A stretch of DNA of 41,679 nt from contig JACMRA010000009.1 of NCBI GenBank assembly GCA_014376695.1, forward strand, positions 1 to 41,679, written 5' to 3'. The position numbers and the translations under genes are program-made. The notes under the pieces are model-generated. The model was not told the DNA's origin, ran no database searches, and saw only the letters and a program-made list of their open reading frames with translations. This document shows, one piece after another, positions 1 through 41,679 of this stretch. How positions within the stretch are numbered: the first letter of the stretch is position 1; every line of letters starts with the position of its first letter. This DNA is from Minisyncoccota bacterium (GTDB lineage: Bacteria > Patescibacteriota > JACMRA01).

Positions 1-1
1 G

Positions 2-2437
2 ATTCAAGTCAAGTATAATGGGAGCACCAATCTCTACAATACAACTAATACTACAACTAACCTTGTTCTTGACAACAACGGGAGTCTTACCAAAGCTGAC
101 TTTATTCCTATGCTCTGTGGTAATATCCTATTCACTATCAACACCCGTCTAACTGACAAGGCAGGTAATCTAGGTAATTGGTCAACTAATTCTTCAATCT
201 CGTCCTTGGACTGTCTAGTCTGTGCCAGTAGTAGTCCTGGAACCAGCTTCATCCTGCCGGTCAAGAACATAGCCCCCAATGAAGAGTTCGGTTCTTACAA
301 AAATGGCGGCGGCGTACATTACGGTATGGATTTTGCCTCTACTGATGGAACTCCAATTTATGCCACTAGTAGTGGAACCATAGTAGAGAGTTTATTCGGG
401 GTAACAACGCAGGCTTACGGTAATACTACCGCCCCTATGAACTATGGAGCTGGGAATCTGGTAACTATTCAACATAGTAGCGGTATCTTTTCAACCTACT
501 TTCATCTCCAAAATAGTATTGTCGTTACTAAAGGAACAGCAGTCACTCAGGGACAACTTATTGGTTATATGGGAACTACAGGTAACTCCACCGGATCCCA
601 TCTTCACTTCCAGATAGAAGACAGTTCTCGAGCTGGTTACTCCTTTGGAGCTATGAGAAAGGCCTCTGCCATCAATCCTAGAATATTCCTTGGTACTATA
701 TCTGGGAATGTCAATAGTTTGAGTAGTGAGGAAATGTTGGCCTGCTCTGGCAAGGATCACCGCGGTGGGGTGGTCGATAGTGCGACCGATAATTGGTTAT
801 TTAACAATCAATCAATTAGTACAATTACAGCCAAATTCAAACTAGACTGGCTCGGTAACCCAAAGCTGGAAAGCCTACAGGGCGCCACCCCTCTAATAAC
901 AAGATTAACCAAAGAAACTGATTACTACCTAGGTAACAAAGACAAAATTAACGATAACATTACCACAATCGCGAACCTTTACAATCTCCACGGCATAGCC
1001 CCATCGACTCAAACCAATCTCAAAATAGAAATCTTTGATAAGGATGGAAACTTTTTATCCAACAATAATAGCTACACAAGTCCACTCCAAGAAGCAAGTT
1101 ACCGCTGGCGCAAGAATAGTTTTACTGCTTGGGATAATGAAATGGATGGTGAAATTTCGAACAGTAATACGGGGGGAAGGCTATCCTTTAAGGCTTGGAC
1201 TAAGCAATCAGCAGCTCTTAACATGACTCAAGATAATATTACAATGCAAGATGAAATCTGGATAGATAGTTTTATCAAGCATAATATTCCCAACTGTTAC
1301 AACGGTAAAGTCTGTACTATAGCCAGTGGAATTTCGGGCAATGACAAGTATGGTATCCCCGAAAATGGCAGGGTAGAGTACCGAAAGACCTTAGAAAAGA
1401 ATACAGAGAGATTAGTTGATAGAGGCGTTGGCATTGAGAGGAGGGTGGACATTAGTGGAGAAAATAGTTCTGAGCAAAATTTATTAGCCAAAGATTCTAA
1501 AAACCGAGCCGTCAAATTTATTAACATGAATTCAACTAAAGATATGTCAAAATATGACGGTATAAGCCCAGTTTGGATATTATCCCATGGTTGGAACGGT
1601 GGAATAGGTGATATGCAGGCGATTGCCGAAAGTATGAAAAATAACCCTGATTATAAACAAGTCGATAATTATATTTTAGCATTAGACTGGCGAGAGATAA
1701 GTAACCTTGGTGGAACTGTAGCCGATTTGAAATTACCAACAACGGTTTGCAATGCTGCCACTTGGACACGACCAACAGCAATCAAACTAAAAGAACAATT
1801 AAATCAATGGGGTTTGACTGATCGAACCAAAATTAACCTAATCGGGCACAGTTTGGGGACTATATTAAATAACGAAATTGGCATACAATTTGGTAAGGTC
1901 AATAAGACTATTAGCCTTGATACTGCCTCGTCTCCTTGTGACAGCGATATGTATAAGGTACAAGAAGGATCTTGGGGAGCTAATCTAGTCTGGGAAAGTA
2001 ATCTTGACGCTGGAGCTGACTATTCATTATCGATTAATGGGTCAATGAGTTTTTGTACTTCACAGAGACGTCATTCTACCGCCAATATTGCCATTAGTAC
2101 TAGATTCAATAAACAACACCTATATCCAATCAACTCCGACGAACACGGCTGGGTACCTCAGATGTATAAATATCTAAACTCTACTGATCGTTTCGAAAAA
2201 GATGAATTGTCTATTACAGATGGCAATCATAGTGACTGGCGAAAAACAGCTAATTATCAAACATTCGATATTCTAAACAAAGATGTAAAACGCAACAATA
2301 ACGGTATGATATTCACACAAGAAAAATACGCCTTGAGTGGAAGCCCGTTTAAAAGTGGTGAGGTCAATTGGATGGAGGTTGGGAAATATAATAGTAAATT
2401 AGATAAAATAGAGCCATTTTCTATTATAAAAAAATAA
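2..2437 (+). CDS. Secreted M23 peptidase-lipase fusion (5' partial)
   Basis: The frame is open from base 2, so the gene starts before the window; the first internal ATG is at 110 and residues below count from it. The N-terminal remnant looks like an Ig-like fold. Residues 65-170 are an M23 (LytM-type) peptidase with both zinc motifs intact: HYGMD (70-74) and HLH (164-166), plus the GAGNLVTIQH strand. M23 enzymes cut peptide cross-links in peptidoglycan. After a linker, residues about 488-690 resemble triacylglycerol-lipase alpha/beta hydrolases: oxyanion-type SHGWNGG, nucleophile elbow GHSLG with Ser581, candidate Asp604 (LDTASS) and His679 (DEHGW). The protein is Cys-containing and rich in Asn, Ser and Thr, as expected for an exported protein; its signal peptide would lie upstream. 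The gene directly downstream starts 4 nt after the stop. The peptidase call is strong; the lipase call rests on motif order and is moderate. Confidence 0.85.
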   Translation: MQVKYNGSTNLYNTTNTTTNLVLDNNGSLTKADFIPMLCGNILFTINTRLTDKAGNLGNWSTNSSISSLDCLVCASSSPGTSFILPVKNIAPNEEFGSYKNGGGVHYGMDFASTDGTPIYATSSGTIVESLFGVTTQAYGNTTAPMNYGAGNLVTIQHSSGIFSTYFHLQNSIVVTKGTAVTQGQLIGYMGTTGNSTGSHLHFQIEDSSRAGYSFGAMRKASAINPRIFLGTISGNVNSLSSEEMLACSGKDHRGGVVDSATDNWLFNNQSISTITAKFKLDWLGNPKLESLQGATPLITRLTKETDYYLGNKDKINDNITTIANLYNLHGIAPSTQTNLKIEIFDKDGNFLSNNNSYTSPLQEASYRWRKNSFTAWDNEMDGEISNSNTGGRLSFKAWTKQSAALNMTQDNITMQDEIWIDSFIKHNIPNCYNGKVCTIASGISGNDKYGIPENGRVEYRKTLEKNTERLVDRGVGIERRVDISGENSSEQNLLAKDSKNRAVKFINMNSTKDMSKYDGISPVWILSHGWNGGIGDMQAIAESMKNNPDYKQVDNYILALDWREISNLGGTVADLKLPTTVCNAATWTRPTAIKLKEQLNQWGLTDRTKINLIGHSLGTILNNEIGIQFGKVNKTISLDTASSPCDSDMYKVQEGSWGANLVWESNLDAGADYSLSINGSMSFCTSQRRHSTANIAISTRFNKQHLYPINSDEHGWVPQMYKYLNSTDRFEKDELSITDGNHSDWRKTANYQTFDILNKDVKRNNNGMIFTQEKYALSGSPFKSGEVNWMEVGKYNSKLDKIEPFSIIKK

Positions 2438-2441
2438 CTAT

Positions 2442-3263
2442 ATGTCTATAAAAATCACAAAAAAACAATTAAGTATATCTGGTATTATATTAGCTATAAT
2501 TGCTATCCTACTTTTATTCTATCCTTTTATTAATCCATTTATATTTATTACAGGTACAATGAATTATAAAGCAACGGATTATTATAAGTTTCTTAATTAC
2601 AATCCGTTAAAACCTGTATTTGTAACAAGACCTATCCCATCAGTATTAATTTATAAGACTTACGAACGGGTGGGTTTATTCGAATTTAAAGAAGTTGCTA
2701 ATGAAAAAGTTAATGTGTTAAATTACAATATAACTGATAATGAAATTTCTGATACAATAGCAAAAACAGATTTGCGAAATGAAAATCCAGACGAACAAAA
2801 ATATATTAGTACTTATAAGGAAAATTATCTTGTGAAAATTGAGAGTCAAAAAGAACAAGAAAGAATGGGGGGAATTATGAATGAGTTTAAAAAACCGGCC
2901 GAGTGTAGATTAATTTATTCTGATATTACTCGAAACAAAACAGGGTCGATATTATTAGAAGACTTAAAATTTTTAACCAAAAATATTGGAGGATCTGATT
3001 TTCAAAAAAATATAAAGAAAGAAACCTTAGAATCACTTGCTACCGCATCAAATGAATTAGCAGGTAAGTCAGTAATGGATGTTAAGTTATCAAATCCTAA
3101 AATCTATAAAATAATTATCTACTTCGATGACAATTACAACACTAACACCCAAGCCAAAATTACAAAATTAGTTTTAGTTGACCGAGACTGTAACCAAACC
3201 GAAATCCCAACCAAACCAGACGGAACCTTCGACTTCGAGGCGGTTCGGAGTAAATGGGAGTAG
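2442..3263 (+). CDS. Membrane-anchored hypothetical protein
   Basis: The product has 273 residues. A short cationic N-terminus is followed by one long hydrophobic segment (about residues 13-40), then a mostly hydrophilic domain of about 230 residues rich in Lys, Asn and Asp. This predicts a single-pass protein with its main domain outside the cell. I recognise no family or catalytic motif. It lies 4 nt after the peptidase-lipase gene and probably shares its transcript, so it could be a partner, anchor or protective protein for that enzyme; this is inference from position only. A TATAAA box at 2425-2430, 11 nt before the ATG, could also give it its own short-leader transcript. Base composition is clearly more A+T-rich than in the upstream gene and matches the following restriction-modification genes. 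Confidence 0.75.
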   Translation: MSIKITKKQLSISGIILAIIAILLLFYPFINPFIFITGTMNYKATDYYKFLNYNPLKPVFVTRPIPSVLIYKTYERVGLFEFKEVANEKVNVLNYNITDNEISDTIAKTDLRNENPDEQKYISTYKENYLVKIESQKEQERMGGIMNEFKKPAECRLIYSDITRNKTGSILLEDLKFLTKNIGGSDFQKNIKKETLESLATASNELAGKSVMDVKLSNPKIYKIIIYFDDNYNTNTQAKITKLVLVDRDCNQTEIPTKPDGTFDFEAVRSKWE

Positions 3264-3329
3264 AGCTTGACAAACAATCCCAAAAATGATCTCCTTGATT
3301 ACTCCTATTCCTACATCAAAATAAACTTT

Positions 3330-3623
3330 ATGCCCACAAATCAAACTACAACAATCGAAGAGCTAATATCGAACATACAATCAATTCTTGAGCGAAACGA
3401 GGATAATCTTGAACTTTTATCTTTGGATGAGGATGACAAAGAAAGTTATCCAGTCATAATTAGAGAAAATATTGTGATAAAGAGAATTGAATTATCAGGC
3501 GGTGAAATCAAATGTTACGGGACAAATTCTGGCGGTAATGATTTTGAAGAATTATTAATCAATCTAAATTATGGCGAAATCGCAGAAATCTACTTTTTTA
3601 TAAAAAATGAAATAATCTGTTAA
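3330..3623 (+). CDS. Small hypothetical protein
   Basis: This acidic protein of 97 residues has no signal peptide or membrane segment. It begins MPTNQTTTIEELISN, predicted as a helix, followed by alternating strands. The frame can be extended upstream to a TTG at 3267, but that TTG is only 3 nt past the previous stop and is itself part of a TTGACA string, and the extension has no visible initiation signal, so I prefer the ATG at 3330. The gene ends 1 nt before the adenine methylase and appears co-transcribed with it. No family recognised. Position suggests an accessory to the restriction-modification operon, for example a controller or a small unrelated cargo gene, but there is no helix-turn-helix that I can point to. 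Confidence 0.6.
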   Translation: MPTNQTTTIEELISNIQSILERNEDNLELLSLDEDDKESYPVIIRENIVIKRIELSGGEIKCYGTNSGGNDFEELLINLNYGEIAEIYFFIKNEIIC

Positions 3624-3624
3624 A

Positions 3625-4473
3625 ATGAAAAATAAAAATCCGTTATTACAACCGTTTCTAAAATGGGTTGGTGGAAAACGTCAGCTTTTACCAGAAATTA
3701 GAAAGTTAGTGCCAAAAAAATACAATAGTTATTACGAGCCATTTTTAGGCGCTGGCGCTGTATTATTTGATCTAAAACCTAAAAAAGCTGTTGTAAATGA
3801 TTTGAATGAGGAGTTAATTAATTGCTATAAAGCTATAAAAGAGGAATTATTGGATCTTATTAAAGATTTAAAAAACCACAAAAACACCTCGGAATATTTT
3901 TATGAACTAAGGCAAAAAGATAGAACTGCCGAATATGGTCAATTAACAAGTTATCAAAAAGCCTCCCGTATTATATATCTTAATAAGACTTGTTTTAACG
4001 GCCTGTTCCGCGTGAATAGTCAGGGGCAATTTAATGCACCATTTGGTAGATATGCAAATCCATCATATCTCAACGAACCAGTACTAACTGCGGTACGTAA
4101 CTATCTGACTGAAAATGATATCACTATCACGAACAGCGATTTTACAGAAAGTTTGCAAACTGCCAAAAAAGGTGATTTTGTTTATATTGATCCACCTTAT
4201 GATCCGATATCTGACACAGCATCTTTCACAGGTTATAACCTAAATCAGTTTTACCAAAATGATCAAAGAAGACTAAAAACTTTAGTAGATGAACTTAACA
4301 ATAAAGGTTGCCATATATTGCTTAGTAACTCCTCAACTGATTTTATCAGAGATTTATACAAAGATTATAACATTAGGACAATTAAAGCTAATAGAAATAT
4401 CAACTCAAATGCAGAAAAACGAGGAAAAGTTGACGAGTTGTTAATTTATAACTACGATCTCGAAATATGTTAA
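3625..4473 (+). CDS. DNA adenine methylase, Dam/DpnM type (D12 class)
   Basis: The enzyme transfers a methyl group from S-adenosylmethionine to N6 of adenine in a short DNA site. At 282 residues it has the usual length for the D12 (Dam) family. Visible motifs are an N-terminal LKWVGGKRQLL segment (about 13-23), the SAM-binding motif EPFLGAGAV (38-46), and the catalytic DPPY (189-192) followed by the NLNQFYQNDQRRL region. The conserved LNKTCFNGLFR stretch precedes the target-recognition region. Members of this family most often act on GATC; the exact site here is not proven. The stop overlaps the start of the next gene by 7 nt, the arrangement expected of a methylase-endonuclease pair, and the A+T-rich composition points to horizontal acquisition. 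Confidence 0.93.
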   Translation: MKNKNPLLQPFLKWVGGKRQLLPEIRKLVPKKYNSYYEPFLGAGAVLFDLKPKKAVVNDLNEELINCYKAIKEELLDLIKDLKNHKNTSEYFYELRQKDRTAEYGQLTSYQKASRIIYLNKTCFNGLFRVNSQGQFNAPFGRYANPSYLNEPVLTAVRNYLTENDITITNSDFTESLQTAKKGDFVYIDPPYDPISDTASFTGYNLNQFYQNDQRRLKTLVDELNNKGCHILLSNSSTDFIRDLYKDYNIRTIKANRNINSNAEKRGKVDELLIYNYDLEIC

Positions 4474-5855
4474 AATCAAAAGCTCCTCTAAAGTCACGAA
4501 AATTGGTTATTAATAGGTGTCCGACATTAAACGATAAAGCTTGGGATCTTTTATTCGCAAAGCATAATGTTTTAGAGGGTATTAAAAAGGAAGGCTATTT
4601 TAAAATCAACGCTAAGGACATTAACGAGTTTAGAGAGGCTCGATTGATGACTAAATTTGATAATGGAGATAATTTACCGTGGATATTTCACACTAATGCC
4701 TATGCCTATGAATTAAGCATCCTCCCCGATTCTCGAGGCAGTTATGTAATAGGGGAGTTCCAAACCTATCAAACTCTAGATTTTGGTAAAGTAGCAGATC
4801 TTAAATCTGTGGCAATTCAATCGGCAGATGTACTAGAATCTCTTGATTATAACGATCTTTACTCAGAGAGTAGTGCTATTTTAGCCGCTTTTAATACAGG
4901 TATATTAGCCGATTTGCTAGGGGTAGATAGGGCAAGTCTTCGACTAACTGTAAATGGAAGAATGTCAACAAAAGATTTTAATTTCAAAATTAAGTTAAAA
5001 TCAAGCGAGCAAATCTCTTTTCAAGTCACCAAGTCCCAGTGCGAGATAGATGCAGGGTTGGAATCGGGAGATAAATTTTTAATCATAGAAGCTAAAAATT
5101 ATCTGGCGAAAGATTTTTTGATACGGCAACTGTATTATCCTTATCGGCTCTGGAAATCAAAAATAAAGAAAGATATCATCCCTGTCTTTATGTGTTATTC
5201 TAACGATATTTTCACATTTTTTGTTTATAAGTTTGATATAGAAGACGACTATAATTCAATATCCCTTGTCAATTCAAGCCAATATACTTTTAAATCGGTC
5301 ATTATAGAATTGTCAGATATTCAAGAAATACAAAATATTGTAGAAATACTTCCCGAGCCTAGAGACTGCCCTTTCCCTCAAGCTGATAGTTTTGAACGCG
5401 CTAGAGATCTGCTAAATTATATATATGTAAATGAGTTTATGTACAAAGATGAGATGATTACAAATTTCTCACTTACTCCTCGCCAATTTGATTATTATGT
5501 TAGCGCCCTTAGGTATTTACAGTTAATCACTTTGCGCAAAGTCCAAATTGATAATAAAAGACATATTATATGCGAGCTAACAAAACTTGGTACTAAAATA
5601 ATTAAGGCAAATAAACGTGAAGAATACCTATTACTAATTAGGCAGATTTTATCGTTTGGGATTTTTAACGAAATATTGGAGGGAGGGATGAGATGTGGAG
5701 ACATTTCAAAAGTGGATATTCCAAAAATTATCACAAAATATTATCAAAATAAGTTGACCGCCGCAACTATAGTTAGAAGATCTCGTACAGTTAGAAGTTG
5801 GATTAATTGGATTTTAGAAGTACCTGAGAAATTTGAATTTGATGATGTGGATTAA
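4467..5855 (+). CDS. Type II restriction endonuclease-like protein (PD-(D/E)XK)
   Basis: The product is 462 residues and partner to the overlapping methylase (ATG inside the methylase's last codons). A PD-(D/E)XK nuclease core is visible: acidic EID with Asp195, a 12-residue hairpin, then IIEAKN with Glu208 and Lys210, followed by a helix that carries RQLYYPYRLW. This is the metal-binding layout of many type II endonucleases. The region after about residue 300 is helical with an alternating pattern (RQFDYYVSALRYLQLITLRK) resembling a winged-helix DNA-binding domain. It is considerably longer than classical GATC-cutting enzymes such as DpnII or MboI (about 280-290 residues, established knowledge), so it belongs to a different endonuclease group; I cannot name it with certainty. 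The stop codon is the first base of the long palindrome that follows. Confidence 0.75.
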   Translation: MLKSKAPLKSRKLVINRCPTLNDKAWDLLFAKHNVLEGIKKEGYFKINAKDINEFREARLMTKFDNGDNLPWIFHTNAYAYELSILPDSRGSYVIGEFQTYQTLDFGKVADLKSVAIQSADVLESLDYNDLYSESSAILAAFNTGILADLLGVDRASLRLTVNGRMSTKDFNFKIKLKSSEQISFQVTKSQCEIDAGLESGDKFLIIEAKNYLAKDFLIRQLYYPYRLWKSKIKKDIIPVFMCYSNDIFTFFVYKFDIEDDYNSISLVNSSQYTFKSVIIELSDIQEIQNIVEILPEPRDCPFPQADSFERARDLLNYIYVNEFMYKDEMITNFSLTPRQFDYYVSALRYLQLITLRKVQIDNKRHIICELTKLGTKIIKANKREEYLLLIRQILSFGIFNEILEGGMRCGDISKVDIPKIITKYYQNKLTAATIVRRSRTVRSWINWILEVPEKFEFDDVD

Positions 5856-6030
5856 CCCAAACCAACCCCAAAAGCGTTCAAAAGATAAACTGTCCAACGG
5901 ACTCTAACCACAAGAACAGAACTACAAAGGCCTTCATCCTGAGCAAGGCGTAGGATGTCAAGATCTTAGTTCTGGTCTGATTAGACTTTTAGCTTTTGGT
6001 AAGTGTTGAGTTTTTGGGGTTGGTTTGGGT
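5855..6030. repeat. 176-bp imperfect palindrome with REP-like core
   Basis: A perfect 19-bp inverted repeat forms the ends: acccaaaccaaccccaaaa at 5855-5873 and its reverse complement at 6012-6030. Inside, further segments pair imperfectly (caaaag-taaa against its complement near 5990; gaacagaact near 5917-5926 against agttctggt near 5968-5976). The centre (about 5934-5960) contains catcctgagcaaggcgtagg, which resembles the REP-like palindromes of the TCATCCTGAGC...GGATG type seen scattered in many bacterial genomes. It starts on the last base of the endonuclease stop codon. It could be a MITE-like insertion, a strong terminator or both. Confidence 0.8.
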
Positions 6031-6536
6031 CTCATCTTATTTTATCTTTTATACTAAGTCCTTCAAAAATGGCAAGGTGAATTATCGAGTTGATAAAGAT
6101 GGGGAAACTCTAATCTGGACTAATTATGACTTTTTGGAGTTTTATGGCGGCGGTTTGTGGAGAATACAACGTGATTAAAAATCCACAAGCACCGACTCCC
6201 AAAAAAATTAACCAGACACAGAAATACGCAGTCAAGAAACCACATATAAATTAATTAGGGTTTTGACCGCGTATGATAGACAGATTCAAATTTTTGGTAC
6301 TACACTGATCTAATCATAAAGACTAAAGGTATACTACCGAAAATGGGCTTGAAAGGCTGACTAAATTTTTGTACTGTTACCTACGGAACACTTTTGACGG
6401 TGTGGCTGCTCTGAGTCTTTTTGTTTTTGTTGGACTTTATTCAAGTTTTTGTTTTTGGTTTGACCCATCATAACAGAGGAGTGAGTCAGAGAACTTAGAG
6501 AAGTTATTTATAGTGTAACCCAAGTTTTTGCTAATG
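6031..6536. other. Non-coding region after the restriction operon
   Basis: There is no convincing full gene here. A short open stretch at about 6069-6177 encodes a protein-like tail (KNGKVNYRVDKDGETL) ending in a TAA at 6176-6178, and may be the remnant of a lost gene. The rest is T-rich and holds the inverted repeat at 6224-6274 and a run at about 6438-6470 (ttcaagtttttgtttt then ggtttgac) that recurs near 37110-37170. I see no tRNA, transposase or CRISPR repeat. Confidence 0.5.
6224..6274. repeat. Inverted repeat, possible hairpin
   Basis: The left arm (6224-6242, atacgcagtcaagaaacc core) pairs imperfectly with the right arm gggttttgaccgcgtat (6258-6274) around an A+T-rich loop of about 15 nt. 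No U-tract follows, so it is not a typical terminator. Its role is unknown; it may be an element end or a regulatory RNA structure. Confidence 0.45.
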
Positions 6537-6977
6537 TCAAAAGAGGGATTTAACCTCAACTCTTAATGCCTCGAAATCTATCTCTTTGACTAAAATCAAA
6601 GCATTTTTTAATGTGGAGTTTGTACCAAGCGAATTTAGTGCAACAATTTGAGGAGGTCTTTTACCCGAACTGTATTTTCGATGTAGGTGGCGAGCGAATA
6701 GTGTATTTAGGTACGCTATTAAGATAGGCGGGCATGGATAGTCAAATTCTTCACGAATTCTTAAAGTAATTTTTTCTGATCTTTCCTTATCTTCTTGGGA
6801 AAGCTGCGAACTATCAGACACTCTCATCGTGTTGACTTCCTTAAGAAATTGCAATTCCCAAAGCTTAACGGTTGTCTCAGCTAGGTCAGCAGCTGGCTTT
6901 ATAAATTCTTCCCCCACTTTTTTAGCTCTTTCCTCCGCTCTTTCCACCCCCTCTCCCATAGTAAATATTTTTAACAT
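6537..6977 (-). CDS. Hypothetical cytoplasmic protein
   Basis: From the ATG at 6977 the product has 146 residues (MLKIFTMGEG); an upstream in-frame ATG at 7007 would add ten residues translated from an A+T-rich stretch that more likely holds the promoter, and an ATG at 6959 is also possible. The N-terminal half is charged and helical (VERAEERAKKVGEEF), likely amphipathic or coiled coil; the C-terminal half contains RPPQIVALNSL and ends with LRVEVKSLF. There is no signal peptide or membrane segment. I do not recognise a family. It stands alone, oriented against the restriction operon, and its coding character rests on even residue composition and length only. Confidence 0.6.
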   Translation of the reverse strand: MLKIFTMGEGVERAEERAKKVGEEFIKPAADLAETTVKLWELQFLKEVNTMRVSDSSQLSQEDKERSEKITLRIREEFDYPCPPILIAYLNTLFARHLHRKYSSGKRPPQIVALNSLGTNSTLKNALILVKEIDFEALRVEVKSLF

Positions 6978-7196
6978 TAAAACTTGTATATATCTTATAT
7001 ATATCATACTAAATGCCTTTCGTCAAATATTTGTTTTAGGCTAGTTGGGATATTCTACAGCCGTTAAGCGCCCTTGGGGCCAAGTATTATACCACGCTTG
7101 ATACGGTGTCTAAAAAAACTGGTGTCAGTCAAATTGTGATTAGTATTTTTGGGTAATTTTGGCTTTGGTTAGGGTGATTGGCTGGATTTTGAGGGC

Positions 7197-7225
7197 TTTA
7201 CGACAATCGATTATCGAGTTATAAT
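7197..7225 (+). promoter_or_regulatory. Promoter of enolase, near-leaderless
   Basis: A -35 box TTTACG (7197-7202), a 17-nt spacer and a perfect -10 TATAAT (7220-7225). The ATG at 7234 is only 8 nt downstream, so transcription should start at or next to the start codon. Confidence 0.7.
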
Positions 7226-7233
7226 AAGTGTCT

Positions 7234-8511
7234 ATGACAAGTAGCCGCATTCAATCTCTCCAGGCAATCCAAATTCTCGATTCACGAGGCCTGCCAACTA
7301 TCCAAGTAACAATTAGCGTTACTAATCCAAGCGATCCAATCGATAACAAAGTCTACTGGGCCAAGTCTTCTGTGCCAAGCGGGGCCTCAACAGGCACATG
7401 GGAAGCTCTCGAACTACGCGACAACGATGCAAACAATTACGGTGGCAAAGGCGTAAGTATGGCGATCAATAATATCAATACAATTATCGCTCCCAAACTT
7501 ATTGGCAACCGCTACGACCGAGCAATGCAAGTTGATGAATTAATGATTGAGCTTGACGGCACTCCAAACGAGTCCAAACTAGGTGCCAACAGTATTTTGG
7601 CTGTCTCAAATGCCGTACATCGAGCAATGGCTAAAGTTTCCAAACAAGAACTATTTCAATATTTGCGTTCTGAGTATTTTGATCAGTTTGGTGAGGATTA
7701 TCAGATGCCGAGGCTTATGAGTAACATTATCAATGGTGGAGCGCACGCTGATAGCGGCCTTGATGTCCAAGAATTTATGGTGGTACCCAATAGTGGCGAC
7801 CTGCGAACCGATGTCAAGATAGCTAGCGAGATTTACCACAGGCTAAAGGCTGATTTGCACAAAGCTGGTCAAATTACAAGCCTCGGCGACGAAGGCGGTT
7901 TTGCTCCCAAACTTGCGACTAGTGTGGAGGCCTTGGATCTTATTACTAGAAGTGTTCAAGAAGCTGGTTATGCTAAGCAATGTAATATTGCACTCGATGT
8001 TGCCAGTAGCGAATTATTAGATTCTCAAACTCAAATGTACAGAATTGACGGTCAAAATCTGTCCGCTGGAGAGTTAGTTAAGCATTATAATAGCTTGATT
8101 ACTAAATACGATATAATCTCTATTGAGGATGGCTTAGCCGAGGACGACATTGCAGGATGGCAAATCGCCAAACGGGAGCTTACCGCTGATCTCTGGCAAA
8201 TCGGCGATGATTTGTTCGTTACTAATTCCAAGCGGTTCCAAGAACTTGCCCTCGGGTCCAATGTCGCAAACGGGATATTAATTAAACCAAACCAAATCGG
8301 AACCATACTTGAAACGGTTCAAGTTATTAACCTGGCCTTATCCAATAACTATATCACGGCAATTAGTCACCGAAGCGGCGAAACAACTGACACATTAATT
8401 AGTGATTTGGCAGTAGCCTGCAACAGCAAATTTATCAAGCTAGGCGCCCCAGCCAGAGGCGAGCGAGTAGTCAAATATAACCGATTACTTGAGATTGCCG
8501 AACTAATCTAG
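7234..8511 (+). CDS. eno: Enolase
   Basis: Enolase converts 2-phosphoglycerate to phosphoenolpyruvate in glycolysis, in the cytoplasm, with magnesium. The whole family pattern is present: IQILDSRGLPTIQV at the N-terminus, SGASTGTWEA loop, GGAHAD, LGDEGGFAP, SIEDGLAEDD metal-binding acidic residues, LIKPNQIGT with the catalytic lysine, and SHRSGETTD near the C-terminus. With 425 residues it matches the usual length of about 430. A GTG at 7228 could add two residues, but the promoter spacing favours the ATG at 7234. It has its own promoter and is followed after 80 nt by the large adhesin-like gene. Nothing looks degenerate. Confidence 0.97.
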   Translation: MTSSRIQSLQAIQILDSRGLPTIQVTISVTNPSDPIDNKVYWAKSSVPSGASTGTWEALELRDNDANNYGGKGVSMAINNINTIIAPKLIGNRYDRAMQVDELMIELDGTPNESKLGANSILAVSNAVHRAMAKVSKQELFQYLRSEYFDQFGEDYQMPRLMSNIINGGAHADSGLDVQEFMVVPNSGDLRTDVKIASEIYHRLKADLHKAGQITSLGDEGGFAPKLATSVEALDLITRSVQEAGYAKQCNIALDVASSELLDSQTQMYRIDGQNLSAGELVKHYNSLITKYDIISIEDGLAEDDIAGWQIAKRELTADLWQIGDDLFVTNSKRFQELALGSNVANGILIKPNQIGTILETVQVINLALSNNYITAISHRSGETTDTLISDLAVACNSKFIKLGAPARGERVVKYNRLLEIAELI

Positions 8512-8591
8512 GCGCCAAGTGTAACTTGATTTGACAGATTTTTCTTTCTAACTTAACAGTGATATACTTATAACTAAGTAACATTTTCGCT

Positions 8592-11500
8592 ATGTTAAGA
8601 AACCAAATAAAACAAACATATACATATATTGCTCGGGCCATTAAGGTCGGTAGCACAATCGCAATCGGGCTGGCCTCGTTGCTTGGAACAGGACTTATTG
8701 CCTACAATCCATCGAGTATTAAGGCTAATGCTACGCCAGTTTATAGTTGCCCTGCGGGGAGTGTGCTAGTTGGTACCAGTTGCCAATCCTATACATGCGG
8801 CGATAACTCTGCACCAGTAGCCGGTAACTGTGCGGCTAACCAATATGGATTATCCGAATGCAATACCGCTCCAGCGGGCGCAACCAAAGTATTACTACCA
8901 TACTACCAAGTTTCTTACGGTGGGGGACTCTGCACAACTAAACCCGACTTATTTCGAATAGGTAGTTGTAAGGCAGGTGGCGTGTGGCCAGAGCCTATTC
9001 AATCTGTTGGCCCAACACCAGGCAATACTTCGTATTCGACCAATGGTAAATACTGGTGGGATCCTGCTGTATCTGCAGGTACGCAGTGGGATTATATACA
9101 TGGTAACGGTACTCAAGGGATTCAACCATTAGGGCGATCCGGTACGGCATATGGTGTCGGAGCTAATTTCAGTGCTTACATTGCTAATAATAACTGGAAG
9201 CCTCTTATCAATCCTTATCTTGATCCGAATGTATACGGAAATAACGGTCAAAACTACGAAAATGTCGTAAACGCCTTCAATCAAGATGTGCTACAAAATA
9301 ATATGTGTACGCAGTACAAAATAGCTAGCGTTGTTTGCTTAATTCCTAGAACTAGTGCGACAGGCCCGCTTTGCAATCAATACAAATACACATTCGAGAG
9401 ATTAGGTAATTATAGGGCTTGTGATCCTGGGTATGGTGTTTATATGAGACCTACCAATGGAGGGCACTCGATTGATACTACATTTGGAAGTGGAGAGGCT
9501 TCAATTGTTGATGATGTTTTGACTCGCGGGATGACTTCCCTCTGTATGAAATATGGGACGCCAACAGCTGGTCTTCAATCCATTGCTTACAGTACAGGGT
9601 ATCGACCAAAAAGCTGTAACTCAATTGGATTAGTTGAAGTTTACGCAACGGATCTAGGCGGTGGCGACCAAGAGGCCGACTCTCTCTGCATCCCAGGTAG
9701 CCCCCAACCAGCCTCTGTCGTTGGTAAAACTACGACCACCCAAGCAACCATAACCTCCAACTCACCAGACGGTTACCTAGATGGTATATCCAACACCGGC
9801 GTGGCTAGTGGTTGGGCTATCGATGCTGATCTACCTAATACTCCACTTGATGTACATTTCTACTTAGACGGTACTCCAACAGCAATCGGGACATATATGG
9901 GTAAAACAACAGCTAGCTACGTGCGACCTGATTTAGCCGCTCCTTATAACACCGGTAACAATGGGTATAGCTACAAAATCCCAAGTGCATATTGCGATGG
10001 GCAGTATCATACGGTAACTGCTTACGCAATCGATATACCAGCTGGAACTAATAATAACACCAAATTACTTGGATCACCAAAAGCCTTTACTCTAAGCCCG
10101 GCTCAGTGTAGCACTGGAATTACCCAAGCTAACATTGGTACGAGTAACAACTGTGTCACTAGTAATGCCCAATTCGTGGATAAAGTAACAACTAACGCCA
10201 CTGGCAGCAAAATTCAATGTTTGTTCCCATTGTCAGGAAGTGCAACTAATGACTACATCTTGCCAAGTACAGGAATCCAAGGTAGTATCAATGGTGCTAC
10301 AGGTACATCAGGAGCCTGCGTTGTAGATAATTTCTATCAACCAATTATGTATCGAAAAGTAGAAGCCAATCAAACAGTTGGTAAGTCATCGGTTATTGAA
10401 TACAGCCCATTAGACGGAAGACCAGTTGGTACTAACAAAGACAACTTCGATAATTACGGAGGCCCTGCTGCAGGTACTGGTAATGGAGCTGGAAACCTAC
10501 CAGTCAAAACAGGCTGGGTCAACGATACTGTCGCTGATATGAATGGCGATGGTAAACCAGATATGGTCTGGAGAAATTACGATACCACAGGAGGAGACGC
10601 TGGTAAAACAGTAATTTGGTTCATGGACAAAGAGCAGATTGTCAGTACAATGACCACAACTAGAAATGTAACTGATCCTAATTGGCATATTGTTGGAGCG
10701 GGAGACTTTGACGGCGATGGAAAGGCCGATTTGGCTTGGGCCAACTACGCAACTAAGTCTGTCATAATTTGGTATATGTCAGGTGGAAACACTACTGATT
10801 TGGTTTCGTCTGGTTTCTTAAAGCTTAACGCAACTGATACCAATACAGCAATTATTCCTGACGGTTGGCGAATTCAAGCCGTAGGGGATATGAACAACAA
10901 TGGCCGAGCTGAACTAGTTTGGAGACAGATCACAGGAGCCGGTCAAGTAGCTTATTGGTCAATCAATAGTGCAATAATTGATGCCAACAGTAGAAATATC
11001 TATCTTGACATGGCTAATAGCCAAACTCTCCCAGCGGCTAACAATATAGCTGATCAAACATTCCAAATCTATGCAGCTGGCAGTCTTGGAAGCGATAACA
11101 AAACTGACCTAGTCTGGGCCAACAACGCCCCAGCTAACAACGCCCCTACCAAAGTTTATGTTTGGAATATGGATAATACTACGCGACTTAGCGATGTAAT
11201 TATGGAAACTTTCCCAGGTAATCTAAGTCCATGGAAAATTTCGGGATTAGGCGATATGGATAATGATAGCAAACTAGACATTGTCTACAAATATTATGGA
11301 GCCGGTCAAGCCTACTTAATCTGTCCTATTATTCCAGCCGCTAACGGCCCACTTGGTATTCAACCTGTCAATGTAGCAATAGGCGGTCAAACTCCAGTAG
11401 CCAAGGGATCTGCCCTAATTACAGGAACAGCCCCAGTCGTAATCGGCCAGAGTAATTTAACTGCTGGTACTTGTACTGGTGCCGTAGTTGGAGCGACCTC

Positions 11501-13025
11501 AACTTGTCGATACCCACTAACGAACTCTGGATCGGGTAATATCTATGCACTCCCAACTACTCCAATTACAGCTACTGTGCCTGGGTCGTCTGTTTCGCCG
11601 GCTTGTGTGATCGGTAATAACGGTACCTCAACTGCTGAATTAGTCTGTAACAGTGTGCCAACCACAGGTGCAACCCCTGGTACAAAAGCTGTCCCAACTA
11701 GCCTTGGTGGTAGCCCAACTGCAAGCCTGGTCTTGACAGCTCCAATCCCAACTACCATTGGACTAACTAATTTGGTTGCCGGTACTTGTACTAGCGTGGT
11801 AACTGCAAGCCTAACAACTTGTGAATATCCACTAACTGGAGATGCTAATAACAACTACGCACTACCGGGAACTCCTATAACTGCCACGGTTCCAGGATCT
11901 ACTACCTCACCAGCCTGCGTCCTAGCCAACAACGGAACTACCGGTGCCAAACTAGTCTGTAATAATGTACCAACCACAGGAGCAACTGCCGGAACCAAAC
12001 AAGTGCCAACCAGCCTTGGAGCCAGTCCCGCTGCAACTCTTGTATTAAGTACAGTGCCTCCAACTACAATTACAGCAAGTAATCTAACCAATGGTACTTG
12101 TAACCCAGCAAGTGTAGCCTTAGGTACAACTACAACTTGTGAATATCCATTAACTGGAGATACTAATAACAATTATACACTGCCAAATACAGGTATCAAA
12201 GCCCAAGTCCCTGGAGCAACTAATCCAAGCGACGCTTGTACCCTAACAAATAACGGAACTACCGGTGCCAAACTAACTTGTTCCAACGTCCCAACTGCCG
12301 GTAGCGCCCTTGGCCAAGCAAACGTACCAACAACACTGGGTGGAACAGCAGTGGCTACCCTAACAGTTGTAGCCACTGGTACAACCTCAACCATTGCACT
12401 CAAAGTAATGCTTGCCGGTGCCTTTGATGGTTCCACCAGTATGATGAAAACCACTCTCAATACCAAAAACTTAGTACCAATGATGCAACCTTACAACGAT
12501 GCAACCTTTGGTTACGCTGGAACGGAGATGGTAACCACCATGCCAACTGACGCCGTTGATTGGGTACTAGTCGAACTTCGACAGGGAACTACAACCATAA
12601 CCAAAAAAGCTGGTATCCTACTTGCCAGTGGTAATATAATTGATGTAACTTCTACTTCTGGTATTGTCTTTAACAACCTACCAACTGGAAGCTACCAAGT
12701 AATTATAAGACACAGAAATCATCTTGCCGCCGCTACCAACGCACCTATCTCATTGATAGCAGGCCAAGGAGTAACACTTGATATGACCGATAACAGTAAT
12801 GTCAAAGGAGCTAATCAAACTATGCTTAAGACCGGTGTATACGGAATGCGACTAGCTAACACTAATGGTAACAACGCCATTAACGCAAGCGATCGCACCA
12901 TCAGTCGACAGGCTTCGGATGCTAATAACATCTACCGCCAAGCCGATGTCAATATGGATGGAATTGTCAATTCCCAAGATCGAACTCTTTCTAGACTTGC
13001 CAATGAAGCCATTGAGGTGATCTAA
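8592..13025 (+). CDS. Giant secreted FG-GAP/Ig-like/dockerin protein
   Basis: The product has 1477 residues. A basic N-terminus and hydrophobic segment (about 19-37, ending before SSIKANA) form a signal peptide. Residues 40-370 are Cys-rich with no family recognised. Residues 389-505 form a beta domain with SGWAIDADLP and a YLDG turn. A divergent Ig-like copy spans 510-585. Residues 640-910 carry four FG-GAP/VCBS-type calcium loops: DMNGDGKPD, DFDGDGKAD, DMNNNGRAE and DMDNDSKLD. Residues 941-1258 hold three Ig-like repeats of about 105 residues, each with CxYPLT, NNGT and VPT(T/A)G. The C-terminus (about 1417-1477) has two calcium-loop/helix units, TNGNNAINASDRTISRQ and VNMDGIVNSQDRTLSR, typical of a type I dockerin, a module that docks onto cohesins. 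It likely acts as a surface adhesin or scaffold-bound protein. A terminator follows. Confidence 0.9.
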   Translation: MLRNQIKQTYTYIARAIKVGSTIAIGLASLLGTGLIAYNPSSIKANATPVYSCPAGSVLVGTSCQSYTCGDNSAPVAGNCAANQYGLSECNTAPAGATKVLLPYYQVSYGGGLCTTKPDLFRIGSCKAGGVWPEPIQSVGPTPGNTSYSTNGKYWWDPAVSAGTQWDYIHGNGTQGIQPLGRSGTAYGVGANFSAYIANNNWKPLINPYLDPNVYGNNGQNYENVVNAFNQDVLQNNMCTQYKIASVVCLIPRTSATGPLCNQYKYTFERLGNYRACDPGYGVYMRPTNGGHSIDTTFGSGEASIVDDVLTRGMTSLCMKYGTPTAGLQSIAYSTGYRPKSCNSIGLVEVYATDLGGGDQEADSLCIPGSPQPASVVGKTTTTQATITSNSPDGYLDGISNTGVASGWAIDADLPNTPLDVHFYLDGTPTAIGTYMGKTTASYVRPDLAAPYNTGNNGYSYKIPSAYCDGQYHTVTAYAIDIPAGTNNNTKLLGSPKAFTLSPAQCSTGITQANIGTSNNCVTSNAQFVDKVTTNATGSKIQCLFPLSGSATNDYILPSTGIQGSINGATGTSGACVVDNFYQPIMYRKVEANQTVGKSSVIEYSPLDGRPVGTNKDNFDNYGGPAAGTGNGAGNLPVKTGWVNDTVADMNGDGKPDMVWRNYDTTGGDAGKTVIWFMDKEQIVSTMTTTRNVTDPNWHIVGAGDFDGDGKADLAWANYATKSVIIWYMSGGNTTDLVSSGFLKLNATDTNTAIIPDGWRIQAVGDMNNNGRAELVWRQITGAGQVAYWSINSAIIDANSRNIYLDMANSQTLPAANNIADQTFQIYAAGSLGSDNKTDLVWANNAPANNAPTKVYVWNMDNTTRLSDVIMETFPGNLSPWKISGLGDMDNDSKLDIVYKYYGAGQAYLICPIIPAANGPLGIQPVNVAIGGQTPVAKGSALITGTAPVVIGQSNLTAGTCTGAVVGATSTCRYPLTNSGSGNIYALPTTPITATVPGSSVSPACVIGNNGTSTAELVCNSVPTTGATPGTKAVPTSLGGSPTASLVLTAPIPTTIGLTNLVAGTCTSVVTASLTTCEYPLTGDANNNYALPGTPITATVPGSTTSPACVLANNGTTGAKLVCNNVPTTGATAGTKQVPTSLGASPAATLVLSTVPPTTITASNLTNGTCNPASVALGTTTTCEYPLTGDTNNNYTLPNTGIKAQVPGATNPSDACTLTNNGTTGAKLTCSNVPTAGSALGQANVPTTLGGTAVATLTVVATGTTSTIALKVMLAGAFDGSTSMMKTTLNTKNLVPMMQPYNDATFGYAGTEMVTTMPTDAVDWVLVELRQGTTTITKKAGILLASGNIIDVTSTSGIVFNNLPTGSYQVIIRHRNHLAAATNAPISLIAGQGVTLDMTDNSNVKGANQTMLKTGVYGMRLANTNGNNAINASDRTISRQASDANNIYRQADVNMDGIVNSQDRTLSRLANEAIEVI

Positions 13026-13048
13026 TTTAACACCCAACAAAGCAAATC

Positions 13049-13079
13049 AACCCCCTGCAATAACTGTTAGGGGGTTTTT
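13049..13079 (+). terminator. Rho-independent terminator
   Basis: An 8-bp stem (aaccccct at 13049-13056 with aggggggtt-type partner at 13069-13076), a 12-nt loop and a run of five Ts (13075-13079), 24 nt after the giant gene's stop. Confidence 0.88.
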
Positions 13080-13080
13080 G

Positions 13081-13109
13081 TTGCCCAAAGTGGGTTTTTG
13101 AGGTAGAAT
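13081..13109 (+). promoter_or_regulatory. Promoter, near-leaderless
   Basis: A -35 box TTGCCC (13081-13086), 17-nt spacer and -10 TAGAAT (13104-13109). The next ATG (13119) is 9 nt downstream. It directly abuts the preceding terminator. Confidence 0.6.
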
Positions 13110-13118
13110 CAAGTTACT

Positions 13119-13571
13119 ATGACTAATAACACAAACCAAAACCAAAAAATTGTAATCACCATCGCCGAAAACGAAGCTAACATCTACGAATATAACGGTG
13201 AGACGCTCCTATTTAATCAAGTTATTGACAATGATAGGGTTGTTTCGCACCGCGAAGCACTGGAAAATTGGAATACTTTTGCCACTGGTCGAGGCAAAAT
13301 TGTCAGCGGTAATGAGGGTCAATGGAAGTCGGACGCCGACAAGCATATACTCAAAGAAACTTTTGTGGCTATGAGTCATCTTTTTACTCAGCCGCGGATC
13401 AGAGAATTTGATGATATTGTGATTTTTTATAGCTCCAATGTTGCCAAAGATCAGATTCAAGAGGCCTCCAAAATCTTCTTGCGAAATCACCCGTCAGAGA
13501 ATATTCAATTAATTAACAAAAATCTCCACGGCCACGAAATGGTCTTAAAAGGAATTCAGGCCTTGAATTAA
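13119..13571 (+). CDS. Hypothetical protein, possible eRF1/host-attachment-like fold
   Basis: This cytoplasmic protein of 150 residues starts, after a polar tail, with a beta strand of the form IVITIAENEANIYEY. Further on come DDIVIFYSSNVAKDQI and a final NLHGHEMVLKGIQAL. The alternation of strands and helices and the first strand followed by a nucleic-acid-style loop faintly recall the bacterial eRF1-like or host-attachment proteins, but this is a weak resemblance and I do not assign it. No signal or membrane segment. It has its own promoter and is isolated from the upstream gene by a terminator, so it is probably monocistronic. Confidence 0.65.
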   Translation: MTNNTNQNQKIVITIAENEANIYEYNGETLLFNQVIDNDRVVSHREALENWNTFATGRGKIVSGNEGQWKSDADKHILKETFVAMSHLFTQPRIREFDDIVIFYSSNVAKDQIQEASKIFLRNHPSENIQLINKNLHGHEMVLKGIQALN

Positions 13572-13701
13572 GCCATAAAAATATCGCTATTAATAACTGA
13601 TAGCTAGTAGTTTTGTTGATGTGAGCAAGATTTCTTGGCTTGACAGGGTTGTATTTATATGTGTAGGGTTACAGGTTAAAATCCTAAATACTATATTCTA
13701 T

Positions 13702-14364
13702 ATGCCCGACCAAGATCTTCCGTCTTTTGAATCTAATAAAGCTCCCCAGAAACCACCCTCAAGTTATGAGGGGCTAATTAAACTTGGTTTTTCTGCTGCG
13801 TTGGCTGCTATGGCAGCTAGTGTATTTTATTCTAATACTCAAGGGGCTCAAGTTAAGTCCCCTGCGGGTGGCCTACCGCCAACTCCATTGGCATCAAAAT
13901 CACCAAGTCTAGCTATACCCTCTACCTCGCCGTTTCCTACACCGCAATCACAAGCAAGGCAAACTCCCCTCCTACAACCTCCAACTCCCCAAGTAAGTCA
14001 GAAACCTCTTTCAGTCATACCGACAATCGGGCTGTCCACTCCCCGGCAAATCGTCGTACAATCACCACCTCTGAGTTTGATCCTAAAGCCTAGACTTCAA
14101 TCCGCAATTGTACCAACAGAAAAAAACAAAAATTTTTTAAATTTATCAAGCTACGAAAAAGAACTACGAGATGTTTTGGCGAAGCGTAACTTTGTCGTGC
14201 CTTCAGAAGGGGGTCTTTCTAGCGAAAATATCGATACTTTGTTCAGGGTTGGAGTGTTGTCAACTTTGGCCAGCGGTGAGGTTAAGATAAATGAAATTTT
14301 GTTGGGTCTGCTATTAGAGGCGCCTCAGCGAACACCAACACCAACACCCACTACCCGGCCTTAA
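13702..14364 (+). CDS. Membrane-anchored proline-rich protein
   Basis: From the ATG at 13702 the product has 220 residues. A GTG at 13621 would add 27 residues, but the ATG has -10-like boxes TACTAT (13689) and TATATT (13692) a few bases before it, matching the local leaderless style. A hydrophobic segment (LIKLGFSAALAAMAASVFY, about residues 25-44) anchors or exports it. The next 100 residues are a Pro/Ser/Gln/Thr linker, probably extended and surface exposed or spanning the wall. The last 65 residues (SSYEKELRDVLAKRNFVV onward) look like a small helical domain, then a TPTPTPTTRP tail. No family recognised. The 3' end overlaps the convergent MurI-like gene by 14 nt. Confidence 0.65.
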   Translation: MPDQDLPSFESNKAPQKPPSSYEGLIKLGFSAALAAMAASVFYSNTQGAQVKSPAGGLPPTPLASKSPSLAIPSTSPFPTPQSQARQTPLLQPPTPQVSQKPLSVIPTIGLSTPRQIVVQSPPLSLILKPRLQSAIVPTEKNKNFLNLSSYEKELRDVLAKRNFVVPSEGGLSSENIDTLFRVGVLSTLASGEVKINEILLGLLLEAPQRTPTPTPTTRP

Positions 14365-15190
14365 CCACGAACTGTTCTGGTTCGACATCTTCGCCAGTGT
14401 ATTTTTTGATTTGGTCTTTGAAAGCTTGGACTGGGCCGTTGGTGTAATACTTGGTTATTCCGCTATCGACCTTGAATTCTGGGTGTTTGTTGATGTATTT
14501 GACTATATTATGGGCAATTTCTGGGGCCGACATAACCATAACCACGTCGTCGTCGAATAGTTTGTGAATCCTATCGCCAATTAATTCAAAATGGGTAGAT
14601 CCCGGGACGATATATTTGACTTTATCGAGTAAGCTAACAAACGGTGACAAAATCTCCTTGAGAGCCATATCGATAGCCAGACTATCTCCAAATTCTATAG
14701 CTGTATTCAGCTTGTCAGCCGGAACAAAAATAGCGTTGTTAAAACCCTTCTTAAGACATTCTTGTTGATAATATCCTGTTCTAATTGAGGCGTGAGACAT
14801 CAAAAACAAACCAATTTCATCTCGTAAATGCCAATGTCGCTCAAACAAATCTTGACCTAGTGAGAGCCTTACGCCAATGACGGCCTTGCCCATACTATCG
14901 TATTCGGTCGGTATCCAGCGATGGACTAATTCATCGAGGCTAGTTAATGTCATCGTGTGCGTTGCCAAAACTACAAGATTAGATTTCATCTCGAACATGC
15001 TCTTGGCGGCCTTGCGGCAGCGATCTTGGAGCTGACTGAATCCGGCCGTGGAATCATAAACAAAAAACTCGGAGTCACAAAAATAATGGATGGCTATCTG
15101 TGGTAAAAATTTGCGAAGTTCGGGAATAATCGAGAGTCCGCCAATGCCAAGGTCGTAGATGGCTAGCGAGTTTTTTAGAGTGTTTTGCAT
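14351..15190 (-). CDS. MurI-family protein lacking both catalytic cysteines
   Basis: The 279 residues align along their whole length with glutamate racemase (MurI), which interconverts L- and D-glutamate for peptidoglycan using two cysteines. The frame is clear: YDLGIGGLSIIPELR matches the DSGVGGL region (Asp13 kept, next Ser replaced by Leu), VVLATHT (about 73-79) replaces VVACNT, and VPGSTHFEL (196-203) replaces GCTHFPL. So the first cysteine is Thr77 and the second is Ser198; His200 is kept. With neither cysteine, ordinary racemase activity is not expected. It may be a binding or regulatory protein, or a related racemase/hydrolase with altered chemistry. A promoter with -35 TTGACT (15223-15228) and weak -10 TAGTCT (15200-15205) lies 9 nt upstream. 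The body of the protein is intact, so it does not look like a pseudogene. Confidence 0.82.
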   Translation of the reverse strand: MQNTLKNSLAIYDLGIGGLSIIPELRKFLPQIAIHYFCDSEFFVYDSTAGFSQLQDRCRKAAKSMFEMKSNLVVLATHTMTLTSLDELVHRWIPTEYDSMGKAVIGVRLSLGQDLFERHWHLRDEIGLFLMSHASIRTGYYQQECLKKGFNNAIFVPADKLNTAIEFGDSLAIDMALKEILSPFVSLLDKVKYIVPGSTHFELIGDRIHKLFDDDVVMVMSAPEIAHNIVKYINKHPEFKVDSGITKYYTNGPVQAFKDQIKKYTGEDVEPEQFVVKAG

Positions 15191-15317
15191 ATTCCGAGAA
15201 GACTAAAATAGAATATTAGATTAGTCAATAGTCCAAACCTATTTGACAGAAAATTAAAAAATGTACAACTAGTAAGTCTACACTAATAATAATCAAATAT
15301 TTAAATTAATCTTATCT

Positions 15318-15575
15318 ATGTTTTCACTAATCGGCACAATAATTTTTGGAGGAATTGCAGGACTTATCGCAGGAACGATCCGCAAAGGCAGAGGCTACGG
15401 CATTCTATGGAATATCATAATCGGTATAATTGGAGGTGGCATCGGTCATTTTATCTTTAATGTACTCGGTTTTAACACCGCAGGTGCTAATTGGATTGCA
15501 AGCTTGATTGTTTCAGTTATCGGTTCACTAGTACTCTTAGTTATCCTAAACGTACTCGGCCGCAAAGACGTTTAG
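15318..15575 (+). CDS. GlsB/YeaQ/YmgE-type small membrane protein
   Basis: The 85-residue product has three hydrophobic segments (about 3-20, 28-50, 58-79) rich in Gly and Ile: IIFGGIAGLIAGTIRKGRGYG, then NIIIGIIGGGIGHFIF, then a final helix ending in LGRKDV. This is the pattern and length of the GlsB/YeaQ/YmgE (transglycosylase-associated) family of inner-membrane proteins, often linked to stress responses but of uncertain biochemical role. It is a single small gene between the MurI-like gene and dnaE, with A+T-rich sequence upstream and no clear Shine-Dalgarno. A weak hairpin with a GAGA loop (15599-15614) follows it. Confidence 0.88.
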   Translation: MFSLIGTIIFGGIAGLIAGTIRKGRGYGILWNIIIGIIGGGIGHFIFNVLGFNTAGANWIASLIVSVIGSLVLLVILNVLGRKDV

Positions 15576-15640
15576 TCAGGCATTAAGTCCTCCCCGAAAG
15601 CTTTGAGAAAAGCTGGTCAAATTGCACAAGTAAATTATCG

Positions 15641-15669
15641 TTGACACAAAATCCAAAAAAATTTAGGAT
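15641..15669 (+). promoter_or_regulatory. Promoter of dnaE, leaderless
   Basis: A perfect -35 TTGACA (15641-15646), 17-nt spacer and -10 TAGGAT (15664-15669). The ATG at 15676 is 6 nt downstream, so the transcript should begin at the start codon. Confidence 0.72.
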
Positions 15670-15675
15670 ATACAT

Positions 15676-18474
15676 ATGTTACTTCTGCGATCCTACTCCC
15701 ACTTTTCTCTTCTCTCGGCCATTCCTAAGGTTTCGGCTTTGATTATCCGGGCCAAAGAGCTTGGCTACACGACTATTGCTCTGACCGATGAAGATACGAC
15801 GGCTGGTTTAGTTGACTTCTGGGATAACTGCGTCAAGCACGGCATTAAGCCAATCCTTGGAACTACCCTAAATATCAAAAATCTAAGTAGCAGTTATGGC
15901 CGAACTTCCGGGTTCTCCAAAATAGCTCTTTTGGCTCGAGATTATATCGGCTACCAACAAATTTTGCGACTGGTAACATTGGCCCGAACGGTCAACGACC
16001 AGCCCAAATATCACATAAATCTTAGTGATCTTACTCCAGCCAAGCAGGCTGGTTTTGGTTGTAATTTTACCACGGTTATTACCGCAGATCACGAACTCTC
16101 TCAGCTACTAATGGCCGGAGACAGCAAACAATCAGAGAGTCTAATCCAGACTTATATCAAGACTCTTACCAAAGAGAATCTAGTTATCGAGTTATTAGTC
16201 CCTTTTTTTGATCAAGATGCAGAGGCCGTCAAAAAAGCCAATATTCTACTGGCCAGTATTTGTGACAAATTAGAAGTTAAGTATTTGGCTAGCCCTGCCG
16301 CCCGTTACCTAGAACAAGGCGACGACGAGCCATTTCGAGCTGTTCTGGCTATAAAAAAACAAGTTAGAATTGACAGTATTAAGCTTGAGCGATCTTTTCA
16401 CTTGCCAGGGGCCCAGGAGCTGGCTCAGATGTATGACTATCTCCCCAAGGCCACAGATTGGCAAACGCTTGATAAGACTTTTAACTGCACGCTAAGGACC
16501 GATTACGCTGACAAGGCAGGCGAGGCCTATTTTCCGCCAGTGGACCTTTTGGACGGTCAAACGTACGATGATTTGCTCAAATGGGAAACTTATATTGGGC
16601 TTTTGGTGCGGTTTCATCCAATTCAGCAGTCCCGCCAAAAATGGAAGCTGGTCTATCCTTACGCCTCTATTGATAAACTTGTTATTGACTGTCAGAATAT
16701 GCCAATAGATCCAGCGGTTCTCAAGTCTTACCCGTTGAGTTATTGGACTGAGCCTAATCGTATAGCCGAGTATATCACGCAGGTAGAAACCGAGCTAAAA
16801 ATTATCCGCGACAAAGGATATTCGAGTTACTTCTTGGTAGTCGGTGACTTAGCCCAATATTGCAAAGATAGTAATATTATGGCCTCGGCTAGGGGATCTG
16901 GAGCAGGTTCTTTGATTGGATATCTCAACAACATTTCAACGGCTGATACGGTCTTTTACCAGATACCGTTTGAGCGATTTCTTAATCCACTTCGACCGTC
17001 TGCTCCCGATGTGGATTTGGATGTAGCCGATGACAAACGCGAGCAAGTCATTCAATACCTAGTTACTAAGTACGGTGCAAATCGAGTTAGTCAGATTGGA
17101 ACTTACGGAACTATGGCACCGCGGGCGGCTATTCGCGACATTGGGCGAGTTCTTGGGGTCAATTACCGCAAATGTGACCAGTTATCCAAGCTTATTCCAA
17201 TGCCTCCCTTCGGAAAAAAGCCAACTTTCAAGTACACTTTCGAGAATTCAGCTGAGTTTAATCAAGTTTATGAGAACGACGACGATGTTGCCCGTATAGT
17301 TAATATTGCCAAATTAATTGAGGGTAATTACCGGCACAGCTCAGTCCACGCGGCAGGAGTTATGGTTACACCTACGCCGACCACGGATCATACAGCCCTT
17401 CAATGGGATAGAGAACGCAAGATGGTGGTAACTCAGTATGAGGGGAATGATTGTGAGCGAGTTGGTATTATGCCCTGTAAAATGGATATTTTGGGGATTG
17501 CTAATTTTTCGATTTTGGCCAACTCAATCGATATGGTAAAGCGGAACAAAGGGGTTGAGATTGACTTATTTAATATTGCCTACGACGATCCAAAAGTCTA
17601 TAAGCTCTTGTCAGAGGGTAAAACAATGGGGATATTTCAACTGTCTGGGGGCGGTATCACCAAATATTTAATTCAGCTCAAACCAACCAAAATTGAGGAT
17701 GTGATGGCTATGGTTGCCCTGTATCGCCCTGGTGCGATGATGAGTATTCCCGAGTTTATCCGCCGCAAAAACAATGCCAGCCTAGTCAAATACTATGTCC
17801 CAGAGATGGAAGATTGGATGACTGGAACCTATGGAATTTTGGTTTACCAAGAAGATATTATGTTTTTGTTTATGAAATTGGCTGGGTATAATTTTGGTCA
17901 AGCGGACAATGTACGGCGAGCTATGGGAAAGAAAAAAAAGGAAGTCCTCGAAAAAGAATTTGGTAATTTTACTGATGGGTGCCTGGCCCACGGCCTACAA
18001 GAATCCAAGATTAAGGAACTATGGGATTTGATTGTACCCTTTACCGATTATAGTTTTAATAAGGCCCACTCCTCTGCCTACGGAATAGTAGCTTACTGGA
18101 CGGCTTATATGAAAGCCAACTACCCGGCCGAATTTATGACGGCCTTGATGACTTCCGATGAGGGAGATATGGTCAAGACCCGAGATGCTATTAACGAGTG
18201 CATTGCAATGGATATTGAGATTATGCCCCCCGATATTAACCAATCTAATCAAACTTATACAATTATCGACGATACACGAATAGTCTACGGATTAGGCTCG
18301 GTCAAAAACCTTGGAAGCGACATAATTGGGCATATTGTTACCGACCGCGAGCGGGGCGGCAAGTTTGAGAATCTTGATGATTTTCTTGAGCGCATGTCAG
18401 CCATCGGTAATTTTAATAAACGCTCACTCGAGGCCTTGGTAGTCTCTGGAGCAATGGACGGACTGCGGGCGTAG
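15676..18474 (+). CDS. dnaE: DNA polymerase III alpha subunit (short form)
   Basis: C-family replicative polymerase of 932 residues. The N-terminal PHP domain is recognisable (SHFSLLSAIPKVSALIIRA, ALTDEDTTAGLVDF, KHGIKPILGTTL) but its metal ligands are changed: the usual HLHS is LRSYS and TDH is TDE, so it should have no phosphoesterase activity. The polymerase core is intact, with PDVDLDV (catalytic Asp447 and Asp449), KMDILG (Asp604), SSVHAAGVMVTP, and the fingers GIFQLSGGG and YRPGAMMSIPEF. The protein ends in the helix-hairpin-helix region (VYGLGSVKNLG to LEALVVSGAMDGL). E. coli DnaE has about 1160 residues and continues with the clamp-binding motif, OB fold and tau-binding domain; all are absent here. 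It has its own leaderless promoter and ends 9 nt from a convergent gene. No frameshift is visible. Confidence 0.93.
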   Translation: MLLLRSYSHFSLLSAIPKVSALIIRAKELGYTTIALTDEDTTAGLVDFWDNCVKHGIKPILGTTLNIKNLSSSYGRTSGFSKIALLARDYIGYQQILRLVTLARTVNDQPKYHINLSDLTPAKQAGFGCNFTTVITADHELSQLLMAGDSKQSESLIQTYIKTLTKENLVIELLVPFFDQDAEAVKKANILLASICDKLEVKYLASPAARYLEQGDDEPFRAVLAIKKQVRIDSIKLERSFHLPGAQELAQMYDYLPKATDWQTLDKTFNCTLRTDYADKAGEAYFPPVDLLDGQTYDDLLKWETYIGLLVRFHPIQQSRQKWKLVYPYASIDKLVIDCQNMPIDPAVLKSYPLSYWTEPNRIAEYITQVETELKIIRDKGYSSYFLVVGDLAQYCKDSNIMASARGSGAGSLIGYLNNISTADTVFYQIPFERFLNPLRPSAPDVDLDVADDKREQVIQYLVTKYGANRVSQIGTYGTMAPRAAIRDIGRVLGVNYRKCDQLSKLIPMPPFGKKPTFKYTFENSAEFNQVYENDDDVARIVNIAKLIEGNYRHSSVHAAGVMVTPTPTTDHTALQWDRERKMVVTQYEGNDCERVGIMPCKMDILGIANFSILANSIDMVKRNKGVEIDLFNIAYDDPKVYKLLSEGKTMGIFQLSGGGITKYLIQLKPTKIEDVMAMVALYRPGAMMSIPEFIRRKNNASLVKYYVPEMEDWMTGTYGILVYQEDIMFLFMKLAGYNFGQADNVRRAMGKKKKEVLEKEFGNFTDGCLAHGLQESKIKELWDLIVPFTDYSFNKAHSSAYGIVAYWTAYMKANYPAEFMTALMTSDEGDMVKTRDAINECIAMDIEIMPPDINQSNQTYTIIDDTRIVYGLGSVKNLGSDIIGHIVTDRERGGKFENLDDFLERMSAIGNFNKRSLEALVVSGAMDGLRA

Positions 18475-18483
18475 GACAAAAGC

Positions 18484-20031
18484 CTAAACTTTTCCATTTA
18501 ACAAATCCTCAGTAAATTGTTGTATCCCGGCATAATCTTGGTTGTAATTAGAAGTGTCTGGAAATTCTAATCTTTGGATTTTGGCCCAGACTATCTGGAT
18601 TAGTTTTTCGAGTCTATCAATCGGCTCTTGGATAGTCAAATCCATTTCGAGTGTTGCAATGGTACCGAGAATAGTATGTGATTTAGACTCCAACGGTTCG
18701 AGGAATTCGAGGCGACCAAGGGTAACTATTCGCCCGAAGTTGTATTTGGAGTTTTGCACCAAAAGCTTGTAGAACTCAAGTTGCCGAGCGTAAGCGGACA
18801 TTTTGATTTTGTCGTTATCTTGTGGATTTTCCCATTTGGTTTTGGCTTTGCCTGTCTTGAAATCAGTTACTATAACGTTGCCCTGAACATCGTATTCCAT
18901 CTTATCAATTTTACCTGTGATTATAGCATCGCCAAGCCTGACATCTTGATATTTGAAATCCTCTTCCAACTTGTAATTACCGTTTAATAAGCCTTGAAAT
19001 TGACTGTAATAAATTGGCAGAGCTTTTTGCCCCTGAATCAAACTGTCACCATAATCTTTTTTGTTCAGGCCTTGTTGCTTGAGGCTGGCTCCAAACTGTT
19101 CTAAGACTTCTTCGAGGGTAGCAGATCGGTGATTATCCTTGTAATACTGGTAATAATATCTAATGGCTTCGTGCATACTTGTTCCAAAGCTGGCGGATTT
19201 ATGTTTAGAGGAGGGGAATCGGATCAAATTTACCTCAAAAAAGTGGCCTGGCCCGCCCCGAGTAACGTCCAAATAATTATTAAGATGAGTAATTGACATC
19301 TTGTAATCCTTAAGTATAGGCCCAAAAAAGTCTTTTTGCGAAAGTGTAATTGGTAGCAAATGGTTAACTCGATTATATATTTGCTGGATGTAGTTTCGAT
19401 TATCGCTCGATAACCCTAGAACTGGCTCAAATTGCACATCTACAAAGGGGATTTCTTCCGTAGGTTTGCCCTGGGAATCGGTTTTAAATTTGAGTAAATA
19501 CAAGTTTTTTTTGGCTCGAGTTAAGGCCACGTACAACAATCTAAGTTTGTCATCTATATCATCTCGCTCAGCTTCTAATTGATAAATTTTTGGGAATTTG
19601 AGTTTGTTATTATAACCTTTGGCAGTGAACCAACTGTGCATATCAAAGTTTAGAACAAAGACATGGTCGAATTCGAGGCCTTTAGACTTATGAGCCGTCA
19701 TTAGCTCTACGACAGGTTGACCTGTATTTTGACCAGTTTCGACCTTGAGATTATTGGCTAGTTTCTCGCCCGAGCCTGTCATTAAGTCATAATATTCAAC
19801 GATATCCTTAAGATGAATATCCCCCGATTGATATTTATACTGGCGAACGGCGGACACAAAACCGCTTAGCCCAGAAAGTAGCTCGTAGTAATTTAGATTA
19901 GTTCTAGTAACTTGAGCCCTGTGCAAACTGCGGGACTCTTCGGGGCTTTGACTGTCCAGCCAAGACTTGAATGGAGAGCGAAAGGTATTAATTGCGGCGG
20001 TTGATACTTTTGGGTCGACTGGATTGGTCAT
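18484..20031 (-). CDS. UvrD/AddA-type helicase C-terminus plus RecB-family nuclease
   Basis: The 515-residue product corresponds to the end of a UvrD/AddA-like helicase-nuclease. Helicase motif V is seen as LMTAHKSKGLEFDHVFVL (about 170-187) and motif VI as LRLLYVALTRAKKNLYLL. A PD-(D/E)XK nuclease follows: SFGTSMHEAIRYYY (about 297), then GKIDKMEYD and VIVTDFKTGKAK with the expected Asp and Lys. Helicase motifs I-IV, including the Walker A and B boxes, are absent, and there is a stop codon two codons before the ATG, so no upstream extension exists. A TTGACA -35 box on this strand at 20068-20073 with CAATAT 17 nt further suggests real expression. It may pair in trans with a motor protein or work as a stand-alone nuclease; alternatively it is a truncated remnant. 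Full-length enzymes of this type repair double-strand breaks. Confidence 0.85.
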   Translation of the reverse strand: MTNPVDPKVSTAAINTFRSPFKSWLDSQSPEESRSLHRAQVTRTNLNYYELLSGLSGFVSAVRQYKYQSGDIHLKDIVEYYDLMTGSGEKLANNLKVETGQNTGQPVVELMTAHKSKGLEFDHVFVLNFDMHSWFTAKGYNNKLKFPKIYQLEAERDDIDDKLRLLYVALTRAKKNLYLLKFKTDSQGKPTEEIPFVDVQFEPVLGLSSDNRNYIQQIYNRVNHLLPITLSQKDFFGPILKDYKMSITHLNNYLDVTRGGPGHFFEVNLIRFPSSKHKSASFGTSMHEAIRYYYQYYKDNHRSATLEEVLEQFGASLKQQGLNKKDYGDSLIQGQKALPIYYSQFQGLLNGNYKLEEDFKYQDVRLGDAIITGKIDKMEYDVQGNVIVTDFKTGKAKTKWENPQDNDKIKMSAYARQLEFYKLLVQNSKYNFGRIVTLGRLEFLEPLESKSHTILGTIATLEMDLTIQEPIDRLEKLIQIVWAKIQRLEFPDTSNYNQDYAGIQQFTEDLLNGKV

Positions 20032-20078
20032 AAGTTATAGAAGGATATTGATCGGGTTGAGTAGGCTTGTCAAGCCCT

Positions 20079-20130
20079 TTGACAAAAAGGCATAATCTGG
20101 CCAATTTATCTTAATAACCAATAACTTGTA
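20079..20130 (+). repeat. 52-bp direct repeat, left copy
   Basis: The stretch begins TTGACAAAAA and matches 21605-21656 without gaps at 46 of 52 positions; the last 29 positions are identical. It sits just before the leucine-rich-repeat gene and probably carries promoter or leader signals. Confidence 0.88.
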
Positions 20131-20145
20131 CCTCTCAAATATAGT

Positions 20146-21621
20146 ATGCTAACCATCAAACAAAAAATCCTATCTAATCCTCAATTCCAGCTTTACAAGT
20201 TAATGGAAAGTCTTTTAAATGATTATATTTCGAGGATAGATGATTACAATATTGAGGCATTATCCGTAGGCCAACAATTAATATTAAAGAAGGTTGGCTT
20301 GATTTTTAATTTTTATTGGAATGTAAAGAATGAGGGATTGGCATGGTGGTATCTGTACGAGTATAGTCAAGAACAAGTAACCGAATTAGGCGATTTTTTT
20401 GAGATTATAGACTTTTTACCTTACAAAGACATACTATTGACGAGTACGCATTTATTTCTGGCTTTATCTCCCGAGGATGTAATTAAATTTAGGGCAAACG
20501 GCATATTTGGAACCTCCAAACCGGGGCAAGATGATTTCAAAGTCAGAAATTTACTAAATGCGTTTAACGATGAATTTTTTGCAATTAGCGACAGTTTTGA
20601 TATGTGTTTATATCTATATATTCGGGGACAATTGGATTGGATGGTTGAGTTTTTTGGGCAGGAGGAGTCCGGACTTACTGAATTTGAAAATATAAAAAAT
20701 CTTAAACTAGATACCGATTACGACTATAAACTCAATGCAGCAAAAATTTACAGTTACAATAACAAATTTTCGCCAGATTTGAGCGATAGATATAGTTTAT
20801 TAAATCAAAAATTAGCCTTTAAACGCCGGCCCTTACCCAATTGGGCTGCCCGGGGCGAGGTCGATCAATTTGGCACATTTCACCTGTCGGACACAACAAA
20901 TCTAGACGGCAAGACTTCTTTGGTAATTACGGGGCGCTTGATTGAAACTATCTCGAGCGAAACTTTTTCACAGATACCGAACATAAAAAGACTAGTCATT
21001 TATGATGTCCAAGAGCTAGAGTACCCAAAAAATATATCGAGCGAACTATCAATTTTATCTTTAAGTCTTAACCAAGGAGACCTCCCAAAATTTGCCTTGA
21101 CACAGACGAAGCTGTTAGAACTAACATTAGAAAAATTTACAATCAAGTACTTACCACCCGAATTAGCTAAATTAGGTATTACGAAACTAACATTAGACTT
21201 GCCCAATTTGGAATTAATACCAGATTTCCGCGATTTATCCTATATGTCTATTCGAGGGCTCGCAAACACAAGTGCAATTTACAATATGCCAACCGAGCAG
21301 TTTGGGAACTTGGCGATATTGAATTTAGTGGCGATGAAGCTAAAGAATCAATTACCAGATTTCATTTTTTTCAATCAAGATTTAGAAGAGTTAAGTTTAT
21401 ACGACACATCTATAACCGAGCTAGACCCTAGAATAGAATCTTTCACCAAGATAAAAGTAATTAAATTGCTCGGTAATCCGATTAGCAAATTCCCAAAAGT
21501 ATTACACAAGCTGACATCTTTAGAAGAGCTGACTTTAGACGATGCCTCAATTACTGATATAGACGAGCAGGACTTAGAGTTAATTCGCAGACTAAAACCC
21601 ACTTTTGACAAAAAAGCATAA
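20146..21621 (+). CDS. Leucine-rich-repeat protein
   Basis: The 491-residue product has no signal peptide or membrane segment. The first 230 residues are helical and aromatic-rich, with no family I recognise. From about residue 255 to 480 there are some ten leucine-rich repeats of 20-24 residues, such as NIKRLVIYDVQELEYP, DLEELSLYDTSITELD, KIKVIKLLGNPISKFP and SLEELTLDDASITDID, a scaffold for protein binding. The composition is more A+T-rich than in neighbouring housekeeping genes. The gene is framed by 52-bp direct repeats, and its last six codons (FDKKA and stop) lie inside the right-hand copy. A TATAGT string (20140-20145) abuts the ATG. The function is probably intracellular binding; partners are unknown. 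Confidence 0.82.
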   Translation: MLTIKQKILSNPQFQLYKLMESLLNDYISRIDDYNIEALSVGQQLILKKVGLIFNFYWNVKNEGLAWWYLYEYSQEQVTELGDFFEIIDFLPYKDILLTSTHLFLALSPEDVIKFRANGIFGTSKPGQDDFKVRNLLNAFNDEFFAISDSFDMCLYLYIRGQLDWMVEFFGQEESGLTEFENIKNLKLDTDYDYKLNAAKIYSYNNKFSPDLSDRYSLLNQKLAFKRRPLPNWAARGEVDQFGTFHLSDTTNLDGKTSLVITGRLIETISSETFSQIPNIKRLVIYDVQELEYPKNISSELSILSLSLNQGDLPKFALTQTKLLELTLEKFTIKYLPPELAKLGITKLTLDLPNLELIPDFRDLSYMSIRGLANTSAIYNMPTEQFGNLAILNLVAMKLKNQLPDFIFFNQDLEELSLYDTSITELDPRIESFTKIKVIKLLGNPISKFPKVLHKLTSLEELTLDDASITDIDEQDLELIRRLKPTFDKKA

Positions 21622-21656
21622 CCAATTCAATTTATCTTAATAACCAATAACTTGTA
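21605..21656 (+). repeat. 52-bp direct repeat, right copy
   Basis: The copy matches 20079-20130 (46 of 52 identical, 29 identical at the 3' end). It contains the last codons of the leucine-rich-repeat gene and precedes the next ATG (21678) by 21 nt, much as the left copy precedes its ATG by 15 nt. Confidence 0.88.
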
Positions 21657-21677
21657 AATACTTACTTTAGTTTCCTT

Positions 21678-22418
21678 ATGTTCAAAAAATTTTTGCCCCA
21701 ACTGTTCTGGATTGTACCGCTAATTCTTCTAGGTACTCTTGTGCTCCCAACGGTCGGTTCTTGGCTGGGATCAGCTGGGCTCGCGGGTAGTGATTTGGCC
21801 ACCACAGTCAACAAGGGCCTAGAAGCTGGTATTGTCAGGCGAGAATGTGAAAAGCGAAAGGCTGACCTGGATGGTAAGTTAGACCGTGCCAAAAACACAT
21901 ACACTCAATCAGTTGTCCTAAAAGTTCAAGAACTAAGTACCAATTCTAAGCTTGGAACAGCCGAGATTAACGAAATTAACAAAACAGCTCTTGAGGCCAT
22001 CTTCGGCAAACCGAATGCCAACGGTACGGTTGACAAGCCAAGTAACGCTCCGACCACCGAGATTATCAACGCTGCGGCCAAGTTTAATCAAGAATTTGCC
22101 AAGCCCGATCCAGCCCTTCGAAGGCAAGTAGGCGAGGCGATTTTGGCTGGTCGAACCAAGTTTGAAGCCAGTATGCTCGAAGTAATCGATGCCAAAACTC
22201 AGTTTAAGCGCTACGCTGAGGATAATTCAGTGTATCTACCAAATGGTCAAGCAACAATTAAGGTACTTTTATTCAATGGATGCATACCGGATGTTGACGG
22301 AGATGGTAAGAATACCCAATTAGACGCCGATGCATTTTTTGCACGTTTTAATGCTCCAAGTTCAGCGCTGACTAATCAGGCCTTCGATAACAAGATGGAC
22401 GGTAATGTTTTGCAATAG
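21678..22418 (+). CDS. Exported protein with calcium-loop (dockerin-like) C-terminus
   Basis: The product has 246 residues. A lysine-containing N-terminus and hydrophobic stretch (FWIVPLILLGTLVLPTVG, about 10-27) form a signal anchor. The middle (60-190) is helical and charged, predicted as coiled-coil-like. The end contains GCIPDVDGDGKNTQLDADAFF followed by NKMDGNVLQ: an EF-hand/dockerin-type calcium loop with DVDGDG and downstream Asp. Only one good loop and half of a second are visible, so a full dockerin is not certain. It uses a copy of the 52-bp repeat as its upstream region. It may belong to the same surface system as the giant dockerin protein ending at 13025; that link is inference. 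Confidence 0.7.
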   Translation: MFKKFLPQLFWIVPLILLGTLVLPTVGSWLGSAGLAGSDLATTVNKGLEAGIVRRECEKRKADLDGKLDRAKNTYTQSVVLKVQELSTNSKLGTAEINEINKTALEAIFGKPNANGTVDKPSNAPTTEIINAAAKFNQEFAKPDPALRRQVGEAILAGRTKFEASMLEVIDAKTQFKRYAEDNSVYLPNGQATIKVLLFNGCIPDVDGDGKNTQLDADAFFARFNAPSSALTNQAFDNKMDGNVLQ

Positions 22419-22521
22419 ACAAGGGCCTCAAACTGCGGTTTGATCAAAAAGCGATTATATAGTATATTATTTGTGAACCTACCAAAAACACAAAGTGCCT
22501 AAAAAAGTTAGTCTATAATTT

Positions 22522-23043
22522 ATGTTCCAAATTCAAGCTCTCAACAAAAGACCAATTCAGAATAACCAGAGAACTCTTATTTTTTGGCTGGGGCTGACTG
22601 CGGGTATCCCTTTTGTTTTTTACCTTTTCTTTGTTTTGTCGGCTAGTGGATGGAATATTCTTACTGCCATTGTTACGGTTTTGCAAAACGATTTGCTGTT
22701 GCTTATTGCCATAGGGGCTTACTTCGGGGTAGTGTACTACATACTAAGTATGCCATCCAAAAAAATTGATGTTGTGGCTAGCGATGAGACTATAACTATC
22801 GATAATAATAGTTTTGAGACTACTAATTTGATTGCTTGGTCGGTAGTTGAGCTCGATGACTGCTTTGAGTTTGTGATTAAATTTCAGGAGAGCCGAACAC
22901 CATATCAATACATTTATATAACCAAAGAAAGCCATGACCTACAAAAGGCTCTTAGTTATTTTAGTAACAATTTTCCTTACGACGAGCAGATTAACACAAC
23001 TGATCGGATGCACAATTTCTTTAGGTTAATTGGAGTAAAATAG
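22522..23043 (+). CDS. Two-pass membrane protein, hypothetical
   Basis: The 173-residue product has a short basic N-terminus and two membrane helices (about residues 21-45 and 54-76), then a cytoplasmic domain of about 95 residues with predicted strands (IDVVASDETITIDNNSF, IAWSVVELDDCFEFVIKF, YQYIYITKES), resembling small PH-like domains of bacterial membrane proteins. No enzyme motif. A perfect TATAAT (22514-22519) ends 2 nt before the ATG, so transcription might begin inside the first codons or use another start point. Downstream, after 86 nt, comes the TraC-like gene. The topology supports a real gene; the function is unknown. Confidence 0.72.
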   Translation: MFQIQALNKRPIQNNQRTLIFWLGLTAGIPFVFYLFFVLSASGWNILTAIVTVLQNDLLLLIAIGAYFGVVYYILSMPSKKIDVVASDETITIDNNSFETTNLIAWSVVELDDCFEFVIKFQESRTPYQYIYITKESHDLQKALSYFSNNFPYDEQINTTDRMHNFFRLIGVK

Positions 23044-23059
23044 CTTGTCAAGATAGAAT

Positions 23060-23141
23060 ATTTTGATTAAATTATCCTCAGAAAAACTATGTCCACAAAA
23101 ATTTTGATTAAATTATCCTTGAAAATCCTATGCCGACAAAA
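23060..23141 (+). repeat. Tandem duplication of a gene start region (2 x 41 nt)
   Basis: Copies lie at 23060-23100 and 23101-23141, with 34 of 41 positions identical. Each holds a TATCCT box, a 10-nt spacer, an ATG and codons beginning (T/C)C(C/G)ACAAAA. Because 41 is not a multiple of three, the first ATG (23089) is out of frame with the real gene. Confidence 0.88.
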
Positions 23142-23813
23142 AATAATTCTGGTACTGCCAAAAAAATCAAATTTTCGACACTTGCTTTTGTCGAAGTATC
23201 CGAAGTTCGCGACGACACTCTTATACTTCGCGACGGTCAGCTCCGGAGTATTATGGCTGTTTCGTCTGCTAATTTCGCGCTCAAAAGCAATCAAGAACAA
23301 GACCAGGTTATCGGAGCTTTCCAAGGTATCCTAAATTCTATCGATTTTCCTATCCAGATACTTGTTCAGTCCCGCAAGCTGGATCTTAATCCTTACATAG
23401 AAAAGCTCAAAATCCTTGAAAATCAGCAAGACAATGATTTACTGCAGGTCAAAATGCAAGAATATATCGAATACATCAAGCAAATGTCGCAGGAGGTCAA
23501 TATCATGGACAAAAATTTCTATATCATCGTTGGATATGAGCCTATAACCCTCAAGCAAGGTATTTTCGGGCGGTTTTTAAGAGCTCTAAACCCTACAAAA
23601 GTTATCAAGCAAAGACAAGAAGAGTTTATCCGCAACAAAAAAATTCTGACCACGCGATCCGATCAAATTATGGGACGTATGGGAAGTCTGGATCTCAAAA
23701 TCAGCATGCTCAAGACCGATCAAATCATAACCTTAATGTACAACTATTATAATCCAGATACACTTGAATCAATTAGACTTTCAGACGTTTCAGCTTTGGA
23801 CGTGGTTAGCTAG
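23130..23813 (+). CDS. TraC-like protein (type IV secretion/conjugation)
   Basis: The 227-residue product begins with a disordered basic tail, then STLAFVEVSEVRDDTLILRDGQLRSIMAVSS-type strands, SIDFPIQILVQSRKLD, and a helical region with EEFIRNKKILTTRSDQI. This corresponds to the N-terminal, non-ATPase domain of VirB4/TraC proteins, which often occurs as a separate small gene in CPR genomes next to a VirB4-like ATPase. There is no Walker motif and no membrane segment. No VirB4 ATPase is adjacent; pilus-like genes lie further on, at 28331-31406. Of two tandem start regions, the second (ATG 23130) is in frame with the domain. It overlaps the convergent downstream gene by 8 nt. Family assignment is good; function in secretion or pilus assembly is inferred. 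Confidence 0.78.
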   Translation: MPTKNNSGTAKKIKFSTLAFVEVSEVRDDTLILRDGQLRSIMAVSSANFALKSNQEQDQVIGAFQGILNSIDFPIQILVQSRKLDLNPYIEKLKILENQQDNDLLQVKMQEYIEYIKQMSQEVNIMDKNFYIIVGYEPITLKQGIFGRFLRALNPTKVIKQRQEEFIRNKKILTTRSDQIMGRMGSLDLKISMLKTDQIITLMYNYYNPDTLESIRLSDVSALDVVS

Positions 23814-24498
23814 TCTTGGGATTTTTTGCTTTTTGAGGCGGTGGGAATATGAGAATAATCACAAAAACTGATATAGCCAAGGCTGCAATTGCGTAAATAA
23901 AAAGTTTAGAAACCTTTCGAAATGAATTTCTAAGATGCGTTTCCACAGTTTGATTCAAAAAATACCCAAATTTATCATCTCTAAGTCTAATGGTGTACTC
24001 TTGATTAGTATTCAGCTCTTTATCAGACAACGATCGATCGCACGGCGAATCGTAATACGCACCAGTCTTTAAATAAAGGATCTGGCCAACTTGAAGTGAA
24101 TTCGTATTATTTTTGATTATTTCTAAAACCTTGAATTCTAAAGTTGGCGTCTCAATATCGAAGCTAGTTTCTGAGCGCTTTGGCATCAGGGTGCCACCTT
24201 GAGGCACTATGGAATTTGGGTTTTTTTGATATTGAAAGACATCGGGGGAGTGAGCTTGCCTAAGAAAATTATAATTTACTTGAGTGAGTAATTTTGCATT
24301 TATTATATCTTTGTTTTCGGGGTTTTTGTAAAAATTTGAGTAGGCATCTTCATAAGTGCTACTGTAAATTGGATTATAGAATTCAAACTTTTCTTGATCA
24401 CTTTGAGACGGAATAAGGCACGCAAATACGTTCACACAACTAAATAACCCCAAATACACAATGCAAATTAGGGTTAAAGTTTTTTTGATAAAATTCAT
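23806..24498 (-). CDS. Secreted, C-terminally anchored hypothetical protein
   Basis: The 230-residue product has an N-terminal signal peptide (KKTLTLICIVYLGLFSC, cleavage probably after VFA), an extracellular domain, and a C-terminal membrane helix (about 198-218) followed by a basic tail: sorting-signal-like topology without an LPXTG motif. The extracellular part contains LEFKVLEIIKNNTNSLQVGQ, YLKTG and CDRSLSDKELNTNQEYTI, an arrangement that faintly recalls the NTR/TIMP-like beta barrel; this is only a suggestion. A TAGAAT box (24509-24514 on this strand) lies 10 nt before the ATG. It follows ftsZ on the same strand after 43 nt. Confidence 0.7.
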   Translation of the reverse strand: MNFIKKTLTLICIVYLGLFSCVNVFACLIPSQSDQEKFEFYNPIYSSTYEDAYSNFYKNPENKDIINAKLLTQVNYNFLRQAHSPDVFQYQKNPNSIVPQGGTLMPKRSETSFDIETPTLEFKVLEIIKNNTNSLQVGQILYLKTGAYYDSPCDRSLSDKELNTNQEYTIRLRDDKFGYFLNQTVETHLRNSFRKVSKLFIYAIAALAISVFVIILIFPPPQKAKNPKTS

Positions 24499-24541
24499 GA
24501 CGAAGTTTATTCTAGGTTTTGGTCGACTACTACTCGAGGAC

Positions 24542-25840
24542 CTACATCTCGCCGTTATTCTTCTTGATTTTGTTCCGAAGGAATGTTGGGATATCTAAGT
24601 CTAGATCATCATCTTGCATTTGAGCCATTGATGGTTTCATTGCATTGTCAGACTTATTAGAACCTTCGAATAGTCGATTAGGTGTCTGAATACCTGGGTT
24701 ATTAGCAGCTGCGGGTTTTGCCCTGTTCATCCTATAGCTATCGTACTCGCTAAATACTTCGCGTTTGTCAGCATTTGCTTTTCCGTCCTCTTCGGCCTTT
24801 TGTTGATTAAAGCCAGTGGCGATAACAGTGACTCGTACCTCGTCTTGAATATTACCGTCAGTTGAGAAGCCAAAAATGATCTTAGCATCTGGATCAACTA
24901 GCCTTTGGATAGCTTCAGCGGCATCATTTACATCAAACAGTGTAAGATTTTTACCTCCTTGTACATTGATAAGTACACCAGTTGCACCAGCAATAGACAA
25001 TTCGATTAGTGGGGATTCGATGGCTTGGAGAGCGGCTTGGATAGCAGTCCCTTCGTTAGCACCGCTTGCTCGACCCATACCCATTAGAGCAGTTCCAGCG
25101 TTACTCATAATTGCACGAACGTCAGCAAAATCAACGTTAATCTCTCCGGGGATATTGATTAAGTCAGAAATTCCTTGCACCGCCTGTCGCAGGACATCAT
25201 CAGAAATCTTGAAGGCGTCTTGGAATGAAGTGCGTTTATCGACAATCTGCAGTAACTTTTCGTTAGGGACTAAAATGACAGCATCGGCATTTTCTTTGAG
25301 CTTGAGAATACCGTCTTCGGCTAGTTGTCTTCGGCGACCACCTTCGAAGTTAAATGGCTTGGTTACAACACCGATTGTCAAAATACCGAGTCTTTTGGCG
25401 ATTTCAGCTACGATTGGTGCAGCTCCTGTACCAGTACCACCTCCCATACCGGCAGTGATAAAGACCATATCAGCTCCTGTTAGAGCAGTTTCTATTTCAA
25501 GTTCGCTTTCAACGGCGGCTTGTGCTCCTACATCTGGAGCCATGCCGGCGCCGAGGCCTCGAGTCATTGAGGCTCCAAGTTGAATTACTCCGTCGGCGTG
25601 GATAGATTTGAGGGCTTGAAGATCCGTGTTCATTGCCCAGAAGTCGATCCCTTCGACCCCGTATTCGATCATACGCTTAACGGCATTTCCACCAGCTCCA
25701 CCGACTCCAATTACCTTAATTTTGGCGGCTGGATAATACTTGGAACTAGTTGATTGGCTTGAGGTGCTAGAGATTAGACTATTGAGATTTAGATTGTCGT
25801 TTCGATTAGAAAAATCAGATTTAGTATTTTTTGGAAGCAT
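24542..25840 (-). CDS. ftsZ: Cell division protein FtsZ
   Basis: Tubulin-like GTPase of 432 residues that forms the division ring. After a disordered, Asn/Ser-rich tail of about 38 residues come IKVIGVGGAGGNAVKRM (41-57), AMNTDLQAL, the tubulin signature GGGTGTGAAP (133-142), FNFEGGRRRQLAEDG, PNEKLL, ISDLINIPGEINVDFADV and the C-terminal domain with ATGFN. A variable linker leads to DIPTFLRNKIKK, matching the conserved C-terminal peptide that binds FtsA or other membrane tethers. All nucleotide-binding and catalytic segments look intact. No ftsA, ftsQ or mur genes are adjacent, unlike the usual dcw cluster. A TTGACA at 25902-25907 on this strand is a candidate -35, but the -10 is poor. Confidence 0.98.
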   Translation of the reverse strand: MLPKNTKSDFSNRNDNLNLNSLISSTSSQSTSSKYYPAAKIKVIGVGGAGGNAVKRMIEYGVEGIDFWAMNTDLQALKSIHADGVIQLGASMTRGLGAGMAPDVGAQAAVESELEIETALTGADMVFITAGMGGGTGTGAAPIVAEIAKRLGILTIGVVTKPFNFEGGRRRQLAEDGILKLKENADAVILVPNEKLLQIVDKRTSFQDAFKISDDVLRQAVQGISDLINIPGEINVDFADVRAIMSNAGTALMGMGRASGANEGTAIQAALQAIESPLIELSIAGATGVLINVQGGKNLTLFDVNDAAEAIQRLVDPDAKIIFGFSTDGNIQDEVRVTVIATGFNQQKAEEDGKANADKREVFSEYDSYRMNRAKPAAANNPGIQTPNRLFEGSNKSDNAMKPSMAQMQDDDLDLDIPTFLRNKIKKNNGEM

Positions 25841-25987
25841 AGTGCTGTTGAATCCTTAGATAAGTTACTTTGGTAAAAGCTTAGGTGTTTTTTTGGCTGG
25901 TTGTCAAGTTGTGGTATAAGTTTCTAACAATGATACTTATTTGGTATGCTGTGCAATCTCCAGAAGCGGCAATCAATTGATTATAAC

Positions 25988-26422
25988 TTAGGCAAGAAAT
26001 GGGATTGAAAGTGGATACCGATAGTCTTCGGTAATTTTGTCAGAAGCCTTAATAGTTGCCATAATTGGCAGAATAAGTCCAAGAGCTGAGAGGCCTAAAG
26101 CCGCAACGAATCCAATCAAAACAAACATCAATACAAATGCAATTGACCAATAAATTATTAGACTAATTTGAAAATTTAGGGAATTTTTGGCGTGCATTTT
26201 GACTAGCGGATTAACAGTAATGGCGTAGATGATTAACGGCCCAAAGAATGAAGTAAATATCCCAAGAATATGAACTAATACTACCATGCTTCGGCCGTCT
26301 TCGATCTCGGCTTTGCTGAAGGTGTTGACACTGTCTGTATCCGTAGTAGGCTCAGACTCTGGGGCTGAATTGGCGGTATCGCTAATTTGAATTGGGTTTG
26401 TGTTGTTAAGATCGTTGGACAT
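25988..26422 (-). CDS. DUF4870 (Tic20-like) membrane protein
   Basis: The product has 144 residues. A polar, acidic N-terminal tail of about 40 residues is followed by the DUF4870 pattern: MVVLVHILGIFTSFFGPLI, then VKMHAKNSLNFQISLIIY, and a final pair of helices with GLILPIMATIKA. The short loop with HAKNSLNFQ is characteristic of the family. Three to four membrane helices are predicted. The biochemical role of the family is unknown. It has an excellent promoter of its own on this strand and is separated from ftsZ by 147 nt. Confidence 0.88.
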   Translation of the reverse strand: MSNDLNNTNPIQISDTANSAPESEPTTDTDSVNTFSKAEIEDGRSMVVLVHILGIFTSFFGPLIIYAITVNPLVKMHAKNSLNFQISLIIYWSIAFVLMFVLIGFVAALGLSALGLILPIMATIKASDKITEDYRYPLSIPFLA

Positions 26423-26430
26423 ATGACCAA

Positions 26431-26459
26431 ATACTAAATACTTTGTAATAAACTGTCAA
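26431..26459 (-). promoter_or_regulatory. Promoter of the DUF4870 gene, near-leaderless
   Basis: On the minus strand: a perfect -35 TTGACA (26459-26454), 17-nt spacer and -10 TAGTAT (26436-26431), 8 nt before the ATG at 26422. Confidence 0.75.
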
Positions 26460-26489
26460 ATACTAGAAAAACTACCAACTAAACTTGAA

Positions 26490-28280
26490 CTACTCACGCA
26501 ACTGATAAACAAAAATCTGATCTACATAATTATAAATTATAGGCTTAGTTCTGATATAGGCAAGGTTATCAACTACCACTTGATTGGCTTTGATATTGCT
26601 ATTGTGGATAACCCATTGGAGAGTGTTTCCATCGATTACTAGGTATTTGGCAGGGTTATTAATCAGTGGTTTGTTGCCTATATCTGGTTTGGTTAAGATG
26701 TCGGTGTAGCTTTTGTTGCCTTGATTGCCAGTTCTTGTGAATCCGAGGGCAATTTGAAACATTTCTGGGCTGCAACAAAAATCGGCCGTCACTTCGCTCG
26801 GGTTATAATAATCGGAAATAAGTTTATTTTTGACTAAGAAATCGATCGGTCGATTAGCGTTTTGACCCCAGTTCATAGTCGAATCAGAAGCCATCAGGTA
26901 ACTGTCGCTCAGCCAGAATATATTAGTGTAGCCGATACCGATCCAGATTACCGAAATAGAGGTAAAGATGTAAATTCCCAGAATCGAGACAAGTAGAATC
27001 CGACTAGAAAAAAACTTATAAATACTATAAGCAATCAAGGCATATCCGGCTAAAATCACCAAATCAAAGTGCCTAATTCCGATGGCAAGCTTGCTTTGAA
27101 AACTCGCTCCAAAATAAATTAGTGGCACAATAGTCAGCAAAATAACCGATTTAAGAAAAGGCCAATTATTGTAATTTCGAAGTATTTGCCAAGCGCCAAA
27201 GATGATACTAAGCGGTAAAAGCAAAATTAGTAAGGGGTTTTCTTTGTATGGGAGAACTCGAATAATAAGACTTGAAAAAGTGTCTGGTACATACTTATCT
27301 ACAAAAAAAGTATTAGACGAGTCGCTACTTCGAACAAAGGACATTTGCAACCCTTTGGCATAGATCAAATAGGGCTTGAGCAAAATTTCTGACAGTGTAT
27401 TTTTTTGGAAATTGATAATATTTGGTGGATTCTGGGCCTGCGTGCTTGGCAAGCTAAATTGATAATAATTGATGGAATTAACAGTGTCGCTGGATCTATA
27501 ACAAAAACCGTTCAGCATATAAATCCCGACCAAAAGTAACGATGCCTGGACGGCAACTAGCTTGAGTACTGCTTTGAACTTATCATATTTGAGGCAATTA
27601 AAAATTAAAATCACCGGAAAAAGTCCAAGAATTAGGACATTGCTAAATTTTATATTCAGGGCTGCGAAACCTGATATGCCCGTTAGCCACAAAAATTTAT
27701 TAGAAATTATTTGATTAGTATCGAGTTTTCTTTGAAAAATGTAGAATAAACCAACGAACATCAGTGCCGAAGTCGCCCCAGCCACATCAAAAATTGCCAT
27801 CCCAGCCATTGGTGCAAGCGTAGTACTAAAGATATAGAACACCCCCAAAATTAAGGCAAATTGGTAATTAAAATATTTTTTGACAGTTCCAGTCCATAAA
27901 TAAATTACAAATAAGCTATTAAATATCAGATACGGTAACCTAGACAAAAATAGGATAAGGTTCGGGTTTTGGGTACTTTTGAGAATTATTTCGTATCCAA
28001 TTCCGTATTGGTCCCGCGATTGTGGAAGAAACGGCGTAAAAATGAAGAGTAGCACCCCAGAAAAAAACTTAAGCAAAAGCGGATGTTCGGGGTTAAGTCC
28101 CCAGCCATAAATATAGGCAAGTCCAGCTCCCAAATGCGCAGGTTCATCGGTGGTTAAACTCTGAGAAATCATCAGGTACCCAGCCACCATAAAATATAAG
28201 CCAAGTAATATCTTAAAGATGGTATTTTTGTTACCAAAAAAATTTGTCAGCCTATCTCGTATCCTTGTTATATTTGCCAT
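26490..28280 (-). CDS. GT-C membrane glycosyltransferase (PMT/ArnT-like)
   Basis: The 596-residue product has about eleven to thirteen membrane helices. The first extracellular loop carries SLTTDEPAHLGAGLAY, the acidic Asp-Glu motif of GT-C enzymes of the GT39/GT83 type, followed by EHPLLLKFFSGV. Such enzymes move a sugar from a polyprenyl-phosphate carrier to proteins or lipids on the outer face of the membrane. The C-terminal 120 residues form a soluble extracellular domain with MNWGQNANRPIDFLVKN and ADFCCSPEMF, similar to those of dolichyl-phosphate-mannose mannosyltransferases. A likely sugar-lipid supplier is the GT2 enzyme at 33426-34382. A TATAAA box (28290-28285) lies 4 nt before the ATG. 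Confidence 0.82.
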   Translation of the reverse strand: MANITRIRDRLTNFFGNKNTIFKILLGLYFMVAGYLMISQSLTTDEPAHLGAGLAYIYGWGLNPEHPLLLKFFSGVLLFIFTPFLPQSRDQYGIGYEIILKSTQNPNLILFLSRLPYLIFNSLFVIYLWTGTVKKYFNYQFALILGVFYIFSTTLAPMAGMAIFDVAGATSALMFVGLFYIFQRKLDTNQIISNKFLWLTGISGFAALNIKFSNVLILGLFPVILIFNCLKYDKFKAVLKLVAVQASLLLVGIYMLNGFCYRSSDTVNSINYYQFSLPSTQAQNPPNIINFQKNTLSEILLKPYLIYAKGLQMSFVRSSDSSNTFFVDKYVPDTFSSLIIRVLPYKENPLLILLLPLSIIFGAWQILRNYNNWPFLKSVILLTIVPLIYFGASFQSKLAIGIRHFDLVILAGYALIAYSIYKFFSSRILLVSILGIYIFTSISVIWIGIGYTNIFWLSDSYLMASDSTMNWGQNANRPIDFLVKNKLISDYYNPSEVTADFCCSPEMFQIALGFTRTGNQGNKSYTDILTKPDIGNKPLINNPAKYLVIDGNTLQWVIHNSNIKANQVVVDNLAYIRTKPIIYNYVDQIFVYQLRE

Positions 28281-28330
28281 ACCATTTATAATTGGTAGGT
28301 TATGGGAGCGGTTTCGTCAAGACCTAGTGA

Positions 28331-28720
28331 CTACTTAACTTTGTTGTAAATCCATTTGGATAATCGCCAGAGAGCAATCACGGGATAAACAAAAATTGAT
28401 ATAATCAAAACAAATACAGGCATACCGAACATATAAAGACAGATAGCCAGTCCAACTAGCAAACCAAAAGTTGTAGGCAGGGCTGAAAAACTATAAACAA
28501 AACTTCGTGCAAAATATTGATATTCAAAGCCAAAAAGCCCAAGACCGATTATATAAATACAGTAGTCAAGCCATCCCAATTTGAACGGGTATTTGAGGCT
28601 AGGAGGGTTAAAGAACAGTGTCCAAAAATACATCAAAGGATTATAGTCAGCCGCCCTAAGTAGAACGCTAGGAAAAAACCAGAGAATTTTGAGCCAATTG
28701 GGAATATTAAATTTGGTCAT
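28331..28720 (-). CDS. Small membrane protein in the pilus/secretion cluster
   Basis: The 129-residue product is rich in Trp, Tyr and Phe. At least three hydrophobic segments are visible (about 44-62, 72-92, 95-118), with a basic C-terminal tail (WRLSKWIYNKVK). No family recognised. It follows the tandem-pilin gene by 38 nt on the same strand and precedes the glycosyltransferase, so it may be co-transcribed with the secretion genes and be a small membrane subunit of the same complex, as often seen in CPR type IV secretion-like clusters; this is inference from position. Confidence 0.7.
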   Translation of the reverse strand: MTKFNIPNWLKILWFFPSVLLRAADYNPLMYFWTLFFNPPSLKYPFKLGWLDYCIYIIGLGLFGFEYQYFARSFVYSFSALPTTFGLLVGLAICLYMFGMPVFVLIISIFVYPVIALWRLSKWIYNKVK

Positions 28721-28758
28721 AGTTATTCATATATATTGTCGAGGTTGGTCTATATTTT

Positions 28759-30009
28759 TTAGGTGAGTGAGCCAGCGGCTGAACTATAAATAAAGACAAG
28801 TAATTGAATTGCCGTGGCAGCAACCAACATAACAATTAGACCAATAACTGCATTTTTGACTCCTTTTTGAGCATTCTCGATTTTTTTCTGGTCACCAGCA
28901 GAGGTGATCCAATTATACGAAGCAAGGACTGCAAAGAATACTGCAAACCCGGCCGAGGTAGGGATAATTATATCGCTAATTAGGACTTTGAACACATTGA
29001 GGATAGGGTCCTTTACGATTACTAAGACTGCGGGCGTGGCTCCAGCTCCAGTTTTGGTACCAGGCAGGATTGCTTGGACAATAGCTACTATTGCTTGTGA
29101 CAAGATAACAGCGCCGAGGCCAATGACACCGTTTCGGATATTTTTGAGGCCATCTTCTTTGGCAGCTTGCACACCGGCAAAAAAGTACTTGTAACCGCCC
29201 CAGATTATTGTTAGAACAGCAAAAGCCGAGGCCAAAGCTATCAAAGCACCTGTAATCGATCCCAGAAACGGTATAATCAGTTTGTCCTGAATTTGGGCGA
29301 TTATACTTGTGGCGGTAGCTCCTGGGGCCGTTGCCTCTTTGACAAATCCGGTTGTGAAGTCGAAGAGTCCGTTGGCAACCAAGATAACCACTAGTCCAAT
29401 AACCGCATTTTTGATAGCTTTGAGTCCGCCTTCTTTCTCAAAATCTAGCCCGGTAAAGAAGTATTTATAACCGCCCCACATAAGCACAATCACTGCCACA
29501 GCGCCACTAATCCCCACCAAGAAATTCTTGATAAGGGTGGCAAGGACTATCACTCCACTGGCATTAAAGGTGCCGTCAGGTTGGATAATCGAGGCTCCCC
29601 CGCTGTTCCCTGTTGGAAATATGGATTTGACAATGAAGTCGGCTGAGACAATCACCAGAAGACCGATAATTGCTGATTGAATCGCTTTGATACCAGTACT
29701 CTTACCGTCAATCCCTCCGGCAAAATACATATAACCACCCCAAATAATCACAAGAACAGCCAGTGGATAAGCTGCCCCAGTCAGGAATTTTGTAATTTCA
29801 TTCATTAAGTTTTTGTCCTTGCAATCGCCACCTTTGATACTTGGAGCTCCAGGGAATAAACAGTCAATTTGGAGGACATTGAGGGCTTCGATACCAGCTT
29901 GAGTCTTACCAGCTTGAGCATTACCAATCATAGGAAGTCCCAAAACTAAAACCAGTCCAAAGATTACCGATAGTCGAATAAAAATAGTTTTAAAAAAATT
30001 AAAAGTCAT
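28759..30009 (-). CDS. Tandem VirB2/TrbC-like pilin-repeat membrane protein
   Basis: The 416-residue product has a signal peptide (residues 1-33, ending in NAQA) and four related units, each a pair of membrane helices joined by a short basic loop: residues about 73-131, 160-222, 247-316 and 342-410. The repeated pattern is IIWGGYKYF, a loop with GLKAIKNAV, then IGLVVIL. Single units of this type are VirB2/TrbC pilins of type IV secretion systems; here four are fused. A lone Cys pair lies before unit 1 (Cys50, Cys63). A TATAAT (30019-30014 on this strand) is 4 nt before the ATG. It lies 17 nt after another cluster member with a VirB2-like C-terminus. It probably forms a membrane complex or a fused pilus subunit. 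Confidence 0.83.
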   Translation of the reverse strand: MTFNFFKTIFIRLSVIFGLVLVLGLPMIGNAQAGKTQAGIEALNVLQIDCLFPGAPSIKGGDCKDKNLMNEITKFLTGAAYPLAVLVIIWGGYMYFAGGIDGKSTGIKAIQSAIIGLLVIVSADFIVKSIFPTGNSGGASIIQPDGTFNASGVIVLATLIKNFLVGISGAVAVIVLMWGGYKYFFTGLDFEKEGGLKAIKNAVIGLVVILVANGLFDFTTGFVKEATAPGATATSIIAQIQDKLIIPFLGSITGALIALASAFAVLTIIWGGYKYFFAGVQAAKEDGLKNIRNGVIGLGAVILSQAIVAIVQAILPGTKTGAGATPAVLVIVKDPILNVFKVLISDIIIPTSAGFAVFFAVLASYNWITSAGDQKKIENAQKGVKNAVIGLIVMLVAATAIQLLVFIYSSAAGSLT

Positions 30010-30026
30010 AAAAATTATATTAGGGA

Positions 30027-31406
30027 TTAAATCTTGGTGTTTATATTAAAGAATGTTGTTAAGTCAGTTTGAACTTGAGCTGCACCAATCAGTCCAACAA
30101 TAGTGCTAATTATCACGTAAGCGCCAAGCAGAAGTACCAAAGCCCAGACCAAATCACCGATGTTACGTTTGGCTGTGACTTGACTTTTGCCGTCAATTCC
30201 CCCGTATATCCACATCAAGCCATTATAAACCAACACAAAATTAATCAAATAAAATACAAAGCCACATAAAAATCCAAATAATCGAATAATTACCTGCATG
30301 GCAATCATCGGGCTAAGTGGAATGGCGTACCCGTCAGAAGTAGTGTTGCAGTTGGTCGGGATAATCGGAGTAAAGTTGCCGAGATTGGGCAAATCAACCA
30401 AACGAATATTAGTTTTGTTAAGTCCACAACCGAGATTCTTACCGAGATAGTCTGCACCATCAACAGGGGGTTTTATAACTTCGGATTTTATTTGATCTTT
30501 GAGCCATTGGTCGACTTGGGAGCGTTTGATTACTTTGTCTGGCGGGCTAATATTGATAATATTTGTTATGTTGCCACTCAATTTACCGGCCGAACAAGTC
30601 CATTTTTGGTTGTGGGAGGGGGAGGAGTAAGTTCTAGTGTCAACTGTTCTGGCACACAGAGCATCTATGTAGTCGCGACGGGCGGGCTGGGTAGCAGATA
30701 ATTCACCTTTGTCAGTAAAAGCAGGTAGTGGGTTAAGCGCACAATCGAAAATCTTGCTATTCTGGGTTACTTGCTTGGTGTAGACTCCTTCGCAGGGATC
30801 TTTGGTAGTACCTTCAACTATAGTGAGCTTGGGAAGTGTTGTATCTTCTTTGGTTGCGGGTGTAGTTGCCGGGTTAGTTGAAGTACCCGCGGAAGGTTTA
30901 GTTGCTCCGAGATTGGCATTGTCAGCGGTATTGCTAGAGCCATTTACTGGAGATCCACAATCAAACGATAAAGCACCGGTAGTACCAGCACTAATAATAC
31001 CTGTCTTTCCATTACATTCTGGAATATCTGAGCATTTTGCGGGTTGGTTTATAGCGTCGCCAATTTTGGTCCTATTAATAATTACACAGCCAGTATTCGT
31101 TGTTACCGAGGGGCTTCCGCAATTATATCGAGTTCCATTTGGGCCTGTAATTGAACCGAAGCCACCTTTACAGTACGAATCAATATCTTTGCAATTATAT
31201 AACTGGATATCTTCGCCAGGTGTAAAAATACTACATCCTGTATTTTCTGCTTTCACTTGAATATTAGCTTGAACACTAATTACCAATCCTCCAATCAACA
31301 TCAAGCCACAACACACACCCAAATAAGTTGTGACTAACTTGGTTGATAGACTTTTACCTCGCGTGATTACCTTTGATAAAAATGAATTTAATCTCTGTTT
31401 GGTCAT
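30027..31406 (-). CDS. Exported Cys-rich protein with VirB2-like membrane C-terminus
   Basis: I place the start at the ATG at 31406 (459 residues). A further in-frame start at 31445 would put the first codons over a strong promoter. A basic N-terminus and hydrophobic segment (TYLGVCCGLMLIGGLVIS) form a signal peptide. The exported middle part has many paired cysteines and CxxI(P/D)-type stretches (SIFTPGEDIQLYNCKDIDSYC; INQPAKCSDIPECNG), likely disulfide-bonded small repeats, then a Thr/Ala/Asn-rich linker. The last 110 residues have about three membrane helices with MWIYGGIDGKSQVTAKRNIG, matching the first unit of the neighbouring tandem pilin (GGIDGKS). It heads the operon that continues to about 28331. 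A surface-exposed pilus or secretion component is likely. Confidence 0.78.
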   Translation of the reverse strand: MTKQRLNSFLSKVITRGKSLSTKLVTTYLGVCCGLMLIGGLVISVQANIQVKAENTGCSIFTPGEDIQLYNCKDIDSYCKGGFGSITGPNGTRYNCGSPSVTTNTGCVIINRTKIGDAINQPAKCSDIPECNGKTGIISAGTTGALSFDCGSPVNGSSNTADNANLGATKPSAGTSTNPATTPATKEDTTLPKLTIVEGTTKDPCEGVYTKQVTQNSKIFDCALNPLPAFTDKGELSATQPARRDYIDALCARTVDTRTYSSPSHNQKWTCSAGKLSGNITNIINISPPDKVIKRSQVDQWLKDQIKSEVIKPPVDGADYLGKNLGCGLNKTNIRLVDLPNLGNFTPIIPTNCNTTSDGYAIPLSPMIAMQVIIRLFGFLCGFVFYLINFVLVYNGLMWIYGGIDGKSQVTAKRNIGDLVWALVLLLGAYVIISTIVGLIGAAQVQTDLTTFFNINTKI

Positions 31407-31416
31407 TATACTACTG

Positions 31417-31445
31417 ATTATATACAAGTTATTTTTTTTGGTCAA
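31417..31445 (-). promoter_or_regulatory. Promoter of the pilus/secretion operon
   Basis: On the minus strand: -35 TTGACC (31445-31440), 17-nt spacer and a perfect -10 TATAAT (31422-31417), 10 nt before the ATG at 31406. Confidence 0.78.
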
Positions 31446-31551
31446 TCGGTTGAAACTGATAACTATTTGTCAAAAACTCAAAAAGTCTTTAGGCTCTAAT
31501 AAATATCTAAACAACATATAAAACATTGATTACCTTTAATATATTAATTTT

Positions 31552-33396
31552 ATGACAACTGTGAATTCTGCCACTAATATTCGAAACATCGCCATTATTG
31601 CCCACGTAGATCACGGCAAAACTACTCTCGTTGACGGCCTTATCAAACAAACTCTCAATATCAGAAATGTCGAAAATCTAGGAAGTCTAATTATGGACTC
31701 AATGGATCAAGAATCCGAGCGAGGAATTACTATCAAGGCCAAAAACGCCTCTATATATTATAAGGACTATAAGATTAATATTGTTGACACTCCTGGACAC
31801 GCTGATTTTGGTGGAGAAGTTGAGCGAACTCTGCGTATGGTAGATGGCTGCGCGCTATTGGTAGACGCTCAAGAAGGGCCAATGCCTCAGACCAAATTCG
31901 TCCTCAAAAAAGCCATTGAATTAGGTCATAAAATCATCGTTATCGTCAACAAGGTCGATAAACCGGCTGCAAATTGCGAGCGAACACTTAGCAAGGTAGA
32001 GGATTTATTCTTAGATCTCGGAGCCAGTGATGAGCAACTATTATTCCCAGTTATTTACGCAAGTGGAGTGCAAGGTAAGGCAGGTCATAAAGCTGATGCT
32101 TTAGAAGATACCTTATCTCCTTTTTTGGATACGGTTATTGAATATGTGCCTGCGCCAACCGTTCGCGTCGAAACCACAGCCACTGTCAATCCGCTTCAAG
32201 TATTGGTATTAGCTCTGCACTACGATAATTTCAAAGGAAAAATGGCTGTTGGAACAATTTCTAACGGACGAGTTGCTAAGAATATGCAGGTTATTGCTAT
32301 GGGCGAGAGTAAGAACGCTACCGGTAAAGTGTCATCCCTTATGGTATTTGACGGGCTAGCCCTCAAAGAAGTTGAAGAAGTTACCGCTGGAGATATTGTT
32401 ATGATTGGAGGGTTGAGTGAAGTGAGCATTGGCGATACAGTTACTGTCCCAGATTATTTGCAAGCCTTGCCTCGAATTAAGGTCGACGAGCCTACTATTC
32501 AGATGACTTTTGGGGTTAATACTTCGCCACTAGGAGGTAAGGAAGGAAAGCTTGGAACTTCACGACAAATTCGAGATCGTCTCTTCAAGGAGCTTGAGAC
32601 TAACGTTGCCCTCCGGGTTATTGACCACCCAGCTTCCGCCGAAAAATTTATTGTTAGTGGCCGCGGCGAACTGCATTTGTCAGTTCTAATCGAGTCCATG
32701 CGACGCGAAGGTTTTGAGCTGGAGGTTTCTAAGCCAGAAGTTATTTTTAAGGAAATTGATGGCACCAAACAAGAGCCGTTTGAAATCGTAGAAATCGACT
32801 GCCCTCAAGAGTTCCAAGGTATTATTATGCAAGAGCTTGGTAAGCGAGGAGCTAATATCAGTAATATGTACCCTAATGAGACTGAGACTGAGTTCCACTT
32901 TACAGCCAATATGCCTACCCGAGCCACCATCGGACTTAAGTCCTATTTCATCGGTTCAACAAAAGGTACAGTGATTATGAATACCGTATTTGACGGATAC
33001 AAGGCTGCTGTAACTTATAACGAATCAGACGCACATGGATCTATTGTTAGCACCGAAAGTGGTATGACCATGGCCTTTAGTTTGGCTAACGCTCAGCAAC
33101 GTGGATCATTATTCATCGTACCGGCCATTGAAGTATATCAAGGTATGGTTATCGGTCAAAGTGCCAAAGGCGACGATCTAGAAATTAATCCCTGCAAAGG
33201 AAAGCAGCTAAGTAACGTGCGATCCAGTGGAAACGACGAAGCAATTAGTCTTGTGCCTCATCGCAATATGTCACTTGAAAATTGTCTTGAGTACATTGGA
33301 GACGACGAATTAGTTGAAGTAACACCATTGAATCTGCGAATCCGCAAAAAGTTCCTCAATCCAAACGACCGAAAACGAAATAAATCAGGAAGATAG
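31552..33396 (+). CDS. typA: Translational GTPase TypA/BipA
   Basis: The ribosome-associated GTPase has 614 residues, the usual family length. Motifs: [15 protein letters not shown] (P-loop, about 15-29), RGITIKAKN (switch I; the family usually has EERGITI), [26 protein letters not shown]. The elongation-factor-like domains follow, with [20 protein letters not shown] (EF-G domain III/V type) and the TypA C-terminal domain ending [15 protein letters not shown]. TypA acts in ribosome assembly and stress translation. A TATATT box (31540-31545) lies 6 nt before the ATG; the -35 is weak. It is divergent from the pilus operon and followed at 29 nt by a glycosyltransferase gene that may share its transcript. 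Confidence 0.97.
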
Positions 33397-33425
33397 TTTA
33401 TACGTGTTTGTTACCTATTTAACCA

Positions 33426-34382
33426 ATGCCTATGTCAAAAATACTCCCCAGCAAGTTAACTATAATTGTCCCTTGCTATAACGAGGAAGCTAATATAAAA
33501 GCTTTATTAGAAACTCTCCAAAAGAACCTCAAGCCAGTGGCTGGTTGGGAAATCCGATACCTACTAGTCAACGACGGTAGTAGGGATAGCACTTGGCAAA
33601 TAATTAGTCAGCTAGCTCAGGAGAGTGCAAATATTCTAGGTTTGAATCTTAGTCGAAACTTTGGTAAAGAGGCGGCTCTTTTGGCTGGGATTGAACAAGC
33701 CCCCCTATCGGATGCTTACCTTACCTTGGACGCTGATTTACAAGACGACCCAAAGATTATAGCCGAAATGATCAAAAAGCTTGACACAGGCTACGATATT
33801 GTTTACGGTCAACGCAGCGAACGTAAAGACAGTCCACTATATATATTTTTGGCGTCGGGCTTTTATTGGTTGATGGATATGGCAACCAAAGGAGCTATCC
33901 CAAAAAATGTAGCTGATTTTTATATTTTTAACGAGCGGGTCCGCTTAGAGTTCCTGAAACTCCAGGAGTCCGTTCGATTTACTCGAGGTCTTTTGTTCTA
34001 TACAGGGTTCAAAAAAGCCCCTGTTATGTACACTCGGGAAAAGCGAGTAGCTGGATCAACTTCGTGGAACTATTTCAAATTATTTAAGTTTTCGCTCGAT
34101 GGGCTAACTAGCTTTAGTACTTTTCCGCTCCACTTAATTTCGATTATTGGTTTTGTTGGTTGTGCAATGAGTATTTTTGGCGTAGTTATTTATGTGGCTT
34201 ATTCAGTCTTTTCGGGAGTTAGTGGGACAAACGGCTGGGCAAGTATTATTTTGCTGATTACTTTTTTTGGCAGCCTTCAAATTACGATGCTTGGAATTAT
34301 CGCCGAATACATAGCCCGCAATACTCTAGAAATTAAGAACCGCCAAAAATATATAGTAATGGACAGGGTTAATTTAGACTGA
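33426..34382 (+). CDS. GT2 polyprenyl-phosphate glycosyltransferase (GtrB/DPM1-like)
   Basis: The 318-residue product begins LTIIVPCYNEEANIKALLE, has VNDGSRDSTW and SRNFGKEAALLAGIEQA, and the metal/nucleotide motif LDADLQDDP; later come GQRSERKDSP, FTRGLLFYTGF and the REKRVAGST segment. Two C-terminal membrane helices (about 235-265 and 275-300) anchor it. This is the layout of GtrB/dolichol-phosphate-mannose synthase-like enzymes, which load a hexose from a nucleotide sugar onto undecaprenyl phosphate on the cytoplasmic side. The GT-C enzyme at 26490-28280 is a plausible user of the product. ATGs at 33426 and 33432 are both possible starts. Its stop is TGA, and it overlaps the next convergent gene by 14 nt. 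Confidence 0.9.
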   Translation: MPMSKILPSKLTIIVPCYNEEANIKALLETLQKNLKPVAGWEIRYLLVNDGSRDSTWQIISQLAQESANILGLNLSRNFGKEAALLAGIEQAPLSDAYLTLDADLQDDPKIIAEMIKKLDTGYDIVYGQRSERKDSPLYIFLASGFYWLMDMATKGAIPKNVADFYIFNERVRLEFLKLQESVRFTRGLLFYTGFKKAPVMYTREKRVAGSTSWNYFKLFKFSLDGLTSFSTFPLHLISIIGFVGCAMSIFGVVIYVAYSVFSGVSGTNGWASIILLITFFGSLQITMLGIIAEYIARNTLEIKNRQKYIVMDRVNLD

Positions 34383-35166
34383 TACCTTTGATATTTAATG
34401 CTATATCCAGCAGTCCTTTGACTTCATCATCGGTTAGGGAATCGAGGTCTTTACTAATGTCAATATTAACAAATTCTCCACCAGATTTTTTGAGTTTCTT
34501 GTTTTGGGTACTCTGACAGAATGAAATTTTGGATTTATCCTTGCCTTTGTTGATGATGTTACCTGTTATGGATTCTGGATAGTCTTTGGTAATAAAGTTT
34601 TCGATAGGTTCAATACCACCAAAATTAGAACTAATTTTTCCTGCGGGGTCAGTATTGACAATCATGGCATATTTATTGTTAGCAACTAGCTTATGCTCGC
34701 CTTGTAGATAACAGGTTGGAGTTCCAGAATCTGGGTCGGAGGTATTGGCAAAGTTGACTTGGAATTTAAGACTATTCTTTGTCATCACGATAAATTTGTC
34801 GGTCATGTTATTCGTTCCGTTAGCTTTGGTGACATCTTCGGCTCGGGTTTCTATTTTCCAATCTTTGGGGTATTCTATTGCAAACTCTGGTTGGTCATTG
34901 AGTGTAAAAACTTGTTTATTGTTGGTAGTCTCCTGAGTTTTGAAGGGGAGCGGTGCTTTGGTGATTTTGTATTCGTCGTCAGGATTTTTGAGTGATTGGC
35001 TGCTTTTATTGAGGCTAAAATTCTTGTCAACATAACCTTTGTAGACGAATGACCCCACAAAAGTCCCAACTAAAATAAATAGAACAGATATTACGATAAA
35101 AATTGAAAGGTTTCGGTGGTAGTAGGACTTAGCTGTCATTTTTGGATTTGGGGAGATGATTGGCAT
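34369..35166 (-). CDS. Membrane-anchored extracellular protein, hypothetical
   Basis: The 265-residue product has one hydrophobic segment (IFIVISVLFILVGTFVGSF, about 22-42) after a basic N-terminus, giving a signal-anchored protein with a large outside domain. That domain has FAIEYPKDWKIETR, a pattern common to PsbP-like/DUF1795-type surface or lipoprotein domains, then YLQGEHKLVANNKYAMIV and a helical end (DLDSLTDDEVKGLLDIALNI). Two Cys residues (about 157 and 219) could form a disulfide. I assign no function; the PsbP-like note is only a pattern match. It converges with, and overlaps by 14 nt, the glycosyltransferase gene. Confidence 0.72.
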   Translation of the reverse strand: MPIISPNPKMTAKSYYHRNLSIFIVISVLFILVGTFVGSFVYKGYVDKNFSLNKSSQSLKNPDDEYKITKAPLPFKTQETTNNKQVFTLNDQPEFAIEYPKDWKIETRAEDVTKANGTNNMTDKFIVMTKNSLKFQVNFANTSDPDSGTPTCYLQGEHKLVANNKYAMIVNTDPAGKISSNFGGIEPIENFITKDYPESITGNIINKGKDKSKISFCQSTQNKKLKKSGGEFVNIDISKDLDSLTDDEVKGLLDIALNIKGISLN

Positions 35167-35325
35167 AAAAAAAGTTAGTTAAAATCAGTATTTATTTTTT
35201 GATCTGTGTTAGTGAATATCTGAGTTAGGATGTTTTTTGATAGAATGTCAAGTTGACAAAATGCGACAAATATTTTTATTTAATCCTATACAAACCGGCC
35301 AAGCAAAACGCATAATCGCGAGCCT

Positions 35326-35649
35326 ATGATCTATCTAAACACAATAAAACAAAAACACAATCAAATTAGCACAAAACGTCGCAGCCACAAACGATCAGCT
35401 AATCAGTTTTTGAAACTGCCTGACTTTAGTTTTGCGACTAACTATTTTTGGCGCTCGAGAAGCCTTCAAATTGTAGTTTTTTTGCTGGTCAGTGCGGTAC
35501 TAACCTTTGGGGTTATGACTATCAATAGTAGCAGTCTTAACACCAATGCCTATACCCAAGATACTCAAATCATTAATAATTACACTAATAAAGAGGCTAA
35601 TAATTCCCAAAGCCAGCCTACAAACTTCCAAGCTATGTTGATTAAATAG
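35326..35649 (+). CDS. Small single-pass membrane protein
   Basis: The 107-residue product has a very basic N-terminal half (KQKHNQISTKRRSHKRSANQF), one membrane helix (SLQIVVFLLVSAVLTFGVM, about 46-64), then an Asn/Ser/Thr-rich outside tail. No family recognised. A CATAAT box (35311-35316) lies 9 nt before the ATG, and a TTGACA further upstream (35253-35258) has a T-rich -10 candidate. It lies 78 nt before the LAS peptidase gene on the same strand. The N-terminal charge fits a membrane protein with the inside-positive rule. Confidence 0.6.
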   Translation: MIYLNTIKQKHNQISTKRRSHKRSANQFLKLPDFSFATNYFWRSRSLQIVVFLLVSAVLTFGVMTINSSSLNTNAYTQDTQIINNYTNKEANNSQSQPTNFQAMLIK

Positions 35650-35727
35650 AGTACTTTTGACCAGATGCAAAAACATAGTCATAATTGTAGGTAATAACAA
35701 AAACCTGCAAATACCGTAATCTTGACT

Positions 35728-36855
35728 ATGCTAAAACAAATATCTGTACTTATAATCACTATGGTGATGATTTCAGCCATCACATTAACCGCTTTTTTGG
35801 GGTTAAACTCTAACGCTCAAGCCACATTAATTCCAACCGACGACAAAAGCCTCACTGCAATTCAAAATTTAATCGCTCGCGGCAAGATAATAGCCCCCTT
35901 CGATGCAGAGTACGGATTAGTATCTTCAATAAAAAACAAAAAACTGGCCTCGACAACAATAGATCTCATAATTTTAATCGCTAATCAATTCGATTCTATA
36001 GAGCTGACTAGTATCTATCGGCCTTACACAGGCGGCTGGCCTGCACATTCTAACGGGGAAGCAATTGATATGACAAGCGTCACGTATCAAGGCGTGCAAT
36101 ACACCCACCTTCAGGCGATTAAAAGCGAGAACCAGGTTGCAATGGGTGTCTGGGTTTATGTTGCTAACATCCTTCGAGAATCGGGTAGTGTTATTAGTGT
36201 GATTACGGCACTAGATCTTGCGGACAAATTTTCAAAGATCAGTGGCTTCAGTCGAAGTCAAATTACTGGCACCACTACCAATATCTCAGTACTTACAACT
36301 GAGAATGAGAGTAACCAAACAACGCGTCACGAAGATCATATGCACATTGAAGTATCTCCAAATAAGTCTGTCAACGGCAAAATTGACTCGCCAAATCCCA
36401 AAGTTAATGGCCAAGGTACCAGTCCTGATATCAACGGCGCTTCCAATCCCAATCCTACTCCCGTATCCAGCCCTATTTCGAGCTCTACCTCCAATCAGTA
36501 CACTGATAATCTGGAATGTAAAAGTACGCTTGGGCTAAATTATCGCTTTGGGACTACAAGTAACCAAATCAAGCAACTCCAAAACTGTTTAACCGCCCTT
36601 GGTCTGTTCAGCTTCCCTGCTGGTTCAACTGGTTATTACGGCAATGTCACAACGGCTAGCTACAACCAATGGCTCTTACGGGCAGATAATTGTCCAGTTC
36701 TAAAAAAAGTTAGTTGGTCGCAGGGCGAGCGCTCTCCAAGGGTCGAAGCCCTCCAAAGATGCTTAAGAACGGCTAACTTGTTTGATTACCCAAGTATTAC
36801 AGGTTTCTTCGGGCCGATTACTAATAATGGTTATAATAGGTGGCTCAAAATATAG
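35728..36855 (+). CDS. LAS-type peptidoglycan peptidase with two PG-binding modules
   Basis: From the ATG at 35728 the product has 375 residues (a TTG at 35722 would add two). A signal peptide (about 1-33, ending SNAQA) is followed by a LAS/M15-type zinc peptidase: HSNGEAID (His107, Asp114) fits the H-x2-G-x-A-x-D motif, and HMH (His204, His206) supplies the second metal motif. These enzymes cut D-amino-acid-containing peptide bonds in peptidoglycan. After a Pro/Ser/Asn linker come two PG_binding_1-like repeats (about 265-320 and 325-375): NQIKQLQNCLTALGLF with GYYGNVTTASYNQWL, and RVEALQRCLRTANLF with GFFGPITNNGYNRWL. Each repeat contains Cys. It may remodel the cell's own wall or attack a partner's. 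The spacing between the two zinc motifs is longer than in minimal members. Confidence 0.84.
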   Translation: MLKQISVLIITMVMISAITLTAFLGLNSNAQATLIPTDDKSLTAIQNLIARGKIIAPFDAEYGLVSSIKNKKLASTTIDLIILIANQFDSIELTSIYRPYTGGWPAHSNGEAIDMTSVTYQGVQYTHLQAIKSENQVAMGVWVYVANILRESGSVISVITALDLADKFSKISGFSRSQITGTTTNISVLTTENESNQTTRHEDHMHIEVSPNKSVNGKIDSPNPKVNGQGTSPDINGASNPNPTPVSSPISSSTSNQYTDNLECKSTLGLNYRFGTTSNQIKQLQNCLTALGLFSFPAGSTGYYGNVTTASYNQWLLRADNCPVLKKVSWSQGERSPRVEALQRCLRTANLFDYPSITGFFGPITNNGYNRWLKI

Positions 36856-36877
36856 ATTGGCCACTAAGATTATAAGA

Positions 36878-37018
36878 ACAACAAAAAACTGTCTTTTTAA
36901 GGACAGTTAAGCTGTTGTAGAGATATGTAATCAATTAAACAAAACTTTTTAGGGAATTGTAAATCTGTTGCAGATATACTTCGGCCAAAAGCAATAAAGA
37001 AATAAATTCCTCTAAAAA
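36878..37018 (+). ncRNA. Possible structured RNA (orientation uncertain)
   Basis: Two structures are visible. Hairpin A: acaaca (36878-36883) with tgttgt (36913-36918) enclosing aactgtc (36887-36893) with gacagtt (36902-36908). Structure B: tttttag-ggaatt (36946-36958) pairs over 13 bp with aattcc-(t)-ctaaaaa (37005-37018, one bulged T) and encloses a small hairpin atctg-ttg-cagat (36963-36975). Read on the minus strand, hairpin A is followed by a T-run like a terminator. No known RNA family is recognised (not tmRNA, 4.5S or RNase P by their hallmark sequences). Confidence 0.35.
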
Positions 37019-37164
37019 CCTAAGTAAAAAATATAAGAACGAGAAAGAAATCAAAATATAAATAAATTTATACGGGTACTTCTTAATTCAACCTTTACTA
37101 TAATAGTATAATTCAAGTTTTTGTTTTGTGCAAATATATTTTTGCGGGCCACTGACTTTTTGGT

Positions 37165-37193
37165 TTGACAATTGGTTAGTATTCGAATTTAAT
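37165..37193 (+). promoter_or_regulatory. Promoter, short leader
   Basis: A perfect -35 TTGACA (37165-37170), 17-nt spacer and -10 TTTAAT (37188-37193). The ATG at 37207 is 13 nt downstream, leaving a leader of only a few bases. Confidence 0.72.
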
Positions 37194-37206
37194 TGATTAA
37201 AGTCGT

Positions 37207-37596
37207 ATGAAAGCCAAACTCAAAGAAAAGCTAGAAGAAGCCCCACCAGAGATGTTACTTGAGATATTAGATGCCCTCTGCGAAAAAAATAAGCATTTGG
37301 AGAATGAAATTGAATTTATTTTAAGCCCATCCAAAATCAAATACGCCCAAAGTTACTATAATCGTTTAGTCAAAACGGCAATCGACACTAATTCGTGGTC
37401 GCATTTTCCTAATAAGGGTATTGCCGGTCTCTGGACTTGTGTGGACAAGATGAGGCTGTTTCAGGACGCTGGCAACTATCTGGAGGCTCGCAAATTGAGT
37501 ATGGCCATTGAAGGAATTATTGAGCGATGTCGCCGCAGGTATAATAATCAAAATCAGGAAGGTTTAGACGAGATTGAAGGGGTGCTGGTTTGGTGA
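37207..37596 (+). CDS. Hypothetical helical protein
   Basis: The 129-residue product is soluble and charged. The first 45 residues form amphipathic helices (MKAKLKEKLEEAPPEMLLEI, then ALCEKNKHLENEIEFIL). The rest (YYNRLVKTAIDTNSW, GIAGLWTCVDKMRLFQDAG, LEARKLSMAIEGIIERC) looks like helical hairpins of TPR-like type. Three cysteines are scattered without a metal-binding pattern. No family recognised. It has its own good promoter, ends in TGA, and is 76 nt upstream of a large unknown gene on the same strand, which may be its partner. Confidence 0.72.
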   Translation: MKAKLKEKLEEAPPEMLLEILDALCEKNKHLENEIEFILSPSKIKYAQSYYNRLVKTAIDTNSWSHFPNKGIAGLWTCVDKMRLFQDAGNYLEARKLSMAIEGIIERCRRRYNNQNQEGLDEIEGVLVW

Positions 37597-37672
37597 TTTT
37601 AACCCGAGGTAGATTGACAAGAAATATTTTATAAAGAACTAATTTAGTAATTACTATCTAATTTCTAACAAT

Positions 37673-39466
37673 ATGCCTAATCGAGATATCCTTCCCAATC
37701 CTACCGAAAACTACAGGACGTCAAAAACCCCTTTCAATGATTTAAAGTATCCCGAAAATAATGCACTGGTAAGCCTTTCGCCCAGTCAATTACAAACACT
37801 ACAAAGATATCTGAACCATAATTTTAGCCATTTGAGACGGAGTCCAGAGGCAATGGCAGCTGCTATGATAGAAGTTAGCGGTGGAGAGTTAGGAATACCA
37901 ATATTTGATCTTCGATTAGTGGCATTAAAGGAGGCTTTTAAAGGTTTAATTCAGACTAAGGATAATAGCCAATCAAGTATAGATAGCTCAGATATAACTG
38001 TTGATAGTGGACTAGATATTACTGATATCTATCAACAGGCACTAAGGAAAGTTTATACTCTGGTAGAGTTGTTAATTCCACGCTTTTGCGAGGCGAATGA
38101 TAGCAGCCGCCAACCAAAAACTTATAGGGACGGAAGAAATAATTCTTTTAATAGGCTATTTTTCTTCGAAAGTTTAATTGAGGCAAGGGCCGACATCTTA
38201 GAAGTTAAGTGTAATCCAAGTATAGAGCTTCTAAAAAACAGACAAGGATTTGACACGATCGAAGAGGGAGAAGCATTTAAAGATCTCGTTGAGTTATTAG
38301 TAGAATTTCAAGATTCAATTACTTATACCTATGCGGCTTTAGGTAATTTAATATCTGCAGGGACACCTGACGGGGTTGATCCAAAATATTTCATGAATGA
38401 ACTCAACACTGCTTTTGCTAGTGAGGACCATCAATTTCTGGAATTACTTGGCTACAATCTAGCTTCTTTTATTGCCCTAGCACTAACAACTGTCTTATTA
38501 AAAAACCGAACCCCAAAAGAACTTGCGACCGAAAAACTTATCATAGGCTTCCAGGGTGAATCTGTTGATCTGCCATATGTTACACATCCCAAAGAAGCGA
38601 CCGAATCTTTAGCTCTCTTCGATTCATCTGAAATGAACCATGGTTTAGCTGAAACAAGCGGCACGATCCCGCCGTTAGTACTTGGTCAATGTTTAAGTGC
38701 TTTGGTTTATTCAGATTTTGATAGACTTTATGAAATTACGATAGAACGAGGAAAGTTATATCAAGTATTTTGGAATACCTTTATATCTAAATTAGACACA
38801 GAATTAGGAATTAAAAACCCATTCAAATTTAGTTGGATAGGCTTAACACCGGATGAGCAACAGGCTATTAAAATGAGGCAGATCTCTCCAGAGGACGTTG
38901 CCGAGATTATGAGCAAATTAACCTTATCGACTCCACCCTGGGTTTGGGAGAGTAAAAACGGAATGACTAATGATATGATAAAATCTCATATAATCGCTAC
39001 CCATAAAGCCTTGCCTAAACCGATTAAGGCCACCGAAAGTTTAGCATATGTCCCTTTATATTCAGGATACAGCGAAAAGGCTATTACGCAAATGGTTAAA
39101 AAAATATTTTACAAACCAAATTCCAAATCTACTGAATATCATGTTGTGCATCCGGTAGTATTGGAAACTTTAGTAACCATGATTCCGAATTCTGAAATTG
39201 TGCTTAACGACGATAGAACACTTCAAAGCCTTAAAATAGACGGCACTAAATACTTCAATTTTACAGATGATGGAATCAAAGAAATTCAATCAGGGTTAAT
39301 GGAAGCTATATATGAGCACTCTTTTGATGGGACACTTATTTCCAATGATGCCGGTTTAAGTCATAGTCAAGATCCTTTAGTTGCTTTACTGGGTGGTTCA
39401 GGTGGTTTGAGTCAAGCAGGTGTGACACCCGCAATTAAACCTGTCAGGAATATTGATGCGATTTAA
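37673..39466 (+). CDS. Large cytoplasmic protein of unknown function
   Basis: The 597-residue product has no signal peptide, membrane helix or recognised motif. It begins with a disordered polar tail, then mostly helical sequence (LSPSQLQTLQRYLNHNF; LRKVYTLVELLIPRFCE; FKDLVELLVEFQDSITYTYA), and a more beta-rich final third (STEYHVVHPVVLETLVTMI; LQSLKIDGTKYFNF), ending with a Gly/Ser-rich tail. I find no Walker, nuclease or protease signature. The codon pattern resembles the A+T-rich neighbours rather than the housekeeping genes. A TTGACA lies at 37614-37619, but no well-spaced -10 accompanies it. It converges on the ABC-F gene, with a hairpin between them. Confidence 0.72.
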   Translation: MPNRDILPNPTENYRTSKTPFNDLKYPENNALVSLSPSQLQTLQRYLNHNFSHLRRSPEAMAAAMIEVSGGELGIPIFDLRLVALKEAFKGLIQTKDNSQSSIDSSDITVDSGLDITDIYQQALRKVYTLVELLIPRFCEANDSSRQPKTYRDGRNNSFNRLFFFESLIEARADILEVKCNPSIELLKNRQGFDTIEEGEAFKDLVELLVEFQDSITYTYAALGNLISAGTPDGVDPKYFMNELNTAFASEDHQFLELLGYNLASFIALALTTVLLKNRTPKELATEKLIIGFQGESVDLPYVTHPKEATESLALFDSSEMNHGLAETSGTIPPLVLGQCLSALVYSDFDRLYEITIERGKLYQVFWNTFISKLDTELGIKNPFKFSWIGLTPDEQQAIKMRQISPEDVAEIMSKLTLSTPPWVWESKNGMTNDMIKSHIIATHKALPKPIKATESLAYVPLYSGYSEKAITQMVKKIFYKPNSKSTEYHVVHPVVLETLVTMIPNSEIVLNDDRTLQSLKIDGTKYFNFTDDGIKEIQSGLMEAIYEHSFDGTLISNDAGLSHSQDPLVALLGGSGGLSQAGVTPAIKPVRNIDAI

Positions 39467-39483
39467 ATATCAGAATTAAGAAG

Positions 39484-39508
39484 AGCTCGTTGAGGGCGAG
39501 CTGGTTTT
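39484..39508 (+). terminator. Probable terminator
   Basis: A 6-bp G+C-rich stem, agctcg (39484-39489) and cgagct (39497-39502), with a 7-nt loop, then GGTTTTGG, a short U-tract. It lies 17 nt after the stop of the 597-residue gene, in a convergent gap. Confidence 0.55.
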
Positions 39509-39526
39509 GGAGGAGTAATCATTAAT

Positions 39527-41281
39527 CTACCCCTCCAGCTCTTCTACCGCTTTGCTAATCTCTAGCCATTTGGCTTCGGTTTCGAGTAGTTGAGAGGCTG
39601 ACACACTGCCACTAGGATTAGTCTCTACTTTGGCACTCAAGGTTGCCATTTTGCGGTTGACTTTGTCTAGGTCTTTTTTTAGGTTGTAGAGTTTGACTCG
39701 CTGCTCTTTGTCTAGGGTTTTGGCGGGTTTGCTATCGCTTGGATTAACGCTGTAACCGCTACTTGCTGGAGTTGATTGTTCATTTGCAACTTCTTGTTCT
39801 TTGTTCCAGACATAATCTTCATAGCTACCTTGGATGACTTTGACGCTACCGTCTCTAACTTCCCAGATTTCATTGGCCAAAAGATTAACGAATGTTCGAT
39901 CGTGGGATACAACCATAACCGTCCCGTTGAAATCTCCGAGGGCTTGCCCCATAGCCTCAACTGTTTCAAAGTCAAGATGATTTGTTGGCTCATCGAGTAG
40001 TAGAACGTCCACATTAGACAGGAAGAGTCCAGCAAGACACAAACGGGCTTTTTCACCTCCCGAGAGTACCGATATTTCCTTGAAGGCGTCATTTTTTTTG
40101 AACAGGAAGCATGACATAACTCGAAGGACTGTATCATCGGATAGGCCGTCAGCTTTTTTGGATTTGAGGTATTGCTCGACTGTATCCTCTGGATTGAGAG
40201 CCAGATTGACGTGCTGGGCGTAGAAACCAATTTTGGCGCTGTTAGCCCATTTCATAGTCCCGCCTAAGACATCCAACTTGCCGGCAATGGTCTTGAGTAG
40301 TGTGGATTTTCCCTGTCCGTTGTCTCCTAGGATGGCTACTTTACGGCCTTTTTCGGTGGTGATACTTATGTTGGTGGCGATCGATTTGCCTGGGTAACCA
40401 ATATCTAGCTTAACTAGGTCGAGGGCTGTTCCGCCTCGGGCGACTACTGGAGGAATCCACATACGGACAGTGGCTAGAGGGTTATTGATAGCAATTTTTT
40501 TGGAGTCCATTCGGATAATGGCTTTGGCCTTGGACTGGGCAGATTTGGCCATTGAGGCCTTGGCACCGAATCTATCAACGAAGGTTTGGAGTTGCTTTTG
40601 CTTTTTTTCGATGTTTTTGTTGACGCTGGTTGCTAGGGCTTTTTGCTCGGCTTTAAATTCTAGATATTCTTCTAAGGGTTCTGGGTGGAGGACAATTTGA
40701 CCGTCCTCGACTTCCATTGTGGCGGTACAAGTCTTTTTGATAAATTCTCTATCGTGAGTAATACAGAGGAAACCGCCCTTAAAAGTCTGCAAAAAGTTCT
40801 CTAATAGAATCAGAGTTGAAAGATCCAGGTAGTTAGTCGGCTCGTCCAACAACAAAAGATTTGGTTCAAAGAGCAAAGTCGAGGTCAGTTTAACACGCAT
40901 CTGAAAACCACCAGAGAGATTGGAAATTGGATTGGTCAACATATCCCCTTTGAGTTGGAATTGGCTGGCTACTTTGGCACATTCCCATTCTTCCCGCCCA
41001 GTGTAGCGAGTCAAAAAACCCATAATTGTTTCGGAAGGATCGTAGGGGTCGACCTGTGGAATATAGCCAAGTCGGAGGTCGGAGGTCTTGATAACTTCGC
41101 CCCAGTCAGGTTGCTCAAGGTCCATTATCATCTTGAAAAGAGTTGATTTGCCGGCTCCGTTTCGACCGATAACTCCGATTTTGACTTTTTCGGTTATTGA
41201 GACATTGGCCTCGTCAAAGATAACTTTTGGGCCGTAGGTTTTTTTTAGATTGAGGATTTGGAGGAGTAATTTGTCTGCCAT
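39527..41281 (-). CDS. ABC-F family ATPase
   Basis: From the ATG at 41281 (MADKLLLQILNLKK) the product has 584 residues; a TTG at 41299 could add six. Two ABC domains are complete: Walker A GRNGAGKST, signature LSGGFQMRVKL, Walker B LLLLDEPTNYLDL; then GDNGQGKST, LSGGEKARLCL and VLLLDEPTNHLDF. No membrane segments. The linker between them is a charged coiled coil (EKKQKQLQTFVDRF), and a C-terminal coiled coil (LKKDLDKVNRKM to ISKAVEELEG) resembles that of Uup-type and other ABC-F proteins. ABC-F proteins act on the ribosome to rescue or regulate translation; some protect against antibiotics. The subtype cannot be set from motifs alone. Confidence 0.93.
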   Translation of the reverse strand: MADKLLLQILNLKKTYGPKVIFDEANVSITEKVKIGVIGRNGAGKSTLFKMIMDLEQPDWGEVIKTSDLRLGYIPQVDPYDPSETIMGFLTRYTGREEWECAKVASQFQLKGDMLTNPISNLSGGFQMRVKLTSTLLFEPNLLLLDEPTNYLDLSTLILLENFLQTFKGGFLCITHDREFIKKTCTATMEVEDGQIVLHPEPLEEYLEFKAEQKALATSVNKNIEKKQKQLQTFVDRFGAKASMAKSAQSKAKAIIRMDSKKIAINNPLATVRMWIPPVVARGGTALDLVKLDIGYPGKSIATNISITTEKGRKVAILGDNGQGKSTLLKTIAGKLDVLGGTMKWANSAKIGFYAQHVNLALNPEDTVEQYLKSKKADGLSDDTVLRVMSCFLFKKNDAFKEISVLSGGEKARLCLAGLFLSNVDVLLLDEPTNHLDFETVEAMGQALGDFNGTVMVVSHDRTFVNLLANEIWEVRDGSVKVIQGSYEDYVWNKEQEVANEQSTPASSGYSVNPSDSKPAKTLDKEQRVKLYNLKKDLDKVNRKMATLSAKVETNPSGSVSASQLLETEAKWLEISKAVEELEG

Positions 41282-41354
41282 AAATGTCGCTTGAATCAAT
41301 AAATTAGGTGTATATACTCTAATCGTTGCTCAAGATACCTAAGATGTCAACTGG

Positions 41355-41678
41355 TTATTTGTGGACTGCCCTGCCTGATGCCCTGTATCGTACGATTAGA
41401 GTTATGAAGTAAGTGAACCAAAGAATTGGAGCAGGGAGGAAGAGCATAAACGCTGTGCTAGAATCAAAATAAGGTATCCCAAAAAATGAAATTATAATAA
41501 GGAAGTAGCAAACAAGATTTATTACGCTTAGTATTGGAAATGGTTCGTTTTTTGATCGGCTTCTGATGAGGCTTGTAAGAATACTAACTATTTGCCAGAG
41601 TATGCCAAGGAAACCTAGGAGAAGTAAGAGGAGACCAATCAAAATAGGAGTTAAGCCAAAAATAGATGATTGAAAGAA
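41355..41678 (-). CDS. Small membrane protein (5' partial)
   Basis: The reading frame is open to the window edge, so the start may lie outside; a TTG at 41642 is an internal alternative that would give 95 residues. Three hydrophobic segments are visible (GLLLLLLGFLGILWQIVSIL; ILSVINLVCYFLIIISFFGI; FMLFLPAPILWFTYFITLIV) separated by short polar loops, with a basic tail (RYRASGRAVHK). No family recognised. It is on the same strand as the ABC-F gene and 73 nt upstream of it. Confidence 0.65.
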   Translation of the reverse strand, partial: FFQSSIFGLTPILIGLLLLLLGFLGILWQIVSILTSLIRSRSKNEPFPILSVINLVCYFLIIISFFGIPYFDSSTAFMLFLPAPILWFTYFITLIVRYRASGRAVHK

Positions 41679-41679
41679 C

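Follow-up and report, generated by a model that had tools for sequence, protein, structure and literature searches.

Glutamate racemase (MurI) is a generally essential enzyme and a drug target. Racemisation follows a two-base mechanism with one cysteine on each face, and cysteine is preferred over serine or threonine as the base because its pKa and easier desolvation suit removal of the alpha-proton (PMC8142540). Known Cys-to-Thr variants keep the other cysteine and act as one-way racemases or, in one case, as a dehydratase (PMC8142540). In MurIs of E. coli, B. subtilis and Mycobacterium, inhibition of gyrase is uncoupled from racemisation (PMC10886550). Wall D-glutamate can also be made without MurI by the MurD2/MurL route of Xanthomonas, in which X. 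oryzae MurD2 carries Glu197 and Arg358 at the equivalents of Asp182 and Lys348, setting the use of L-glutamate (PMC8788868). The protein described here, P0001, shares a Cys-to-Thr change at a catalytic position with EcL-DER and MMP0739, one-cysteine members of the Asp/Glu racemase superfamily (PMC8142540); unlike these two, which retain one cysteine, it has none at either site.

A MurI homologue without either catalytic cysteine

The P0001 gene lies in the window, by which we mean the whole stretch of 41,679 nucleotides that was analysed, and belongs to a source genome (G000) of 0.96 Mb in 16 contigs that is 78% complete. The gene and its altered sites are as follows:

14351-15190, minus strand: degenerate murI homologue P0001, 279 aa (ORF translation, TIGR00067, PDB search, AF2, Foldseek)
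15146-15154, minus strand: residues 13-15, DLG (canonical DSG; Asp13 retained, Ser14 gone; alignment)
15053-15061, minus strand: residues 44-46, VYD (canonical PYG/PLG substrate loop), in the model's lowest-confidence block (alignment, AF2 model)
14954-14965, minus strand: motif 1, residues 76-79, ATHT (canonical ACNT; Cys77 to Thr, Asn78 to His; alignment, codons)
14591-14602, minus strand: motif 2, residues 197-200, GSTH (canonical GCTH/ACTH; Cys198 to Ser; alignment, codons)

A sequence-only reading of this DNA had described an otherwise intact gene for a full-length MurI homologue in which both cysteines are replaced, ACNT having become ATHT and GCTH having become GSTH, and our analysis agrees on each point. 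The frame opens with ATG and runs for 279 aa with zero internal stops, and the gene's codon usage is no outlier among the genes of the window. The NCBIfam model TIGR00067 (glut_race) matches P0001 with E=2.3e-15 and 56.7 bits, well below its curated equivalog cut-off of 146.65 bits; the canonical MurIs of three sister genomes (G001-G003) are likewise slightly under this cut-off, at 135-142 bits. A Pfam search of P0001 gave zero matches, and the top match in a PDB sequence search is the glutamate racemase 2gzm (E=2.5e-10, P0001 residues 6-271). The AlphaFold2 model, computed with 18 sequences (pLDDT 88, pTM 0.87), has the two-domain Asp/Glu racemase fold across the whole length of the protein, with its lowest confidence in the block 41-50 that contains the altered PYG loop. 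Foldseek ranked 48 glutamate racemase chains first for this model, with TM-scores of 0.64-0.79 by query length. According to the prediction, P0001 should adopt the racemase fold, and since the likeness spans the full length, the invariant glycines are retained and the 48 racemase chains came first, the resemblance to MurI is not due to chance.

P0001 was compared residue by residue with 28 aligned MurI homologues of the phylum. Cys77, Cys198, Ser14, Pro44 and Gly46 are identical in 28/28 relatives and all are changed in P0001, while Asn78, present in 26 of the 28, is replaced by His. Pocket positions have thus gone together with both thiols, of which the sequence-only reading had named only the cysteines. 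What P0001 has in common with MurI of the TIGR00067 type, besides the full-length fold and descent from the murI of its class, is the set of invariant glycines together with Asp13, Asp39, Thr79, Glu166, Thr199 and His200; it is unlike MurI in the residues lost, in its low score and in its position away from pth. The substitutions are not conserved among relatives, as G001-G003 are canonical and both cysteines are present in every aligned homologue. With no thiol left and the pocket changed, racemisation of glutamate by P0001 appears very unlikely.

The codons of motif 1 read GCA ACG CAC ACG and those of motif 2 read GGA TCT ACC CAT. The assembly is fragmented and incomplete, as would suit an artefact in which sequence errors in a normal murI, or a foreign contig carrying one, produced the observed pattern. 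ACG at Thr77, however, differs from TGT/TGC at 3/3 bases, so that a single sequencing error cannot produce this residue, and with the many further pocket changes an origin in sequencing error was rejected. The gene also sits inside its contig, has codon usage comparable to its surroundings and falls with its own class's MurIs in the tree, and we regard an assembly or binning artefact as highly improbable.

A change of catalysis is a second alternative, in which Thr77 and Ser198, with Asp13 and His200, might use a different substrate, or might catalyse an elimination or a reaction in one direction only. Replacement of both cysteines by hydroxyl residues and retention of supporting residues would agree with this, and single Cys-to-Thr precedents are available in EcL-DER and human trans-3-hydroxy-proline dehydratase (PMC8142540). 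These precedents lose only one cysteine, whereas P0001 lost both plus pocket residues, and the advantage of cysteine as a base in pKa and desolvation (PMC8142540) likewise speaks against thiol-free chemistry, which makes this alternative quite unlikely in our judgement.

The motif survey covered homologous frames at 222 loci, with some genomes represented twice and a few frames partial or misaligned; 80 of its rows were drawn by a pattern permitting Cys/Thr and Asn/His at motif 1. Where the motifs aligned, no frame among the 222 besides P0001 has lost both cysteines. A contig search with P0001 alone as the query found no relative, and a search with a MurI profile and a pattern permitting Thr/His at motif 1 returned 80 MurIs. 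Another degenerate MurI occurs in G108 and G286 (loci L181 and L182), two congeneric species from a different Patescibacteria family, where the first cysteine is replaced by Asn (ANFL/ANYL) and the motif-2 His by Gln (ACSQ/ACGQ). Like P0001, it is a fast-evolved MurI descendant in genomes with no better MurI match; unlike P0001, it retains the second cysteine and DSG and has lost the motif-2 His. It branches away from P0001 in the tree, on a branch of 3.1, and this separate position indicates that degenerate MurI arose at least twice. Within the literature collection searched, no paper on a MurI pseudoenzyme was found.

Descent and genomic setting

The class is represented by six genomes (G000-G005), all of one family. 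In a tree of 135 rows, P0001 is sister to the MurIs of G001-G003 with support of 99/98, and the phylum relatives cluster with Falkowbacteria and Paceibacterota records, from which the source genome is probably a member of Patescibacteria. The end branch of P0001 measures 2.5 as compared with 0.48-1.0 in the sister MurIs, that is, 2.5-5 times longer, and this length lowers the certainty of the placement. The highest identities of P0001, 26-28%, are to the same three MurIs, which share 39-44% among themselves, and class positions including Trp92 and Pro94 are common to P0001 and the class MurIs. A stray paralogue or a transferred gene was rejected, as the tree puts P0001 with its own class.

In G001, G002 and G003 the canonical murI lies directly 3' of pth. 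The pth gene of the source genome (G000:C5:380-961) has no adjoining murI; the next gene encodes an ABC transporter, and a second murI at this site was rejected. Neither G004 nor G005, which represent two sister genera, has a murI beside pth (the G005 contig ends soon after pth), and no MurI was found elsewhere in either genome. Judged from tree and locus, P0001 is the lineage's own murI by vertical descent, moved away from pth. Its present surroundings are:

15191-15317, no strand: AT-rich divergent intergenic region, 127 bp, upstream of the P0001 gene (promoter scan)
13621-14364, plus strand: convergent neighbour without a Pfam match, overlapping the 3' end of the P0001 gene by 14 bases (Pfam search)
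15318-15575, plus strand: divergent neighbour, Transgly_assoc (PF04226) small membrane protein (Pfam search)

A promoter of its own, which the sequence-only reading had assigned to the gene, was not recovered: the 127-bp spacer has no consensus site on the minus strand upstream of the P0001 start and no more sites than shuffled sequence, with the reservation that promoters of the phylum may differ from the consensus.

Supply of D-glutamate and the wall pathway

A second murI or a D-amino-acid transaminase would offer the source genome a D-glutamate maker in place of P0001, and neither is present in the assembly. PF01177, TIGR00067 and a class profile each gave no second MurI, and there is no Aminotran_4 protein (the D-amino-acid-transaminase family, one member of which occurs in the sister genome G002), so that no other D-glutamate maker was found among the families searched. 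Alanine racemase (Ala_racemase_N), of which G002 and G004 have one each, is likewise absent from the assembly. As only 78% of the genome is covered, these absences are provisional, and a second D-glutamate maker could sit in the gaps. The suggestion of the sequence-only reading that D-glutamate comes from outside if this is the sole MurI fits these results with the same proviso.

The genome does encode MurC, MurD, MurT and both parts of MurE. Its MurD retains Asp182 and Lys348 (E. coli numbering) and, on that basis, should use D-glutamate; a MurD2-type enzyme was rejected, as the residues are Asp/Lys of the D-Glu-using type and not the Glu/Arg of Xanthomonas MurD2. MurF was not identified in the assembly, so the stem-peptide pathway may be incomplete, which counts against the explanation favoured below. 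On gene content, the D-glutamate and D-alanine building blocks of the lineage probably come from outside.

The murE of this genome consists of two genes, divided in the linker that precedes the C-terminal domain. The first part holds residues up to GRMQWVIWDNHLVG (G000:C10:11800-12720, L038) and the second the C-terminal ligase domain from MSQPNISVLVDYAHEPESMKQLL, in a 174-aa ORF near G000:C5:30129-30650 (L269:1333-1854). Both parts lie inside contigs and are 41-64% identical to the matching stretches of single MurE ORFs in five relatives; with both halves well conserved, the split looks like a true gene fission.

Retention or decay of the protein

Across 380 genomes of the phylum, a MurI-like match occurs in 144, of which 93 are over the cut-off and some of the weak ones resemble other racemases, and is absent in 236. 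A MurD-like match occurs in 368 of the 380, 264 of them over the cut-off, with a model that also touches other Mur ligases. Set against each other, these counts imply that having no recognisable MurI is usual in Patescibacteria, and they turn the source of wall D-glutamate in this phylum into a testable question. D-glutamate racemase activity is nevertheless reported for at least one member of the phylum, Ca. Saccharimonas aalborgensis, according to the citation of Penalver et al. (2024) in PMC11974145.

The explanation that we favour, at somewhat better than even probability, is that P0001 is a murI descendant without racemase chemistry, which persists as a folded protein in a lineage supplied with D-glutamate from outside. 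The murI of the lineage would have lost the pair of thiols on which two-base proton transfer depends along with Ser14, Pro44/Gly46 and Asn78, and the fold and some active-site residues would have persisted after the loss of racemase chemistry. D-glutamate for a MurD of the D-Glu type would then be acquired externally, D-alanine probably likewise as no Alr was found, and a host or neighbour would most likely be the supplier, through its D-amino acids or fragments of its wall. The second role might be ligand binding or a protein-protein interaction such as gyrase binding; the gyrase-inhibiting MurIs (PMC10886550) offer by analogy a candidate for a non-catalytic role that could outlive catalysis, although they differ from P0001 in being racemases as well. 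We infer the lack of activity, the outside supply and the retained second role; retention of Asp13, Glu166 and His200, which leaves room for some chemistry, counts against the first of these.

Gene decay offers a different account of the same changes, in which D-glutamate is obtained elsewhere, selection on murI has gone and the protein is idle in a frame not yet broken. It draws on the very long branch of P0001, on the 236 phylum genomes without a MurI match and on two genomes of its own class, G004 and G005, which have pth and no MurI found, a pattern that fits decay. Loss thus seems tolerated in sister genera. The 279-codon frame, on the other hand, has stayed open through about 2.5 changes per site, where a random stretch of the same length and composition would be open with a probability of 5e-8, and this argues for ongoing selection on the fold. 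The codon usage noted above, the invariant glycines with Asp13, Asp39, Glu166, Thr199 and His200, and the confident predicted fold also run against decay, which we consider rather unlikely but a serious rival; a variant, recent decay following a long phase of changed function, could still apply. Weighing the open frame after very fast divergence against the tolerated loss, we find a retained non-catalytic role to be the slightly better reading, and infer that P0001 is kept for another role.

Taken more broadly, P0001 may represent a MurI pseudoenzyme whose fold is selected for binding or regulation, or for a new thiol-free chemistry, while wall D-amino acids are imported, with a similar path followed separately in a second Patescibacteria genus; this wider proposal is tentative and on balance doubtful. 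In a lineage with the MurI fold but without its chemistry, the catalytic and non-catalytic roles of the enzyme would be separated.

Several other features of the window were recorded. The dnaE at 15676-18474 encodes 932 aa and ends at the match to residue 891 of the 1160-aa E. coli DnaE, so that a C-terminal part of about 270 residues relative to E. coli DnaE is missing at this locus. Of an AddA/RecB-like helicase, its neighbour at 18484-20031 has just the C-terminal portion with the PD-(D/E)XK nuclease domain; its N-terminal helicase portion is absent from the locus, and this is possibly another split gene. A low-GC island at 2442-5855 (0.30-0.33 vs 0.40) carries a D12-class adenine methylase and a DUF6996/DUF6997/DUF7226 protein, likely a restriction-modification pair. 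Positions 8592-13025 encode a secreted-looking protein of 1477 aa that contains FG-GAP repeats as well as three repeat blocks resembling one another, and that ends in a dockerin-like stretch (dockerin judged by eye only).
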